Shown here piece after piece: positions 1 through 54,629 of a stretch of DNA of 54,629 nucleotides. The translations under genes and the position numbers were made by a program. The notes under the pieces are model-generated. The model saw only the letters and a list, made by a program, of their open reading frames with translations. It was not told the DNA's origin and made no database searches. Position 1 is the stretch's first letter; every line of letters starts with the position of its first letter. The stretch comes from a virus, in IMG/VR virus record IMGVR_UViG_3300040815_003619, positions 1 to 54,629 of that record; one strand, given 5' to 3'.

Positions 1-1847
1 TCTTTTGGGTCAGCAACAATAACACCTCCTGCGTGACGTCCAACAGAACGGTTTTGCATAAACAAGGTTGCTACATGCTCGCCAACCTCCGGATACTTTT
101 CCATAAACTCCTGATATGTAGGAGAATACTTCATGCAGTCTTCATGCTTAAGAACAAAGACAGACTTTTCTTGATTTTCATCACGAGCAAGTGCCATTAC
201 TTCTTCTTGCAGCGGTCCTGTTAGTTTATTTACCTCATCAAAAGGAACACCATGGAACTTAGAGATATCTTTGATAAGTGACTTAAGTTTAAGAGTATTA
301 AAGTTAGATACAGGAATAACAGCATCATCACCATAAAGTTCACGTGCTGCATTGATTAGTTCATCACGGTCACCTGCATCTGTATCAATATCAGGCCAAG
401 AAACACGGTGACGACCTAGGAAACGAGACCATAGAAGATTATAAGGAATAGGATCAAGCTGTGTAATACCAAGTAGATAGTTTACAAGAGATCCACCTCC
501 ACTACCACGAGCAGGGCCAAATAGAGTCTTAGTTTCAGCCTTCTTGAAGATTTCATACATCGTAATAAAGTATGATTCGTGTCCTAGAAACTTAATATCA
601 GATAACTCTTCTTTAGCACGATCAACGTATTCTTTGTTATCTGCTAAACCTTCTCGAACTAGTGCTTCTTTAACAAGATCTGATAGATGCTTAAATGGCG
701 TTTTGCCAGGAACACTAATCTTCGGAAGCTTTGCTTCGCTATCTACCCATGTATCTTCACATTCATTCCAAACGATATCATGAGTTCTTTCAATAGCACC
801 TTTAACTAGTTCTTCATTGCCTTTATAGAAATCGTGGTTACTGTAACCGTCCTTAAACTCATCCCACATTTGAGATGCATTCTTAGGAAACAGCTCACAC
901 TGCAACTCTTCATACTGCGGAAGAGTCATGCCATCACGTTTACCAAGCCAACCAAGCTTTTTATACAGCTCACGTGCTTGCCATTTGTCTTGTGTAGGAT
1001 AATGAGAATCAGCTGTTGCAATAATCGGGATGTTTGTTAGCTTATGATGTTCAATAAGATAATCATTAACAACATGTTGCTTATCGATTTTATTGAACTG
1101 TAGTTCTAGATTAAAGTTATCACCAACGCAGTCAAGGAAACGATCAGAAAGCTTTGTAAGCTCTGCTTGGATTTCAGCACGTGATTGACCATGTGCTACA
1201 CCACGAAGAATACGATTTGCAAAAACACCGCCTAAACATGCAGTTGATACATGCAAACCTTCACCATGCTCTTTAAGCATTTGAAAGTCAATGCGAGGAT
1301 ATCGATAGAAGCCGTATTTATATGACTTCTTAACAAGAGTAAATAGATTTGCTAGACCTTTAGCATTCTTTGCAATAGCAACAAGGTGATATCGTCGTTT
1401 CCATTCATCTTTTAAGATGTCAATGCTTTTGGTTTCATCTTCATCCTCAACAACGTGACCGCCTGCCTCATCATCGGCATCAATATCAATCTTTTCTTTT
1501 GCCTTCTTTTCAGCAGCAGCTGATGACTTTGCATCTTTAATAGCTTGCTTATGTGCAGCATAATCTTCAGTCCATTGCTGCAGTGAAGGAACGAAATAAA
1601 ACTCAACACCATAAAGCTGGCGATAGTTTTTACCTTGCTTTTGAAGTTTAGCTGCATGCGAATGTGCATGAGCAAGGCCATTACCATTACCATGATCAGT
1701 AAGTGCCCATGCATCCATACCTTGTGACTCAGAAGTAATGAAGTCAATGTGATCGGCAGGATAACCTAGACCATCAAAGGTTGAGAAATGTGAGTGAGCA
1801 TGGAGCCCGACGAATCTTGTTGGAGGCTTAATTAAATCAATTGACAA
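1..1847 (-). CDS. dnaE: DNA polymerase III alpha subunit (DnaE-like, family C), partial
   Basis: Template-directed DNA synthesis by a bacterial-type family C polymerase. Only the N-terminal ~615 residues lie in the window; the gene runs off the left edge. Seen: an N-terminal PHP domain with HAHSH near residues 16-20 and LTDHG near 49-53, the glycine-rich GPARGSGGGS near 444, the catalytic-type PDIDTD near 485, and GRHAGGV near 602. These are the usual DnaE landmarks in the usual order. The start is a TTG at 1847, preceded by GGTGAT complementary to the 16S 3' end; no in-frame ATG precedes the PHP motif. It is expressed from its own promoter about 20 nt upstream, inside a 52-bp sequence repeated at 4411-4462. 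A second, family A polymerase lies at 27459-28616, so which enzyme is replicative is open. Confidence 0.93.
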   Translation of the reverse strand, partial: MSIDLIKPPTRFVGLHAHSHFSTFDGLGYPADHIDFITSESQGMDAWALTDHGNGNGLAHAHSHAAKLQKQGKNYRQLYGVEFYFVPSLQQWTEDYAAHKQAIKDAKSSAAAEKKAKEKIDIDADDEAGGHVVEDEDETKSIDILKDEWKRRYHLVAIAKNAKGLANLFTLVKKSYKYGFYRYPRIDFQMLKEHGEGLHVSTACLGGVFANRILRGVAHGQSRAEIQAELTKLSDRFLDCVGDNFNLELQFNKIDKQHVVNDYLIEHHKLTNIPIIATADSHYPTQDKWQARELYKKLGWLGKRDGMTLPQYEELQCELFPKNASQMWDEFKDGYSNHDFYKGNEELVKGAIERTHDIVWNECEDTWVDSEAKLPKISVPGKTPFKHLSDLVKEALVREGLADNKEYVDRAKEELSDIKFLGHESYFITMYEIFKKAETKTLFGPARGSGGGSLVNYLLGITQLDPIPYNLLWSRFLGRHRVSWPDIDTDAGDRDELINAARELYGDDAVIPVSNFNTLKLKSLIKDISKFHGVPFDEVNKLTGPLQEEVMALARDENQEKSVFVLKHEDCMKYSPTYQEFMEKYPEVGEHVATLFMQNRSVGRHAGGVIVADPK

Positions 1848-1891
1848 TTTATCACCTTTCTATGTTTTTTATATTATATACACATTATTTC
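1840..1891 (-). repeat. 52-bp direct repeat, copy A (promoter and leader of dnaE)
   Basis: Identical over 52 bp to 4411-4462. In the minus-strand sense it carries the spacer end, the -10 TATAAT, the Shine-Dalgarno GGTGAT, the TTG start and the first codons. The two copies differ immediately outside this block, although both still carry a -35-like element there. Confidence 0.95.
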
Positions 1892-1901
1892 TTTATTACA
1901 A
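1873..1901 (-). promoter_or_regulatory. sigma70-like promoter of dnaE
   Basis: Minus-strand -35 TTGTAA (1896-1901), 17-bp spacer, -10 TATAAT (1873-1878). Predicted transcription start near 1866 gives a leader of about 20 nt before the TTG start. It belongs to the promoter family repeated across the window. Confidence 0.75.
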
Positions 1902-1915
1902 CTATGAAAGTCTAA

Positions 1916-2128
1916 CTATTCATCAACAATGACAGCAACGTGTTCATCTTTACATAGTATAAGATCGTTTTTATCGCAAAGAACTCTAAGTTTTCTTGAA
2001 GGGTTAAAGCCAGGAGACCTATCAATAACTTCTATGACTAAACCTATTTTATTTTGATCATTCCCAAGTGGGCCAAATATCTTTACTAGGTCACCTGGTT
2101 TTGAATAAGCACCATGGATAAAATTCAT
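1916..2128 (-). CDS. small SH3-like protein, unknown function
   Basis: A 70-residue protein of unknown function. The central pattern GDLVKIFG followed by IGLVIEVID and a basic strand ending RVLCDKND resembles the short beta-barrel (SH3/KOW-like) proteins common in large phages. It shares this plan with its neighbours at 2125-2328, 4218-4418 and 5381-5611. It overlaps the upstream gene by four bases, which implies translational coupling within one minus-strand operon running from about 4418 to here. No catalytic residues are apparent. Confidence 0.7.
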   Translation of the reverse strand: MNFIHGAYSKPGDLVKIFGPLGNDQNKIGLVIEVIDRSPGFNPSRKLRVLCDKNDLILCKDEHVAVIVDE

Positions 2129-2328
2129 AGAAAAGTTACGTAGTCTGAAGGTTCTTTTACTACTTCACCATGTGACCAGTAGATTGTCAATATTTTTCTT
2201 TCTTTACCTAGAAGATCTTTGTGAATGGAGTTTTCTATTTTCATGATTATACCTACAATGTTGTTTGTTAGCTCATAAGTGCTAAGAGGATATTTTGGTT
2301 GGACTAAATCATATTTCTTCATTGACAC
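2125..2328 (-). CDS. small SH3-like protein, paralog of 5381-5611
   Basis: 67 residues. The segment MKKYDLV near the start is identical to the start of the protein at 5381-5611, and both continue with a hydrophobic Gly-Ile/Leu strand, an acidic stretch, then IYWSHG or IFWSNG and a terminal DYV/DYL. They are clear paralogs. The long version begins at a GTG at 2328; the ATG at 2322, which gives exactly MKKYDLV, fits the paralog better. It overlaps the upstream 90-residue gene by 14 to 20 bases. Function unknown; the fold is probably a small beta barrel. Confidence 0.7.
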   Translation of the reverse strand: MSMKKYDLVQPKYPLSTYELTNNIVGIIMKIENSIHKDLLGKERKILTIYWSHGEVVKEPSDYVTFL

Positions 2329-2581
2329 TTAAGTCTTTAATTAAATTATCAAAACTTTTTTGGCAAAGTGTATTTTCTTTCGTGCTTAATACAATATCGA
2401 CTTTGTTTTCAACATATTCTAGATTTTTCAATAAGTTTTCGCAATCTTTCTTTTCCCATGATGCTGGGAGAAGATCTTCATCTAAAAGTGCTGCTCTAAA
2501 ATATTCTTTTGAATGAATAAGAGCAGCTTTAATAACGCCGAAGTCTTCGCGGTGAAAAAATACTTTTTTAAGTTTTGACAT
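2309..2581 (-). CDS. hypothetical protein
   Basis: 90 residues, unrecognised. The protein is charged and mostly helical in appearance, with a lysine-rich N-terminus and an acidic C-terminus (LSVNEEI). No transmembrane segment or metal motif is visible. It overlaps both neighbours by a few bases, consistent with a tightly packed early-gene operon. Confidence 0.6.
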   Translation of the reverse strand: MSKLKKVFFHREDFGVIKAALIHSKEYFRAALLDEDLLPASWEKKDCENLLKNLEYVENKVDIVLSTKENTLCQKSFDNLIKDLSVNEEI

Positions 2582-2789
2582 TGTTATATGTTTCCAATTG
2601 ATGTTTTAAGTGAAGTGAAAGTTTCTGTAAAGCTTTTATGTCTTCTTTATCTTTTAGACTAAAGAACATTGTAATGAGATTTGCTTCTGGATAGTTATGA
2701 TCCCACATTTCAAATTCAATGCCATAAGATTTTATTTCAAGTGAAAATGTTTTACAACCTTCAGATTTAATTTCAATATTTGAACTCAT
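2568..2789 (-). CDS. hypothetical protein (start moved to internal ATG)
   Basis: 73 residues from the ATG at 2789, beginning MSSNIEIKSEG. The reading frame extends upstream to 2924, but that part overlaps the previous gene by 122 bases and reads as a Leu/Ile-rich shadow, so the internal ATG just after the upstream gene's stop is preferred. The body alternates short beta-like strands (TFSLEIKSYGIEFEMWD) with a C-terminal helix. Unrecognised. Confidence 0.6.
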   Translation of the reverse strand: MSSNIEIKSEGCKTFSLEIKSYGIEFEMWDHNYPEANLITMFFSLKDKEDIKALQKLSLHLKHQLETYNNVKT

Positions 2790-2802
2790 ATATGTTTTAA
2801 TA

Positions 2803-3159
2803 TTAAGTGAGAGGTAGATTATAATGTTCTGTATATATTTGACTCTGAACTTCTTTAAGTTTTTGAATTGTAATAAGTTGATTAAATAGCTCAGTATAAT
2901 TGGTTTTATTAGCAATGGGAGCAATATAACATCTACGTTGCCAGATAGATTTCATTTTTTTAATTGCTTTTTTCTTTCTTAGTCTTTTATTTCCTTTTTC
3001 TTTTTTCATGTAAGATAAAAGAAAGTTTTTTCTAAATTCTTTCCATGTCAAAACACTTGATAAAGTTTCATAGTGTTTCTCAGATAAGAAAAAATCTTTT
3101 TGACGTGACATTAATTGTTGTAGAATATTTGATTTATATTTATTTGTTATTGTTATCAT
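2803..3159 (-). CDS. hypothetical basic protein
   Basis: 118 residues, unrecognised. The middle is very basic (KRLRKKKAIKKMKS), which would suit nucleic-acid or ribosome contact, though that is only inference. The N-terminus overlaps the 3' end of the upstream 226-residue gene by 20 bases. A small basic protein in an early-type operon could be a host-takeover factor, but nothing here proves it. Confidence 0.6.
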   Translation of the reverse strand: MITITNKYKSNILQQLMSRQKDFFLSEKHYETLSSVLTWKEFRKNFLLSYMKKEKGNKRLRKKKAIKKMKSIWQRRCYIAPIANKTNYTELFNQLITIQKLKEVQSQIYTEHYNLPLT

Positions 3160-3820
3160 TTAATTTAATTTTCATCAACAAAATTTCTATTTCATTGGCA
3201 ATATCATATACTTTTACTAGTTCATCTGGAATTTCTCCGGCAAGTAAAGTCTCAGCGTCTTTTAAGTCATTTACTAAATCCCAACAAAGATGACAAAAAC
3301 TCTTATTTATTTCTTTAACTACTTTGTTTTCGGCTTTTAGTACCTCTAGCTCACTTAAATCTTTCTCATGTTCTGTTTTATTATTGCTATTAGCAAAATA
3401 TTTTTCTACATTTGAAGACACTTCTTGATCTGACATTTCTTTTATTTCTTCACATAACTTTTGTTCGAAAAGATCATCTGTTTCTAGAGGAGAATAATAA
3501 AGACCAAGATTACACTTTTCAATAATGTCTTTTACTTCTTCTAAAGTCCAAATAATTTTTGTATATAACATTCCTCTCTGTGAGCTAGTTATAACAAATT
3601 TATAAATTAGACTAGGCGCATCCATTACTAGACCTGGAGGGGCTTTAAAATCTTTTTGAAAGTTTTTTTCCCAAGACTTTACAGCACTTATAATCTTGCC
3701 TAAACTTTGACTTTTTTCTAATATTCTGTCCAGTCCCCACGGATCTGTTTCAGCTAATTCTATCTGCCAAGTGTTTTCTTTGTTTCTTAGAAATTTTTTT
3801 ATTTCTTTCACGTTGTTCAT
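3140..3820 (-). CDS. hypothetical protein
   Basis: 226 residues, unrecognised. The N-terminal half contains Trp/Pro-rich stretches (TDPWGLDRILEKS, KAPPGLVMDAPS); the C-terminal half is acidic and likely coiled or helical, ending in an Asn/Lys tail. Two cysteines with a histidine (CHLCW, near residue 175) form a lone CxxC without a partner pair. It is separated from the upstream gene by only three bases. Confidence 0.65.
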   Translation of the reverse strand: MNNVKEIKKFLRNKENTWQIELAETDPWGLDRILEKSQSLGKIISAVKSWEKNFQKDFKAPPGLVMDAPSLIYKFVITSSQRGMLYTKIIWTLEEVKDIIEKCNLGLYYSPLETDDLFEQKLCEEIKEMSDQEVSSNVEKYFANSNNKTEHEKDLSELEVLKAENKVVKEINKSFCHLCWDLVNDLKDAETLLAGEIPDELVKVYDIANEIEILLMKIKLNDNNNK

Positions 3821-3823
3821 AAC

Positions 3824-4291
3824 CTAAATCCACTTGTTACAATCTGTACAACCATATCTTGTAGGAAAGCCTGGCCTTCTATCTTCAATTGTATTTTGAT
3901 GAGCACATTTAGCTTTTGAAGTCTGTGTAGTATATGAATATTGCATATCTTCAGGGCTAGAGAAGTCTTGCAGTCCTTCCTTGTAACCTTTTACAAAAGA
4001 TTGATATAGACTTTCTTTTACATCTTTTTCTGATAGATCAGACAGTTCTACAGTTCTATAATTGTCATGTAACCAAGTTTCAAACATAATAGGAATACTA
4101 ACATCGTGATACTCTGTATTTAAGCCTCGATGATAACCTGCATTATAAGAATTGACTTCGTAATTAGACCACATTTTATAAAAAATACTTTCTTTTGAAT
4201 AATTTGTAGATTGATATTTAATTTTCTTCAACAACTTTTTTAAGAATAGAGAAACTGTGTCTTTCTCTAGAACCATCAAACCACCAGACAT
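3824..4291 (-). CDS. hypothetical protein with C-terminal zinc-ribbon-like motif
   Basis: Up to 155 residues; unrecognised. The C-terminus has a Cys-x-His then CxxC arrangement (KCAHQN, 15 or so residues, YGCTDC), which resembles a small zinc ribbon. The start is uncertain. The ATG at 4291 forces a 74-base overlap with the upstream gene. An ATG at 4276 shortens the overlap to 59 bases, and an ATG at 4174 (MWSNYEV) removes it, giving 116 residues. Residues before MWSNYEV look like an out-of-frame reading of the neighbour, so the short form is plausible. Confidence 0.6.
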   Translation of the reverse strand: MSGGLMVLEKDTVSLFLKKLLKKIKYQSTNYSKESIFYKMWSNYEVNSYNAGYHRGLNTEYHDVSIPIMFETWLHDNYRTVELSDLSEKDVKESLYQSFVKGYKEGLQDFSSPEDMQYSYTTQTSKAKCAHQNTIEDRRPGFPTRYGCTDCNKWI

Positions 4292-4418
4292 AGTGCCAGT
4301 TTGGGGTAATTTTTGTAATTATTCCAATATAACTTTCATTAAAACCAATATGACTTACTAGATCACCTTCTTTAAGACTTTGATTGGAAATAGATTTGTC
4401 ATAATAGAATATTGACAA
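4218..4418 (-). CDS. small SH3-like protein with TTG start
   Basis: 66 residues. The pattern EGDLVSHIG, YIGIITKI, VWWFDGS matches the SH3-like mini-protein family seen at 1916, 2125 and 5381. The start is TTG at 4418, set by a duplicated leader that also starts the dnaE gene: promoter, GGTGAT Shine-Dalgarno and TTG are identical in the two places. It is the first gene of the small-gene operon that runs left to about 1916. Function unknown. Confidence 0.7.
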   Translation of the reverse strand: MSIFYYDKSISNQSLKEGDLVSHIGFNESYIGIITKITPNWHYVWWFDGSRERHSFSILKKVVEEN

Positions 4419-4462
4419 TTTATCACCTTTCTATGTTTTTTATATTATATACACATTATTTC
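4411..4462 (-). repeat. 52-bp direct repeat, copy B (promoter and leader of small-gene operon)
   Basis: Perfect copy of 1840-1891. It supplies -10, Shine-Dalgarno and TTG start to the 66-residue gene, so a whole expression leader was duplicated rather than a coding segment. Confidence 0.95.
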
Positions 4463-4472
4463 ATATTTACAA
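4444..4472 (-). promoter_or_regulatory. sigma70-like promoter of small-gene operon
   Basis: Minus-strand -35 TTGTAA (4467-4472), 17-bp spacer, -10 TATAAT (4444-4449). Same architecture as the dnaE promoter; the -35 lies just outside the perfect repeat. Confidence 0.75.
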
Positions 4473-4497
4473 TATAGAGAATTATATAGGCTGAAAC

Positions 4498-5379
4498 ATG
4501 AATAGAAAAGAATTTACTAATCTTCTTCTCGAATGGCGAGAAAACTTTATTATTGAAAGAGGCTTGCCTCATGAAAAACTTGGAAAATTTGAAGGTATAA
4601 TAAAATTTTCGGAGCTTGTAAGGAAAAACCCGAGTATCATACCTATTGAGTTTGTTACGTTTAAGTTCAATCAAGAGAAAAAGCCTTTTTATCAAGATAT
4701 TATAGCAAAGTATAGCTCTGAAGGGAGCAACAGAGAAGCTGTTTTAGATAACACAGAACAAAATAGACAAGCCATAGCAAAAGATTTAGAGGACGCAAAT
4801 CTCATTGACAAAGTAAAGTCTAATCAAATATTAAATTCTTCAGACGCTGATATTGTTATAATACCTGAAGAAGGTGATATTTCTTCAGAAATAAATAAAG
4901 ATTCAATGGGTAATACAATTTGGTCAATACATGATTTGTGGCACGCTTATTTACAAGATGTCATTAAATATAATTTTAAATCAAAACATGACCATAATGA
5001 TTATTACTTGTTTTTAGAGTTTGTAATGCAAGCTCTTTCAACAGAAGACTATCCTCATTTTTTTGACTTTGTTGACGCTGATCCTTCGATATTCGCTTTT
5101 TTGTATTTGTTTATTATGGAATTTGATAGTCAAACAAATGAATTTGATATTGAAAAATCAAATAATAACATTGATAAGCTAAAAGCTGACTTGCAAAATT
5201 TTGATCTATCAAACTATTTGAGCAAAGATGAATATCCTGATTACTTAGAGAAAGAAACAATTGTAAATGTTGATTCTCTTATAGACACAATTAAAAATAT
5301 AAACAAAAGTACTTGTGAGACTTTGCAACAAAAGATTTTTAATAAAAACAAAGAGATTAAATTAGAAATCATATCGTAA
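4498..5379 (+). CDS. hypothetical protein with capsid-targeting-like N-terminus
   Basis: 293 residues and the only plus-strand gene in this part of the window. The N-terminus (residues 1-20) is an amphipathic segment reading FTNLLLEWRENF and then IIE, which resembles the short head-targeting leaders of T4-type internal proteins that the prohead protease cuts after (L/I)xE. A conserved-looking IHDLWHAYL near residue 143 has two histidines four residues apart plus an acidic neighbour, possibly a metal site. The rest is acidic and helical. It converges on the gene at 5381 with one base between stops. A role as a packaged or injected protein is inference; sequence similarity was not testable here. 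Confidence 0.7.
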   Translation: MNRKEFTNLLLEWRENFIIERGLPHEKLGKFEGIIKFSELVRKNPSIIPIEFVTFKFNQEKKPFYQDIIAKYSSEGSNREAVLDNTEQNRQAIAKDLEDANLIDKVKSNQILNSSDADIVIIPEEGDISSEINKDSMGNTIWSIHDLWHAYLQDVIKYNFKSKHDHNDYYLFLEFVMQALSTEDYPHFFDFVDADPSIFAFLYLFIMEFDSQTNEFDIEKSNNNIDKLKADLQNFDLSNYLSKDEYPDYLEKETIVNVDSLIDTIKNINKSTCETLQQKIFNKNKEIKLEIIS

Positions 5380-5380
5380 A

Positions 5381-5611
5381 TTAAAGATTGTAAAACGAAT
5401 ACAAGTTTTTTAGATAATCATCAGGACATTCAGAGATATTACCATTTGACCAGAATATCCTAACTTTTTTAGAATGTCTTAATTGATGCAAGCCTTCTAT
5501 TTCTTCTTCAGCATAAACGCTTACATTCGTTACTAAACCAATTAGACCAGTATGGTTAGGAAAAGCATGATTCATGCTGTGATAAGGAACAACTAGATCA
5601 TATTTCTTCAT
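5381..5611 (-). CDS. small SH3-like protein, paralog of 2125-2328
   Basis: 76 residues starting MKKYDLV, the same heptapeptide as its paralog near 2322. It continues with a Gly-Leu-Ile-Gly-Leu-Val strand, an acidic loop, RIFWSNG and a DDYLKNL end. It overlaps the upstream photolyase-like gene by four bases (ATGA-type coupling). Unknown function. Confidence 0.7.
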   Translation of the reverse strand: MKKYDLVVPYHSMNHAFPNHTGLIGLVTNVSVYAEEEIEGLHQLRHSKKVRIFWSNGNISECPDDYLKNLYSFYNL

Positions 5612-6801
5612 ATAATTTCTTTACCTTCGATAAGTCTAAATGTTCTTTTTTCATTAAACCGCATTACTTTACCATACTTGAGACGCATACTTTCAACACA
5701 ACTTATGTAGTTATTAGGGCTTTGCGCATCATCTGTATGTTCGTTGAAAAACTGAATGAGTGTTTCCAATGATTGATATCCTCCGCCTAATCCCCAATAA
5801 CATTCACCTGCAAACCACATACGCAATCGATTAGGCATCCATCTCTTTTCTTTACAACTTAAAACTTCAGCATTTAACAGCGAATTATTTGTTTGACTGC
5901 TAAACAACTCTTCTTTAGTAAACTCTGGCTGAAATGTATTTTCTTTTAAGTTGTCTTGCGAAGCTTTATCTAATAAAGTTATGGACCATTGTTCAGCTGT
6001 ATCAAACATAGACATATTTTTACTTCTTGCTTTTAAGATGCTTATTTCTCTAAATGCTAGCTGTCTAAGCAGTGGAACCAAAACATTGTCTTTTTCAATA
6101 AACGGGGGAGCTAAGCTAAGAAGAATATGTGTAAGCTGCCTAGCATCAATTAGACCGTGATGCAATGCCGTAGATATTTGTGTGCTTCCGTTACGCATAT
6201 TGCGAGTTGTACGATATGTGAGAATCTTTTCTTCTATTCGTTTCCAAAGACTTTTAACATAACTTTCAGTCTTTTCATATAGAGTCTTGTCAAGCTGATA
6301 AACTTCACCTAAACCGTCGAAAGACTTAACAAGCTCGTGATCAAACTTAACCTCCTTGATGTCTTTTCTATTTTTAGCCCAATACACCCATCTGCTTTTT
6401 GCTGTCATTTTAAGACAAGAAGGGTCGTAAGAGTCACTATCTATAACTTCTAAGCATACGTTTTCAATGTTTAGCGAATCTTTACCAAAGAGTGGCATAT
6501 CATATAAGACTTTATCAATCTTGTTTCTCTGGCAGTAATCTTGTATATCTTTTTCTGGATGCGCAGATTTAAGAATATAAAGGTTAAAGTTTAACTTTTC
6601 TTTTAAGGAGTAAGCAAAATGATTTAATGCTTCTTTATGCATTGATATGTCTGTAGACTTATATAAGTTTCTAGCTTCAGAAGACCAATACCAGTTTGAA
6701 GGATAAACAAAAGAAGCTTGGTCGTAGTTATCACATGCTGTTTTAACAAGAAGACTATTAAGTCTAAAACTATGATCTAAAACAACTAAACATTTAGACA
6801 T
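5608..6801 (-). CDS. photolyase/cryptochrome-like protein
   Basis: 397 residues. Photolyases use FAD and light to split pyrimidine dimers. Seen: an N-terminal alpha/beta region starting CLVVLDHSF; a helical region with TYRTTRNMRNGSTQIS, a short Leu/Ile helix, then LLRQLAFREI, which lines up with the FAD-binding part of the photolyase fold (positive loop, LSxxLxxG-type segment, ELxxRE-type segment); and RWMPNRLRMWFAGECYW near 322, equivalent to the family's MHNRxRM signature. It is shorter than typical class I enzymes (about 470) and diverged, so activity is uncertain. It has its own promoter at 6824-6852. A DNA-repair role fits the neighbouring Fpg-like gene. Confidence 0.68.
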   Translation of the reverse strand: MSKCLVVLDHSFRLNSLLVKTACDNYDQASFVYPSNWYWSSEARNLYKSTDISMHKEALNHFAYSLKEKLNFNLYILKSAHPEKDIQDYCQRNKIDKVLYDMPLFGKDSLNIENVCLEVIDSDSYDPSCLKMTAKSRWVYWAKNRKDIKEVKFDHELVKSFDGLGEVYQLDKTLYEKTESYVKSLWKRIEEKILTYRTTRNMRNGSTQISTALHHGLIDARQLTHILLSLAPPFIEKDNVLVPLLRQLAFREISILKARSKNMSMFDTAEQWSITLLDKASQDNLKENTFQPEFTKEELFSSQTNNSLLNAEVLSCKEKRWMPNRLRMWFAGECYWGLGGGYQSLETLIQFFNEHTDDAQSPNNYISCVESMRLKYGKVMRFNEKRTFRLIEGKEII

Positions 6802-6823
6802 TCAATAGCCTTTCTTTTTATTT

Positions 6824-6852
6824 ATTATACAATATTTTTATCAATAATACAT
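6824..6852 (-). promoter_or_regulatory. sigma70-like promoter of photolyase-like gene
   Basis: Minus-strand -10 TATAAT (6824-6829) with a 17-bp spacer to a weaker -35 ATGTAT (6847-6852). It is the poorest -35 match in the promoter family, but the spacing is the same. Confidence 0.6.
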
Positions 6853-7664
6853 TACTGAGTCTTTTCTATAACATACCTTTCATCATCTCTTTCACTAGAC
6901 TCTTGGTAAGATAACCACTTTGTTCCTGCATAGTCTCTAAATTCGAGATGAGGTATAACCCAAAACAAGTTTCTGTCTTTAAGGTCTTTATAGAAAGGCC
7001 TCATAAAGACAACTTCAATATCAATGCCGTGATCTCTTTTTAGGAGAGCGGCTGCGGCCAAGTTAGCATCATATTTAGAGTCTCTTCTCTTTGCTTTTGT
7101 CTCAATATATTTGTCTTCGTCAGGCAAATAAAAATCTGGCGTATAAGATCTAATGTAACCGTTCATTTCAAACTGAAATGTTTTATGTTCGTAGATCCAC
7201 TTTTTATTTGTCCAGTTGCAATATCTTGCAAAGTCTGCCTCTAAAGCACTCTTAAAAAAGAAGTTATCAGGTAAATCTCTTCTATAACCTGCTCTGGTTG
7301 TTCTAGGCATAGATATTTGACCTGATGATTGTGCATAGTTTCTACATGTTGTAGAACAATGCTTTGTTTCTCTTCCTACAGGACGCTCAAAGTCTTTCTT
7401 GCAGACAGGACAACTTTTTGTCACTCTTGTTAACTTGACACTGTCAACATAACACTCTTTTGTGCAAAACTGTTTATCGTCATTTTCCTTAACAATAAAG
7501 ATGTTATTACACTTTATGCAGTTTCTTTTTTCAAGAGGAATCTTTTTACTTTCATTAATTCCTCTATTTCTGCATTTTATGTTGCAGTATTTACTTTTTT
7601 CTGCTCTTGCAGCTGATACTTTATATTCTTTACCACATGTTTGGCAATTCTTTAATACTGGCAT
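6852..7664 (-). CDS. zinc-finger PD-(D/E)xK-type endonuclease
   Basis: 270 residues from the ATG at 7664, which follows a strong AAAGGAGG Shine-Dalgarno; an in-frame ATG at 7697 lacks one. The N-terminal ~125 residues hold three Cys4-type zinc modules (CQTCGKEY/CNIKC, CIKCNNIF/CTKEC, CPVCKKDF/CSTTC). The C-terminal part has the acidic-helix and core motifs of a TnsA/Vsr-like restriction fold: SALEADFARYCN near 158-169, then SYTPDFYLP and YIETKAKRR. This organisation is typical of phage free-standing or homing-type nucleases. Its place between unrelated metabolic genes and its lack of a clear promoter fit a mobile gene, which is inference. Confidence 0.8.
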   Translation of the reverse strand: MPVLKNCQTCGKEYKVSAARAEKSKYCNIKCRNRGINESKKIPLEKRNCIKCNNIFIVKENDDKQFCTKECYVDSVKLTRVTKSCPVCKKDFERPVGRETKHCSTTCRNYAQSSGQISMPRTTRAGYRRDLPDNFFFKSALEADFARYCNWTNKKWIYEHKTFQFEMNGYIRSYTPDFYLPDEDKYIETKAKRRDSKYDANLAAAALLKRDHGIDIEVVFMRPFYKDLKDRNLFWVIPHLEFRDYAGTKWLSYQESSERDDERYVIEKTQ

Positions 7665-7714
7665 AGTTCCTCCTTTTAGATAAATAGGGGAAACCACACC
7701 TTATATTGCCCAGT

Positions 7715-8704
7715 TTACACAACTTTTGGAAAATGACTTTCTAAATTAAAGCCATCCGCTTCAGCCTTGTCTAAGTGCAATAGTGGATTATAACCATCAG
7801 TTCGATCTAAGTTAAGACTGTCCCAAACTTCTTGGATGCCACTACGAAGACTATATTGAGGCTGCCAATTTGTTTGTTTACGAATCTTGTTTGATGAAAG
7901 CCTATGGTTACCAAGGTAATCAGTTTCGGGCTTCCACGTAAAAACCTCCTGCATGTCTAGACCACTAACTTCTTGCATGATATTAACAATATCGCGTGTT
8001 ACGCAAGGAGTTTCTGCTGCAACATTAAAGTCATCTTGCCAAAGATCTTGAGAAATAACAGACATTACACCATCACAAAAGTCTTCAACATAAAGATAGT
8101 CTTTAACTTTAAGTGGATCAAGAAACATCTTAATGCTATTTCGACCATTAAGAGCTGAATATAAACCTTTTGCAATAAGAGAGTTCATATCACCAATGCC
8201 ACCAAATGCAAATAGTGGTCTAACAATATTCCACTTTTCACACATACCACGAATAATATCTTCAGCAGCAACCTTTTGACAACCATAAAGTGTTGTTGGC
8301 TTTCTAGCAGAGTTTTCAACGATTTTATTTGTTTGATACCTAGCAGTATCATAAATAACTGTTGTTCCTGTATAACAAACTGCTACATCACATGCATTTG
8401 CTGCGCGAACGATATTATGTGTTCCTGCAACATTACTTAACGTAGAATCAGTAGAATTTAGTGCTACAACATCGGTTCCTACAACAGCAGCATTATGAAT
8501 GACAACATCAATGTCTAGATCATAAAAAGCCCTAATCCATGCTTGCTCGCTGTTATTATATACACAAGGCTCGTCGGTTCTTGGACGCCTACTAACAAAG
8601 TTTTTATAGTTATTTAGGGAAACAAACTCGTGACCAAACTTTTCAATTGATTTAGGTAGGTTTCTACCAATAAAGCCACTTTCACCAGTAATAGCAATCT
8701 TCAT
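7715..8704 (-). CDS. NAD-dependent epimerase/dehydratase (extended SDR)
   Basis: 329 residues. Nucleotide-sugar-modifying short-chain dehydrogenase of the extended type. Seen: N-terminal Rossmann motif ITGESGFIGRN, VIHNAAVVG near 90, and the catalytic YGCQK (YxxxK) near 149. The C-terminal half is the usual substrate-binding region. Phages use such enzymes in glycosylation of host surface, DNA or virion proteins; the substrate cannot be told from sequence. It has its own promoter at 8724-8752, whose -35 lies in the end of the upstream gene. No glycosyltransferase is visible nearby, so the sugar product is presumably used by genes outside the window or by the host. Confidence 0.88.
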   Translation of the reverse strand: MKIAITGESGFIGRNLPKSIEKFGHEFVSLNNYKNFVSRRPRTDEPCVYNNSEQAWIRAFYDLDIDVVIHNAAVVGTDVVALNSTDSTLSNVAGTHNIVRAANACDVAVCYTGTTVIYDTARYQTNKIVENSARKPTTLYGCQKVAAEDIIRGMCEKWNIVRPLFAFGGIGDMNSLIAKGLYSALNGRNSIKMFLDPLKVKDYLYVEDFCDGVMSVISQDLWQDDFNVAAETPCVTRDIVNIMQEVSGLDMQEVFTWKPETDYLGNHRLSSNKIRKQTNWQPQYSLRSGIQEVWDSLNLDRTDGYNPLLHLDKAEADGFNLESHFPKVV

Positions 8705-8723
8705 TTAATATCCTTTTTGATTT

Positions 8724-8752
8724 ATTATACAATACAAAAGTCTAATTTACAA
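8724..8752 (-). promoter_or_regulatory. sigma70-like promoter of epimerase gene
   Basis: Minus-strand -35 TTGTAA (8747-8752), 17-bp spacer, -10 TATAAT (8724-8729). The -35 is formed by the last codons and stop region of the upstream Fpg-like gene (ends Val-Val-Asn-stop). Confidence 0.8.
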
Positions 8753-9542
8753 CACCAAATACTTGTCTTCCAGGCGACCAATGTGTTGTTCTTTTATCTG
8801 GTGTTTCTTCTTTAATAACTTGATTTCCTAGAGGATCAATCTTTTTACTATAAACATTAAAAAAGTCAGTTGCTTCACCTTCTTCATTGTCAAAGTTTGT
8901 GTATGTTTTCAATGAAGCACCTTGACTTTTATATGACTCTCTTATCACATGTAGTATAGCTAGTTCTAACCTCATTAAGTCTTTATCTGAAAGATTACTT
9001 ATTGTTGCATGAGGGTTAATTTTAGATAACCACAAACTTTCAGCTTTAATATAGTTTCCAACACCACTTATGATATTTTGCTTCATTAAAACTTCACATA
9101 TATTTTTACTATCTCTCTTTCTCATAATTTGAACAAAGTTATGTGGAGGATTACTTAACATATCAGGTCCAATTGACTTAAGCTTTTTAACTAGCTCTTC
9201 TCTTGTTTTAACATGAAAAGTGCCAAAGTTTCTAATATCATTAAAGTAAACGTGGTCATCTTCGACAAAGTTTATTTGTAGTCTAGAATGTTTCTTATTT
9301 ACTCTTGACCAGCTTCCGGTCATACCTAAGGTATTAAATATGATATTCCTTTGAAGCTCAAACCAGATAAACTTTCCTTTACAATTAACTGATAAGACTT
9401 TTTGTCCATTTAAGTTATCTAAGTTATCAATTGGCTTCTTAAGATATCTTCCACTTAAGACATCTAAGTTTTTAATTGTTTTATTAGCGTAAAGCTTGTT
9501 AAGCTTATCAACATAAAGCTTTACTTCAGGTCCTTCTGGCAT
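8742..9542 (-). CDS. Fpg/Nei-family DNA glycosylase with zincless finger
   Basis: 266 residues from the ATG at 9542; a longer frame starts at 9599, but the family requires the N-terminal Pro-Glu (MPEGPEV), which provides the catalytic amine. This bifunctional glycosylase/AP-lyase family removes oxidised bases. Seen: MPEGPEV at the N-terminus, the catalytic-lysine strand (CKGKFIWFE) near 55, the H2TH segment NIISGVGNYIKAESLW near 160-175, and a C-terminal RTTHWSPGRQ. The C-terminal finger normally has four cysteines; here they are absent but the arginine-bearing tip remains, as in the 'zincless finger' of NEIL1 and plant FPG. It overlaps the upstream gene's tail slightly only if the long start is used. 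Confidence 0.92.
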   Translation of the reverse strand: MPEGPEVKLYVDKLNKLYANKTIKNLDVLSGRYLKKPIDNLDNLNGQKVLSVNCKGKFIWFELQRNIIFNTLGMTGSWSRVNKKHSRLQINFVEDDHVYFNDIRNFGTFHVKTREELVKKLKSIGPDMLSNPPHNFVQIMRKRDSKNICEVLMKQNIISGVGNYIKAESLWLSKINPHATISNLSDKDLMRLELAILHVIRESYKSQGASLKTYTNFDNEEGEATDFFNVYSKKIDPLGNQVIKEETPDKRTTHWSPGRQVFGVVN

Positions 9543-9544
9543 TT

Positions 9545-10024
9545 TTACTCGATTGCTAGACTGTAAGGTTCCTCGTAAAGGCATCCATCTGCAAGACACC
9601 GACCAATATATTCCTGTAGCTCTTCAAAGCTAGTACATACCTTAATTCCACTTCTTGCAAGCATTAGATTAAACTTAGCATTTGGCGGAAGACCTGCACA
9701 ATAATAAATGATAGGCTTACCAAGCGCATAAGCATAACCTGCTTCCCAAATAGTTCCAATATCCTTATCACGAGTATTTACAAAAACAAAATCAGCCGTT
9801 TCAATATGATGAAGATTACCTTCAAAGGTCTGATCTTGAACCTCTTTTGGTGCATTTGGCGGACAAACAAAGATCTGTCTTGGCGCTGCCATGTCAACAC
9901 CTTCTAGGCCACCAAAATATCCTTCTAGTTGATCCAGCTCTTCAGCTGCTGCAGGTGAAAACCATCCGCTTGCAAGATACATTTTCCATTTGTGATCTTT
10001 AGGCATTAGAATCATATCAGTCAT
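9545..10024 (-). CDS. nucleoside 2-deoxyribosyltransferase-like protein
   Basis: Family reaction: transfer or hydrolysis of the deoxyribose-base bond in (deoxy)nucleosides or nucleotides. Seen: MYLASGWFSPA at the start of the Rossmann-like fold, the aspartate-bearing ADFVFVNTRDKDIGT near 85-100, and WEAGYAYALGKPIIYY near 102-117, which is the family's catalytic-glutamate and nucleotide-binding block. The frame begins at 10033, but the ATG at 10024 sits 10 bases after AAGGAG while the first ATG sits only one, so 10024 is preferred (159 residues). It is coupled to the upstream ThyX-like gene, which suggests a joint role in pyrimidine nucleotide processing. Confidence 0.88.
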   Translation of the reverse strand: MTDMILMPKDHKWKMYLASGWFSPAAAEELDQLEGYFGGLEGVDMAAPRQIFVCPPNAPKEVQDQTFEGNLHHIETADFVFVNTRDKDIGTIWEAGYAYALGKPIIYYCAGLPPNAKFNLMLARSGIKVCTSFEELQEYIGRCLADGCLYEEPYSLAIE

Positions 10025-10025
10025 A

Positions 10026-11003
10026 TTAAGCATTCTCCTTATTTAGTGTTGTACGAATATCATTGATTGCTGCAACATCAGCATCCCATAGTCGAGTAAA
10101 AGTCTTTTGGAAAGGATCACCGTTTGTTCCGTTAAGTGCCTCACGGCGGCAAGGATAAATTGTATCCTGCTCATGATAGTCAAATGAATCATTCTTTGGC
10201 TCAGGCTGATAAAGGTTTGTACCTTTGCTTGTCCATGTATCTCCTTCCTTAACACGGAAAGTCTTAATGTAATGCATATCAGGTCGCTCAAAGTCAAGAA
10301 CAGTTGAAAACTCTGGAATACACTCACAAATAAGACGTGCCATTTGAGTCGCAAGAATGTTATCAACCTCAGGCTGAATTTGAACATCTTGACGTTGTCG
10401 AACAAGACCAATCAAATCCTTAATGTTAAACCTAGCATAATAGAAAGAAGTAAGGCATTTAGGAAGGATAATACGTGCATCCATCATTGAAATAACCTTA
10501 GAATCAACCATGTCAGCATAAAGCTGCTTTGTATCGTTAACAAGTTGCTGGTAACGGTCATAAAACTCAGGCGAGTTTTCAATAGCCTCTGGAACAACAG
10601 CAGGATCATCACGAAGATCACGATCACCCGTGCATTGTGCTGCAAATGAACCGGCACGATGTCGAATAAGATGTGTTACTGTTTGAAGAGAAATTCCACT
10701 AATTCTAAACGTAAAACCAAGGCACTCCATAGGCGTAGGCAAAGCTCTAAAGTTAAGAACATCAATAAGATTAAGTGACTTATCACGTGTAGAAACATTA
10801 TCAGGAGAAGATTGCCAAGGATCGTCCGCCCAGGTCGCTTTTGTATAACACCATGCAACATTATGTGCCTGCTCTCGTGATGGCGCATCAACTAGCTCCA
10901 CCTTAAGAGCTTCAAGATTGTTTTGAAATGTCGTATTACAAGATTGTCCAAACTTAAGATCCATAGGAAGAGTAATCGGGTCAATGTTATTATTAAGTGG
11001 CAT
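10026..11003 (-). CDS. divergent ThyX-like flavin-dependent enzyme
   Basis: 325 residues. It belongs to the flavin-dependent thymidylate synthase fold: HLIRHRAGSFAAQCTGDRD near 112-130 occupies the place of the ThyX signature RHRxxSxNxxSxR, and DARIILPKCLTSFYYARFN corresponds to the ThyX segment following an R-x-x-L-P helix. However the signature is altered (Ala-Ala-Gln for Asn-Glu, Gly-Asp-Arg-Asp for Ser-x-Arg-Tyr). The protein is about 90 residues longer than the canonical ThyX at 14097-14804. It may act on another pyrimidine nucleotide, for instance as a methylase or hydroxymethylase, but this is inference. It leads an operon with the deoxyribosyltransferase. Confidence 0.82.
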   Translation of the reverse strand: MPLNNNIDPITLPMDLKFGQSCNTTFQNNLEALKVELVDAPSREQAHNVAWCYTKATWADDPWQSSPDNVSTRDKSLNLIDVLNFRALPTPMECLGFTFRISGISLQTVTHLIRHRAGSFAAQCTGDRDLRDDPAVVPEAIENSPEFYDRYQQLVNDTKQLYADMVDSKVISMMDARIILPKCLTSFYYARFNIKDLIGLVRQRQDVQIQPEVDNILATQMARLICECIPEFSTVLDFERPDMHYIKTFRVKEGDTWTSKGTNLYQPEPKNDSFDYHEQDTIYPCRREALNGTNGDPFQKTFTRLWDADVAAINDIRTTLNKENA

Positions 11004-11031
11004 TTAATTTCCTTTTGTTATTTGTGTCAAT

Positions 11032-11060
11032 ATAATAAATAATTTTTGTCTAATTTACAA
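11032..11060 (-). promoter_or_regulatory. sigma70-like promoter of ThyX-like operon
   Basis: Minus-strand -35 TTGTAA (11055-11060), 17-bp spacer, -10 TATTAT (11032-11037). The bases after the -35 (ATTAGAC) match those at the 8724-8752 promoter, so the conserved element is longer than a hexamer. Confidence 0.75.
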
Positions 11061-11061
11061 C

Positions 11062-12006
11062 TTATTTTAATTTTAACGATAAATCCAAAACTTTGTAATG
11101 CATATTCTCTAAAGATGTTTCGTAAATATATTCGTCTTTCTTTGGATGATCTAAAATGCTTTTGTTATATTCATAGATTGGCATTACAACTGGAACATTA
11201 TGATTTGCATATTCACTTACATGTTTAGGTGAATCATCAATTGCAAACTTAAATCTTCCATCCAAATAAAAGTCTTGTTTTGCCAACCAAATATATTTTT
11301 CAGAAGAAAAGTTTAGCTTGTCAAATACAATATTACTATCAAGCAGACTCTGAAGTGTTTGATATTTGCATCTTAGATTTGCTTCTGGTCTGCTTGTTAG
11401 TAACTGGATTTCATAGCCTGACTTTTGTAAAGCTTCTGTCATAAGAGAAGCATTTTGAAAAGCTGGAATTGTTAGTAGACCATCTTCTTCCATAAACTCT
11501 TCAAAAACACTTTCAGGACTTAATCCAATGTCTTTAACAGCAATAGATGAATAATACTGATTTGAGTTATCATCAATCTCTATTGAGTATGTGTCTCTAA
11601 TCCACTGATTAAATGTAGATCTAAAAGAGACAAGAACATCATCAATATCCACAACAACAACAGGCTTATTGGTAGTTCTATATGCAACATCTTTATGAAG
11701 ATAGTTGTCTTTATGTTGAAATGCTTTTAAGAAAGTATCTTCATTAATATCATATAAGTTTAGTATTGCTAGCAAATATCTAAATGCGTCAACAGACTTA
11801 TATAAGACTTTACCTTTATCAACTGTAAACTCGTCTTTATCATAGAACTTATAGTTTGTTGACGATACAATCTGAGTAGTCTCACTATGTAAAGAAAGTG
11901 ACAAAGTCTTAAGCATCTCTTCTTTTTGTTTAGAAGACATATTGTTTTTATCGTAAAATAAGTTTGAAAACTTTTCTTGTAGTTCTAAATATTTTTTTAA
12001 GTCCAT
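11062..12006 (-). CDS. fusion: degenerate MazG/dUTPase-like domain + HAD 5'(3')-deoxyribonucleotidase
   Basis: 314 residues. The C-terminal ~200 residues form a HAD phosphatase of the 5'-nucleotidase type: VVVDIDDVLVSF near 117-128 (DxDxV), LLTSRPEA near 199 and FAIDDSP near 258. Such enzymes dephosphorylate deoxynucleotides. The N-terminal ~95 residues look like the all-alpha MazG/dimeric dUTPase fold (LHSETTQIVSSTN, then VLYKSVDAFRYLLAIL), but the paired acidic metal ligands seen in the intact homolog at 13075-13452 are partly replaced. That domain may be structural or regulatory. It has its own promoter and probably serves nucleotide pool control. Confidence 0.82.
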   Translation of the reverse strand: MDLKKYLELQEKFSNLFYDKNNMSSKQKEEMLKTLSLSLHSETTQIVSSTNYKFYDKDEFTVDKGKVLYKSVDAFRYLLAILNLYDINEDTFLKAFQHKDNYLHKDVAYRTTNKPVVVVDIDDVLVSFRSTFNQWIRDTYSIEIDDNSNQYYSSIAVKDIGLSPESVFEEFMEEDGLLTIPAFQNASLMTEALQKSGYEIQLLTSRPEANLRCKYQTLQSLLDSNIVFDKLNFSSEKYIWLAKQDFYLDGRFKFAIDDSPKHVSEYANHNVPVVMPIYEYNKSILDHPKKDEYIYETSLENMHYKVLDLSLKLK

Positions 12007-12022
12007 GTTTACCTCTGGACTT

Positions 12023-12052
12023 ATTATATCTTATTTGTATCTATTTTTACAT
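12023..12052 (-). promoter_or_regulatory. sigma70-like promoter of HAD fusion gene
   Basis: Minus-strand -35 ATGTAA (12047-12052), 18-bp spacer, -10 TATAAT (12023-12028). Slightly looser spacing than its siblings. Confidence 0.65.
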
Positions 12053-12415
12053 TATTTCTTTAACAGCTGCAGTAAAATCATCTAGCTGCTTATCAGTCAT
12101 ACTACTAGCAAAAGTATTTATGATAATGTCTACCTGTGATTGATTCATTGTAAAGCCAGTTTGTGCAACTAGAACAAATAGCGCTAATAAAGTTGTAGAA
12201 TACTTAAGCTGAAGTTTATTTGTAATTGAATCATCAACATCATCTCTAAATCTCATTGAGTCACGAAGTTCTTCTAGAAGTGCATATGCAGAGTTTAATG
12301 ACCCTACTTTATCAGCAATCATATTTATTGCTGCTTCTAACTTAACTTTTTGAGGTGATGGTTTCATCTCTTCTTCAATAGCTTCTAGGAGTGGCTTTAA
12401 TGTATACTTACTCAT
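12047..12415 (-). CDS. hypothetical helical protein
   Basis: 122 residues, unrecognised. Largely alpha-helical, with a hydrophobic central helix (STTLLALFVLVAQTGF) that is too short and isolated to call a membrane anchor with confidence. It is separated from the upstream 218-residue gene by one base, so both are probably translated from one message that begins at the thyX promoter. Confidence 0.65.
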   Translation of the reverse strand: MSKYTLKPLLEAIEEEMKPSPQKVKLEAAINMIADKVGSLNSAYALLEELRDSMRFRDDVDDSITNKLQLKYSTTLLALFVLVAQTGFTMNQSQVDIIINTFASSMTDKQLDDFTAAVKEIM

Positions 12416-12416
12416 T

Positions 12417-13073
12417 TTAATCCTTACTTAAAATAATATCTTTAACTATTTGTTTATCTTCATTACTAAGCACAAACTTAATGTCTCTTGAAGCTAATAA
12501 ATCTTTTATTGTTAACGTTCTATATTTATTGTAATAGTAATAATAAGATAAAGTTCTTGCAATATTACTATTTATATCACTTTCTTCAGAATATGAAGTA
12601 AATTCTAATGCTTCTTTTGCATTAACAATTTCTTTTGCAATACTAGCAATAAAAGAAGCCTTAAATCTTTCATATGTTTGTATATTAGTGTTATAAATAC
12701 AGTTTGCAATAATAATACCATCATCAATCTCATCTGTCGTAGAGTAAGGAACTTCATCCTCATTTACTACAAAATAAAAGGTATTGTTAACTTCTGTATA
12801 CTTTACCTTGTTTCGTAACAAAACATTTGCTTCAACTGAAAGATCTGTTTTTTCAAATATAGAAGCATTTGCATTTTTACTTAAAAAAGGAACCTCTTTA
12901 TCAAAAACAACTTGTTTATCTTGATGAAACATTATTAAGACTTCACGATAGTTTAGAAAAAGTGTCATCTCAAACTCTGTTAGCAAACCTAGATAATTTA
13001 GAATATGAGATTCTACTTTTTTCTCGTATGTCTCAATAAAATCATCTACATCACTATCGAATTTGTAATTCAC
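12417..13073 (-). CDS. hypothetical protein
   Basis: 218 residues, unrecognised. Acidic, with a run of five tyrosines near residue 182 and otherwise mixed alpha/beta character. No catalytic motif is evident. It lies in the thyX-to-hypothetical operon with one-base gaps on both sides, so it is probably expressed with the nucleotide-metabolism genes. Confidence 0.65.
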   Translation of the reverse strand: MNYKFDSDVDDFIETYEKKVESHILNYLGLLTEFEMTLFLNYREVLIMFHQDKQVVFDKEVPFLSKNANASIFEKTDLSVEANVLLRNKVKYTEVNNTFYFVVNEDEVPYSTTDEIDDGIIIANCIYNTNIQTYERFKASFIASIAKEIVNAKEALEFTSYSEESDINSNIARTLSYYYYYNKYRTLTIKDLLASRDIKFVLSNEDKQIVKDIILSKD

Positions 13074-13074
13074 T

Positions 13075-13452
13075 TTAATATCCGTCAGTCAGCCTTTTCT
13101 TAATTATTTCGTGTTTTCTCTCAAAGGCACTAAAAAATTTCTTGCTATCAACACCACAAAGAATTAAAAGATTAAAAAAGTAGTTAAAAGCATCTACGAT
13201 TTCTTCTAAAAATTCCTCTTGATCAATGTCAGGAAGATCAGATGTTCGATGAGGTTTCCAGTTTTTAAGATGACCTAAAGCCTCAAACATTTCTTCAACA
13301 CCATTAAGCGCAATTTGTCGAATAAACTTTTGTGACTCTTTTGTTGTAATATCAACAGGCCACTGATTTGGAAATGACTCTGGAAACCTTTTAATTAAAA
13401 GCTGTAAAAACTCTTCTCTATGTGTAAAAATAGTTTCTAGCTTATCTTTCAA
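13075..13452 (-). CDS. dimeric dUTPase/MazG-like nucleotide pyrophosphohydrolase
   Basis: 125 residues. All-alpha NTP pyrophosphatases cleave dUTP/dUDP or related nucleotides using magnesium held by paired acidic motifs. Seen: GVEEMFEALGHLKNWKPHR near 50-68 (ExxE type) and EEFLEEIVDAFNYFFNL near 79-95 (ExxD type), followed by a Lys-rich helix KHEIIKKRL. This matches the compact phage/Leishmania-type dUTPase group. A separate trimeric dUTPase is encoded at 21506-22006, so the phage has two unrelated enzymes able to remove dUTP, or this one has another substrate. Confidence 0.8.
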   Translation of the reverse strand: MKDKLETIFTHREEFLQLLIKRFPESFPNQWPVDITTKESQKFIRQIALNGVEEMFEALGHLKNWKPHRTSDLPDIDQEEFLEEIVDAFNYFFNLLILCGVDSKKFFSAFERKHEIIKKRLTDGY

Positions 13453-13469
13453 TTTAATACCCTTTATTG

Positions 13470-13673
13470 TTAAGTGTCGTCTTTGGCACCTTCTGCAATA
13501 ATTCTATCTAAATTTTGATTAAATACATGCATATAATCTTGGTCAATTTCCAAGACACCTTCAGCCTCAACTAACTCTAACATTCTAAAGTTATCTGTAA
13601 TATCTGTTCCTGTCATAATAGCCATTTGTAGCAGTTTAACCACGTGTGCAATTGTATCGTCACTTAACTTCAT
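13470..13673 (-). CDS. hypothetical small conserved-looking protein
   Basis: 67 residues beginning MKLSDDTIAHVVKLLQMAI. The predicted structure is two helices with an acidic tail. Its N-terminal phrase resembles small uncharacterised proteins of other large phages from memory, but no function is known to me. It sits between the dUTPase-like gene and the 126-residue gene in the same operon. Confidence 0.65.
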   Translation of the reverse strand: MKLSDDTIAHVVKLLQMAIMTGTDITDNFRMLELVEAEGVLEIDQDYMHVFNQNLDRIIAEGAKDDT

Positions 13674-13681
13674 ATTATCTC

Positions 13682-14062
13682 CTATACTATAATTGGGTTT
13701 TTCTTTGTTTTAATTGCAATAGATTCAGTGTCATGATCAATTAGTTTTGCCATGTCTAAGTTTTCAATTCTTATTAGACCTTTCAACACCTTCATGCATG
13801 CATCTAAATCTTTTGGATTTGGATCGTTAGGATCAACATATTTCGGGTTATATGAAATGTTTAATTCTATTATTCTTTTTCCACTTGATGTTCTTTTATC
13901 TGAAAGGGGTCTTGTCTGCCTGACAGTTGCAACACCTCCTAATGATCTTGCATCTGTTAAAATATCTAAAATGTTAGGATCATCTTTTCCTTCAATCTGA
14001 ACTCTGCAGTGAACTAACATTTTAACTAAATCTTCGTGTCTCTCTTGTAATAAACCTGTCAT
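13682..14062 (-). CDS. hypothetical protein
   Basis: 126 residues, unrecognised. Mixed alpha/beta with a ferredoxin-like order of elements: an N-terminal helix, GGVATVRQTRPLS strand, IIELNISYNP strand, and a second helix ending in IIV. Eight bases separate it from the next gene. Function cannot be inferred. Confidence 0.65.
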   Translation of the reverse strand: MTGLLQERHEDLVKMLVHCRVQIEGKDDPNILDILTDARSLGGVATVRQTRPLSDKRTSSGKRIIELNISYNPKYVDPNDPNPKDLDACMKVLKGLIRIENLDMAKLIDHDTESIAIKTKKNPIIV

Positions 14063-14096
14063 ATATTTACCTCATTTACATAAACTAAATATATAT

Positions 14097-14804
14097 TTAA
14101 TGATTATTAATTTCTCGATAAACATTAGTTGCAAAAGGCCAGATATTTACAATAATCTCTAGCATTCCTTTTGCTAGCTGCTGGATTTCCCATTGTGCGC
14201 CTTCATGAATTCTTAGATCAATAAACTTAAGAATATTATTAAGATTTGCTGTTGCGTAATACTTTGTATAAAGGTTCTGTGGAAGAATCATACGTGCTTG
14301 TTCTCTTGCAACGCCACCCTTGATAAGCTTTTCATAAAGTTCTAAAGAATCACTGCAGTGTTCTCGCACAACATCAGATGCGCTACCTTCGCCGCCAAAG
14401 CCTGTAAAAATGTTAGGATTTACTAGATCATCTGTAGATGCTTGTCGATTTGAAGATGACTGCATTCTAAAAGAAGCAGGAAAATAAAACTTCATATCAT
14501 AGTCTGTATATCGTCTACTAATTTCGTTGTAACTCCATGTTCGATGTCGATGATGTTGCGACCGAATAAATAGAGGAACTTCGATAAGAAATGTAGCAAA
14601 GTTATGTTCTAGAGTTGAAGTATGTTTATGTTTAATAAGATACTTGATAAGTTTACGATCACGATTATCTAATTCTTGTTTCTCAACACCAAACGAGACT
14701 CTAGCTGAGTTGACAATTGTAAGCTCGTCACCCATGCTTTGAACAAGACTAATGTGACCAATATCATCATTATATAATTTAACAGTTAAATTGTTTGAAC
14801 TCAT
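14097..14804 (-). CDS. thyX: FAD-dependent thymidylate synthase ThyX
   Basis: 235 residues. Makes dTMP from dUMP with methylenetetrahydrofolate and NAD(P)H via FAD. Seen: the full ThyX signature HRHRTWSYNEISRRYT near 84-99 (RHRxxSxNExSxRY), the LEHNFATFLIEVPLFIRSQ region before it, and REQARMILPQNLYTKYY near 165-181. Length is typical for ThyX. It is the first gene of a minus-strand operon with a sigma70-like promoter at 14829-14857 and is divergently oriented to the plus-strand cassette starting at 14879. The genome also carries a divergent ThyX relative at 10026-11003. Confidence 0.97.
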   Translation of the reverse strand: MSSNNLTVKLYNDDIGHISLVQSMGDELTIVNSARVSFGVEKQELDNRDRKLIKYLIKHKHTSTLEHNFATFLIEVPLFIRSQHHRHRTWSYNEISRRYTDYDMKFYFPASFRMQSSSNRQASTDDLVNPNIFTGFGGEGSASDVVREHCSDSLELYEKLIKGGVAREQARMILPQNLYTKYYATANLNNILKFIDLRIHEGAQWEIQQLAKGMLEIIVNIWPFATNVYREINNH

Positions 14805-14828
14805 TTATTTCCTCTTAATTTAATAGTT

Positions 14829-14857
14829 ATTATAGAATATAATTTGCATATTTACAT
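14829..14857 (-). promoter_or_regulatory. sigma70-like promoter of thyX operon
   Basis: Minus-strand -35 ATGTAA (14852-14857), 17-bp spacer, -10 TATAAT (14829-14834). It lies in the 74-bp divergent intergenic region before the plus-strand cassette; a plus-strand TATAAT also occurs at 14838-14843 but with a poor -35. Confidence 0.7.
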
Positions 14858-14878
14858 TAAAAAATAAATAGAGGCATT

Positions 14879-15388
14879 ATGACATATCATATAAACCTTC
14901 AACACAGACGTGGAGTTAAAGTTTTAAGAACTGATAACACTTCGAATGCTATTAGACAAATTGTTACAAATTCTTTAATTACAGTCAATGGATCAACTAT
15001 GGCTTACACTCCTCTAGAAGGATCGAGTTATGTAATATATGAGTTCGTATCTCAATTACAATATGACCAAACTTTTAATAATGCGTTATTTAGACTTAGA
15101 ATGGGAGATACTTCTTCTTCTTTATCAGCTATAGCTTCAGATGATACAGGTTATAAAATGAAATTTGGTACTGGAACTTCTTATTCTGATATTATTGGTC
15201 CTCTTGCTACTAACAACGTTTGGTATAATCAGCAGGTAAATTTAAGATTTGCAATATCAACATCTGGATGGACTTCTGAAAAATTTGTTGGTCTAAAAAT
15301 TCAATGCTCGCCTTACGAGTCAGGTTATCATAGGTCTAGAATTAATGCATATAGTTTTGATCCATTTGTAATTATGTACTGCATATAG
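14879..15388 (+). CDS. small virion-surface-like beta protein (paralog 1)
   Basis: 169 residues. First of three related proteins. Shared plan: a short polar N-terminus, a strand with GSTMAYTPLEGSSYVIYEF near 37-55, several beta-rich stretches, and a hydrophobic end FDPFVIMYCI. This resembles the C-terminal receptor-binding or trimerising beta domains of marine phage tail fibres and decoration proteins, though here the domain stands alone. AGAGG precedes the start. Just upstream is AAAATAAATAG, loosely like a T4-type late promoter. No catalytic motif is seen. Confidence 0.75.
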   Translation: MTYHINLQHRRGVKVLRTDNTSNAIRQIVTNSLITVNGSTMAYTPLEGSSYVIYEFVSQLQYDQTFNNALFRLRMGDTSSSLSAIASDDTGYKMKFGTGTSYSDIIGPLATNNVWYNQQVNLRFAISTSGWTSEKFVGLKIQCSPYESGYHRSRINAYSFDPFVIMYCI

Positions 15389-15396
15389 GAGATATA

Positions 15397-15879
15397 ATGA
15401 GTTATTTTTTAGAAACAAGAGAACCTGGGTATTTTTCAAAATTCAAAGGTGCTAAATTAAACAATTCGACATTATCGCAGTCTATAGGGAGTGACTATAC
15501 TTTTTGCTCTGGGTCAGAAATATCTTATATACCAGATGAAGGATCAGACTATGTTATATACGAATATTGTTTTTTTGCTGATAGCTACATTCGCATAGAT
15601 ACTAGACTTGTTTATAGTGAAGATGGTGGAACTACTTTTACTGAGTTGTCAGGCAATCGATCTTCGTTTAATTCAGGTGAAACAAGTTTAGAATTTGAAA
15701 CTACATGTAATGTTAGACTTCTTATAGATAGCTGGGGTTCAACAGAAAGAATTTTTAGAATTGAAGGAAAAGGAAGCGGTGTTGTCTTACATAGAGCTGC
15801 AAATTTCATAAGATCCAGCTCCGCTCAAACAAAATATTTTATTCCTACAGTTGCTTGTTATTCTATAACAGAAAGTTAA
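15397..15879 (+). CDS. small virion-surface-like beta protein (paralog 2)
   Basis: 160 residues, paralog of the flanking genes. Shared features: GSEISYIPDEGSDYVIYEY near 36-54 and a terminal FIPTVACYSI. It starts eight bases after the previous stop with a good AGGAGA Shine-Dalgarno. Beta-rich with many Ser/Gly/Thr; unrecognised beyond likeness to fibre or decoration domains. Confidence 0.75.
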   Translation: MSYFLETREPGYFSKFKGAKLNNSTLSQSIGSDYTFCSGSEISYIPDEGSDYVIYEYCFFADSYIRIDTRLVYSEDGGTTFTELSGNRSSFNSGETSLEFETTCNVRLLIDSWGSTERIFRIEGKGSGVVLHRAANFIRSSSAQTKYFIPTVACYSITES

Positions 15880-15881
15880 AA

Positions 15882-16328
15882 ATGAGTTACTTATTAAATA
15901 ATTACAATATATTATCATATAAATCAGAAGTTGGTGAAACAGTTAGTACTCAGTTAATAAATAATTCTGCTCAAGAGTCTGTTAACGGAACAAGAATTAG
16001 TTTTACTCCTTTAATTAAAACAGAATTTATTATGTATGAATGTTACTTGCAAGCTAACTATCAAGATTATAATTCAGAGCTTTCAATTGAGTTATATGAA
16101 AACGATGGAACAGGTTGGACAAATCTTGGTGATATATTTTGTGTTAAAGAAAAATCTGCAGGAAATATGCAATTTGGTGACGCAACACATTTAAGATATT
16201 TAATTCCTGGTTATAGCGGAACTAAAACATATGAACTTAGAGCAAGAGCAACAAGTACTTCAACAGAAACAAACTTGCCACATAATAATATAATACCTAC
16301 TGTCATAATGTATAGTTGGATTGAATAA
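15882..16328 (+). CDS. small virion-surface-like beta protein (paralog 3)
   Basis: 148 residues from the ATG at 15882 (MSYLLNNYN), two bases after the previous stop; the frame is open from 15855 but that part overlaps paralog 2. Shared features: NGTRISFTPLIKTEFIMYE and the terminal IIPTVIMYSWIE. The tandem arrangement and shared core show expansion by duplication followed by strong divergence. Confidence 0.75.
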   Translation: MSYLLNNYNILSYKSEVGETVSTQLINNSAQESVNGTRISFTPLIKTEFIMYECYLQANYQDYNSELSIELYENDGTGWTNLGDIFCVKEKSAGNMQFGDATHLRYLIPGYSGTKTYELRARATSTSTETNLPHNNIIPTVIMYSWIE

Positions 16329-16349
16329 TTAGACTAAAAGGGTTTATAT

Positions 16350-16682
16350 ATGTCTTTTAATATCACAGCAACATCAAAGGTTGTTACAATATCTGGAACT
16401 TATAATATAACTAAGGCTGATTCTGTAGGTACTGTATTTATTGCAGATGATTCAAGTGCTGTAGTTTTTAATCTTCCTTTAGCAAGCAGTGTAATTGCAG
16501 GCACATACTACACAATTAAAAAACAAGGAGGATCAGGTACAGTTTCTATAAATGGTAGTGGTAGTGATACCATAGATGGATCGGCTGCTAAAGTTATTTC
16601 CGGATCACAAATATGGGATACATATACAATTGCATCAGACGGTGTAGATAAATGGTATTTCCTAAGCTTTGGGGCTTCATAA
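16350..16682 (+). CDS. small fibre-tip-like beta protein (paralog A)
   Basis: 110 residues. A typical repeat found at the ends of phage fibre proteins: SVGTVFIADDSSAVVFNLP, a G-rich turn, YTIKKQGGSGTVSING, DTIDGSAAK, and finally DKWYFLSFG. The same plan recurs in the next gene. AAGGG lies upstream of the start. It probably forms a beta-sandwich or beta-helix trimer on the virion; host-binding is inference. Confidence 0.78.
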   Translation: MSFNITATSKVVTISGTYNITKADSVGTVFIADDSSAVVFNLPLASSVIAGTYYTIKKQGGSGTVSINGSGSDTIDGSAAKVISGSQIWDTYTIASDGVDKWYFLSFGAS

Positions 16683-16692
16683 GGAAGTTATT

Positions 16693-17025
16693 ATGACGTT
16701 TAATATAAAATCTAATTATAAAACATACAATGTTATAACTTCGTCAACATATGATATAAGCCCAAAAACTCCGAACGGTTCAGTTTTTATTGCTGAATCT
16801 TCTAGTAATTCAGTAACGTTTAATCTGCCTTCAGTTGCTAATATTCCTATTGGAACTAGACTTCATTTCAAAAGAAGCACAGGAAGCAACAATGTTATAT
16901 TAGATCCAGCAGGAACAGAACAAATTGATCAATTTACAACAAGAAGTTTAGCAGGATCCAACTGGGCTTTTACAATTATTTCAAACGGAACTCAGTGGTA
17001 TATAATAAGCTTTGGTGTTAGTTAG
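16693..17025 (+). CDS. small fibre-tip-like beta protein (paralog B)
   Basis: 110 residues from the ATG at 16693, which follows AAGGAAG; the frame is open from 16669 but would overlap the previous gene. Paralog of 16350-16682: GSVFIAESSSNSVTFNLPS, a basic strand with RLHFKRSTGSNNVILD, and QWYIISFG at the end. Its stop overlaps the stop of the oppositely directed endolysin gene by three bases (TTAG), so transcription converges here with no room for a hairpin terminator. Confidence 0.78.
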   Translation: MTFNIKSNYKTYNVITSSTYDISPKTPNGSVFIAESSSNSVTFNLPSVANIPIGTRLHFKRSTGSNNVILDPAGTEQIDQFTTRSLAGSNWAFTIISNGTQWYIISFGVS

Positions 17026-17798
17026 AGTCCGTAATATAACTTTTCTGCCCAAGGGATAACATCCCATTTTTTAGCTGAAATGTTATGGTGTCCTACAATA
17101 CTAAAATTTGCTGCTTCTTTGACAGAATAAACTTCATTATCTTCACAAACAGGTTTGTCATCTAGTTCTACAGCATATCGAAGATCAGCAAGAAACTCTC
17201 TGCAAAACTTAGCAAACTTATCACTAATCATCATATATTCTTTGACAGGAACTCTATCGTGATCATTGTCTATCATATATGAATCTGGATAAAACTTCTG
17301 TGTTTTATCTTGATATCTAGGATGAGGATGCATACAAATGTCAATACCAATCGAGTATTGATTAAACTTTCCTGCATGATATGCCGATACGCCTGTATCT
17401 AAACATTGTAGAATTTCAAACTCCTCTGTCTTTGGATTTGTTCCTACTAAGAAATGAGAAGAAACATGGCGACCGCTAGCAGCATTAAATACACGGTAAC
17501 AATGTCTTGAATTAAGACCGCCCCAGTGAACACAAATAGTTTTAGGCGTCATACGCCTTGAAGACCAATTTTGTGTGCCATCAGCTAATTCATATAGCGA
17601 AAGATCATGATTAACTTTATACGTTGCACCTGTTAGAGGAACAACCCTTCCCATATGAAAAATAACTGGACTCTCGTAAAAGTCTAATACTTTCTGATGT
17701 GTTGCAGGACCATAAACGCCATCAGGAATAGCACCAACTTCTTCCTGTAGCGTTCTAACATAGTCTCTATTTTTATTTAAGTGTTCAAATTGCTCCAT
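17022..17798 (-). CDS. endolysin: N-acetylmuramoyl-L-alanine amidase with peptidoglycan-binding domain
   Basis: 258 residues. Cuts the amide bond between MurNAc and the stem peptide at lysis. Seen: an N-terminal peptidoglycan-binding-type segment (VRTLQEEVGAIPDGVYGPAT near 14-33) and an amidase_2 domain from about 85 to 250 with zinc-ligand candidates in ICVHWGG near 88, FSIVGHHNIS near 233 and KKWDVIP near 243, and the substrate-side SAYHAGKFNQYSIGID near 158-173. No signal peptide is seen, so a holin elsewhere is expected. It is convergent with the plus-strand cassette. Confidence 0.92.
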   Translation of the reverse strand: MEQFEHLNKNRDYVRTLQEEVGAIPDGVYGPATHQKVLDFYESPVIFHMGRVVPLTGATYKVNHDLSLYELADGTQNWSSRRMTPKTICVHWGGLNSRHCYRVFNAASGRHVSSHFLVGTNPKTEEFEILQCLDTGVSAYHAGKFNQYSIGIDICMHPHPRYQDKTQKFYPDSYMIDNDHDRVPVKEYMMISDKFAKFCREFLADLRYAVELDDKPVCEDNEVYSVKEAANFSIVGHHNISAKKWDVIPWAEKLYYGL

Positions 17799-17810
17799 AT
17801 TACTTCCCCT

Positions 17811-18416
17811 TTATGCTACGTCAATATCGACTGTTACTTTGATTGTCATTTCAGGAACTCGTTTAAAGTTAACAAGACCTACTTCAATTGACTCGTCAGC
17901 GCCTAAGAACCAATCAGCATGTCCTTTATCATGAATCTTCTTGAGGAAGAAATCATCAGGTTTGCCGCAATTCCTTGCCATCATTGTAAAAACCTTCTTG
18001 TTTAAACGATCAGCTTCGGATGCATCTGCCTTTAGCTCTTCAACCTTACCAAATGCTCGTGATGAAACATCATGAATCATAACAGTTGCGTCTGGATCCA
18101 TAAACCTAAGACCTTCTGCTCCAAACGAAGCAAGAATAGCACCACAAGACATAGCTTTACCTGTTACAATTGTTGCAACAGGAACCTTGGAAGACTTAAT
18201 CGATGAAATCATTGACATTAGTGAATAAACCTCACCACCATATGAGTCAATAATAACAGGAATAACTTTTTGTCCAGTATTATGTGCAATAGAAACTAGG
18301 CTTCTAAATTTAGCTGCTTCTTCTTGATTAAAATCATTTACCTGGATAATAACTGGATCTTTTCTTAACTCAATCTCTTTAATAGTTTTATCAATATCAT
18401 GAATACACTGCATCAT
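17811..18416 (-). CDS. ClpP-like serine protease
   Basis: 201 residues. ClpP/crotonase-type self-compartmentalising protease fold. Seen: VIPVIIDSYGGEVYSLMSM near 51-69, the nucleophile region GKAMSCGAIL near 86-95 (Ser in the ClpP GxxxSxG position), and the catalytic-His strand ATVMIHDVSS near 110-119; an acidic residue of the triad lies further on. In phages such proteins act in capsid maturation or have unknown roles; no capsid genes are in the window, so neither is shown. It lies between thioredoxin and endolysin. The upstream gap holds an exact TATAAATA, matching the T4 late-promoter consensus. Confidence 0.85.
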   Translation of the reverse strand: MMQCIHDIDKTIKEIELRKDPVIIQVNDFNQEEAAKFRSLVSIAHNTGQKVIPVIIDSYGGEVYSLMSMISSIKSSKVPVATIVTGKAMSCGAILASFGAEGLRFMDPDATVMIHDVSSRAFGKVEELKADASEADRLNKKVFTMMARNCGKPDDFFLKKIHDKGHADWFLGADESIEVGLVNFKRVPEMTIKVTVDIDVA

Positions 18417-18459
18417 AAACCTTCCGTTTTATTTATTAGAGTATATTCATTTTTTTGAA

Positions 18460-18467
18460 TATTTATA
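18460..18467 (-). promoter_or_regulatory. candidate T4-type late promoter before ClpP-like gene
   Basis: Minus-strand TATAAATA, identical to the T4 late consensus, 44 bases upstream of the ClpP-like start. It abuts a 7-bp inverted repeat with arms at 18443-18449 and 18456-18462. A phage-encoded late sigma factor is not visible in the window, so the call rests on the octamer alone. Confidence 0.35.
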
Positions 18468-18472
18468 AAAAA

Positions 18473-18724
18473 TTAAAAAGTTTTTAGATCCTCTAGAGAA
18501 AGTCTTCCTACATGAGACTTTTGTGCGCTTCCACCTTCAAGTTTAACAAATGTAGGAACAGATGCAACTTGATGTTGTGCTGCCATTTCTGGATACTCGG
18601 CAATATCAACACTAATGACACCGTGTTCCTCCATAACCTCAGGTGTTAAATACTTTTTGACAGCTCGGCATGGACCACACCAAGGTGCATTAAAAAACAA
18701 AATTCCGTCTTGAATATTTTCCAT
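18473..18724 (-). CDS. thioredoxin
   Basis: 83 residues from the ATG at 18724. Redox protein that reduces ribonucleotide reductase. Seen: a strand ILFFNAPWCGPCRAVKKYL with the classical WCGPC active site near 15-19 and the cis-proline segment VASVPTFVKL near 53-62. It is short relative to bacterial thioredoxins (about 105) but complete in fold order. A GTG at 18739 would give five more residues overlapping nrdB. Its position immediately after nrdB in the same direction supports a role as the electron donor. Confidence 0.93.
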   Translation of the reverse strand: MENIQDGILFFNAPWCGPCRAVKKYLTPEVMEEHGVISVDIAEYPEMAAQHQVASVPTFVKLEGGSAQKSHVGRLSLEDLKTF

Positions 18725-18725
18725 A

Positions 18726-19703
18726 TTAAATACTATCACTTTCTAGGCCTTCCCAGCCCCAACTATCTCCACTCATACCCATTGCTGAGTAATCTGTTAC
18801 TGTTCCTTCAAAGAAGTTCTTAAAACTATCACCATTTAATACCCAATCTAACCATTTAAGAGGGTTTTCCTTAACACCATAGTTAGGTTTAAGACCAAGT
18901 TGAATAAGACGTCTATCAGCTAAATACCGAATATATTGCTTAACTTCATCTGCTTCTAAACCTTCAATAGAACCCATCTCATATGCTAGATCAATTACTT
19001 TATCTTCTAACTCGACAGCATCTCTATACATCTGATATACTTCAGACTTAAACTTATCATTGATTACACGAGGATGCTCTTTAAGAAACTCTCTAAATAG
19101 CTTGGTCATACCTTGAACGTGCATTGTCTCATCTCTAATAGACCACTCAACAATTTCACACATTCCTTTCATTTTACCAAAACGCTGGTAGTTTAGAAGC
19201 ATAACAAAAGCTGAAAATAGCGACATTCCTTCGTTGCATGCAGATTGTGCTAATGACTTTGCTAATCCTTTAAGTGTAGATACATCATTGTCCTGCATAA
19301 ACTCAATCTTATTCTTAAGTTGCTCGTACTCAAGAAATGCGCTGTATTCTTCTTCAGGTAGTCCTAATGTATCATTAAGCAGAGCATAACTACGTTGATG
19401 CGTACCTTCACGGTTTGCAAAACTTAATAGCATACTCCTTATTTCATTATTCTTAAATTTAGGAATAAATAGATCACAATAATTGCCACCTACCTGAACA
19501 TCACTTTGCGTAAAAAGTCGTAGAATCTGTGTAATATGACTTTTCTCTGTTTCAGAGATTTTACCGCCTTTCCACTGATTTACATCTTCCTGCAGTTTAG
19601 CTTCCCATGAGCCCCAATGAATCTTTTCATGAGACTCTGCAATCTCCATAGCCCACTGATATTTGAAAGGTTTGTAGGTTTCATTGTATTTGAGTAATGA
19701 CAT
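18726..19703 (-). CDS. nrdB: ribonucleotide reductase small subunit NrdB
   Basis: 325 residues from the ATG at 19703, which follows AAGGAAAG and lies beyond the nrdA stop; an open frame continues to 19736. Forms the di-iron/tyrosyl-radical cofactor of class I reductase. Seen: REGTHQRSYALL near 98-109, which holds Glu, His and the radical Tyr in the E-x2-H-x3-Y spacing; QSACNEGMSLFSAF near 155 and WSIRDETMHVQGM near 189, which supply the remaining Glu/His ligands. It lies in order nrdA, nrdB, thioredoxin. Confidence 0.97.
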   Translation of the reverse strand: MSLLKYNETYKPFKYQWAMEIAESHEKIHWGSWEAKLQEDVNQWKGGKISETEKSHITQILRLFTQSDVQVGGNYCDLFIPKFKNNEIRSMLLSFANREGTHQRSYALLNDTLGLPEEEYSAFLEYEQLKNKIEFMQDNDVSTLKGLAKSLAQSACNEGMSLFSAFVMLLNYQRFGKMKGMCEIVEWSIRDETMHVQGMTKLFREFLKEHPRVINDKFKSEVYQMYRDAVELEDKVIDLAYEMGSIEGLEADEVKQYIRYLADRRLIQLGLKPNYGVKENPLKWLDWVLNGDSFKNFFEGTVTDYSAMGMSGDSWGWEGLESDSI

Positions 19704-19714
19704 TTTTCTTTCCT

Positions 19715-21496
19715 TTATCCTTGGCAGCTTAAGCACTCGTCATCTTGGAAGTCTTTAAGCTTGTCTTGTTCAATCTTCTCACTTACTTTTTCTGCGCTAG
19801 CGCCCGTATTTGTACGTAGGTAATACAAACCTTTTAATTTCTTTTTCCAAGCTCTTAAATGAACATTATTTACAATACTTTTGTCTGTCCCAGCCGGGAA
19901 GAATAAATTGACACTTTGACCTTGACAAATAAACTCCTGTCTATCAGCTGCATGATCAACAACACGTCTTTGATCTAATTCGAAAGCTGTCTTAAATACT
20001 AGCTTTTGCCAGTCATTAAAAATATCTAAGTGTTGAATGCTACCTTCATGCAGAATAATACTCTGCCAAGTATCATCATATGTTTTTTGATCAATATCGT
20101 TTGAATCAAGCATATTAAGTAGTATTCTATCAATATGTGGATTTTTTACAAGATAACTTCCAACTCTTGTTCTATGAGTAAACGCATTACTCTTCCAAGG
20201 TTCAATAGAAGGTGATGTTACAGCAATAATAGAAGAGTTAGCGTTAGGAGCAATAGCCAATAGATGACTATTACGAACCCCATGTCCTCCAGCATCTGGG
20301 CACTCACCTCTTTCTTGTGCTAGCAGTTGTGTTTGTGCATATGCTCTTTCTTTAATTTGAGAAAAAATCTTCATATTTAATGACTTAGCAATAGCAGATT
20401 CCCACGGAATATTCTTGCTTTGTAACAAAGAGTGAAAACCCATTGCACCTAATCCAAGACTTCTTTCTCTAAGTGCTGAATTTCCTGCTTTAAGAAGACC
20501 GCTCATATTCTCTGTTTTATCAATAAAATATTGAAGAACATTATCTAAATACGTAATAAGATCTTGTACAATTGTTGTATCTTTCCACTCGTCATATTTT
20601 TCTAAGTTAAGGGAAGAAAGACAACAAACAGCACTTCTATCTTTGTCTGTAGGAAGATGGATTTCATTACATAGGTTACTACCATGAATTTTTAATCCAA
20701 GATCTTTCTGGAACTCTGGCAGCTGTCTATTTGCTTCGTCAATAAAGTTTAGATAAGGTTCACCTGTTCTAAATCTTGTAACAAGAATTCTTTGCCATAA
20801 ATCTCTAGCTTTAACTGTATCTCTAACAGAGCCATCATTAGGGTCAAGAAGATTCCAGTCATCACCTTTGACAACAGCTTCCATAAAGTCATCTGAAATG
20901 TTTACTGCGTTATGAAGATTAAAACATTTTCTGTTTACATCTCCACCTGTTGGTAGCCTAATGTTTAAGAACTCAATAATGTCAGGATGAGAAACATCCA
21001 TATATGCTGCATAACTACCTTTTCTTGTCTTGCCTTGACGATACGCAGTCATATCAGCATCAACTGTCTTAAGAAAAGGAATAGGGCCAGGTGAAATTTC
21101 GCTATTACTTCTAATACTCGACCAGTGTCCGCCTACACCGCCGCCTTTAACGCTCATCCAACGTAGTTCTTCACTATGATCCATTAGCCCTTCAAGACTA
21201 TCATCTACAAATGTAAGAAAACAAGAGATAGGTAAACCTCTTGAAGTGCTACCTGGTTGAGGTGCATTTGAAAGAATTGGTGAAGAAAACATAAACCACT
21301 GTTGTGAAGCGTAGTCGTAGATTCTTTGTGCTAGTTCATTATCTCCTGCACAGAAAGCCAACGCAGCCCTTGCAAAAGCTTCTTGCGGAGAGTCCTCCTC
21401 CGGTAACATATAGTAATTTTTTAATAAGTCAATTGAAAACTTGTTTAGTCTTTTATCTCTATTTTTATCGACTACAATACTATGATAACTTTCCAC
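19715..21496 (-). CDS. nrdA: ribonucleotide reductase large subunit NrdA
   Basis: 593 residues. Reduces ribonucleoside diphosphates to deoxy forms. Seen: LPISCFLTFVDDS near 87-99 (first active-site Cys), GGGVGGHWSSIR near 117-128, the catalytic SNLCNEIHLP near 271-280 (radical Cys with Asn and Glu), CCLSSLNLE near 290 (second redox Cys), and the C-terminal ECLSCQG swinging CxxC. At 593 residues it is shorter than the E. coli protein (761) and shows no N-terminal ATP cone, so activity-site dATP inhibition is probably missing, as in many phages. It is followed by nrdB. Confidence 0.97.
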   Translation of the reverse strand: MESYHSIVVDKNRDKRLNKFSIDLLKNYYMLPEEDSPQEAFARAALAFCAGDNELAQRIYDYASQQWFMFSSPILSNAPQPGSTSRGLPISCFLTFVDDSLEGLMDHSEELRWMSVKGGGVGGHWSSIRSNSEISPGPIPFLKTVDADMTAYRQGKTRKGSYAAYMDVSHPDIIEFLNIRLPTGGDVNRKCFNLHNAVNISDDFMEAVVKGDDWNLLDPNDGSVRDTVKARDLWQRILVTRFRTGEPYLNFIDEANRQLPEFQKDLGLKIHGSNLCNEIHLPTDKDRSAVCCLSSLNLEKYDEWKDTTIVQDLITYLDNVLQYFIDKTENMSGLLKAGNSALRERSLGLGAMGFHSLLQSKNIPWESAIAKSLNMKIFSQIKERAYAQTQLLAQERGECPDAGGHGVRNSHLLAIAPNANSSIIAVTSPSIEPWKSNAFTHRTRVGSYLVKNPHIDRILLNMLDSNDIDQKTYDDTWQSIILHEGSIQHLDIFNDWQKLVFKTAFELDQRRVVDHAADRQEFICQGQSVNLFFPAGTDKSIVNNVHLRAWKKKLKGLYYLRTNTGASAEKVSEKIEQDKLKDFQDDECLSCQG

Positions 21497-21505
21497 TTTA
21501 TCCCC

Positions 21506-22006
21506 TTAGTCTGAACTTCCTACTTGCCCGTCCTGTCTTTGAGCAGTAGAGGTTAGATTTAAGTATTCCTCTTCAGTTACGACCTGAAAATCATTGTCGC
21601 ACTTCACTACTACAATTTGAAATGGCAGTTTTCTTTTAGCATAAATAGTATAGACATCAGAACCAGTATTTATACAATTTACAAAAACTTCTCCTGTATA
21701 ACCGCTGTCAATTACTCCAGCACGAACCTTTAGGGGTGTTTTAGTTACAGAACCTCTCTCTTGAACTAGTGCAACATAACCTCGTGGAACATCAATTCTG
21801 ATACCTGTTGGAATTAAGACTTTTTGTGGAGCTAATGAGCCTGATGGAATATTGCTAGAAGGTTTAATATCGATTGTTGGGCCACAGTTATAAAGATCTA
21901 AACCAGCACTTTCTCCTCCATAAGCTGGCAAATATTCACTTTCAGGATTGATTTTATTAACTTCTAAAGCACTTCGTAGATCATCACTTAAACAAATCTT
22001 AACCAT
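21506..22006 (-). CDS. dut: trimeric dUTPase (deoxyuridine 5'-triphosphate nucleotidohydrolase)
   Basis: 166 residues. Converts dUTP to dUMP. The five dUTPase motifs are in order: ESAGLDLY near 32-39, QERGSVTKTP near 82-91, GVIDSGYTGEVFVN near 96-109, KRKLPFQIVVV near 124-134, and a divergent C-terminal QDGQVGSSD in place of the Gly-rich motif 5. It overlaps the upstream helicase gene by eight bases. The coexistence with a dimeric-type enzyme at 13075 is unusual. Confidence 0.93.
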   Translation of the reverse strand: MVKICLSDDLRSALEVNKINPESEYLPAYGGESAGLDLYNCGPTIDIKPSSNIPSGSLAPQKVLIPTGIRIDVPRGYVALVQERGSVTKTPLKVRAGVIDSGYTGEVFVNCINTGSDVYTIYAKRKLPFQIVVVKCDNDFQVVTEEEYLNLTSTAQRQDGQVGSSD

Positions 22007-23369
22007 TACTATTTACCTCTTTCCACTTCTCTTTAAGGATATTTTTCATAGCATTGTTATCTTGAGCAACTGCTTCATTTAGTGTTAGTTCTGTATCATC
22101 TAGAATCTTAAACTTAGATCTTGCTGTATCAATACTTAATGGGAATAAAAGACCGTCACGACCTGCTCGGTTTTTAGCAACAAAGATTCGACCACTACCA
22201 TCTGCTTTTTCTGTTGGCTTACGACTAATAGAAAGAACAATGTCGGCAACCTGTGCTTTACCATATGCTTCAGACATGTTTTCTAGACCAACAATATCAG
22301 ACTTAGCAGAGTCTTTGTTTGCCTGAGATGCTGTCCAAATAGGAACATTAAGATCAGATGCAAGGTTACGAAGTTCTGTATAGATAAGCTTTAGCTCGTG
22401 ACGAAGAGAGTCATAAGCTCTTGTTGACTTCATAACATCAGCGTAATCTACAACGATAATAGAAGGCACGAAACCTTTAAGCATAAGCTTTTCAATATGA
22501 TTCCTAATTGTTACTACAGAAGCACCTCCAGTAGGATATTCTTTAATAACAAGCCTGCCTAGATCCATTTCTTTATACTTTGCAATAACTTCGTCTTTTC
22601 TTTCAATGACTTCATTGCTAGGAATGTTACAAAGATTTGAGTCATATCGCTTGCCTGTTTCATGCTCAGAAAGCTCAAAGGTATAGTGAACAACGTTTTT
22701 ACCAACACGCATTGCAGCACAACCCATTTCTACCAAGAAGTGAGATTTACCAACACCTGTATTCGCTGCAACTACACCAAGCTCACCTCTTCCTAAACCG
22801 CCTCGAAGAATATCTTGAGAGTCAAGTCGACCTAAACCTGTCGGGCATACCTGACGATTGATAGCTACAAAACGTGATTCTAGATCTTCGAAGAAGTCAT
22901 GTCCATTACTATTAGGAAGACCGACAGAGACAGCATTTTTCATAATATCAACAACATGTTCATATTTGTCTGTTTGAATTAGCTCAACAGACTTTTCCAA
23001 TGCCTCTTTGAATGCCTGTCTTTTACAAAACTCAAGGGACTTTTCTTTGACATATGCAATATCACACATATCAGGACTTGTCTTCATTCGATGAAGATAT
23101 TCAATGATTTGATCCCGGAGAGCAACATCTTTGCTACTAATAAGTTCATCTTTGATAATTGTTACTAGTAGTGAAAGTGTTGGAAAAGACTTATATTTTG
23201 AAAAGTAAGTAAAGTATTTTTCGCAAAGGTATTGTAAGTATTTAATATCAAAATACTCAGGTGTCATTACCTCGACCATTTGTGCTGACCAATCTTTATC
23301 GGTGAGCATACTTTGAAATACTTTTTCTTGAAAAGTCTTTCCGTATTTGGAAAAGTTTTTCTCAGACAT
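21999..23369 (-). CDS. replicative DNA helicase (DnaB/gp41-like)
   Basis: 456 residues. Hexameric 5'-3' helicase of the replication fork. Seen: an N-terminal helical domain (about 1-150), LRGGLGRGELGVVAANTGVGKS near 185-207 with Walker A ANTGVGKS, a central ELSEHETGKRYDSN stretch, Walker B SIIVVDYADVM near 305, and WTASQANKDS near 345 followed by SEAYGKAQVADIVLSISR, all standard for DnaB-family RecA cores. It lies directly downstream of the exonuclease, in a replisome operon with recA, exonuclease and dut. Confidence 0.94.
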   Translation of the reverse strand: MSEKNFSKYGKTFQEKVFQSMLTDKDWSAQMVEVMTPEYFDIKYLQYLCEKYFTYFSKYKSFPTLSLLVTIIKDELISSKDVALRDQIIEYLHRMKTSPDMCDIAYVKEKSLEFCKRQAFKEALEKSVELIQTDKYEHVVDIMKNAVSVGLPNSNGHDFFEDLESRFVAINRQVCPTGLGRLDSQDILRGGLGRGELGVVAANTGVGKSHFLVEMGCAAMRVGKNVVHYTFELSEHETGKRYDSNLCNIPSNEVIERKDEVIAKYKEMDLGRLVIKEYPTGGASVVTIRNHIEKLMLKGFVPSIIVVDYADVMKSTRAYDSLRHELKLIYTELRNLASDLNVPIWTASQANKDSAKSDIVGLENMSEAYGKAQVADIVLSISRKPTEKADGSGRIFVAKNRAGRDGLLFPLSIDTARSKFKILDDTELTLNEAVAQDNNAMKNILKEKWKEVNSNG

Positions 23370-23377
23370 TTAATCTC

Positions 23378-24325
23378 CTAAATAATAATGGATGCTTTAA
23401 CTGAAATGAGTAGATTATTGACGTCGTAATTATTAAGACCTTCACGCATCATAACGCGCATCAAATCCATTTTATTTTCCTTTTTGACCTTATTGTCATA
23501 TTGATAATTGATAGATTTTATCTGCTGCCATGATAGACATGTGCTATCCAAATACATTAATTGCCAATTTTTTTTAAGTCTATTTTCCTTCAAAATTATC
23601 TCTTTTACAACTTTAGAGCTACTTTGAAGATTTTTTGTCTCTTCGATAATATCTTCAACAGAAATAAAGTCTTCTTCTTTAAGCTGCGGAAAATGTTTTA
23701 ACATTGTCTTAAATCCCGCACCTTTTACGCCTTTAATTCCGTCACTCTGATCACCTACAAAACATCTAGCTGTGCAAAAGTTTGTTGATGAAACACCCCA
23801 TTTAGCTAAAACTTCTTCTTTATCTATTATCTTCTTTTGATTTGGTGACCAAATAACATTATCATCGTCTATAAGCTGGTAATAATCCTTATCAGAAGTA
23901 ACCAAAATTTTACGATGGCCAGCTTTTTTATTCTTGCTTATGTAACCAATCACGTCGTCAGCTTCACAATCATTTACATATATCTGTGTAACTGGAATGA
24001 ACTTAAGTATTTCTATTAATGTTTTAAGCTGATCGTCTCTATTATCTTTGGTATCGTATCTATCTGAATAATAACCGCTTCTATTTAATTTGACAGGACG
24101 TTTGCCCTGTTTATAGTTAGGTTCTATTGCTCTTCTTCTACTTGAACCGCCTCCTTCCCAAACAATTGTCATTTTATGGGGTCTAAACCTATCACATAAG
24201 TGTTGTATATTGCGCAAAAACCCTAAGATTCCTCCACACTGTGTGTTATGAAGAGAAACCGTAGGGTTTGCGCAATAGTGTCTCATAAAAACATTGAGAC
24301 CATCTATTAAGATTTCAGGCTGCAT
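23378..24325 (-). CDS. 5'-3' exonuclease / RNase H (FEN-type)
   Basis: 315 residues from the ATG at 24325 (MQPEILIDGLN), one base after the recA stop. Removes RNA primers and flaps. Seen: LIDGLNVFMRHY near 6-17, YVNDCEADDVIGYI near 115-128, KILVTSDKDYYQLI near 137-150, and CFVGDQSDGIKGVKGAG near 183-199 with the helix-hairpin-helix. These carry the acidic metal ligands of the T4 RNase H/Pol I N-domain family. In this phage the separate family A polymerase (27459-28616) lacks an exonuclease domain, so this protein could act with it. Confidence 0.92.
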   Translation of the reverse strand: MQPEILIDGLNVFMRHYCANPTVSLHNTQCGGILGFLRNIQHLCDRFRPHKMTIVWEGGGSSRRRAIEPNYKQGKRPVKLNRSGYYSDRYDTKDNRDDQLKTLIEILKFIPVTQIYVNDCEADDVIGYISKNKKAGHRKILVTSDKDYYQLIDDDNVIWSPNQKKIIDKEEVLAKWGVSSTNFCTARCFVGDQSDGIKGVKGAGFKTMLKHFPQLKEEDFISVEDIIEETKNLQSSSKVVKEIILKENRLKKNWQLMYLDSTCLSWQQIKSINYQYDNKVKKENKMDLMRVMMREGLNNYDVNNLLISVKASIII

Positions 24326-24326
24326 T

Positions 24327-25529
24327 TTACTCCAAGCCACTTACATCAATGTGTTCTGCGATTGCTGACATTTCTTCATATGATTCTGCATCAATGTGAA
24401 TGTCTTCATCTGTTACTCTTGCCTTAACCATTGCTTTCTCTAGGAGTCCGTCAACATAAGGCTTTGTCTCTGGGTTTCTCATAATCTTATAGAAGTCTGC
24501 TTTGTAGAATTTCTTCTCAAATACAATCTCTCCATCAAGTGTTGCTACATTCAAGTGTTTCCATGCACCATTTCCACTAATTTCTACAATATGTTCATCA
24601 ACCTGCTCAGCTCCATGTTTTCTTAGAATATCAAATACTTCCTCATGTTCTTTAATGCCGATACCAAAGTGGATCTGAAAGTTTGTTGTCCTAAAAGGTG
24701 CAGTTACCTTATTCTTAATTGTTTTTGCTGAAACATTGATACCAATTGGCTCTTTGTCTTTATTAAGAATAGGTGAACCTGCACCAAGTTTAATACGAAC
24801 TGAAGAGTGGAATGGGATTGCCATGCCGCCAGGTGTAGTTGTTGGATCACCATACATTACTCCTACTTTTGTTCTAATCTGATTTAGACAAACCATAAGA
24901 ACATTTTCATTAGCAATAACTCCTGTAATCTTTCTCATACCTTTTGAGATAGCGCGTGCCTGGAGCCCAATACTTTCTTTATCATAATCTCCAACAAGCT
25001 CTGCACGAGGTGAAGATGCAGCAACAGAGTCCCAAATAATAGTTACTGGAACATCTTTTTGCATTGCTTTAGCCTTAAGAATAGTGCTTTCAGCAATAGA
25101 AAGAACTTCTTCTGTGCAATGCGTATCTACATAGACAAAACGCTTGTTAATGTCTACACCAAGTGCATTAAGGTTTTCAATGCTTGTTGCATTCTCAGTA
25201 TCGATATATACAACAATACCATTCATCTGCTGTGTAGAACGAGCAATCTGTGTTGCGATATGTGACTTACCAATAGATGGAGGTCCAAAGATTTCTACAA
25301 TACGTCCTTCTGGAAGTCCACCATTTCGTCTATTAGAGATAATATAATCTAATAGTTGTGAACCTGTACTAATCCACCTATTGACATGCGTAGGAGATTC
25401 ATCTGTGCTAAGATTATATGCTACACGAGTTCCTCTTTCTTTGTTTAGTGACTTAATAAGATCAGCGGTAAAGTCCTCTGCCGCTCCACTGGTTTCAACT
25501 ACGGGATCTGCTTTTTTCTTTCTAGCCAT
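24327..25529 (-). CDS. recA: RecA/UvsX-type recombinase
   Basis: 400 residues. Forms the ATP-dependent presynaptic filament for strand exchange and recombination-dependent replication. Seen: GGLPEGRIVEIFGPPSIGKS near 70-89 with Walker A GPPSIGKS, VVYIDTENATS near 105, Walker B VTIIWDSVAASSP, CLNQIRTKVGVMYGDPTTTPGG near 214-235 (loop L2 region), and AIPFHSSVRIKLG. The loop region is more like bacterial RecA than T4 UvsX. The start AUG follows AGGAGGT, which lies in the 3' arm of a perfect 10-bp hairpin (25533-25562); a promoter inside that hairpin would make a message without the 5' arm. Confidence 0.96.
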   Translation of the reverse strand: MARKKKADPVVETSGAAEDFTADLIKSLNKERGTRVAYNLSTDESPTHVNRWISTGSQLLDYIISNRRNGGLPEGRIVEIFGPPSIGKSHIATQIARSTQQMNGIVVYIDTENATSIENLNALGVDINKRFVYVDTHCTEEVLSIAESTILKAKAMQKDVPVTIIWDSVAASSPRAELVGDYDKESIGLQARAISKGMRKITGVIANENVLMVCLNQIRTKVGVMYGDPTTTPGGMAIPFHSSVRIKLGAGSPILNKDKEPIGINVSAKTIKNKVTAPFRTTNFQIHFGIGIKEHEEVFDILRKHGAEQVDEHIVEISGNGAWKHLNVATLDGEIVFEKKFYKADFYKIMRNPETKPYVDGLLEKAMVKARVTDEDIHIDAESYEEMSAIAEHIDVSGLE

Positions 25530-25532
25530 ATG

Positions 25533-25562
25533 AAAATACCTCCTGGTTACAAGAGGTATTTT
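25533..25562 (-). promoter_or_regulatory. hairpin over the recA ribosome-binding site
   Basis: Perfect 10-bp inverted repeat, arms 25533-25542 and 25553-25562, with a 10-base loop. In the recA message the 3' arm contains AGGAGG of the Shine-Dalgarno. Read-through transcripts would mask the ribosome site; transcripts from 25558-25586 start near 25551, inside the loop, and cannot form it. Confidence 0.7.
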
Positions 25563-25586
25563 ATCAACGGTCTTAACTTTTTACAA
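25558..25586 (-). promoter_or_regulatory. sigma70-like promoter of recA
   Basis: Minus-strand -35 TTGTAA (25581-25586), 17-bp spacer, -10 TAAAAT (25558-25563). The -10 overlaps the 5' arm of the ribosome-site hairpin. Confidence 0.65.
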
Positions 25587-25592
25587 AATTAT

Positions 25593-26417
25593 TTAGAAAG
25601 GAGATGCATCATCCTCAAGTTCAGCGAAAGCAGCATCAAGTGACTCAAACTTAGAAGACACAGGCTCGGAAGCTTTTGGCTCGTCACGAACAACTGCTGG
25701 TGCAGACGCTGTTTGACTTCCACCACGTGTAGTTCCAACGCTGCTAGAAGATGATTCCTCATCATCACCATTAAGCCATGCATTTACGATTCGCTCAAGC
25801 TCTTCATAAGACTTAGCCTCATAGAGATCATCAACACGAGGAACATTGCTTGTCCACTTCTGAATTTGATCTGCTGACTCAGAAAGTGGCGTAGACTTTG
25901 GACGAGGACGAACCTCGGTTGTTGCCCACATCTTTCCTGGAGCCTTGAAGCAATTAATACGAAGATCATTACCTTCTGCTACATCAGTAATATCACCATA
26001 GTCCTCATCAAGCATGTAGTTCAAAAGTGACTGGTAGATTTGCTTTCCAAATGCCCAGAGACGAACACCTTTATCTTCCTCACCACGAACAATAACTGGT
26101 GCAAAACAACGCATCTTAGGATAAAGCTTCTTAGCAAGCTCGTAACTCTCTTTACTTCCATCGTCACGAAGCTTATTGATAAGCTCTTGGATAGGATCTG
26201 GATTACCGAACTGGTAAGGTGCCAGAAGTCCTGGGTTATTGCCAATGTTGTAGTAGAACATTAGCTCTTTGAATGGTTGTCCGTCATTATTAGGATAAGC
26301 GATAAGTCGAACTGTTGTCTCCTCACCTTCCTCTGGTCGCCACATGATGTTTCGCTTGCTGTTTGCACCGCTGAGCTGACCAAGTTTACGACGAATTGCA
26401 TCCATATCGATTGCCAT
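25593..26417 (-). CDS. single-stranded DNA-binding protein (gp32-like)
   Basis: 274 residues. Coats single-stranded DNA at the fork and recombination intermediates. Seen: an N-terminal basic segment (IRRKLGQLSGANSKRN) matching the LAST-like cooperativity region of gp32, an OB-type core from about 25 to 210 opening with EETTVRLIAYPNNDGQPF, and a Ser/Ala-rich linker leading to an acidic C-terminal tail ending DDASPF, the shape used to recruit partner proteins. The core has none of the gp32 zinc cysteines except one (CFAPV), and another in INCFKAP. Its leader looks suited to autoregulation. It is upstream of recA. Confidence 0.9.
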   Translation of the reverse strand: MAIDMDAIRRKLGQLSGANSKRNIMWRPEEGEETTVRLIAYPNNDGQPFKELMFYYNIGNNPGLLAPYQFGNPDPIQELINKLRDDGSKESYELAKKLYPKMRCFAPVIVRGEEDKGVRLWAFGKQIYQSLLNYMLDEDYGDITDVAEGNDLRINCFKAPGKMWATTEVRPRPKSTPLSESADQIQKWTSNVPRVDDLYEAKSYEELERIVNAWLNGDDEESSSSSVGTTRGGSQTASAPAVVRDEPKASEPVSSKFESLDAAFAELEDDASPF

Positions 26418-26503
26418 ATTTTTCTCCTTTGTTAAATGTGTAAATGTTTTTTTGGTAACTGTTTAATTTTTTATTTTTTTTAAGCCAGCCACCTAATGGC
26501 GAC
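26418..26503 (-). promoter_or_regulatory. structured, A-rich leader of the SSB gene
   Basis: Between the promoter and the SSB start there is a 5'-proximal stem (arms 26488-26493 and 26498-26503, two G-U pairs) followed by a long A/U-rich unstructured stretch with UUAAA elements. T4 gene 32 uses a 5' structure plus such repeats so that gp32 represses its own translation. The parallel is structural; the pseudoknot itself is not proven. Confidence 0.5.
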
Positions 26504-26506
26504 TGT

Positions 26507-26535
26507 ATAATATACTTATTTTATCTTTTTTACAA
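26507..26535 (-). promoter_or_regulatory. sigma70-like promoter of SSB gene
   Basis: Minus-strand -35 TTGTAA (26530-26535), 17-bp spacer, -10 TATTAT (26507-26512). Predicted start near 26500 gives a leader of about 83 nt. Confidence 0.7.
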
Positions 26536-26542
26536 ATAATGT

Positions 26543-26884
26543 TTATTTTTTAGTTTTTCTTTTTTTATTGCTTTTTCTGAGGTGCTTGCTTGGTCCTTCA
26601 ATTGGAGAGTCTTTAGTTCTTGGGTCAGCATATCTAACTTTTCCTCTTGGACCTGCACCTACTGGAACCATAGGACCACTAACTGCGGCAGCGAATGAAG
26701 CCTCATCAACTTCAGAAGGACCACATTCGTTACAAGACTCTCCTTCAGAACAACCACAAGATTTTCCTTCACCTTCTGCACATTCGCATTTTTCGCCTTC
26801 TGCACATTCACAAGGCTTTTCTTTTAACATTATTTTCTTTTCAGATAAAACTTCTCTAATATAAGTCTCTAGTAATCTTTTCAT
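26543..26884 (-). CDS. Cys-rich repeat protein with capsid-targeting-like N-terminus
   Basis: 113 residues. Residues 1-15 (MKRLLETYIREVLSE) form an amphipathic helix ending in L-S-E, which resembles a head-targeting leader cut by the prohead protease. Residues about 24-54 contain repeated CxC and CxExE units: CECAEGEKCECAEGE, CGCSEGESC, CNECG. The rest is Gly/Pro-rich and ends in a very basic tail (KSNKKRKTKK). The Cys cluster could bind zinc or other metals, or be cross-linked; function is unknown. It sits between the SSB and HD-like genes and is preceded by AAGGAG. Confidence 0.72.
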   Translation of the reverse strand: MKRLLETYIREVLSEKKIMLKEKPCECAEGEKCECAEGEGKSCGCSEGESCNECGPSEVDEASFAAAVSGPMVPVGAGPRGKVRYADPRTKDSPIEGPSKHLRKSNKKRKTKK

Positions 26885-26914
26885 AATAACTCCTTGTTAC
26901 TATTTATTACTAGA

Positions 26915-27475
26915 CTATTTATTTAAGACATGCTGCCTTGCTGTTTGAATAAGAAAAAGAAGACCTTTATTATGTCCTGCATAAAATCTGTTTTCTTCAA
27001 AGTGCATACCACCTGATAGTTGAATTGCTAACCACTCTTCTTTAGTAAGTTTAACACCATAATGCTGAAGTAGAAATAATGTTTTATGTGTCATTGACAT
27101 TTTATCACATTCTTCATTCCACTTATAAAGTTGACCTAGTTTTTCTCTATGCCAATCGGAATCTTGAATAGAAAATGTGTCTTGTTCTAGATCACCAATA
27201 CGTCCTAAGTCTGAAAGAAGTGATGTAAGAAGAATACTTTTTGTTGAGCAGTTTAGACCTAGTGCTTCGTTTAGACTTCTTGCAGCCTTTGCTACTTCTA
27301 GGCAAAATTCAACTAAGCCGCCTGGACCAGTAAAAGGTTCGCTTGATGACGTATTAAATGTACATTCAGCAATTCTTTGTCCTTGCTCACTAAGCAACAT
27401 ATTAAGGTTATGATCAGATAGTCTTTTTAGGAGACCTTCGTATTTACCCCAGACTTCTTCAATATTTCGTTCCAT
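26915..27475 (-). CDS. degenerate HD-domain protein
   Basis: 186 residues. Order of elements matches HD-type phosphohydrolases: a first helix (LVEFCLEVAKAARSLNEALG near 54-73), ILLTSLLSDLGRIGD near 80-95 where the diagnostic His-Asp is Ser-Asp, WHREKLGQLYKW near 107, and a C-terminal helix with HKTLFLLQHYGVKLTKEEW then LSGGMHFEE. The aligned metal histidines appear mostly missing, so enzymatic loss and a binding role are likely. It overlaps the polymerase gene by 17 bases, implying coupled expression. Confidence 0.65.
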   Translation of the reverse strand: MERNIEEVWGKYEGLLKRLSDHNLNMLLSEQGQRIAECTFNTSSSEPFTGPGGLVEFCLEVAKAARSLNEALGLNCSTKSILLTSLLSDLGRIGDLEQDTFSIQDSDWHREKLGQLYKWNEECDKMSMTHKTLFLLQHYGVKLTKEEWLAIQLSGGMHFEENRFYAGHNKGLLFLIQTARQHVLNK

Positions 27476-28616
27476 ATAAATCCTCTACACTAATTGGAAA
27501 ATTACCAAGTATGCTACAATTATATCCTTGTTTAACTTCTTTTACAAATTCATCGATATAATCTTCTTTAACATCGATCATAAGCGCATCATGAATAATA
27601 AAGATAGGTTTTGCTTGATTTTTGTCTAGTCTTTCATAAACTTTAGAAAAACCGCTTAGGGCAACATCAACAGCCGTAGACTGCACATAATTGTTTAATA
27701 TGACGTTTTCTTCGGTGACATGATTATTCCATAAGGTACGACCCCAAAAGTTTGTTCTGCGTCCGTTTTCGCTGCTTTCTTGAGCCATTTCAAGGCATTG
27801 ATCAACGCATAAATACTTGTCAATATAACTGCATAGTTGATCGACTTTGTCTTTTGATATTTTCGAATATAAACTCTTTTTTGAAGAACCATATACAGCT
27901 GAAATGATTGCTTGTTTTACAATTGATCGGTCAATATCTAATTCTAGACTTGACATAATTTCTTCATAAATGTCGCCTTGACAATCCCAGCCACCTAATT
28001 TACGCATAATTCTAGGTTCTAACGAAACAAAATCAATATAAAATAACTTACCCTTTTCAAAGGATGACTTAAATATATTTCTATATTTGCGTGGAAGCGT
28101 TAAAATATTTGCTTGACTTTTAGAAGATAAACGTCCGGTCACAGTTTCAGACCTAGAATATTCTACTTCTTTATTAGACTTAAAACCTAACAGATTTGTT
28201 TTTAATGTTTCATTCTGTTCTAACAATAGATAAGCATTTAATGCTTTAATATCTACGTTATATTTAGTTATATTTCTATATAAATCTTGTTGATTATTAT
28301 AGACAGAAAAATATCTATCTGATTTAGCTTCTTCTATAAAAGATTGTATCTCATCTTTTACAAATTTTATAAGACTATTTTTTTTGCTTTTTGGCAAAGA
28401 CTCAACAAGATTAATGTTTTTTACATTAAGGCTTTTGAAAATATTTAAGTGTTTTTCTACGTCGTTGCTAAAGGTTGTTTCTTTAATAGAAAATGTTTTA
28501 TTTAAGTTGTCTTTTAGAAATTTATTTTGAAAAAAGGATAGATCAAAGATACAATCAATTTCATAAGGAAACTCGATATCTTTTGAAAATAAATTTTTAA
28601 TATTTATAAAACTCAT
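27459..28616 (-). CDS. minimal family A DNA polymerase (Pol I palm/fingers only)
   Basis: 385 residues. Contains only the polymerase region. Seen: SETVTGRLSSKSQANILTLP near 156-175, motif A KLFYIDFVSLEPRIM near 190-204 (usual DYSQIELR), motif B DRSIVKQAIISAVYG near 229-243 with the Arg, Lys and Tyr-Gly positions, and motif C FIIHDALMID near 343-352 with the catalytic Asp (usual HDE is HDA). There is no 3'-5' or 5'-3' exonuclease. Typical Pol I is over 850 residues; T7 polymerase about 700. It may be a primer-gap filler, or the true replicase beside DnaE. Confidence 0.88.
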   Translation of the reverse strand: MSFINIKNLFSKDIEFPYEIDCIFDLSFFQNKFLKDNLNKTFSIKETTFSNDVEKHLNIFKSLNVKNINLVESLPKSKKNSLIKFVKDEIQSFIEEAKSDRYFSVYNNQQDLYRNITKYNVDIKALNAYLLLEQNETLKTNLLGFKSNKEVEYSRSETVTGRLSSKSQANILTLPRKYRNIFKSSFEKGKLFYIDFVSLEPRIMRKLGGWDCQGDIYEEIMSSLELDIDRSIVKQAIISAVYGSSKKSLYSKISKDKVDQLCSYIDKYLCVDQCLEMAQESSENGRRTNFWGRTLWNNHVTEENVILNNYVQSTAVDVALSGFSKVYERLDKNQAKPIFIIHDALMIDVKEDYIDEFVKEVKQGYNCSILGNFPISVEDLYGTKY

Positions 28617-28622
28617 AAAAGA

Positions 28623-28651
28623 ATAATATAAATATTGTATCTAATTTACAA
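28623..28651 (-). promoter_or_regulatory. sigma70-like promoter of family A polymerase gene
   Basis: Minus-strand -35 TTGTAA (28646-28651), 17-bp spacer, -10 TATTAT (28623-28628). As at 8724-8752, the -35 is formed by the Val-Val-Asn-stop end of the upstream gene, and the bases following it (ATTAGA) are also shared. Confidence 0.75.
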
Positions 28652-30113
28652 CGCTAAGTGCATCCTTTATAAGAATTCTTTTTAACTTATATTCTAAAGT
28701 TACGTCAGATACACCTGCAGCATTTGAAAGAAATCTTGAACTTAAAGTGCTACTATCTAAAAATTTAACATAAGTTGCATGATTAACAATTTTTCTACAT
28801 AAATCTTTAGTAACTTCAGTATTTATTGTTCTATATAACCTTTTAAGATCCGGGCTCATTTTATTAACTTCATCACTTTTTAACTTTTCAGTATATTCAT
28901 AGTAAAAAATATCTCGCTTTTTTTTATTATATGTTTCTTTTAGTTTATTATTTAAGGCAGGTGTAGGACTTTTGCGATAATCATTAATTATCTTATTATT
29001 AAGAAGATTAAAATGATCAAAGCTAGGATCTCCTGGGTTTCTAATTGCATAATAAATTTTATTAATAAAGTATTCATATACAAAGTATTGCACATTGTCA
29101 AAATCACTAACTAAAAGATTGACTTCTATTATTATCATTAAAAAAAGCAAGTTAATATAATTCAAAGAATATTCTGAATTTGGAACTAAATACGCGCTAT
29201 CTATATTAGCATTTCTAAAATTAGCAGTTGTGCTGCTAATTATTTTTTCACTTTTTTTATCATTAACTTTTGCAAATTCGTTTATTAATGTTCTAAATTG
29301 AATAGGCGTTAAATTTTGTAAAGTTATAAATCCACTAAATTCTTCTAAAGTACCGCTTATTTTTCTAGTTCTAAGCGTAATTTTATTATTTAATGTATTT
29401 AATTCAGGCTGAATTGTAGTTAATTCAGAAGAGATGTCCTTGCCATTAATTATACCAGTAGTTATTGCATTAGAAACGTCATGTGATATACCAAAATTTG
29501 AAGATGCTAAAGTTAACTTAGCAGACGTTTTTGGTCTTTTAGGATTGTAAAGTCTTGCTTTGTAATTTTGAAAAAGTTTTAATGATACTTCTTGTATACT
29601 TAGAATTCCTCCTTTTTGAGTTGTAGAATCATATTTAATATAAAATATATCAAATCGTGGACCTCTGCTATCATCTACAGTTAACCATTGTGAGTTTTTA
29701 TATAATTTACTTCTTGCTTTTAAATTTCCGCCTAAAAGTATACCTACATTTGGAATTTTTAAATCTTTTATTCTGCCAGCTATATAAATATTTAATTTTA
29801 TATTATTGTTAAATAATCTTAATTGATTTTCTATACTATATGCTTCGTTTTTATATGTTTTTGTCCTAGTAATTCTTCCTTGATTTAATATTTTTTTATA
29901 ACCAGTTCCCACAATTGGGTCTTTAAAAGCTTTTGACAAAACTTTATTATTTTCTAAAGTAACACTTACATCTGAGTTAATTGATGATATATCACCTACA
30001 CTTAAAATTTGTGGTATTAATATTCCAGAAAATCCTGATTGTATATTAGGTTGATAATCTAAATCATTATCTTCGCTTTGATTTGTAAAACCTCCTACTT
30101 TTAAGTTGCTCAT
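28641..30113 (-). CDS. probable virion structural protein, unknown
   Basis: 490 residues, unrecognised. Beta-rich N-terminal half (LTLASSNFGISHDV, KITLRTRKISGT) and a helical C-terminal half with a hydrophobic stretch YINLLFLMIIIEVNLLV near 320. It ends the long minus-strand tail operon, seven bases after the 1105-residue baseplate-type gene, so it is probably a baseplate or tail component; that is inferred only from position. Its final codons form the -35 of the polymerase promoter. Confidence 0.65.
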   Translation of the reverse strand: MSNLKVGGFTNQSEDNDLDYQPNIQSGFSGILIPQILSVGDISSINSDVSVTLENNKVLSKAFKDPIVGTGYKKILNQGRITRTKTYKNEAYSIENQLRLFNNNIKLNIYIAGRIKDLKIPNVGILLGGNLKARSKLYKNSQWLTVDDSRGPRFDIFYIKYDSTTQKGGILSIQEVSLKLFQNYKARLYNPKRPKTSAKLTLASSNFGISHDVSNAITTGIINGKDISSELTTIQPELNTLNNKITLRTRKISGTLEEFSGFITLQNLTPIQFRTLINEFAKVNDKKSEKIISSTTANFRNANIDSAYLVPNSEYSLNYINLLFLMIIIEVNLLVSDFDNVQYFVYEYFINKIYYAIRNPGDPSFDHFNLLNNKIINDYRKSPTPALNNKLKETYNKKKRDIFYYEYTEKLKSDEVNKMSPDLKRLYRTINTEVTKDLCRKIVNHATYVKFLDSSTLSSRFLSNAAGVSDVTLEYKLKRILIKDALSVVN

Positions 30114-30120
30114 TTAAACC

Positions 30121-33100
30121 TCAAATTTCAAAAATGTTAAAAATAAATGTACTTTTGCTTCCAGGTGGACGTCTTCTATAAGCAGCCGCAGCTTCCAATC
30201 TTTTTATTGCGGCTCTTTCTTCTGCAATTCTTTTTGCTTCTTCTCTTGCAGCTTTTTGTATTGCTTTTAGAGAATTTTCAAGAGCTAATTCTGAAACTAT
30301 TCTGCTTTCGTATTTACCATATACATCACCATATTGAAGAGTTAATCCACTTTCAAATCTTCCTGGACCAATACTATGTTTTATTCCTACAACGTTATAT
30401 AAATTATCTATTGTTGTTCCTGTGCCAAAATCAAAAAACATACTTTGCGCAAAATTTATAACAGGACAACCTATTGTTGTTAAGTCTACTTTTGATGGAA
30501 GAACTCTTAAAGGCAAGTCATCAGCACCTATACCTACAGACCTTTGTAAATTATTAGCACCGGTTTCTACTTCTCTATCTGCTCTTGTTATAAAAACTGT
30601 TGCTAGTCTACCTTCATTTATTGTTTGAAACGATGCATTTTTTATCGCACTATTCTGAGAACCATACGTTAAAGAAGGCATTATCTTTTTATAAGTTTCT
30701 TTTACAGCACCAAACCTAGTATTCAAAATAATATCAGTTGAAGTTTCATTTCCTTCTCTAACTTTAGCATTTATTACTTTGAATCTTTCATTTAACTGCT
30801 TGTTAAAACGTTTAAGCTCTCTGTCTCTACCTTTTCTAGTTAAATCACCGCGATTAATAATCATTTCTTGATTAAGAGTTTGAAAATCAGTTTTTATGCC
30901 TTCAGTTATAAGATCATATGCTCCTTGAAAAGGTGTATTTGCTTTATCAAAGATATGAACTCTTAAAATAGTGTCATCTTCTTGATTAGTACTCTTAAAA
31001 GAAAAAATAGGCTCAGGTGATACGCTTAAGTTATTTAGTCTCTTCTTTCCAGACTTGTGTATAACCTCTGTAGAAAACCCTATACGAGGAGCTACAAAGT
31101 CAACTTTTCTAGTTAAAGCTCTAGTTTGTTTATCCGTAAGTTTACTTACATCTGTTTCAATTGCACTTTTTAGAACAGCATATTCTTCATCTGTAAAGTA
31201 TGTTCTATATAGTATTTCTTTTTGTGAAGCTGCCGCGGATCTTTCTGTAAGACCGTCCGGAACCTTAGTGTTGCCTGTCTTAGCGTCATAAATATAAATT
31301 CCTTTGAATCCGAATAAAAGGCTGGCTTTATTTTCTATAAACCTTTTACTTAAAGTTTGGATTAAAGCACCTATTGAAAGTTGCTCGAGTCTTTTTTGAA
31401 TTATTTCTGTTATAAAAGTTTTTAACTCTTCTTTGCTTATTGGTAAATTCGCAATATTAACACTTGATGCCTTAGAACACTTACTATTTGTGTTGTAAAA
31501 AATTAGCTGAACTTCATTAAATCTTTTAGTTTGTATTAGATTTTTACCAAGTGTTGCTAAAACAACTTTACCAAATGAAACATAGTTGTCTATACTTTTT
31601 GATTTATTTGATTCATCAATAACAACTCCTTTGTCGTTTATTAGACCTAGTTCTAATAAAACTTCGAATGAAAGATAAGGATCATGTTTATTGCTGATTA
31701 CAGTATTATATTCTTCAAAAATTGAACCTTTCGCACTATTGATACTTTCAATTTTCTCTTTTAATATCTTGGCTCTCTCTCTTAAGATATTATCAATATC
31801 TCTTCCTTCTCCTATGTTTTTAGAAGTAATTAGTTTTTCTAAACTAGCAACATAATCTTTTCCAAAAGTTGAAGAGCTTTGAATTTCATTTGCTAAAGAA
31901 ATATATTTTTGGTACTCGGCGTCACTATCTTTTGCATTAAAATTAGAAACTGTGCTACTAAATTCTTCTCTAAGCTCTTCAAAAGCTTTAATACTATTTT
32001 TAAGACTTGGGGAGCCAAATATGTTTGTATTGACAATATCAGTTGCGCCAAGCATTGCTAGGGACAAAGATATTTTTACTTCACCAGTTTCTTGTAAACT
32101 AAACGTGCTATTGACAATCATATATTTTTCTCTAGCACGCATGAGATTCATTATTGCCCCAAAAGGATTTGACCCGTCCGGGTGCGCCCAACCGTATTCA
32201 ACAGAAATTTCAGAACCATAAGTACCAAAAAGGTCTGGTTTAATAAAAGGTGCAACATCAGCCATTCTACTTCTATCGTGAAGAACTAGTTCTAATTGAG
32301 CTGTTTTATAACTTAATAGTCCTCTTGTAGGTTTAACGTCGATATCAAAAGAAGATATTGACATAAAAGGGCGCATTTTATCAATAACAGGGGTACTTCT
32401 TCCAAATTCTGCTTTTGTTGCTCCTGGAAAGTCAGAGTCAGCTCCACTATATTTTTCTTCCGTATTTACCATTGTTTGAGGAGCTAGAAATATATCTAAG
32501 TTTGTTGCTACACCTAATTTAGTTGCAGATTCTCCTTTATCATTTTCCATTCTTTTAAGGAAAGTATCACCTCTATAAGCATTCATTGTTTCTTTAGTAG
32601 CTTTAGGTTCTGAACCATATAAAAAGTCTGCATTGTTTGCAACAGTAAATTCTTCTACAACGTTACTTTTTCTCTTAAAAATTCTTCCGGGCAAACTAAA
32701 CTTCGCTGATATTATTGGCACACATCTTGAAAGTTCTACAGTCGGAATCATATTAAGAAATACAGCTAATTCGGCAGTTTGTCTATTTCCTATTGCTAAA
32801 GATTCATCAAATATTTGATATGTTGTCAAGTGAGGATCTTTTTTAGTAGGTTTTGTGTTAGGATTTCTATTAACTTCAGGATCACCTAGCAAACTTCTTA
32901 TAGAAAAAGGTTCTTTAGAAGTTACAGTTTTATCAGCCTCGTCTATTATTTGCCCTTGAACATTACAACTGGTAGCAATTGTTCTTGTTTCTTTGTTTAC
33001 AATATGTTTACTTAACGTGGTTCTAAAAGAGTTTTTTTGTAAGTTAAGAACTTGAATATTATGTTGATCTTCTAAAATAATGTCACTATCATTTAGAGCA

Positions 33101-33438
33101 TTGACTGTTAAAGCATTTGATTTTTCAAATGTTATTTGAAGAGTTTTTCCTATATTTTTGACACTTCCAAATCCTTGACTATCACCACTTTCAGCTATAA
33201 AGTCAACCGTATACATCGGATCATTTGATAAAGAAAATAATGTATCAGAAATTTCTCCATGTCTACTTAGATTTATTGGAAGTTCTCCAGGGCTACCCGG
33301 TACTCCTTTTAGTAGCTCTTCTCGGTCAACTGTATTAATATACGTCTTAAATTTGTACTTGTCAAGAATAAGACTAAGTTGCGATTTACCTACATCTATT
33401 CTTCCAATCGGGTTTGCGCCAGAAGGTCTTTCAGCCAT
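30121..33438 (-). CDS. large baseplate (hub/wedge-type) structural protein
   Basis: 1105 residues. A long internal segment (about 345-470) reads FMSISSFDIDVKPTRGLLS, LELVLHDRSRM, SEISVEYGWAHPDG and TFSLQETGEVKISLSLAM, which resembles large baseplate proteins of giant marine myoviruses and the hub-type (gpD/gp27) family of tail baseplates. The C-terminal region (about 945-1050) again is beta-rich, ending in an Ala/Arg-rich helix and a short hydrophobic tail. It follows the LysM/tail-X gene as in many contractile tails, where X and D proteins are neighbours. Exact assembly position is uncertain. Confidence 0.72.
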   Translation of the reverse strand: MAERPSGANPIGRIDVGKSQLSLILDKYKFKTYINTVDREELLKGVPGSPGELPINLSRHGEISDTLFSLSNDPMYTVDFIAESGDSQGFGSVKNIGKTLQITFEKSNALTVNALNDSDIILEDQHNIQVLNLQKNSFRTTLSKHIVNKETRTIATSCNVQGQIIDEADKTVTSKEPFSIRSLLGDPEVNRNPNTKPTKKDPHLTTYQIFDESLAIGNRQTAELAVFLNMIPTVELSRCVPIISAKFSLPGRIFKRKSNVVEEFTVANNADFLYGSEPKATKETMNAYRGDTFLKRMENDKGESATKLGVATNLDIFLAPQTMVNTEEKYSGADSDFPGATKAEFGRSTPVIDKMRPFMSISSFDIDVKPTRGLLSYKTAQLELVLHDRSRMADVAPFIKPDLFGTYGSEISVEYGWAHPDGSNPFGAIMNLMRAREKYMIVNSTFSLQETGEVKISLSLAMLGATDIVNTNIFGSPSLKNSIKAFEELREEFSSTVSNFNAKDSDAEYQKYISLANEIQSSSTFGKDYVASLEKLITSKNIGEGRDIDNILRERAKILKEKIESINSAKGSIFEEYNTVISNKHDPYLSFEVLLELGLINDKGVVIDESNKSKSIDNYVSFGKVVLATLGKNLIQTKRFNEVQLIFYNTNSKCSKASSVNIANLPISKEELKTFITEIIQKRLEQLSIGALIQTLSKRFIENKASLLFGFKGIYIYDAKTGNTKVPDGLTERSAAASQKEILYRTYFTDEEYAVLKSAIETDVSKLTDKQTRALTRKVDFVAPRIGFSTEVIHKSGKKRLNNLSVSPEPIFSFKSTNQEDDTILRVHIFDKANTPFQGAYDLITEGIKTDFQTLNQEMIINRGDLTRKGRDRELKRFNKQLNERFKVINAKVREGNETSTDIILNTRFGAVKETYKKIMPSLTYGSQNSAIKNASFQTINEGRLATVFITRADREVETGANNLQRSVGIGADDLPLRVLPSKVDLTTIGCPVINFAQSMFFDFGTGTTIDNLYNVVGIKHSIGPGRFESGLTLQYGDVYGKYESRIVSELALENSLKAIQKAAREEAKRIAEERAAIKRLEAAAAYRRRPPGSKSTFIFNIFEI

Positions 33439-33439
33439 T

Positions 33440-33736
33440 TTAAGACACCAAATTATTTACTTGATCAATACTTGTTGGAATTGTTAAAACAACTCCTGCA
33501 GGAATCTGCAACCACCAACCTATACCACTAGCTGCTGCTATTACCCACCATAAAGTTCCGTCACCATAAAATCTTCCTGCTAGCTTATCTAGTCTATCTC
33601 CTTGACTTGTAATGTAAACATCAGTAGATATTTCACCATTTTGTGCTGCTTTATATACAGCTACACGAGCCATATTTGTTCCAACAGCTTTGTTATTTTT
33701 TATTAAGTTTGATTGTCTATGTCTAGATAAAGTCAT
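33440..33736 (-). CDS. LysM/tail-protein-X-like baseplate protein (gp53-like)
   Basis: 98 residues. Seen: DVYITSQGDRLDKLAGRFYG near 39-58, WWVIAAASGIGWWLQIPAG, then VVLTIP near 82-87. This is the LysM-type module used in P2 tail protein X and T4 gp53 to hold baseplate parts together. A single base separates it from the 1105-residue gene. Confidence in the fold is good; the exact equivalent of gp53 is inferred. Confidence 0.82.
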   Translation of the reverse strand: MTLSRHRQSNLIKNNKAVGTNMARVAVYKAAQNGEISTDVYITSQGDRLDKLAGRFYGDGTLWWVIAAASGIGWWLQIPAGVVLTIPTSIDQVNNLVS

Positions 33737-33747
33737 TCTATTCTACC

Positions 33748-36504
33748 TTAAGACTTTTCATTTAATTCGTCTTGGAGACTTTCATATTTTAATATTGCAT
33801 CTGAAAGCCCATTTCCTGCTGGACTTTGATTTGTAGTATACCTATCATATACTTCACCAAAGAAAGTTCTATTAACTTTGCCAACATTATAAGCTGGCGC
33901 TCGCATAAATCCTTTATGATCAAGGCCAAGTGGAATATCATGAATTGGGGAAAATGTTAGTTGGACCCTCATAAATTGAGGTGCTTTAGATCCAATTCTG
34001 CTAGTCTCCCAAGTACTATCATTATAATTATAGTCTAGTTGCGTTATTACGCCAGCTAGGCCGCGGCCTCGAGATGACTCAAATGCTTTAACAATCGGGT
34101 TATATATTTTTAAGTCACCGTCAGCTTTATCTGTTTCTGGATTAATGTTGTCAGGCTTCATAAGACCGTCTAATAATGCCGGGCCAGCATCTATAGTATT
34201 TTGAGTAAAAGAATTTTTTATATTAGCTATGACAATCGAGTCATGTGAAGCTAAAATAGTTATAGCAGAATTATTCAAAGGTTTTAGCTCATAAAAACCA
34301 ACATGTGACTTACCTTCATCAGAAGGACCTCCAAAAAAACTTAATAAAGATGTAGAATCGCTATATGCAGAAACTTTGCACTTTAAGTATTCGTTATTTT
34401 TGTAATATGACCGGCCTAAAGTACTTGCAAAAGGTGTTGTTGCTTTAATCCCTATACCTCCAACTGCTTGAAAAAACCCGTTAGTATCTTCAGGATAGAC
34501 GCCTGGCAATAAAAAGACTTCGTCACCTTCAGCGGCAACAAGAGGAATAGGTATACCTGATTCAAGAGTTTTTATATCACCAACAGACTTTTGTAAAACT
34601 GTAGACTTGTCATTTGAATTATGACTATAAATTCCAGGAGGTGAATCGCTACCAGGATTTACTCTAGTAAAAAAGTTAGTGCCATCAAATATAGACTGCA
34701 AACTTAAATTAGTTTCACTATTTGCTTCTTTATTTGTATTAAATTTTATTGTATTTGTCCTATATTGATCAGACTTGTCAATTTCTGTGTCTAAAATGCT
34801 GAAGTCTTCGTCTCCAGCTCCAAAAAGTCGTGCAAGATTTTTTCTTGAATAGTTTGACTTAAATAAATCACCAAGTCTTATTCTAATAACAGGTGAGGAC
34901 GTAGGTATTTGAGAAAAAGGTTGTGTAAATCCGGCATCAACTTTGGCACCTTTCGACCATTGCGGATAACACATTGCAACAAGACGATTAACACAAAACC
35001 ACATATAGTCATGATCATCAGGATTCATTGCTGCCAATGTAAAGTTTATAGATATATTTCGAGTTGTCTTACTATACGTCTTTATTGACTCAACTCGTCC
35101 ATATCCATCAGTTTCATTAAAAGAAGGATTAAAGCTATCTGAAATGCTTTCGATAAATGCATGAAAAGCCATTATCTCATTGTTTCTTAAATCTTGAAAG
35201 TAAAACGGAACATATTCAGCTTCTAATTTATCTTCAAGATCTTTAACTTCTTTTTTTGTAAATCTACTTGCATTTTTGTCTTTTTCTCTTATCTTAAATT
35301 TTGTTGCAAGTGATCCTAAGTCTTTTATTTGCGCATTTCCGTCTAAAGCAATTGCTCTTTGAATTTCATGTCCAACATTCAAATGACTATCTATCTGGTG
35401 CATACTAAGAGGTGATGTTGACTGATTTCCAATTGTATTGCTCCAGGGCCCTTTTTTTGACTTGGCGAGTCTTGTTAGGGCCGAATTGGGTAGATACCTA
35501 GTGTCAACATTATAACCTAGTGGATGATCACCTAGAACATATTTTACTAGTAGTTTTTCACCTACATTAATTCTTTCAACAATATATTTGAAGTAATATG
35601 AATTAACAAAGTCAGTAAAGCCAAAGTTTGTATTAACAGTTACTTTGCTTGATTTAACATATGTTCTATAAACAGCATCTAAAGATATACGTCGTAGTCT
35701 TAACTTGACTCTATTGAAAACATCTTGACTATTTATCAGAGAGTCAATGACATTATTAGCAAAAAAAGTTATAACCGAAACTGGAAAACCTATAGAAGTA
35801 CCAGTTAAATCATCAAAGTCTAATTCTTTCAAAGACTTAATAACGTCTGTATTGGTTAAATCAACTAATAAACCTGTCATTAAAGCAACAAGAGCACCAC
35901 TTTTTGTTTTAGGCCAGTTTGCTTCTTCGTGCAAGAGCTCAATAAAGTTATCAAGAATATTCATGCTGCTATATTGTCTATAGCTTCCCATTGTAAGATC
36001 AGTTTTCGATCTTACGTCTTCTTTCCATTGGGCATATAAAATTTCAAAAGCTGCAACTGTTAAAAAAGAACTTAAGAATATTTCAAAAAATTCTAAAAAT
36101 ACTCCTAAAAATATGCTTCTGTCACCAGAAAATCCAGCTGCTATTTGGTATTTTGTATCTAAGTTTGCAAAAGATAAAGTATTATTTGCATCATCACCAT
36201 CATCAGCAAAAGAATTAAAAGGTACATATGACGTAGCCTCTTCAGGCTTAATAAATCTTTGTTCTTTTATAATAGTTTCACTTAAATTATCATCTTCTCT
36301 TCTTAATACTTGTCCTGTTTTTACATTATCTGCTTCAGGAAAACCACCAAAGCTTACATAGTCTAGAGAAGTTCTAACAGACTTTTGTTTATTAATACTA
36401 TCTGCTAAAGTTTTAGCGTAAGTGTCTATATTATTTGAAACAAGATTACCGCTATCATCGAATTGTAGTAATTTTCCATCTGGGCGTAAGACATACTTTG
36501 GCAT
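33748..36504 (-). CDS. large tail/baseplate structural protein
   Basis: 918 residues, recognised only as a large myovirus structural type. The middle part has IMAFHAFIESISDSFNPSFN near 452-471 then YGRVESIKTYSKTTRNISI and PQWSKGAKVDAGFTQPF, a pattern seen in baseplate-associated proteins of large marine phages. A hydrophobic helix (FLGVFLEFFEIFLSSFLTV near 131-149) is unusual for a baseplate protein. The C-terminal ~120 residues contain a beta-rich VQLTFSPIHDIPLG. It sits between the 63-residue gene after the tape measure and the LysM protein, consistent with a hub-connecting role. Confidence 0.68.
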   Translation of the reverse strand: MPKYVLRPDGKLLQFDDSGNLVSNNIDTYAKTLADSINKQKSVRTSLDYVSFGGFPEADNVKTGQVLRREDDNLSETIIKEQRFIKPEEATSYVPFNSFADDGDDANNTLSFANLDTKYQIAAGFSGDRSIFLGVFLEFFEIFLSSFLTVAAFEILYAQWKEDVRSKTDLTMGSYRQYSSMNILDNFIELLHEEANWPKTKSGALVALMTGLLVDLTNTDVIKSLKELDFDDLTGTSIGFPVSVITFFANNVIDSLINSQDVFNRVKLRLRRISLDAVYRTYVKSSKVTVNTNFGFTDFVNSYYFKYIVERINVGEKLLVKYVLGDHPLGYNVDTRYLPNSALTRLAKSKKGPWSNTIGNQSTSPLSMHQIDSHLNVGHEIQRAIALDGNAQIKDLGSLATKFKIREKDKNASRFTKKEVKDLEDKLEAEYVPFYFQDLRNNEIMAFHAFIESISDSFNPSFNETDGYGRVESIKTYSKTTRNISINFTLAAMNPDDHDYMWFCVNRLVAMCYPQWSKGAKVDAGFTQPFSQIPTSSPVIRIRLGDLFKSNYSRKNLARLFGAGDEDFSILDTEIDKSDQYRTNTIKFNTNKEANSETNLSLQSIFDGTNFFTRVNPGSDSPPGIYSHNSNDKSTVLQKSVGDIKTLESGIPIPLVAAEGDEVFLLPGVYPEDTNGFFQAVGGIGIKATTPFASTLGRSYYKNNEYLKCKVSAYSDSTSLLSFFGGPSDEGKSHVGFYELKPLNNSAITILASHDSIVIANIKNSFTQNTIDAGPALLDGLMKPDNINPETDKADGDLKIYNPIVKAFESSRGRGLAGVITQLDYNYNDSTWETSRIGSKAPQFMRVQLTFSPIHDIPLGLDHKGFMRAPAYNVGKVNRTFFGEVYDRYTTNQSPAGNGLSDAILKYESLQDELNEKS

Positions 36505-36521
36505 AGCGATAATCCTTTAAG

Positions 36522-36713
36522 TTACTTTTTTCTTTCAGAAAGTTCTATTAATGTTTTTTGTAATGTGCTATCAGAACTATTTATGCTTTTTCTTATTAAC
36601 TCCTCTACATAATTCTCTGCTTCAATTTTAGATAATTCAAAATTTTTCTGGAGCAATTCTATTAAAGGCTTTTTGAAATTTTTAGCTATATCATTATAAT
36701 TTATCTTAAACAC
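36522..36713 (-). CDS. small hypothetical helical protein in tail operon
   Basis: 63 residues, highly charged and helical (KPLIELLQKNFELSKIEAENYVEELIRKS). It lies 12 bases after the tape-measure gene. A tail-assembly or chaperone role is conceivable from position alone. Confidence 0.55.
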   Translation of the reverse strand: MFKINYNDIAKNFKKPLIELLQKNFELSKIEAENYVEELIRKSINSSDSTLQKTLIELSERKK

Positions 36714-36725
36714 TGTTTATCTTTC

Positions 36726-39700
36726 TTAAGCTAGAGGAACTGGATTGTAACCGCCCGCATCATTTGCATTCTTTGACAGAAGCGTCATATTGCCTTTGTT
36801 GTCTGTATTTATATTATACTGTGTCGTACCATTTATAGCAGCACTTATTATTTTATTTGTTAACTCATCACCGTCAAGCATTTGCTTAATTGAAAGGTTT
36901 ATCATGATAGGCTGCGAAGCTTGTTTTGTAATAGCTTCTGATACTTTTCTTGTTTCTTCAATTTGAGTATTGCTTTTCGCTTGCACAGCTTCTTTTTCAG
37001 ATATAAACGAGTTAGCTACACCTGAAAGTAAAGCTATAGGCGCAGCAATCGGAGCTGCTAAAGGAAATAAAGATGCAATAGATGCTATTGACGTTATAGA
37101 ACTTAAAGCGCCTTTAAGATAGTTACCAGACTTAAATTGTTGATATGCACTATATCCACTTAGAGCACCACCAATTCCTGCAAAACCTTTGGTAGCAGCT
37201 GAAACGCCTTTACTTAAAAAGCTAGACCTAGGTTTCGGAGCAGTCATAGCTGTGCTAGCTGTGTTAGTATTACTAGGCAAAGCTGCGGGTGCAGGGCTTG
37301 CAGGTTTAACTGCATTTTTTTGTGCTTGTTGAGCAGCAAGTGCTGCAGCTGAAGCGGCCGAAGAAGCTGATGCTGCAGTTTGTGCAAGTCGACCGCCTAA
37401 CATGAATGTTCCTGCTGTAGAAAGTATTGAAGGACCAAATATTCCAGCACCAATAGCTAGCTTCTCCCAGCCACCTAAACTACTCCAAGTTAACTTAATA
37501 CCTTCCCAGATACCTGTAACAATCATACCACCAATATCAGCTAATATACTTCCTGAAGTACTTACTGCATTCTTAAACTCAGTTATAAGTTGTGATATTA
37601 ATCCTTCACTTATAACTTTGCCATTTAAGTCTTTTTTGTCAGTAAGAATACCTTTAACTTTATCCCAAGAGTCTAAGACGTATTTTTTGAAAAATTTACC
37701 TAGACCAGTTTTAGGATCACTATAACTATTGCCCTTAAAAGTTCCATTAAATAATCTTAGCAAATCAATAAAACCAGTAACTAGTGCAGGTAAGCTTTTT
37801 ATCATACCACTTATAATTCCGCCTACCATTCTTTGACCAATAAGAAATAGTCTAGAGACAAACTTGCTATTCATAAATGAATCATACATCTTAGAAAATG
37901 AATTTTGTATCTTTTCTGGAGTTGACTCAACATCTATTAGTACGTTTATAAATGAAGCTATATTTTTTGATAAAGTTACAAATCCATTTGCAACGTCATC
38001 GTCTATAAGCTTTGCAAAGGTTCCAATTATATTGTCGATAGAGTCTAAAAGATCTTTAGAAAGAAAGTTATTAAGTACTTTAGTATAAATGTTTTGTATA
38101 CTATTACTTAGGCCCATCATTGACTTTTGGAATCGTGTATTTTTAACTAACGCATCCTTCATACCTTCAGACATAGCCTGAAATGGGCTTGTTAGTTTTT
38201 TACCAACATTTACAAACTCTTTTATAGAACCTGACATTTCTTTGACAGCTTCTTTAAGCTGGTGTTCAGGCGAAGATTCTTTCATTTTTTGCTGAAGCTC
38301 TTGATATGAAAGACCCATTCCTTCAAAAGACATTGCTGTTTGAAGCATTTCTCCATTTAAGCCTGTATATTGAGATAAGAGAGCTTTTTCATGACGATTT
38401 AAGTCTCTAAAGTCTCGGCCTGTTTGAATCATTCCTTCTCTAAATTGATTTAATATCTCCATTGGATCTTCAGCACGAATGATATCCATTGCATCAATTG
38501 CCATACCAAATGTTTGAGAAAGAAGAGCAGCACTTTCTGCAGCACTCTCAAAAGTTGTAAACTTATTAAATATTGAAACCAAACCTTCAGCTTCTACGCC
38601 TAGTTGCGCTGCTTGAGCAGTAACATTTGCAAATTCTTGTTCTGAAAGATGACTAAATTCAACAACATTTTTTCTTAAAACATTCATTCCTTTAGCAACT
38701 TGTTTTTGATCTACACCAAATTTATTTTGTGCTTGGTTTGAAGCATAAATTGCCTTTGCAAGACCTCTAAACGGATGAATGCCTTCTGACATGCTTCTTC
38801 GCATCATAAACATGTTATCTTCAACAGACATACCTAAAGATCGAAGTGCCCTTTCAGCAGTAATACCATTATCTTGATACGCGTCTGAATAAAGGTTTCC
38901 TAACGATCCCATTGCTGTAACAGTTTCTCTAACAGCAGCAGCCATCGCTTTTTGACCTTCAAGACCATAACCAAATGTTTTTGCTGCCTCTGAGTTTACA
39001 TTAAGAAATGCTGTACCTAAACCTCTTATTTGTGCAGTTAACCTAATAAATCCTTGACCTTGTTTAGACATTGAAGAAAAGTTTTCTTGAGTATCTTCAA
39101 GGGTTTGACTAATTGCTAAGTACTCTTCTCTAATTGAATGTGCTATATCAAGCATAGACTCAAGTGTTTTAAGTGGAAGAGTTATCAGCAGCTTACCAAC
39201 ATTTATTAATGTTGTCATTAATCCTTTGAATACATTAAATAAACTTGATCCTATACCCATAAAGAAAGACATATGACTTTTGAATGTATCAAATGCAAAA
39301 AAGAGTCTTTCTCGCCTTGACTCTAATTTGTTAAATATCTCAGCTTGTTGCTTTGAATATAATAAAAAACCTCCGGTTAGCTTATTGAGCGCAGCAGTCC
39401 CAAGAGATGTATTTTTATCAACAAAAGCACCGTATCTTTTAATTAAGTCTTTTTGGACAGCTTTTGTTTTTAAGTCTATCATTTTTGTGTAGTCATCTAC
39501 ACTATCAGCTGCAGCCATAGCTGCATCTCGTACACCTTCAAAAGCTTCTTGTTGATTAGATAAAGTACTATTAAAGCTTCCCATTCCAGACTCAGCGTTT
39601 CCTATAACAGCTGTTAAGTCTTGAACCGATGTAGCAAATGTGTTTGCAGTTGCATTTAATGATCCTACTGTATCTTGTAGGTTACTCATTAGTCCTACAA

Positions 39701-39734
39701 GAGACTCAAGTTGTCCAAAGACTTTATCATCCAT
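36726..39734 (-). CDS. tail tape measure protein
   Basis: 1002 residues. Sets tail length and is ejected with the DNA. Seen: an N-terminal coiled, Ser/Ala/Asn-rich part, a hydrophobic stretch FMGIGSSLFNVFKGLMTTLI near 158-178, a long helical middle, an Ala/Gln-rich linker near 790-815 (AASASSAASAAALAA), and two more hydrophobic regions near 760 and 900-930 (PLAAPIAAPIALLSG). This length and low-complexity helical make-up is typical of myovirus tape measures. Its start overlaps the stop of the 80-residue gene (TAATG), so the two are translationally coupled. Confidence 0.85.
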   Translation of the reverse strand: MDDKVFGQLESLVGLMSNLQDTVGSLNATANTFATSVQDLTAVIGNAESGMGSFNSTLSNQQEAFEGVRDAAMAAADSVDDYTKMIDLKTKAVQKDLIKRYGAFVDKNTSLGTAALNKLTGGFLLYSKQQAEIFNKLESRRERLFFAFDTFKSHMSFFMGIGSSLFNVFKGLMTTLINVGKLLITLPLKTLESMLDIAHSIREEYLAISQTLEDTQENFSSMSKQGQGFIRLTAQIRGLGTAFLNVNSEAAKTFGYGLEGQKAMAAAVRETVTAMGSLGNLYSDAYQDNGITAERALRSLGMSVEDNMFMMRRSMSEGIHPFRGLAKAIYASNQAQNKFGVDQKQVAKGMNVLRKNVVEFSHLSEQEFANVTAQAAQLGVEAEGLVSIFNKFTTFESAAESAALLSQTFGMAIDAMDIIRAEDPMEILNQFREGMIQTGRDFRDLNRHEKALLSQYTGLNGEMLQTAMSFEGMGLSYQELQQKMKESSPEHQLKEAVKEMSGSIKEFVNVGKKLTSPFQAMSEGMKDALVKNTRFQKSMMGLSNSIQNIYTKVLNNFLSKDLLDSIDNIIGTFAKLIDDDVANGFVTLSKNIASFINVLIDVESTPEKIQNSFSKMYDSFMNSKFVSRLFLIGQRMVGGIISGMIKSLPALVTGFIDLLRLFNGTFKGNSYSDPKTGLGKFFKKYVLDSWDKVKGILTDKKDLNGKVISEGLISQLITEFKNAVSTSGSILADIGGMIVTGIWEGIKLTWSSLGGWEKLAIGAGIFGPSILSTAGTFMLGGRLAQTAASASSAASAAALAAQQAQKNAVKPASPAPAALPSNTNTASTAMTAPKPRSSFLSKGVSAATKGFAGIGGALSGYSAYQQFKSGNYLKGALSSITSIASIASLFPLAAPIAAPIALLSGVANSFISEKEAVQAKSNTQIEETRKVSEAITKQASQPIMINLSIKQMLDGDELTNKIISAAINGTTQYNINTDNKGNMTLLSKNANDAGGYNPVPLA

Positions 39735-39976
39735 TAGAGTCTCCAGGTAATACCACTAATTTTTTGAAACTCTAATGTTGCTTCTTTTTTTATTTCTGCT
39801 TGCTTAGTAATGCTTTCTAAATTACCTTCTTGAATTGCCTGATAAAGCTTTTTACTTTCAGAAAGTAAACGAGAATAACTCTGGAGAAACTCTTTGTCTC
39901 CGTTTAGGTTGATATTAATATCACGTTCAAGAATGAATTCTGCAGCAATTTTGTGTAGTTTATTTGAATTGTACAT
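39734..39976 (-). CDS. small hypothetical protein upstream of tape measure
   Basis: 80 residues, charged and helical (LSESKKLYQAIQEGNLES near 43-60). Directly precedes and overlaps the tape-measure start by TAATG, the usual place of a tail-assembly chaperone; whether it is one is not shown. Confidence 0.6.
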   Translation of the reverse strand: MYNSNKLHKIAAEFILERDININLNGDKEFLQSYSRLLSESKKLYQAIQEGNLESITKQAEIKKEATLEFQKISGITWRL

Positions 39977-40003
39977 GGTGAGACCTCATAGTATAAATAT
40001 ATA

Positions 40004-40291
40004 TCAAGTAAACCTTCTCAGATTTGCAGGTGATTGAGCTCTCATTTTTCCTGATAATGCATTTTCTTCTGCAGACGCGTGTCCTTTTGAAGCGTTTGTA
40101 TTTTTTATTTCCTGAACAACTCTTTGTATGAACCACTTTCTCTGGAAAACTGGAAGTCTATAGGCATCTCTATAAGAAAATCCTATGTAATACATCAATA
40201 TAAAAATTTGTTCAAGAATAAAATCTTTATCATTAGGTGTCAGGCCAAAAAAAGCTTGCGCCGAGGGGTAGGCGCACCTCCGAACTCTCAT
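40004..40291 (-). CDS. baseplate hub assembly-like protein (gp51-like), start uncertain
   Basis: 95 residues in the open frame. MYYIGFSYRDAYRLPVFQRKWFI near 33-55, of which IGFSYRDAYRLP is the core, resembles the small assembly proteins encoded after the T4_baseplate-family gene in many T4-like phages. Residues 1-20 (MRVRRCAYPS) read like an out-of-frame copy of the upstream gene's end, and no Shine-Dalgarno precedes that ATG. Between this and Met33 there is no in-frame ATG. The stop of the upstream gene instead overlaps an ATG in a third frame. A +1 frameshift on a seven-T run is therefore possible. Confidence 0.62.
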   Translation of the reverse strand: MRVRRCAYPSAQAFFGLTPNDKDFILEQIFILMYYIGFSYRDAYRLPVFQRKWFIQRVVQEIKNTNASKGHASAEENALSGKMRAQSPANLRRFT

Positions 40292-41078
40292 GACAACTTG
40301 AACATGTCATCCAAGACTTCATCTCAATACCTGGCTCGTAGTTATCAAGAAATTTTCTTAATGCCAAAGAGTCTCTAGCAGGCATATTTCTAACAAAAAC
40401 CCCAATCTTGTTCTTATCTCTAATGTCATCAACAGAAACAATTGATCTAATCAAACGATCAGTAACAGCTGTGTCATTTCGCTGAAGACCTTGTTTCTTT
40501 TTTCTCTCTGAAGTTTTTGCAATATCTTGCTCGTCATGTCCAGTAAGAAACTTAACTTGAACAGTCTTTTTTGTCACAGGTAATTCAACTTCAAATAAGT
40601 TTGCACCTTCTGTAACAGGACTTACTTCAAGTCTTTTAATAGCTAATTCTGAAAGATCAAAGTCGTTTTTTGCATTTGTTCCACATGCAGGACAGTCTAC
40701 TTCAACAGAGTATTCTGATCCGTACCCGGTAATTCTAAGTGCAATCATAAGAGCATTTCTGTCACCACTAATAAGCATATCTGGATCAATACTTTTGTCA
40801 ACTAAACAGCTTCTCATTAACTCTGAAAGAACTGTTCCTTTTTTAATTAGTGCTCTACTTGTAAGAATATCCTCTTCTTTAGCTGTCATAGGTCTAATTT
40901 CTAGAGTTTCTCTACCATAAACTGGACTATCTACTGGATAAATTAAACCTTTACTAGGTAGAGGAACAGACTCAATAGGAATATCTAAACCAAAGTCTTC
41001 TTCTAGAACATTAACTCTCTTAATAGGACTGTCTCCACCTACTGGAACACCACCTAATAGCTCACCTCTATCTGACAT
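40233..41078 (-). CDS. T4_baseplate-family protein (gp26/gp51-type baseplate hub)
   Basis: 281 residues. Baseplate hub or hub-assembly factor family of T4-like phages. Seen: IPIESVPLPSKGLIYP near 36-51, ETLEIRPMTAKEEDILTS near 59-76, CLVDKSIDPDMLISGDRN near 93, SVEVDCPACGTNAKNDF near 125-141 and the second CxxC, TCSSCHESS near 260-268, forming a probable zinc pair. The C-terminus ends FFWPDT, the usual end in this family. A sigma70-like promoter lies just upstream, flanked by direct repeats. Confidence 0.83.
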   Translation of the reverse strand: MSDRGELLGGVPVGGDSPIKRVNVLEEDFGLDIPIESVPLPSKGLIYPVDSPVYGRETLEIRPMTAKEEDILTSRALIKKGTVLSELMRSCLVDKSIDPDMLISGDRNALMIALRITGYGSEYSVEVDCPACGTNAKNDFDLSELAIKRLEVSPVTEGANLFEVELPVTKKTVQVKFLTGHDEQDIAKTSERKKKQGLQRNDTAVTDRLIRSIVSVDDIRDKNKIGVFVRNMPARDSLALRKFLDNYEPGIEMKSWMTCSSCHESSEVRLPLGASFFWPDT

Positions 41079-41100
41079 ATACTACATCCTTTATCTTCTC

Positions 41101-41138
41101 TCTAGAGATATTATACCTTAATTTCTAGAGATTGTTTA
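41101..41138 (-). promoter_or_regulatory. candidate promoter with direct repeats flanking the -10
   Basis: Minus-strand -10 TATAAT (41110-41115) with a 17-bp spacer to TAAACA (41133-41138). The nonamer TCTAGAGAT occurs at 41101-41109 and again at 41124-41132, one copy on each side of the -10. Each contains the palindrome TCTAGA. They could be operators for a regulator; this is inference. Confidence 0.5.
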
Positions 41139-41148
41139 ATTATTTTTT

Positions 41149-44100
41149 TTAATTTACTAGTCTTTCAAAAGTTCCTACAATATCATCTAAATTAATAGTA
41201 TCTTCTTCACCTGAACCCATATCTTTTCTTCCTACAAATACAACTGATACTGATCCTCTAAATATACCACTCTGCAAATCTTCATCAGACATATTTCTAG
41301 AAGATATATTTGTAGTAAAGCTTTCTAGAACTCCTAATGTTACATACTCTTGTAAAATTTCTCTTAATCTTCTGTCATATTCAGCAACAAAAGGCTCTAC
41401 TCTAGATGTATAATTTTCAAATAGAAACTCTCTAACAGACATATCTCTAATTCTTTTTCTAATTTCAGATCGTGCTCTTCTAGTTCCTATCGCTCCTGCG
41501 AGACTAGGTTTAACATCATCTTCAGTTCTTGCTGAAGTTACTCTAATTGCATCTCTGCTTAATGCAATTGTATTAATATCTCTAGATCTATAAAGTTCTC
41601 TTAATTCATTTGTGTTATTAGAGCCTAGATCATTTAAGTCATTCAAAATTAGATTTAGACCACTTCCAACTTCAATCCGTTGTCCACTTGGTGACCTACC
41701 AACTTCAGTTCTAGAGATAACACCTAAAGCTCCTACTGTAGCAGGAATAACTTTTGAAATGCTTTCAGCACCCTCTAGAAGTCTTGTTTTAGTTTCACCA
41801 AAATAAGATGCATTATAACTACTAAAGTAATAGTTTCTTCTATGCGACTCTGCCGTTGCCTTTATAATTGTTTTATCTTGATCTTCGACTCCATCAATAC
41901 CTGCGTCACTAGCAAAATTTGTCATATAATAACTTTTTGACCCAGTTACAATTTGGTAATTATAATTTGAAAGTGGAATATCTTGTATATAAAGATATGT
42001 CTTTTCTTCAGAAGCAAAAGTAGCAGAATTTTTACGTAGAACACTACTTTCTATCCCAGGTAAACAAACCATATCACGAAGCAAAAGGTTTTCGTCTTTG
42101 ATCAAATTCGCTGCTTTATTGTAGCTTATAATAGTAGGACCATCTAGATCACCGTCTTCAAGCTCGTCGTTTTCTTCTCTTACACATGCATCAGATGTAA
42201 AGTTACTTTTATCAGCATCAAATATATTTGTTCCATCAAAACCACCTGCTAAGTAAACTGAAAATGCCATGTGTCTTGAATTGTATTCTGCAATTAACTT
42301 TTTTCTTGGATCTAAGTCTTCAAAAGGATTTACATTATAGTCTTTTAAGTCACTATTAACATTAAGATATCTAGCATAGTCACTATGCATTAGCGTTTCT
42401 TCTTGCATAGTACTTAAGTCTTTGCCATCTCTTCGATATGTAGCTAAATTCCAATTAATAAAGTCTTGCTCAACATCACTCGAGCCAGTATGAACAATTA
42501 TTTTTTCTAAATGAAACAAGTTATTATTGTATAGATCAGTATCTATATTATTATCTTCGCTTTTTTCATTCCAACTAGCAGCTACTCCGTCTTGTGTTGC
42601 ATCTGGCAAAAACATTGAAAAGTCAAAATACTTTTCGCTTCTACTTACTCCACCTACGTTTGCAAAATGAAGCAAATCTTCACCTACTGGTTTAACAATC
42701 CTGTCTAATTGTACATTTATATCTTCATTTGTACGGTATCTATAGTTAAATCTTGCATTAATACCCCACGTAGGATTTTCAATGCTTGTTGCTCTACTTT
42801 GCAAGTCGTCAATACGTGGAGAAAACTTATCGTTAGCTTGTGTACTTAGTTGAACTGTCACTGGCAAAGGACACTGTACTACGCCGTTACTAAAAGAACT
42901 ATTGTCAATGGAACCAAAAGAAGAGATATTTGATAGTAAACTATTACTGTCATATTCTGTCATTATATGACGATAACCTCTGAAACCGCTTGGCATTATT
43001 GTTGAAGGCATTTTTCTATTTTCAACATCTTCATGCATTTCTATTCGGATATATTGGCTCTGATTAGGATATTTTCCTTTTGTTACTATTTTTTGTTTTT
43101 CTACTGCGACTTCCCAATTGTAGTATTCATATTGCGATCCTATTTTTTTGGCAACATAATCTTTAGAATAAGGATCTAAGTTACAATTGTCAAACTTTTC
43201 TAAAATAACATCTGATCTATAGTCAACAACTAAAACTCTAAAATATGAATAACTATTACCAGAGTCTGAATTATTCTTTTTAAGCTCTTTTCCTAATGAT
43301 ATTGGCTGAATAATTGTATATACATCTTTATTTCCTACAGAGCCATCAGCTCTTGAATGAAACTTAAATAAGTCACTTACTTTTTTAGTTAAATTAACTC
43401 TACTAGTATCTTGAATAGCAAACGTTTGTGATACTATCCAAGGAGTCGATGCAGTTCTGTATCTTGCTCTAAAATCCTCAAAATTAGGATTACTAGTATC
43501 ACTTGTATTTCTGTCTAAAGAAGAAGATAAAATAAAAGTTGTATATCCACTATCTAAATGTTTTAAGCCGCTATGAAATGCATGTGATGGATCATAAGCT
43601 GAATATAACAAATGACCTTTTTCTTCTATTTTTAGAGGATCTGTATTGAAGACTTTTTTATAATAAAAGTCACTATTTCTATTAAAATTAAAGATAATTT
43701 TATTATCTTCAAAAATATTGTAACCGTTTAGAAATAAGCTAAAAATTCTATCTCCATCTTCATCTAGACTTCCACTACCTATATGTTGACCTAAATCACC
43801 TCCAACACCATAAAATCCTTTTGCAATAGAATTGCTATCTAATGTTTTATTCGATTCTACAACATTAAGCCCAGGATAAACTCCACTAGGAAACATTAGA
43901 ATACCATTAATAATAGGATATAATTCTCTACCATTAGCATCTTCAGTTAAATTATTTGTTACACCATCAATACTTGTCATTCCAAATTGTTCAAATGACT
44001 CTGTTAGTGGGTGTAGTATAACGTTATTATCAATAGAACCTGTGCTCTGATAATAAAAGCCGCCTAAAAAGAATGTTCTTCCAAGTGGTCCACCTTCATT

Positions 44101-44535
44101 AGCGTATACATTGCTGCTAATTTTACCATGATTTGAACTACCACTTACTTGTTCTGCGCCAACAACAAAGCCTGCTTTTTCAACAATTCCTCTGCTATTT
44201 GTTTTTTTACCGTCACCTGCTCCTAAAACTCTAATGAATGATACTTGTTTGTCAAGACCTGTTAACCATTGATCTGCAGCTAGCCTGGCATTGCTTGTTA
44301 CATTAAAGCTACCTGTCGGATCTCCAAAGTATCTTGCAAAAGTGCTTAGGTTTCCTCCAAAAAGTGCAGGTCTTTCTTCACCCATTGAAATAAAACTCTT
44401 AGGTACAAATGCAGGACCTTTATGAGCTGTACCTATAATTGCACATGTATCTTTTCTATAATCAATAGTAGCAGGAGACTCTTCAGTTAGAGTAGCCTCA
44501 AAGCCTTCAACACTCGCTTCAATTTCAGCAGACAT
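41149..44535 (-). CDS. tail sheath protein, third paralog (divergent)
   Basis: 1128 residues. N-terminal half has the sheath pattern AIIGTAHKGPAFVPKSF near 31-47 and RYFGDPTGSFN near 66. The middle carries many of the same phrases as the other two sheaths (HLLYSAYDP, GGFDGTNIFDADK near 764). The C-terminal ~120 residues differ: instead of the NRLxGRIxxxPTRAIEFI ending it has SGIFRGSVSVVFVGRKDMGSG and a long arm. It may form a special ring or cap at one end of the sheath. It lies after the tube gene, just before the baseplate gene. Confidence 0.8.
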   Translation of the reverse strand: MSAEIEASVEGFEATLTEESPATIDYRKDTCAIIGTAHKGPAFVPKSFISMGEERPALFGGNLSTFARYFGDPTGSFNVTSNARLAADQWLTGLDKQVSFIRVLGAGDGKKTNSRGIVEKAGFVVGAEQVSGSSNHGKISSNVYANEGGPLGRTFFLGGFYYQSTGSIDNNVILHPLTESFEQFGMTSIDGVTNNLTEDANGRELYPIINGILMFPSGVYPGLNVVESNKTLDSNSIAKGFYGVGGDLGQHIGSGSLDEDGDRIFSLFLNGYNIFEDNKIIFNFNRNSDFYYKKVFNTDPLKIEEKGHLLYSAYDPSHAFHSGLKHLDSGYTTFILSSSLDRNTSDTSNPNFEDFRARYRTASTPWIVSQTFAIQDTSRVNLTKKVSDLFKFHSRADGSVGNKDVYTIIQPISLGKELKKNNSDSGNSYSYFRVLVVDYRSDVILEKFDNCNLDPYSKDYVAKKIGSQYEYYNWEVAVEKQKIVTKGKYPNQSQYIRIEMHEDVENRKMPSTIMPSGFRGYRHIMTEYDSNSLLSNISSFGSIDNSSFSNGVVQCPLPVTVQLSTQANDKFSPRIDDLQSRATSIENPTWGINARFNYRYRTNEDINVQLDRIVKPVGEDLLHFANVGGVSRSEKYFDFSMFLPDATQDGVAASWNEKSEDNNIDTDLYNNNLFHLEKIIVHTGSSDVEQDFINWNLATYRRDGKDLSTMQEETLMHSDYARYLNVNSDLKDYNVNPFEDLDPRKKLIAEYNSRHMAFSVYLAGGFDGTNIFDADKSNFTSDACVREENDELEDGDLDGPTIISYNKAANLIKDENLLLRDMVCLPGIESSVLRKNSATFASEEKTYLYIQDIPLSNYNYQIVTGSKSYYMTNFASDAGIDGVEDQDKTIIKATAESHRRNYYFSSYNASYFGETKTRLLEGAESISKVIPATVGALGVISRTEVGRSPSGQRIEVGSGLNLILNDLNDLGSNNTNELRELYRSRDINTIALSRDAIRVTSARTEDDVKPSLAGAIGTRRARSEIRKRIRDMSVREFLFENYTSRVEPFVAEYDRRLREILQEYVTLGVLESFTTNISSRNMSDEDLQSGIFRGSVSVVFVGRKDMGSGEEDTINLDDIVGTFERLVN

Positions 44536-44549
44536 ATTATATCCTATTT

Positions 44550-44585
44550 TAACGCAGATTTAATTATAATTATCACCCTGCGTTA
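44550..44585. repeat. 8-bp inverted repeat before third sheath gene
   Basis: Perfect arms TAACGCAG (44550-44557) and CTGCGTTA (44578-44585), 20-base loop. It lies 15 bases upstream of the third sheath start, so it could shape the leader of that message. Confidence 0.6.
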
Positions 44586-44628
44586 CATATCATGTTTTTT
44601 CTAAAAAGCTATTCTGCGTATACTATAG

Positions 44629-44672
44629 TGCCTAAAATAATACTACATAAATGGCAGAGATTATTTTAGGCA
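44629..44672. repeat. 13-bp inverted repeat between tube and third sheath
   Basis: Perfect arms at 44629-44641 and 44660-44672 with an 18-base loop. No T-run follows on either strand, so it is not a canonical intrinsic terminator; it could be a transcript-processing or stability hairpin that changes the sheath-to-tube ratio. Confidence 0.75.
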
Positions 44673-44686
44673 GCTAGAATTCTATT

Positions 44687-45178
44687 TTAGTATTGTAAGA
44701 CGCAGTTATCGAATCGAATCGAGAGGGAAATCTCTGTTGGAGTTCCGTCATCATCATAGCTAAGCTGACCGTAATCAGCAGACTCAATGAGGCAGCCCTT
44801 CATGTCCCATAACTCAACAACTGTTCCGACAGGGTCAAGAAGCTTGATCTGGCAATCTCTCTTATAGAAATCTGCATAACCAGCGCGACCGCTGACTGAC
44901 TCATAGTGAGTTCTTAACCACTCCATAACCTGCTGTGCAGCTGATGGTGCAATGGGATCATAAAGTGTAACGTTCATTGTCTGGAACTCATAACGTCCAG
45001 CTAAATATCTTGTGCTATTGATAAATTTAAGTGTCTGTGTGCTTCCGTTAAAGTTTGGACGAGCAGCGGTCTTCATCAAGAAAGCATCAATACCTTCGAG
45101 AGCGAAGACCCATCTATTTTGTCTTTTCGGCTCAAACTTGTTGGGAATCATTTCAGCAACTGATAATGTCTCTGCCAT
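44687..45178 (-). CDS. tail tube protein (gp19-like)
   Basis: 163 residues. Monomer of the inner tail tube. Seen: RWVFALEGIDAFLMKTAARP near 22-41, LKFINSTRYLAGRYEFQTMN near 50-69, YDPIAPSAAQQVMEWLRTHY near 73-92, and a C-terminal GTPTEISLSIRFDNCVL beta strand. This is a normal size for T4-family tube proteins. It lies between two sheath genes, with a 40-base gap before and a 151-base gap after that holds two inverted repeats. Confidence 0.92.
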   Translation of the reverse strand: MAETLSVAEMIPNKFEPKRQNRWVFALEGIDAFLMKTAARPNFNGSTQTLKFINSTRYLAGRYEFQTMNVTLYDPIAPSAAQQVMEWLRTHYESVSGRAGYADFYKRDCQIKLLDPVGTVVELWDMKGCLIESADYGQLSYDDDGTPTEISLSIRFDNCVLQY

Positions 45179-45218
45179 TTTATTTTATCTCCTAATTCTC
45201 TACTATTAAATATACGTT

Positions 45219-48200
45219 TTATTCGCTAATTGTGTTAGTTACAACAAAATCAAGTGAGACAAACTCAATGGACTTTGTCGGCTGTAAGAAAATTCTTCCA
45301 CGTAAAGTATTGTTCTCAATGTCAATATCTGTTGTTGTGGATGCATCAATTTGTACTTTATATCGCTGTACACCTTGTCTTTGCTGAACTCTCTGCATGA
45401 TTGGCTCAACCAATGATGTAAACCTAGCAAGAGTACTTTCTCTATTAGGCTCAAAGAGAAGTGTTTCAGCAACTTTCTTTACTTGTCTTCTAATGTTAAT
45501 AAGAAGTCTTCTTACATTAACTCTATCAAGTGCTGAAGGATCTTGTAACAATGTCTTTTGTCCAAAGATATACGTCTCTTCTGTTCTACCAGCTGGAACA
45601 TAAATCGGGTTAATATCAGCATCATAAATTTCATCTAGCTCACTTTCTCTTAGATATAAGCTAGAGCCAACAGCACTTTGAATACGACCTCTATTTAGAC
45701 CTGCTGGAGCAAACCAAGGATCTGCAATACTGTCGTTTTGCGAATAAACACCTAAGACACCAACAGAAGCCGGAACCTTAACAGGAGCATTATCGATTGG
45801 ACGTCTAATAAGAACATCTGGGAAGTATGCTGCTGCAAAAGATGTATCCAAAGCTCTTGCTTCAAATTTATCAACTGTATTACCAACATGAATTGTATTA
45901 ACAATGCCTGCAGCAGATCCACTGATAACTTGATTTCTTGTGTTATACTTGTCAATATCCATAATATAGATTGCGTCAAATCTATTTTCACAAGCGCTAA
46001 TTCCATGATCTGTTACAGGGAATGCTGTAATTCCTGGAGTTGCCAAGACTTGAATTTCTACAGCTGACTTATCTGTAAAGATATCAATACCTTTTTTGAA
46101 TGCCTGTGTCGTTGGACCTTCAAAGATATTTGCTACTTCTTCGTTAGCTTCTCTAACAGCTGCTGTGTTTGTAAGATTATATTTCTCTTTATCAAAGATA
46201 TTTAGCCCATCAAATCCTCCCTGTAAGAATGTTCTAAATTTAAGATAACTTGAGTTAATTCCCTTTGCATCTTGATCAACTGAAACAAACCTATCAAGGC
46301 TACTATTTGACTTATTACCTTGAAGTCTTTGATACTCTGCTTGACCCCACTCTTCAACATCCCCAGCTGAGCTAGTTTTTACTTGAATTAATTCTAATGA
46401 GAAGAAGTTTCTATTAAAAGTATCACTAGCTTCAAAGGCAGATTTTGCATTATCTTGTGTCGGGAAGAATTTGGCAAAAGAATAAAGTGATTTATTAAAA
46501 GTTGTATCGCCTACTTCTCTATAGCCACTTGTACCAACATCAACACTAGACTTAAGACCAAACTTAAGACCCCATGGAATAGGATCAGCAGAAAATGCAT
46601 TTGTTCCTACTTTTCTACCAATGCTTCTAACATAAGGTAAAGGAGGAATTGATGCGCTATTATAATGAGTTAATCCTTCCATAAGATTAAGTGGGTCTGC
46701 AAAAGCTCCTGCTGTTTGTAGACTTAAAGGACCTCTAAATCCTACAGGAAGCGCAGTATCAGGGACCTTACCTGAAAGCAGATCAGTAGATAGCTCAACT
46801 CTAACATAAGGATTTTTAACTTCATATAAACCTCTTTGCTCAAGTCTTTGCTTGCCTTCAGCACGATCGAAGTCATAATACATGTGCTTATCACCAATAA
46901 CTTTGGCAATATAGTTTCTAGAGTCTGGATCAAGACTTAAGTTTCTAAATGCAGCTAGCTTATCGCCACGAATAGGATCAGACTCAAAACTTTCTAAAAC
47001 AAGATCAAATCTTCCATAAGGAGAGCTACTTGTTCCTTTAATAATATTTTCGATAAGAACTCTAAATCCTTTATGACTTTGCTCACCGTCGTCTAGAGCA
47101 TGAAGTCTAAATAAATCATAGACCTTTTCAGACAATCCTACACGGCTTGTATCACTTCCTAAACCGTATCCTTGAGAAACAAAGTAAGGAGTTTTTGCTG
47201 TTGCGTATCTATGACTAAAATCTTCAAAGTTAGCAATAGATGTATCTGCTGTATTTCTACCTAATGAAGAAGACATTAGGAACCCGTAAAGACTTCCACT
47301 AAGAGCTACTGTACTGATTTTTTGAACGTCGCTACCTGTTGCAACAGCAACTGTATTAGAAATATCCCAATGTGAATATAGATAGTGTCCTTCTTCTTCA
47401 AGCTTAGTAGGATCTGTATTTAGGACATTTGCGAAATAGTTTGTTTTGCTTGGATCAAAAGAACACTGGAGTGTATTAGAATAAGAAGCGTTTTTGAATC
47501 CGTTAAGTAAGATCTTAAAATCATTACCTGACGAACCGCTTACTTGACCAAAGATATAACCAACATCATGTGTTCCTGCTGTATCTCCAAAAAGTCCTTT
47601 AGCACTATGACCGTCTAAATCAATGTCTGTATGACTTGAACTTAAGACATTATCAAATTGATATGCAAGAGCTTCATCAAAGTCAAGTGATGCATTAACA
47701 CCAGCAGGAGTCATGAGAACACCTCTAACAACTGGAACAGACTCGACGCTACTTTGAAGACCTGCGTCTGAAAGATATCTGCTTCCAGCAGACTCTGACA
47801 TGTAACAGCCTAGAAAGTATGTTCTTCCTGCAACACCCGCTGCTACAGCATTATCATTATAAGCTTTTACTCCTGATCCCTGAACTAGTTGATCACCAAC
47901 AACAAAGCCAGCATCAGTAACTTTGCCTGTTGAAGGATTAGCTTTTTTACCGTCACCAACGCCAAGAATTCTAACAAATGCACCAGCTTGTGAATTTTGC
48001 ATCCATTCATTTAGTGCAAGTGGACCATGACGATGTCCGTTAGAGTCTTTGCTATTTTCTGTAATAGAACCGAAGATTTCTCCAAATTGTTCCATATTAG
48101 CAAAAACTCTTGGAACAAAAGCTGGTCCTCTCTTTGCAGTTCCAACAACACCGGCAGGTGTTCCACTAGGTAAGACCTGCACAGAACGCTTTTGACTTAA

Positions 48201-48236
48201 ATCTATTTCTCTTAATGTAACACCTGCTCGTGCCAT
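45219..48236 (-). CDS. tail sheath protein, second paralog
   Basis: 1005 residues. Contractile sheath subunit. Seen: LPSGTPAGVVGTAKRGPAFV near 22-41 then FGSITENSKDSNG, a repeated interior plan shared with the other two sheaths (YLYSHWDISN, GGFDGLNIFDKEKYN near 670), and a C-terminal sheath signature TDIDIENNTLRGRIFLQP then TKSIEFVSLDFVVTN at the end. The common T4 gp18 is about 660 residues, so this protein carries about 350 extra. It is followed by the tube gene. Confidence 0.94.
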   Translation of the reverse strand: MARAGVTLREIDLSQKRSVQVLPSGTPAGVVGTAKRGPAFVPRVFANMEQFGEIFGSITENSKDSNGHRHGPLALNEWMQNSQAGAFVRILGVGDGKKANPSTGKVTDAGFVVGDQLVQGSGVKAYNDNAVAAGVAGRTYFLGCYMSESAGSRYLSDAGLQSSVESVPVVRGVLMTPAGVNASLDFDEALAYQFDNVLSSSHTDIDLDGHSAKGLFGDTAGTHDVGYIFGQVSGSSGNDFKILLNGFKNASYSNTLQCSFDPSKTNYFANVLNTDPTKLEEEGHYLYSHWDISNTVAVATGSDVQKISTVALSGSLYGFLMSSSLGRNTADTSIANFEDFSHRYATAKTPYFVSQGYGLGSDTSRVGLSEKVYDLFRLHALDDGEQSHKGFRVLIENIIKGTSSSPYGRFDLVLESFESDPIRGDKLAAFRNLSLDPDSRNYIAKVIGDKHMYYDFDRAEGKQRLEQRGLYEVKNPYVRVELSTDLLSGKVPDTALPVGFRGPLSLQTAGAFADPLNLMEGLTHYNSASIPPLPYVRSIGRKVGTNAFSADPIPWGLKFGLKSSVDVGTSGYREVGDTTFNKSLYSFAKFFPTQDNAKSAFEASDTFNRNFFSLELIQVKTSSAGDVEEWGQAEYQRLQGNKSNSSLDRFVSVDQDAKGINSSYLKFRTFLQGGFDGLNIFDKEKYNLTNTAAVREANEEVANIFEGPTTQAFKKGIDIFTDKSAVEIQVLATPGITAFPVTDHGISACENRFDAIYIMDIDKYNTRNQVISGSAAGIVNTIHVGNTVDKFEARALDTSFAAAYFPDVLIRRPIDNAPVKVPASVGVLGVYSQNDSIADPWFAPAGLNRGRIQSAVGSSLYLRESELDEIYDADINPIYVPAGRTEETYIFGQKTLLQDPSALDRVNVRRLLINIRRQVKKVAETLLFEPNRESTLARFTSLVEPIMQRVQQRQGVQRYKVQIDASTTTDIDIENNTLRGRIFLQPTKSIEFVSLDFVVTNTISE

Positions 48237-48260
48237 CTATTATCTCCTATTTTATATTAA

Positions 48261-51200
48261 TTATTCGGGAAATTGAACGCCGCTGTTAGTAACTATGAAG
48301 TCCATCGCAATAAACTCAATAGCACGTGTCGGAATAAATACAATTCTTCCGTTTAGTCTATTGTTATCAACATCTTCTTCAGAATTGTTTGTGTCATCCA
48401 TAACTACGCGGAAGTCTTCAATTCCTTGACCTAGTCTAATTAGAGAAAGTCTATTACTTGCTGCTTCAATAAATCTAGCTCTTGTTTGTTGATCATTTTG
48501 CTCGAAGAGTAATCCTTGAGCTAGTTCTTCAATTTGTCTCTTAATTTCTAAAACAAGTCTTCTTACGTTAACTCTATCAAGAGAGGTTGCAGCTAGTTGA
48601 AGAGTTTTTTGACCAAAGATAACAAATTGTTTATTAGGGAAGTTAGCAATAGGATTGATTCTATTCTCGTATAAAGTATCTCTATCTTCACTATTTAGTC
48701 TAACAACAGTACTTTGAACTCTTTCCAAACCACCTCTATTAAATCCTGCAGGTGCAAACCAAGGAGCAGAAATTGCATCATTTTTTGCAAGTGCGCCAAG
48801 AGCTACTACTGAAGATGGAACTTTGACTAGTCTCTCTGCTCCTTCGACTTCATAACCTGCATCTCTAATGTAAACATCAGGATAGTAAACTGCAGAGAAA
48901 TTATTATCAACAGATCTTTGATCAAACAAAGTAGAAGTTTCTTCAACATCAGGAACTGAAGTGCCGTCAGTAACAGTCTGACCAAAAAGTCTCTTACCAG
49001 CTTCATCATAAGAAGGAATGTCCATTACATAAATTGCTTTACCATAGTCTCTTACTTTTAATAAAGCTTCATCTGTAACAAAACTATCACGAATGCCAGG
49101 AATTGCTAAAGCATTGTAGTTTACTAACATCGGATCTGTCATTAAACGAATTGCATTATTGTATGAGTTGACAATGTTATTATCCAATTCAGCGCCTTGC
49201 ATTAATGCGTCAGATGTTCTTGCTAATCCACTATCAAAGCCACTAGTACTTGCTTTACCTTCAGGGGTAACACTATGTGTCGAAGTAGCTCTATCATTAA
49301 AGTAGTAGCTATCTTCATCCATGATGTTAATACCATCAAAGCCGCCAAAGAAAGTTGCTGTAAATTTAGCAAACTCTGAATATCTATTAAACTTCTTTGT
49401 GTCTTCTGCTAACAATGATGCAAATGTTACTCTATCTTTGTCTGGACTTGAAGTCGATTTTGATAAAATGTCTGCATTTAAGTTTATTGTATAACGAGAG
49501 TTATCAAATTTGGCCGAAGCAACATCAGCATCTCTAATGTACGCAGCATTTTTAATTTCATCGTATGGACCTGTTAGGTCTGCAACTGTACTTCCACTAA
49601 AAGCAACTCTAGATAAAGAGAATTTATTGCTATTGAAATTATCAGCTTCAGAACTATCAATATCAAAAGATGTTCCAAACTTATCAATACATAAGAATTT
49701 AGCATAGCTTTCAAAAAGTCTATTAAATCCTTTTCCTCCTGAATTGTTTGGCTTGTCAATATCGTTAACGCGAGACGTGTTAACTCCCCAGTAAAGCCTA
49801 CTATCAACACTTTCTTGTGTAGATGCTTGTCCTAAATATTCTTTGGGAGACCCTACATTAATATCACCTTTTGTAACCTTAAATCTATGTGGTACAGGAG
49901 GTAAGACAGAAAACGCCAGTGTATTAATATGTGCAGCATCTAAAGTATCAGGAGTTTTACCTCCTGTACCAAAAATTGCACTTGCAACATCTGTGCCAGC
50001 GGCTTCTGATCCAGTCAAGAAAGCCATATTATCACTACGACCATCACGTCCATCTGAAGTTGTCTTAAGAAGTGGAAGCCCTCTAAAGCCGAATGGTAAC
50101 GCCTCTTCTGGAATTTCTTCGTTAATAACGTCAGCAGACATTACAACTCTAATGAGCCTAGAGTTATTAGGGAATGTACCTTCTGTCATTAAACGCTTTT
50201 CGTCAGGTGTTGTAGTGTCTAAGTTAAGAGAAAGTTTTTTGTCCCCAATTATTCTAGCAATATAGTTAGAGCTTTTTGGATCTAAGTTACAATTTGAGAA
50301 GCTCTCAATAATAACAGGCTTTTCATCAGAGTCTCTTAAATCTCTAAGCTCAACTGTAAATGATCCGTATTTGTAGTTAGGATCATTGCTTGCACGAAGA
50401 TCTCTAATAGAAACTTTATAGTTATCTGTTGCATAAACACCGTCGTCTTTTGCTTCTAGGTGGAAAAGATTATATTCTTTATTACCAAAAGGCTGAGAAA
50501 TAAATGAAGGTGATCTTGGTGTTCTATATCTTGTTTCAAACTGGCCGTATGCGTTAGCAATTGATCCTGCAGTATCACCGCTATCTAGACTTAAGTCAGT
50601 AAATGATGACGTTAAACCGCAGAGAATAGCTGCCGGTTTACCAGCTGATGAAGCAACTGCCTTATCAACAGGAAAGTCTGCATAAAGAAAATGCTTCTTA
50701 GATGAAAGAAGATAAGGATTAGTATTTAATACATTTGAAATATAGCTAGGACTATCTGGATCAAATGACACTGGGTACGCTGATGAAGCTCCGTCTACAG
50801 ATGAAGAAAAGAATAGATTAACAATGCTATTGCTATCAATCAGTGAAGCGTCACCTGCAGGTCTTGAACTATCATCATCAGGCTTTGCTGTAACAGAAGA
50901 AGCTGTTAAATAAACAGTTGTATCTTTATCTAAAAACAACATACCTCTTACTAACTGGACACCTAATTCTTGTGAGCTTCCAGAAACGCTTTGGTTGTCA
51001 CTAAACATTGGATATGTATATGACTCATTTTCATCAAGAGAGTGAGACGCAACAAGCATGTGAACAGATCCAGCGTGTCTTAAATTATCTGAAAGTGTTC
51101 CACTAGCAAAAAATCCTGCGTTAGAAACACGACCCGTCTCTTCAAAAGTAGAAGCAGTATCTACATCTTTACCTGTACCTAAAACTCTCATGAAAGTTAA

Positions 51201-51449
51201 AGATGCATTATCACCTTTTGATTGAAAATATTCACTAACAGCATGTCCTGCTGGCATATTTTGATCAATTTTACCAAATCTTTTTTTGAATTCATCTAAG
51301 CTACCAACAGTTACAGGAACAAATGCAGGTCCTCTTTCTGCAGGCCCTATAACTCCAAAAGGAGTTGAGCTTGGACCTCTCTTTGGAGGTGCAATTACTT
51401 CAATTTCTCTTTCAAAAAAGCCTGGAGACTTAAAAGTTTGTTCAGCCAT
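48261..51449 (-). CDS. tail sheath protein, first paralog
   Basis: 1062 residues. Contractile sheath subunit. Seen: SPGFFEREIEVIAPPKRGP near 8-26, FGVIGPAERGPAFVPVTVGS near 30-49, RYRTPRSPSFISQPF near 308, FFGGFDGINIMDEDSYY near 705-721, and a C-terminal NNRLNGRIVFIPTRAIEFIA near 1032-1051 followed by MDFIVTNSG, the full sheath signature. The upstream gene encodes the gp15-like terminator, as in T4. It and the second paralog are separated by 24 bases. It is probably the main sheath, but no expression data are available. Confidence 0.95.
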   Translation of the reverse strand: MAEQTFKSPGFFEREIEVIAPPKRGPSSTPFGVIGPAERGPAFVPVTVGSLDEFKKRFGKIDQNMPAGHAVSEYFQSKGDNASLTFMRVLGTGKDVDTASTFEETGRVSNAGFFASGTLSDNLRHAGSVHMLVASHSLDENESYTYPMFSDNQSVSGSSQELGVQLVRGMLFLDKDTTVYLTASSVTAKPDDDSSRPAGDASLIDSNSIVNLFFSSSVDGASSAYPVSFDPDSPSYISNVLNTNPYLLSSKKHFLYADFPVDKAVASSAGKPAAILCGLTSSFTDLSLDSGDTAGSIANAYGQFETRYRTPRSPSFISQPFGNKEYNLFHLEAKDDGVYATDNYKVSIRDLRASNDPNYKYGSFTVELRDLRDSDEKPVIIESFSNCNLDPKSSNYIARIIGDKKLSLNLDTTTPDEKRLMTEGTFPNNSRLIRVVMSADVINEEIPEEALPFGFRGLPLLKTTSDGRDGRSDNMAFLTGSEAAGTDVASAIFGTGGKTPDTLDAAHINTLAFSVLPPVPHRFKVTKGDINVGSPKEYLGQASTQESVDSRLYWGVNTSRVNDIDKPNNSGGKGFNRLFESYAKFLCIDKFGTSFDIDSSEADNFNSNKFSLSRVAFSGSTVADLTGPYDEIKNAAYIRDADVASAKFDNSRYTINLNADILSKSTSSPDKDRVTFASLLAEDTKKFNRYSEFAKFTATFFGGFDGINIMDEDSYYFNDRATSTHSVTPEGKASTSGFDSGLARTSDALMQGAELDNNIVNSYNNAIRLMTDPMLVNYNALAIPGIRDSFVTDEALLKVRDYGKAIYVMDIPSYDEAGKRLFGQTVTDGTSVPDVEETSTLFDQRSVDNNFSAVYYPDVYIRDAGYEVEGAERLVKVPSSVVALGALAKNDAISAPWFAPAGFNRGGLERVQSTVVRLNSEDRDTLYENRINPIANFPNKQFVIFGQKTLQLAATSLDRVNVRRLVLEIKRQIEELAQGLLFEQNDQQTRARFIEAASNRLSLIRLGQGIEDFRVVMDDTNNSEEDVDNNRLNGRIVFIPTRAIEFIAMDFIVTNSGVQFPE

Positions 51450-51520
51450 GTCGCTAATCTCCTAATTATTATATTACGTTTATCGTATCTAAATATACAA
51501 CGTCAATGATAATATAATTA

Positions 51521-52786
51521 TTAGTTATTAATTATGTCGATAATCTCGGCTATGCCGCCTGCAAATACGGCTTCTCCTTTTGTTTCTGTAACATTCTTTG
51601 CCTGGAGTCTTATGATTTCACCTTCTGCGTTTCGTATTTCTACTTGCTTGGACTTTTGATAATCACTTCCTCTTGCGCCCACAATATCAGGTTTATTTTC
51701 ACGTGTTTCAGTACCATTTGCAAAGTTTCTTGCATCACTAGCAGCAACCTGCGCTAAAGGATCACGATTTTGAATTCTAGCAACATTTCTTTCTGCATCC
51801 ATACCAACATTATCGGTTGGTAACAAATCATCTTCGTGTTCAAATTCGTTAAGTAAAAATGCATTTACATCATTACTAACAATGCCACTTTTTCGTGGTT
51901 CTTTTGAAATAGAATCTTGAGTAGCACCAATTTCAAAAGATATTTGCGGCGCTGACTTAAATGATCGAAGCGCAGTTTTACCACCCATAATGTCTGGAGC
52001 AACAATATAACCTGTTGCTGTTATATTAAATGAATACTTAACAAATCTTTCTTGATCTGAAAAGTCTTGGTATGATGCATCTTGTGATATACTACTATCA
52101 ATAAACGCTGGAAACCAATAACCTTTGTCACTTTCTACTCTAAACTGCTGCCCAGGATGTAGTGTATAAGCACTCATAATTGTTTCCATAATTGCATTCA
52201 TTTGCTGTGTAAATGATGACCATATAGTTACTTCATATGATGCTCCAAAGTATCGCGGAGGAGGAATTTCGATAACTTCTACTATGTTATTTGATAGCTT
52301 TGGTTGTAGTGATAAGTCACCTGCCACTTCTGTTTTCTTAGCAGGTGAATAAAGAGAATTAAGTAAGTTTTCTTTATTACTTATTTGTTTCCAATCAGTA
52401 TCTTCTCCAGCAATTCTTTTTGCAATAACTGAAGGAAACATCATGTTATTTGCCATTCCTTTTTGTGGCTTATTTTCAACAGCATTTCTTATAATTGATA
52501 TAAGTGGCAATATAATTGCATTATTCTTATCTGTCAAAGGCTCTTTACGACGAAGAATAGCAAAACGCTCGCCTGTAGCAAATATAACAGGAACTTTTCT
52601 CTGCTGATTTGCATGCATATAAAAAAGAGGTATATCTTTGTCAAAAAGATTAAATATAGCACGATCTAAGTCTTCTAAACCACATGAAGGAATATAGTAG
52701 TCTTCTGTAGTATTATTTCCTTCGTATCCTGTAGGAATAGCGATGCTTTCAGGATCTCTTTTGTTTTTTTGAAATCTACTGCTCAT
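51521..52786 (-). CDS. tail terminator / sheath stabiliser (gp15-like)
   Basis: 421 residues. Completes the head-proximal tail end. Seen: YIPSCGLEDLDRAIFNLFDK near 31-50, RKVPVIFATGERFAILRR near 63-80, VIEIPPPRYFGASYEVTIWS near 172-191, FTQQMNAIMETIMSAY near 193, and YWFPAFIDSSI near 224, which follow the order of T4 gp15 (a 272-residue protein) with a longer C-terminal tail. It lies exactly between the gp14-like neck gene and the first sheath. Confidence 0.83.
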   Translation of the reverse strand: MSSRFQKNKRDPESIAIPTGYEGNNTTEDYYIPSCGLEDLDRAIFNLFDKDIPLFYMHANQQRKVPVIFATGERFAILRRKEPLTDKNNAIILPLISIIRNAVENKPQKGMANNMMFPSVIAKRIAGEDTDWKQISNKENLLNSLYSPAKKTEVAGDLSLQPKLSNNIVEVIEIPPPRYFGASYEVTIWSSFTQQMNAIMETIMSAYTLHPGQQFRVESDKGYWFPAFIDSSISQDASYQDFSDQERFVKYSFNITATGYIVAPDIMGGKTALRSFKSAPQISFEIGATQDSISKEPRKSGIVSNDVNAFLLNEFEHEDDLLPTDNVGMDAERNVARIQNRDPLAQVAASDARNFANGTETRENKPDIVGARGSDYQKSKQVEIRNAEGEIIRLQAKNVTETKGEAVFAGGIAEIIDIINN

Positions 52787-52788
52787 AC

Positions 52789-53463
52789 TTAGTCTCCATC
52801 ATAAAAAGATGATCCTACTCCATCAACATCTCCACTAGAGCCATCAGGTGCAATCTTCTTAGGTCCTGTTATAGGTGCTTCTAACTTGCCATCTTTTCTA
52901 AGTTGTCTAACGTCACCTGTTTTACCAAGTTCATTAGTTGCCTCACCTCTTTGCTGAACAAATGTCTTTTGAATTGCGTCAGGGTTTGTAAAGCTTTCTT
53001 CAGTAGGCCCTTTAGGGACAAGATCGATATGATCAACACGAGTCTGCTTACCAACTAGTTTATAACCTGCAAGTCTTTCAACATGTCCAAACATAAACTT
53101 TTCAACAAAGAAAGATGTTACTTCAAAGAAAACAGAGCCATACGAGAAATAGTCGCCTACATGTAACTCAATATCTCTATCATACATGTCTCTATAATGT
53201 ATAAAGACTTCAACATTCCATAGTTTTTCAAAACCAAACTTTGTCGTTTTAACTTCTGGTGTTCCCCAGTCAATACGACACTCGATCTCTAACGGCGCAT
53301 CAAAGACTTTTTTAGTTGATTCTTCGTAAACATCGTTAACATTTGAAAGATCTTCACGAACGTGATAATAGAAAATCTTATGCCCTACGACATCTTTTGT
53401 CACTTCTTTTGTTAAATCAGACATAAAGTCCAATTCTCTCTGTGTTATAAATAGTCTAGACAT
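52789..53463 (-). CDS. neck protein (gp14-like)
   Basis: 224 residues. Head-completion and neck protein to which the tail binds. Seen: VVGHKIFYYHVREDLSNVND near 25-44, a beta-rich core (LWNVEVFIHYRDMYD near 81-95, HVGDYFSYGSVFFEVTSFF near 101-119), and a Gly/Asp-rich C-terminal tail. The order of these elements matches T4 gp14, and the neighbours are gp13-like and gp15-like genes. Confidence 0.78.
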   Translation of the reverse strand: MSRLFITQRELDFMSDLTKEVTKDVVGHKIFYYHVREDLSNVNDVYEESTKKVFDAPLEIECRIDWGTPEVKTTKFGFEKLWNVEVFIHYRDMYDRDIELHVGDYFSYGSVFFEVTSFFVEKFMFGHVERLAGYKLVGKQTRVDHIDLVPKGPTEESFTNPDAIQKTFVQQRGEATNELGKTGDVRQLRKDGKLEAPITGPKKIAPDGSSGDVDGVGSSFYDGD

Positions 53464-53466
53464 ATA

Positions 53467-54629
53467 TTATCCTATTATTATTGCTCTTCCGTTAGGAATA
53501 GGAACTCGTTTAAGAATGTTTTGCATTTGCTCAGACTGAGCAGCATCTGTCTCAAGAAGTTTTTGATATGTTAGCTTATCAAGCTGCTCACCTAAACTTG
53601 TCTTTAGCTTTTCTTGATCTTCGCGGCCTTGGCTTATTAAGTCAGAACCATTCATTTGAAGATCAGCACCAGGAATAGGAACAGAAGAAAACTTAGATCG
53701 AACAAGTCCTAGAGTTTCCTTACACAGGGCTAAAGTATATTCTCTAATCCAGTGTCTTGCAATAGAGTTAATACCTTTATAAGAGATGTTTCCAAAAGGA
53801 ATGTTAGATAAGTTTGAAACACCAAATATTGTGCTATCTTCAAAAGAAGGCTTAAAAGGATCTGAAGGGAATCCTACCTTTAAGAATAAGTTTAGAGGAT
53901 TGTCTTGTGTAGGTGTAGGAAAAATTCTTATCTTTGTCCCTTGAATCTTATAAGAGTAGTTACTACGACGTATTCTATTGGATATATCTAACTGTCCTGC
54001 TCGAAGATAGTCTTCAAAAACAGGAAGAACATAGAATACTGTTTCTGGTGTAAAGCTTTCAAAAGCAAACTGATTATTTAAGTAGTTTACTGCTGATGTT
54101 GTATCAAAGAAGCGATATGCAGCTTGTGGAGAAAAATGAAATACTTCATATATTCTTAATTTGCCTTTGCTTGCATGATTTAACTTTGTTGTATTTGCTG
54201 CATCCAGATAAGCATCAGACATAACAGAAACTTCAGCACCTGAACTAGTTGTAGTTTTTAAGTCTGTATAAATATCATAATCTTGTCGGCCTCTTTCTAA
54301 TGCAATTGAACCGCTTAAAGTATTATAAGCGCCACCGACTCCTGCTTGATCTGCATAAGGTTCAGCACGCCTTGTAAGATATTCTAATGTCTCTCTAGGA
54401 AACTGCTGTTCTTTTCCATGCGGACCAACCTTATTATTATTATCATCTTCCAGCGATCCTGTTGAAATACCCATAAGGTTTGACATATAGGATTCAGCTT
54501 GATTTTGGTTGATAATCTTGCTGTATTTTAATGTGGCTTCTTCGAAGTTAGCCCATATTTGTTTATTTGTTAGTTCGACTGATAGAATGTCATCGCCAAG
54601 TTTTCTTTTAACATATACGACCATTTTGT
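53467..54629 (-). CDS. neck protein (gp13-like), N-terminus cut by window edge
   Basis: At least 385 residues. Head-to-tail connector protein. Seen: ILSVELTNKQIWANFEEATL near 14-33, GVSNLSNIPFGNISYKGINS near 268-287, then ARHWIREYTLALCKETLGLV, FSSVPIPGADLQMNG and LISQGREDQEKLKTSLGEQL near 330-352, which is the typical gp13 C-terminal plan. An ATG at 54624 is open to the edge. Related proteins usually have more residues before this helix, so the true start probably lies beyond the right edge. Confidence 0.8.
   Translation of the reverse strand, partial: KMVVYVKRKLGDDILSVELTNKQIWANFEEATLKYSKIINQNQAESYMSNLMGISTGSLEDDNNNKVGPHGKEQQFPRETLEYLTRRAEPYADQAGVGGAYNTLSGSIALERGRQDYDIYTDLKTTTSSGAEVSVMSDAYLDAANTTKLNHASKGKLRIYEVFHFSPQAAYRFFDTTSAVNYLNNQFAFESFTPETVFYVLPVFEDYLRAGQLDISNRIRRSNYSYKIQGTKIRIFPTPTQDNPLNLFLKVGFPSDPFKPSFEDSTIFGVSNLSNIPFGNISYKGINSIARHWIREYTLALCKETLGLVRSKFSSVPIPGADLQMNGSDLISQGREDQEKLKTSLGEQLDKLTYQKLLETDAAQSEQMQNILKRVPIPNGRAIIIG

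Follow-up and report, generated by a model that had tools for sequence, protein, structure and literature searches.

The DNA analysed here, a stretch of 54,629 nt from a virus (hereafter the window), carries on its minus strand a single-strand DNA-binding protein gene (ssb) followed by a recA/uvsX-like recombinase gene (recA), with genes for an exonuclease, a helicase and others past recA. Read along the minus strand, the junction has the order ...CTTTCTAA (ssb stop) ATAATTTTGTAAAAAGTTAAGACCGTTGATAAAATACCTCTTGTAACCAGGAGGTATTTTCATATG (recA). A compact cassette of ∼60 bp combines a promoter, a proposed gate and the ribosome site. The features are listed below; L numbers refer to viral contigs.

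26507–26535, minus strand: ssb promoter TTGTAA-17-TATTAT, of the same class as that of recA; also present before ssb in the L006 contig
25593–26417, minus strand: ssb, single-strand DNA-binding protein, 274 aa (PHROG 1192, E 7e-17)
25581–25586, minus strand: −35 box TTGTAA of the recA promoter (TTGTAA in L005 and L006; TTATAA in L087)
25558–25566, minus strand: extended −10 TGaTAAAAT, hexamer 25563–25558 (TAAAAT kept in L005, L006 and L087)
25550–25562, minus strand: 5' arm AAAATACCTCTTG (L005, L006 and L087 share its first 11 nt)
25550–25551, minus strand: predicted recA transcription start, 7–8 nt past the −10, placed by spacing
25546–25549, minus strand: hairpin loop UAAC (differs in L006, AUAAA, and L087, AUAACAA)
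25533–25545, minus strand: 3' arm CAGGAGGTATTTT, which holds the Shine-Dalgarno sequence (GAGGTATTTT identical across all cassettes)
25539–25544, minus strand: Shine-Dalgarno sequence AGGAGG, 9 nt before ATG
24327–25529, minus strand: recA/uvsX-like recombinase, 400 aa (PHROG 97 UvsX-like recombinase, E 1e-69)
1873–1901, 2729–2757, 4444–4472 and 8724–8752, minus strand: other TTGTAA-N17-TANNAT sites, exact match
11032–11060, 26507–26535, 27519–27547 and 28623–28651, minus strand: other TTGTAA-N17-TANNAT sites, exact match (continued)

Hairpin and promoter before recA

As the initial annotation had described, a perfect 10-bp inverted repeat with arms exactly at 25533–25542 and 25553–25562 (AAAATACCTC/GAGGTATTTT, 25562–25533 on the minus strand) masks the AGGAGG of recA. 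Repeat search indicated that the pairing grows inward to 13 pairs including one G.U (25533–25545/25550–25562); the stability of the hairpin was −14.8 kcal/mol, and the Shine-Dalgarno sequence (SD, 25544–25539) lies entirely inside the 3' arm. The −10 box had been placed in the 5' arm and the transcription start in the loop. The −10 hexamer (25563–25558) does overlap the arm, apart from its first T, which lies one base beyond it. The predicted start does fall near 25551, but at 25551–25550, where the extended 5' arm ends, and not strictly in the loop; a short RNA from there would retain at most 2 nt of the 5' arm. An Rfam search at the recA locus gave 0 matches. The loops of the window cassette (25546–25551, minus strand) and of two related cassettes described below (L006 and L087) all hold purine-UAA(C/A) where the short RNA presumably starts, a motif that we did not see at the other TTGTAA promoters.

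The recA promoter has the form TTGTAA-17-TAAAAT, with an extended −10 TG at 25566–25565. Exact TTGTAA-N17-TANNAT sites occurred nine times on the coding (minus) strand of the window and 0 times on the other strand, mostly just upstream of gene starts, ssb and recA among them. The same two boxes at spacings of 14–16 and 18–21 were found 0–3 times per strand. The L006 contig has this class before both ssb and recA, and among 146 distinct recA leaders the spacing between TTG(A/T)A(A/T) and TA...T peaked at 17 (26 leaders; next 10, at spacing 19). Judged from these patterns, the recA promoter is real as a member of a phage-wide class, and the proposal of an adjacent promoter overlapping the 5' arm gains support from its place among the nine sites. 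The late promoter TATAAATA was looked for near recA and was absent. The regions 1850–1901 and 4420–4472 (minus strand) are near-identical promoter-leader copies (TTGTAAtA..GAAATAATGTGTATATAATATAAAAAACATAGAAAGGTGATAAATTGTCAAT) at a duplicated gene start.

Folding and conservation of the hairpin

Folding of the 141-nt read-through stretch gave a z of −3.6 (0/200 shuffles were equally stable), and an RNA beginning at 25551 folded without stable structure. The computed probability of an unpaired SD in the window was 0.001 for the read-through RNA vs. 0.57–0.66 for RNA from 25550, in agreement with the earlier claim that the former is closed and the latter, here mostly, open; the values in L006 were 0.17 for read-through and ∼0.7 for internally started RNA. 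SD accessibility was lowest for recA among 52 candidate gene starts (0.02; next 0.09). The recA leader hairpin is the single perfect 10-bp hairpin (loop 3–12) in the 54.6 kb, vs. 0–3 (mean 1.7) in 12 shuffles, and its occurrence somewhere in the window is unremarkable by chance. The chance of such a hairpin falling on the SD of some gene is low, ∼0.03 by a rough estimate. The conservation seen in aligned relatives is stronger evidence for the hairpin than these fold statistics.

Relatives were gathered by searching viral contigs for recA and ssb, plus a DNA pattern scan. Cultured phages were searched for similar DNA and none was found, the nearest cultured SSB/RecA being ∼35–40% identical. The cassette is carried by L002–L004 (as in the window), L005 (96% RecA identity), L006 (92%) and L087 (74%), which were counted as three diverged cassettes (window/L005, L006 and L087). 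Alignment of the window, L006 and L087 showed that the −10 and the arms were held while the promoter spacer and loop had diverged. The 12 arm positions outside the −10 and SD were invariant between the window and L006, vs. 1/11 in the adjoining spacer (p ∼1e-5), and the arms remained invariant while fourfold sites were 0.62–0.68 identical. Two of the invariant segments are ACCTC, lying past the −10 and before the start, which has no promoter role and falls in a stretch that is variable at other TTGTAA promoters, and TATTTT between the SD and ATG, which has no SD role. Their invariance beside a scrambled spacer and diverged fourfold sites argues for pairing. An arm pattern permitting one changed pair returned 0 new cassettes; with three independent cassettes, the arms are too constant to reveal covariation.

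SD occlusion among the 146 recA leaders was highest in the window, L005, L006 and L087 (0.01–0.05; next 0.11; median 0.48), and the hairpin is absent in L007 and L062, which are closer relatives outside the clade. A loose recA-start pattern (GAGG..MARKKK) matched mostly unrelated genes, together with seven further phage recA relatives that stand outside the hairpin comparison. The cassette is present in two recA lineages. L087 has identical arms with a third loop and a third spacer, which match no other member seen. The body of its RecA (3553–4873, minus strand) groups with another lineage except around the first residues, which resemble those of the window, so that the cassette looks exchanged between lineages; this looks like either recombination between lineages or a chimeric (mis-assembled) contig. 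The segment 25530–25592 is identical in L005 although recA fourfold sites are just 0.71 identical, which suggests local recombination or strong constraint.

Possible roles of the hairpin

We propose, with a probability of roughly 0.62, that the hairpin gates recA translation according to where the RNA starts. RNA entering from ssb would carry both arms, and its SD would be folded away; RNA from recA's own promoter would start at the 5' arm tip or close to it, lack the arm and be translated. Such masking of the SD on read-through RNA, together with its bypass by recA's own promoter, is likely. RecA synthesis would then be tied to this promoter, not to the message of ssb or of genes further upstream. 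The genes after recA are not hidden by the hairpin, so the gate may alter RecA relative to its neighbours. Translational coupling from ssb was considered and rejected: 30 nt separate the ssb stop (25593–25595) from the 5' arm, a distance over which terminating ribosomes should not open the hairpin.

Relatives without the cassette often have a terminator after ssb, a separate recA promoter, or both; the terminator score was >0 in 75 of the 146 recA leaders. In two distant cultured phages, recA begins 3–9 nt after ssb. Independence of recA from the ssb message thus appears to be an outcome common to relatives, and the purpose of the hairpin, seen beside these arrangements, is probably to uncouple recA from ssb messages by keeping the SD of read-through RNA masked. 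The terminator and promoter of relatives likewise free recA from the ssb message, but they act on transcription, stand side by side and leave the ribosome-binding site (RBS) open, unlike the window cassette, which would do the job of both. Terminator prediction on the minus strand from 25530 to 33000 found none.

The hairpin might instead be mainly an intrinsic ssb terminator with a nested recA promoter, so that upstream messages end in the recA SD region and internal ones continue. Terminators between ssb and recA are common in relatives, as noted above, the cassette is without any other, and the scores of the window (−6.0) and L006 (−1.9) are near threshold. All three cassettes nevertheless score below zero (L087, −20.3). 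The U-run is short (UUUUCA; UUUUCA or UUUUUA after the cassette stems) and is itself paired in the stable form, and the 3' arm covers the SD precisely, an arrangement shared by T4 e and 49, which also score as non-terminators (−48 and −26). We regard termination as unlikely to be the main role; weak or partial termination by the recA hairpin is possible.

Structural genes lie upstream of recA on the same strand, and a gate could in principle work in reverse, with recA on early from its host-type promoter and the hairpin silencing it on late read-through from the structural genes. We consider this distinctly unlikely; if true, a recombinase would be switched off post-transcriptionally in late infection.

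A third explanation is that the repeat has no regulatory role and is a chance product of three local features, the −10 being A-rich, the spacer T-rich and the SD strong, and is kept by descent. About 1.7 such repeats are expected per window, the intergenic identity of the window and L005 at 0.71 fourfold identity suggests local recombination, and L087 looks mosaic. This explanation is quite improbable, given that arm positions serving neither promoter nor SD do not vary, unlike the adjoining spacer and loop, and that extreme SD occlusion is confined to these cassettes among the 146 leaders.

The loops UAAC, AUAAA and AUAACAA all contain UAA(C/A) and thereby resemble the gene 43 operators, whose loop is UAAC in T4 and RB69 and UAAA in RB49 (PMC3014915), but an operator at which phage RecA, SSB or polymerase represses recA translation, as at the T4 gene 43 operator, is very improbable: UAA is frequent in A/T-rich loops, the stem top and loop length vary, the polymerase fragment (27459–28616) has a family-A-like motif (read by eye) and is not shown to be a gp43 relative, and the internal RNA cannot form the hairpin, so that any action would be confined to read-through RNA.

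Comparison with known leaders

The ssb leaders of related phages (L234, L235, L238, L244, L249, L256 and L261) have a pseudoknot close to the 5' end of the RNA, similar to the autoregulatory operator of T4 gene 32 (PMC535899). Covariation is seen in its stem 1, where 97.6% of cells are paired (0/500 shuffles), and its loop AAUUG pairs with a downstream CAAUU, followed by A/U-rich UUAAA-like repeats and then the SD. An Rfam search with this pseudoknot gave no match. The ssb leader of the window (26418–26507, minus strand) and that of L006 have a different yet conserved pairing, GGUGRCUG/CAGUUACY.

A hairpin-arm scan of viral contigs returned at least 67 distinct AATACCTC..GAGGTATT..ATG leaders before ORFs, in which a late-like promoter (A)TAAATACCTC serves as the 5' arm over GAGGTATT before ATG (L101, L103, L131, L146, L153, L160, L206 and at least 60 others). 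Among the matches listed, the leaders with an ORF had A at −1 before the arm in 66/67 and T at −2 in 56/67, giving TAAATACC; matches without an ORF had A at −1 in 30/43 and T at −2 in 10/43 (difference, p 4e-10). Representative genes are those for a head-tail adaptor, an endolysin, RuvC-like and RusA-like resolvases and a terminase, as well as unknown genes. T4 e and 49 function in lysis and Holliday-junction resolution, respectively, and the late-like masked leaders resemble them in standing before lysis and Holliday-junction resolution genes. As far as these motifs indicate, the T4-like form of the masked leader is widespread among viral contigs. A scan of viral contigs for hairpins only also returned many ordinary terminator-like palindromes.

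It was reported previously that the RBS of T4 e, soc and 49 is masked in longer RNAs, the long early RNA of e being masked and its late RNA open (PMC3014915). For I-TevI, I-TevII, I-TevIII, segB and Aeh1 mobE, the read-through RNA is RBS-masked and the RNA from an adjacent internal promoter is open (PMC2988022); an adjacent promoter gives the open RNA in the studied cases of masked leaders (PMC2988022, PMC3014915). In T4 e and I-TevI, a late promoter delays a gene that is silenced on earlier read-through RNA (PMC3014915, PMC2988022).

The window recA shares with the T4 e/49/I-TevI type a predicted sequestration of the SD on the longer RNA and an internal promoter whose sequence overlaps the 5' arm. 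Its likeness to T4 e extends to a promoter in the 5' arm, an SD in the 3' arm and a common core, AATACCT..GGAGGTATT. The leaders of T4 e and of T4 49 (endonuclease VII) fold with the layout of recA's when run through the same script, 49 and recA both being recombination genes, and the I-TevII leader fold is also similar. There are differences as well. T4 e has the late promoter TATAAATA before a lysis gene, whereas the window has a host-type promoter before a recombinase gene, and the masking of e is proven experimentally, whereas the recA case is known from sequence. The leader of 49 has a late-like AATAAATA. I-TevI, I-TevII, I-TevIII, segB and Aeh1 mobE are homing endonuclease genes with T4-type middle/late promoters and mapped RNA starts, unlike recA of the window.

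The initial annotation held that the logic is the same as in T4. This holds for the structural masking layout, but the temporal early/late logic is not supported: the window recA has TTGTAA-17-TAAAAT and no TATAAATA, the ssb promoter, which is the closest one upstream, is of recA's own class, so that the internal promoter is not of a later class than this neighbour, and recA functions in replication/recombination. The recA case would function like the T4 e/49/I-TevI family, as a variant of that family. If the proposed gate is true, RBS masking on read-through RNA serves more than the delay of late genes in T4; it also makes a replication gene independent of the gene before it and is interchangeable with a terminator. 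As compared here, a known T4 device is found on an unusual gene, with a different promoter, and appears to have been kept in several phage lineages.
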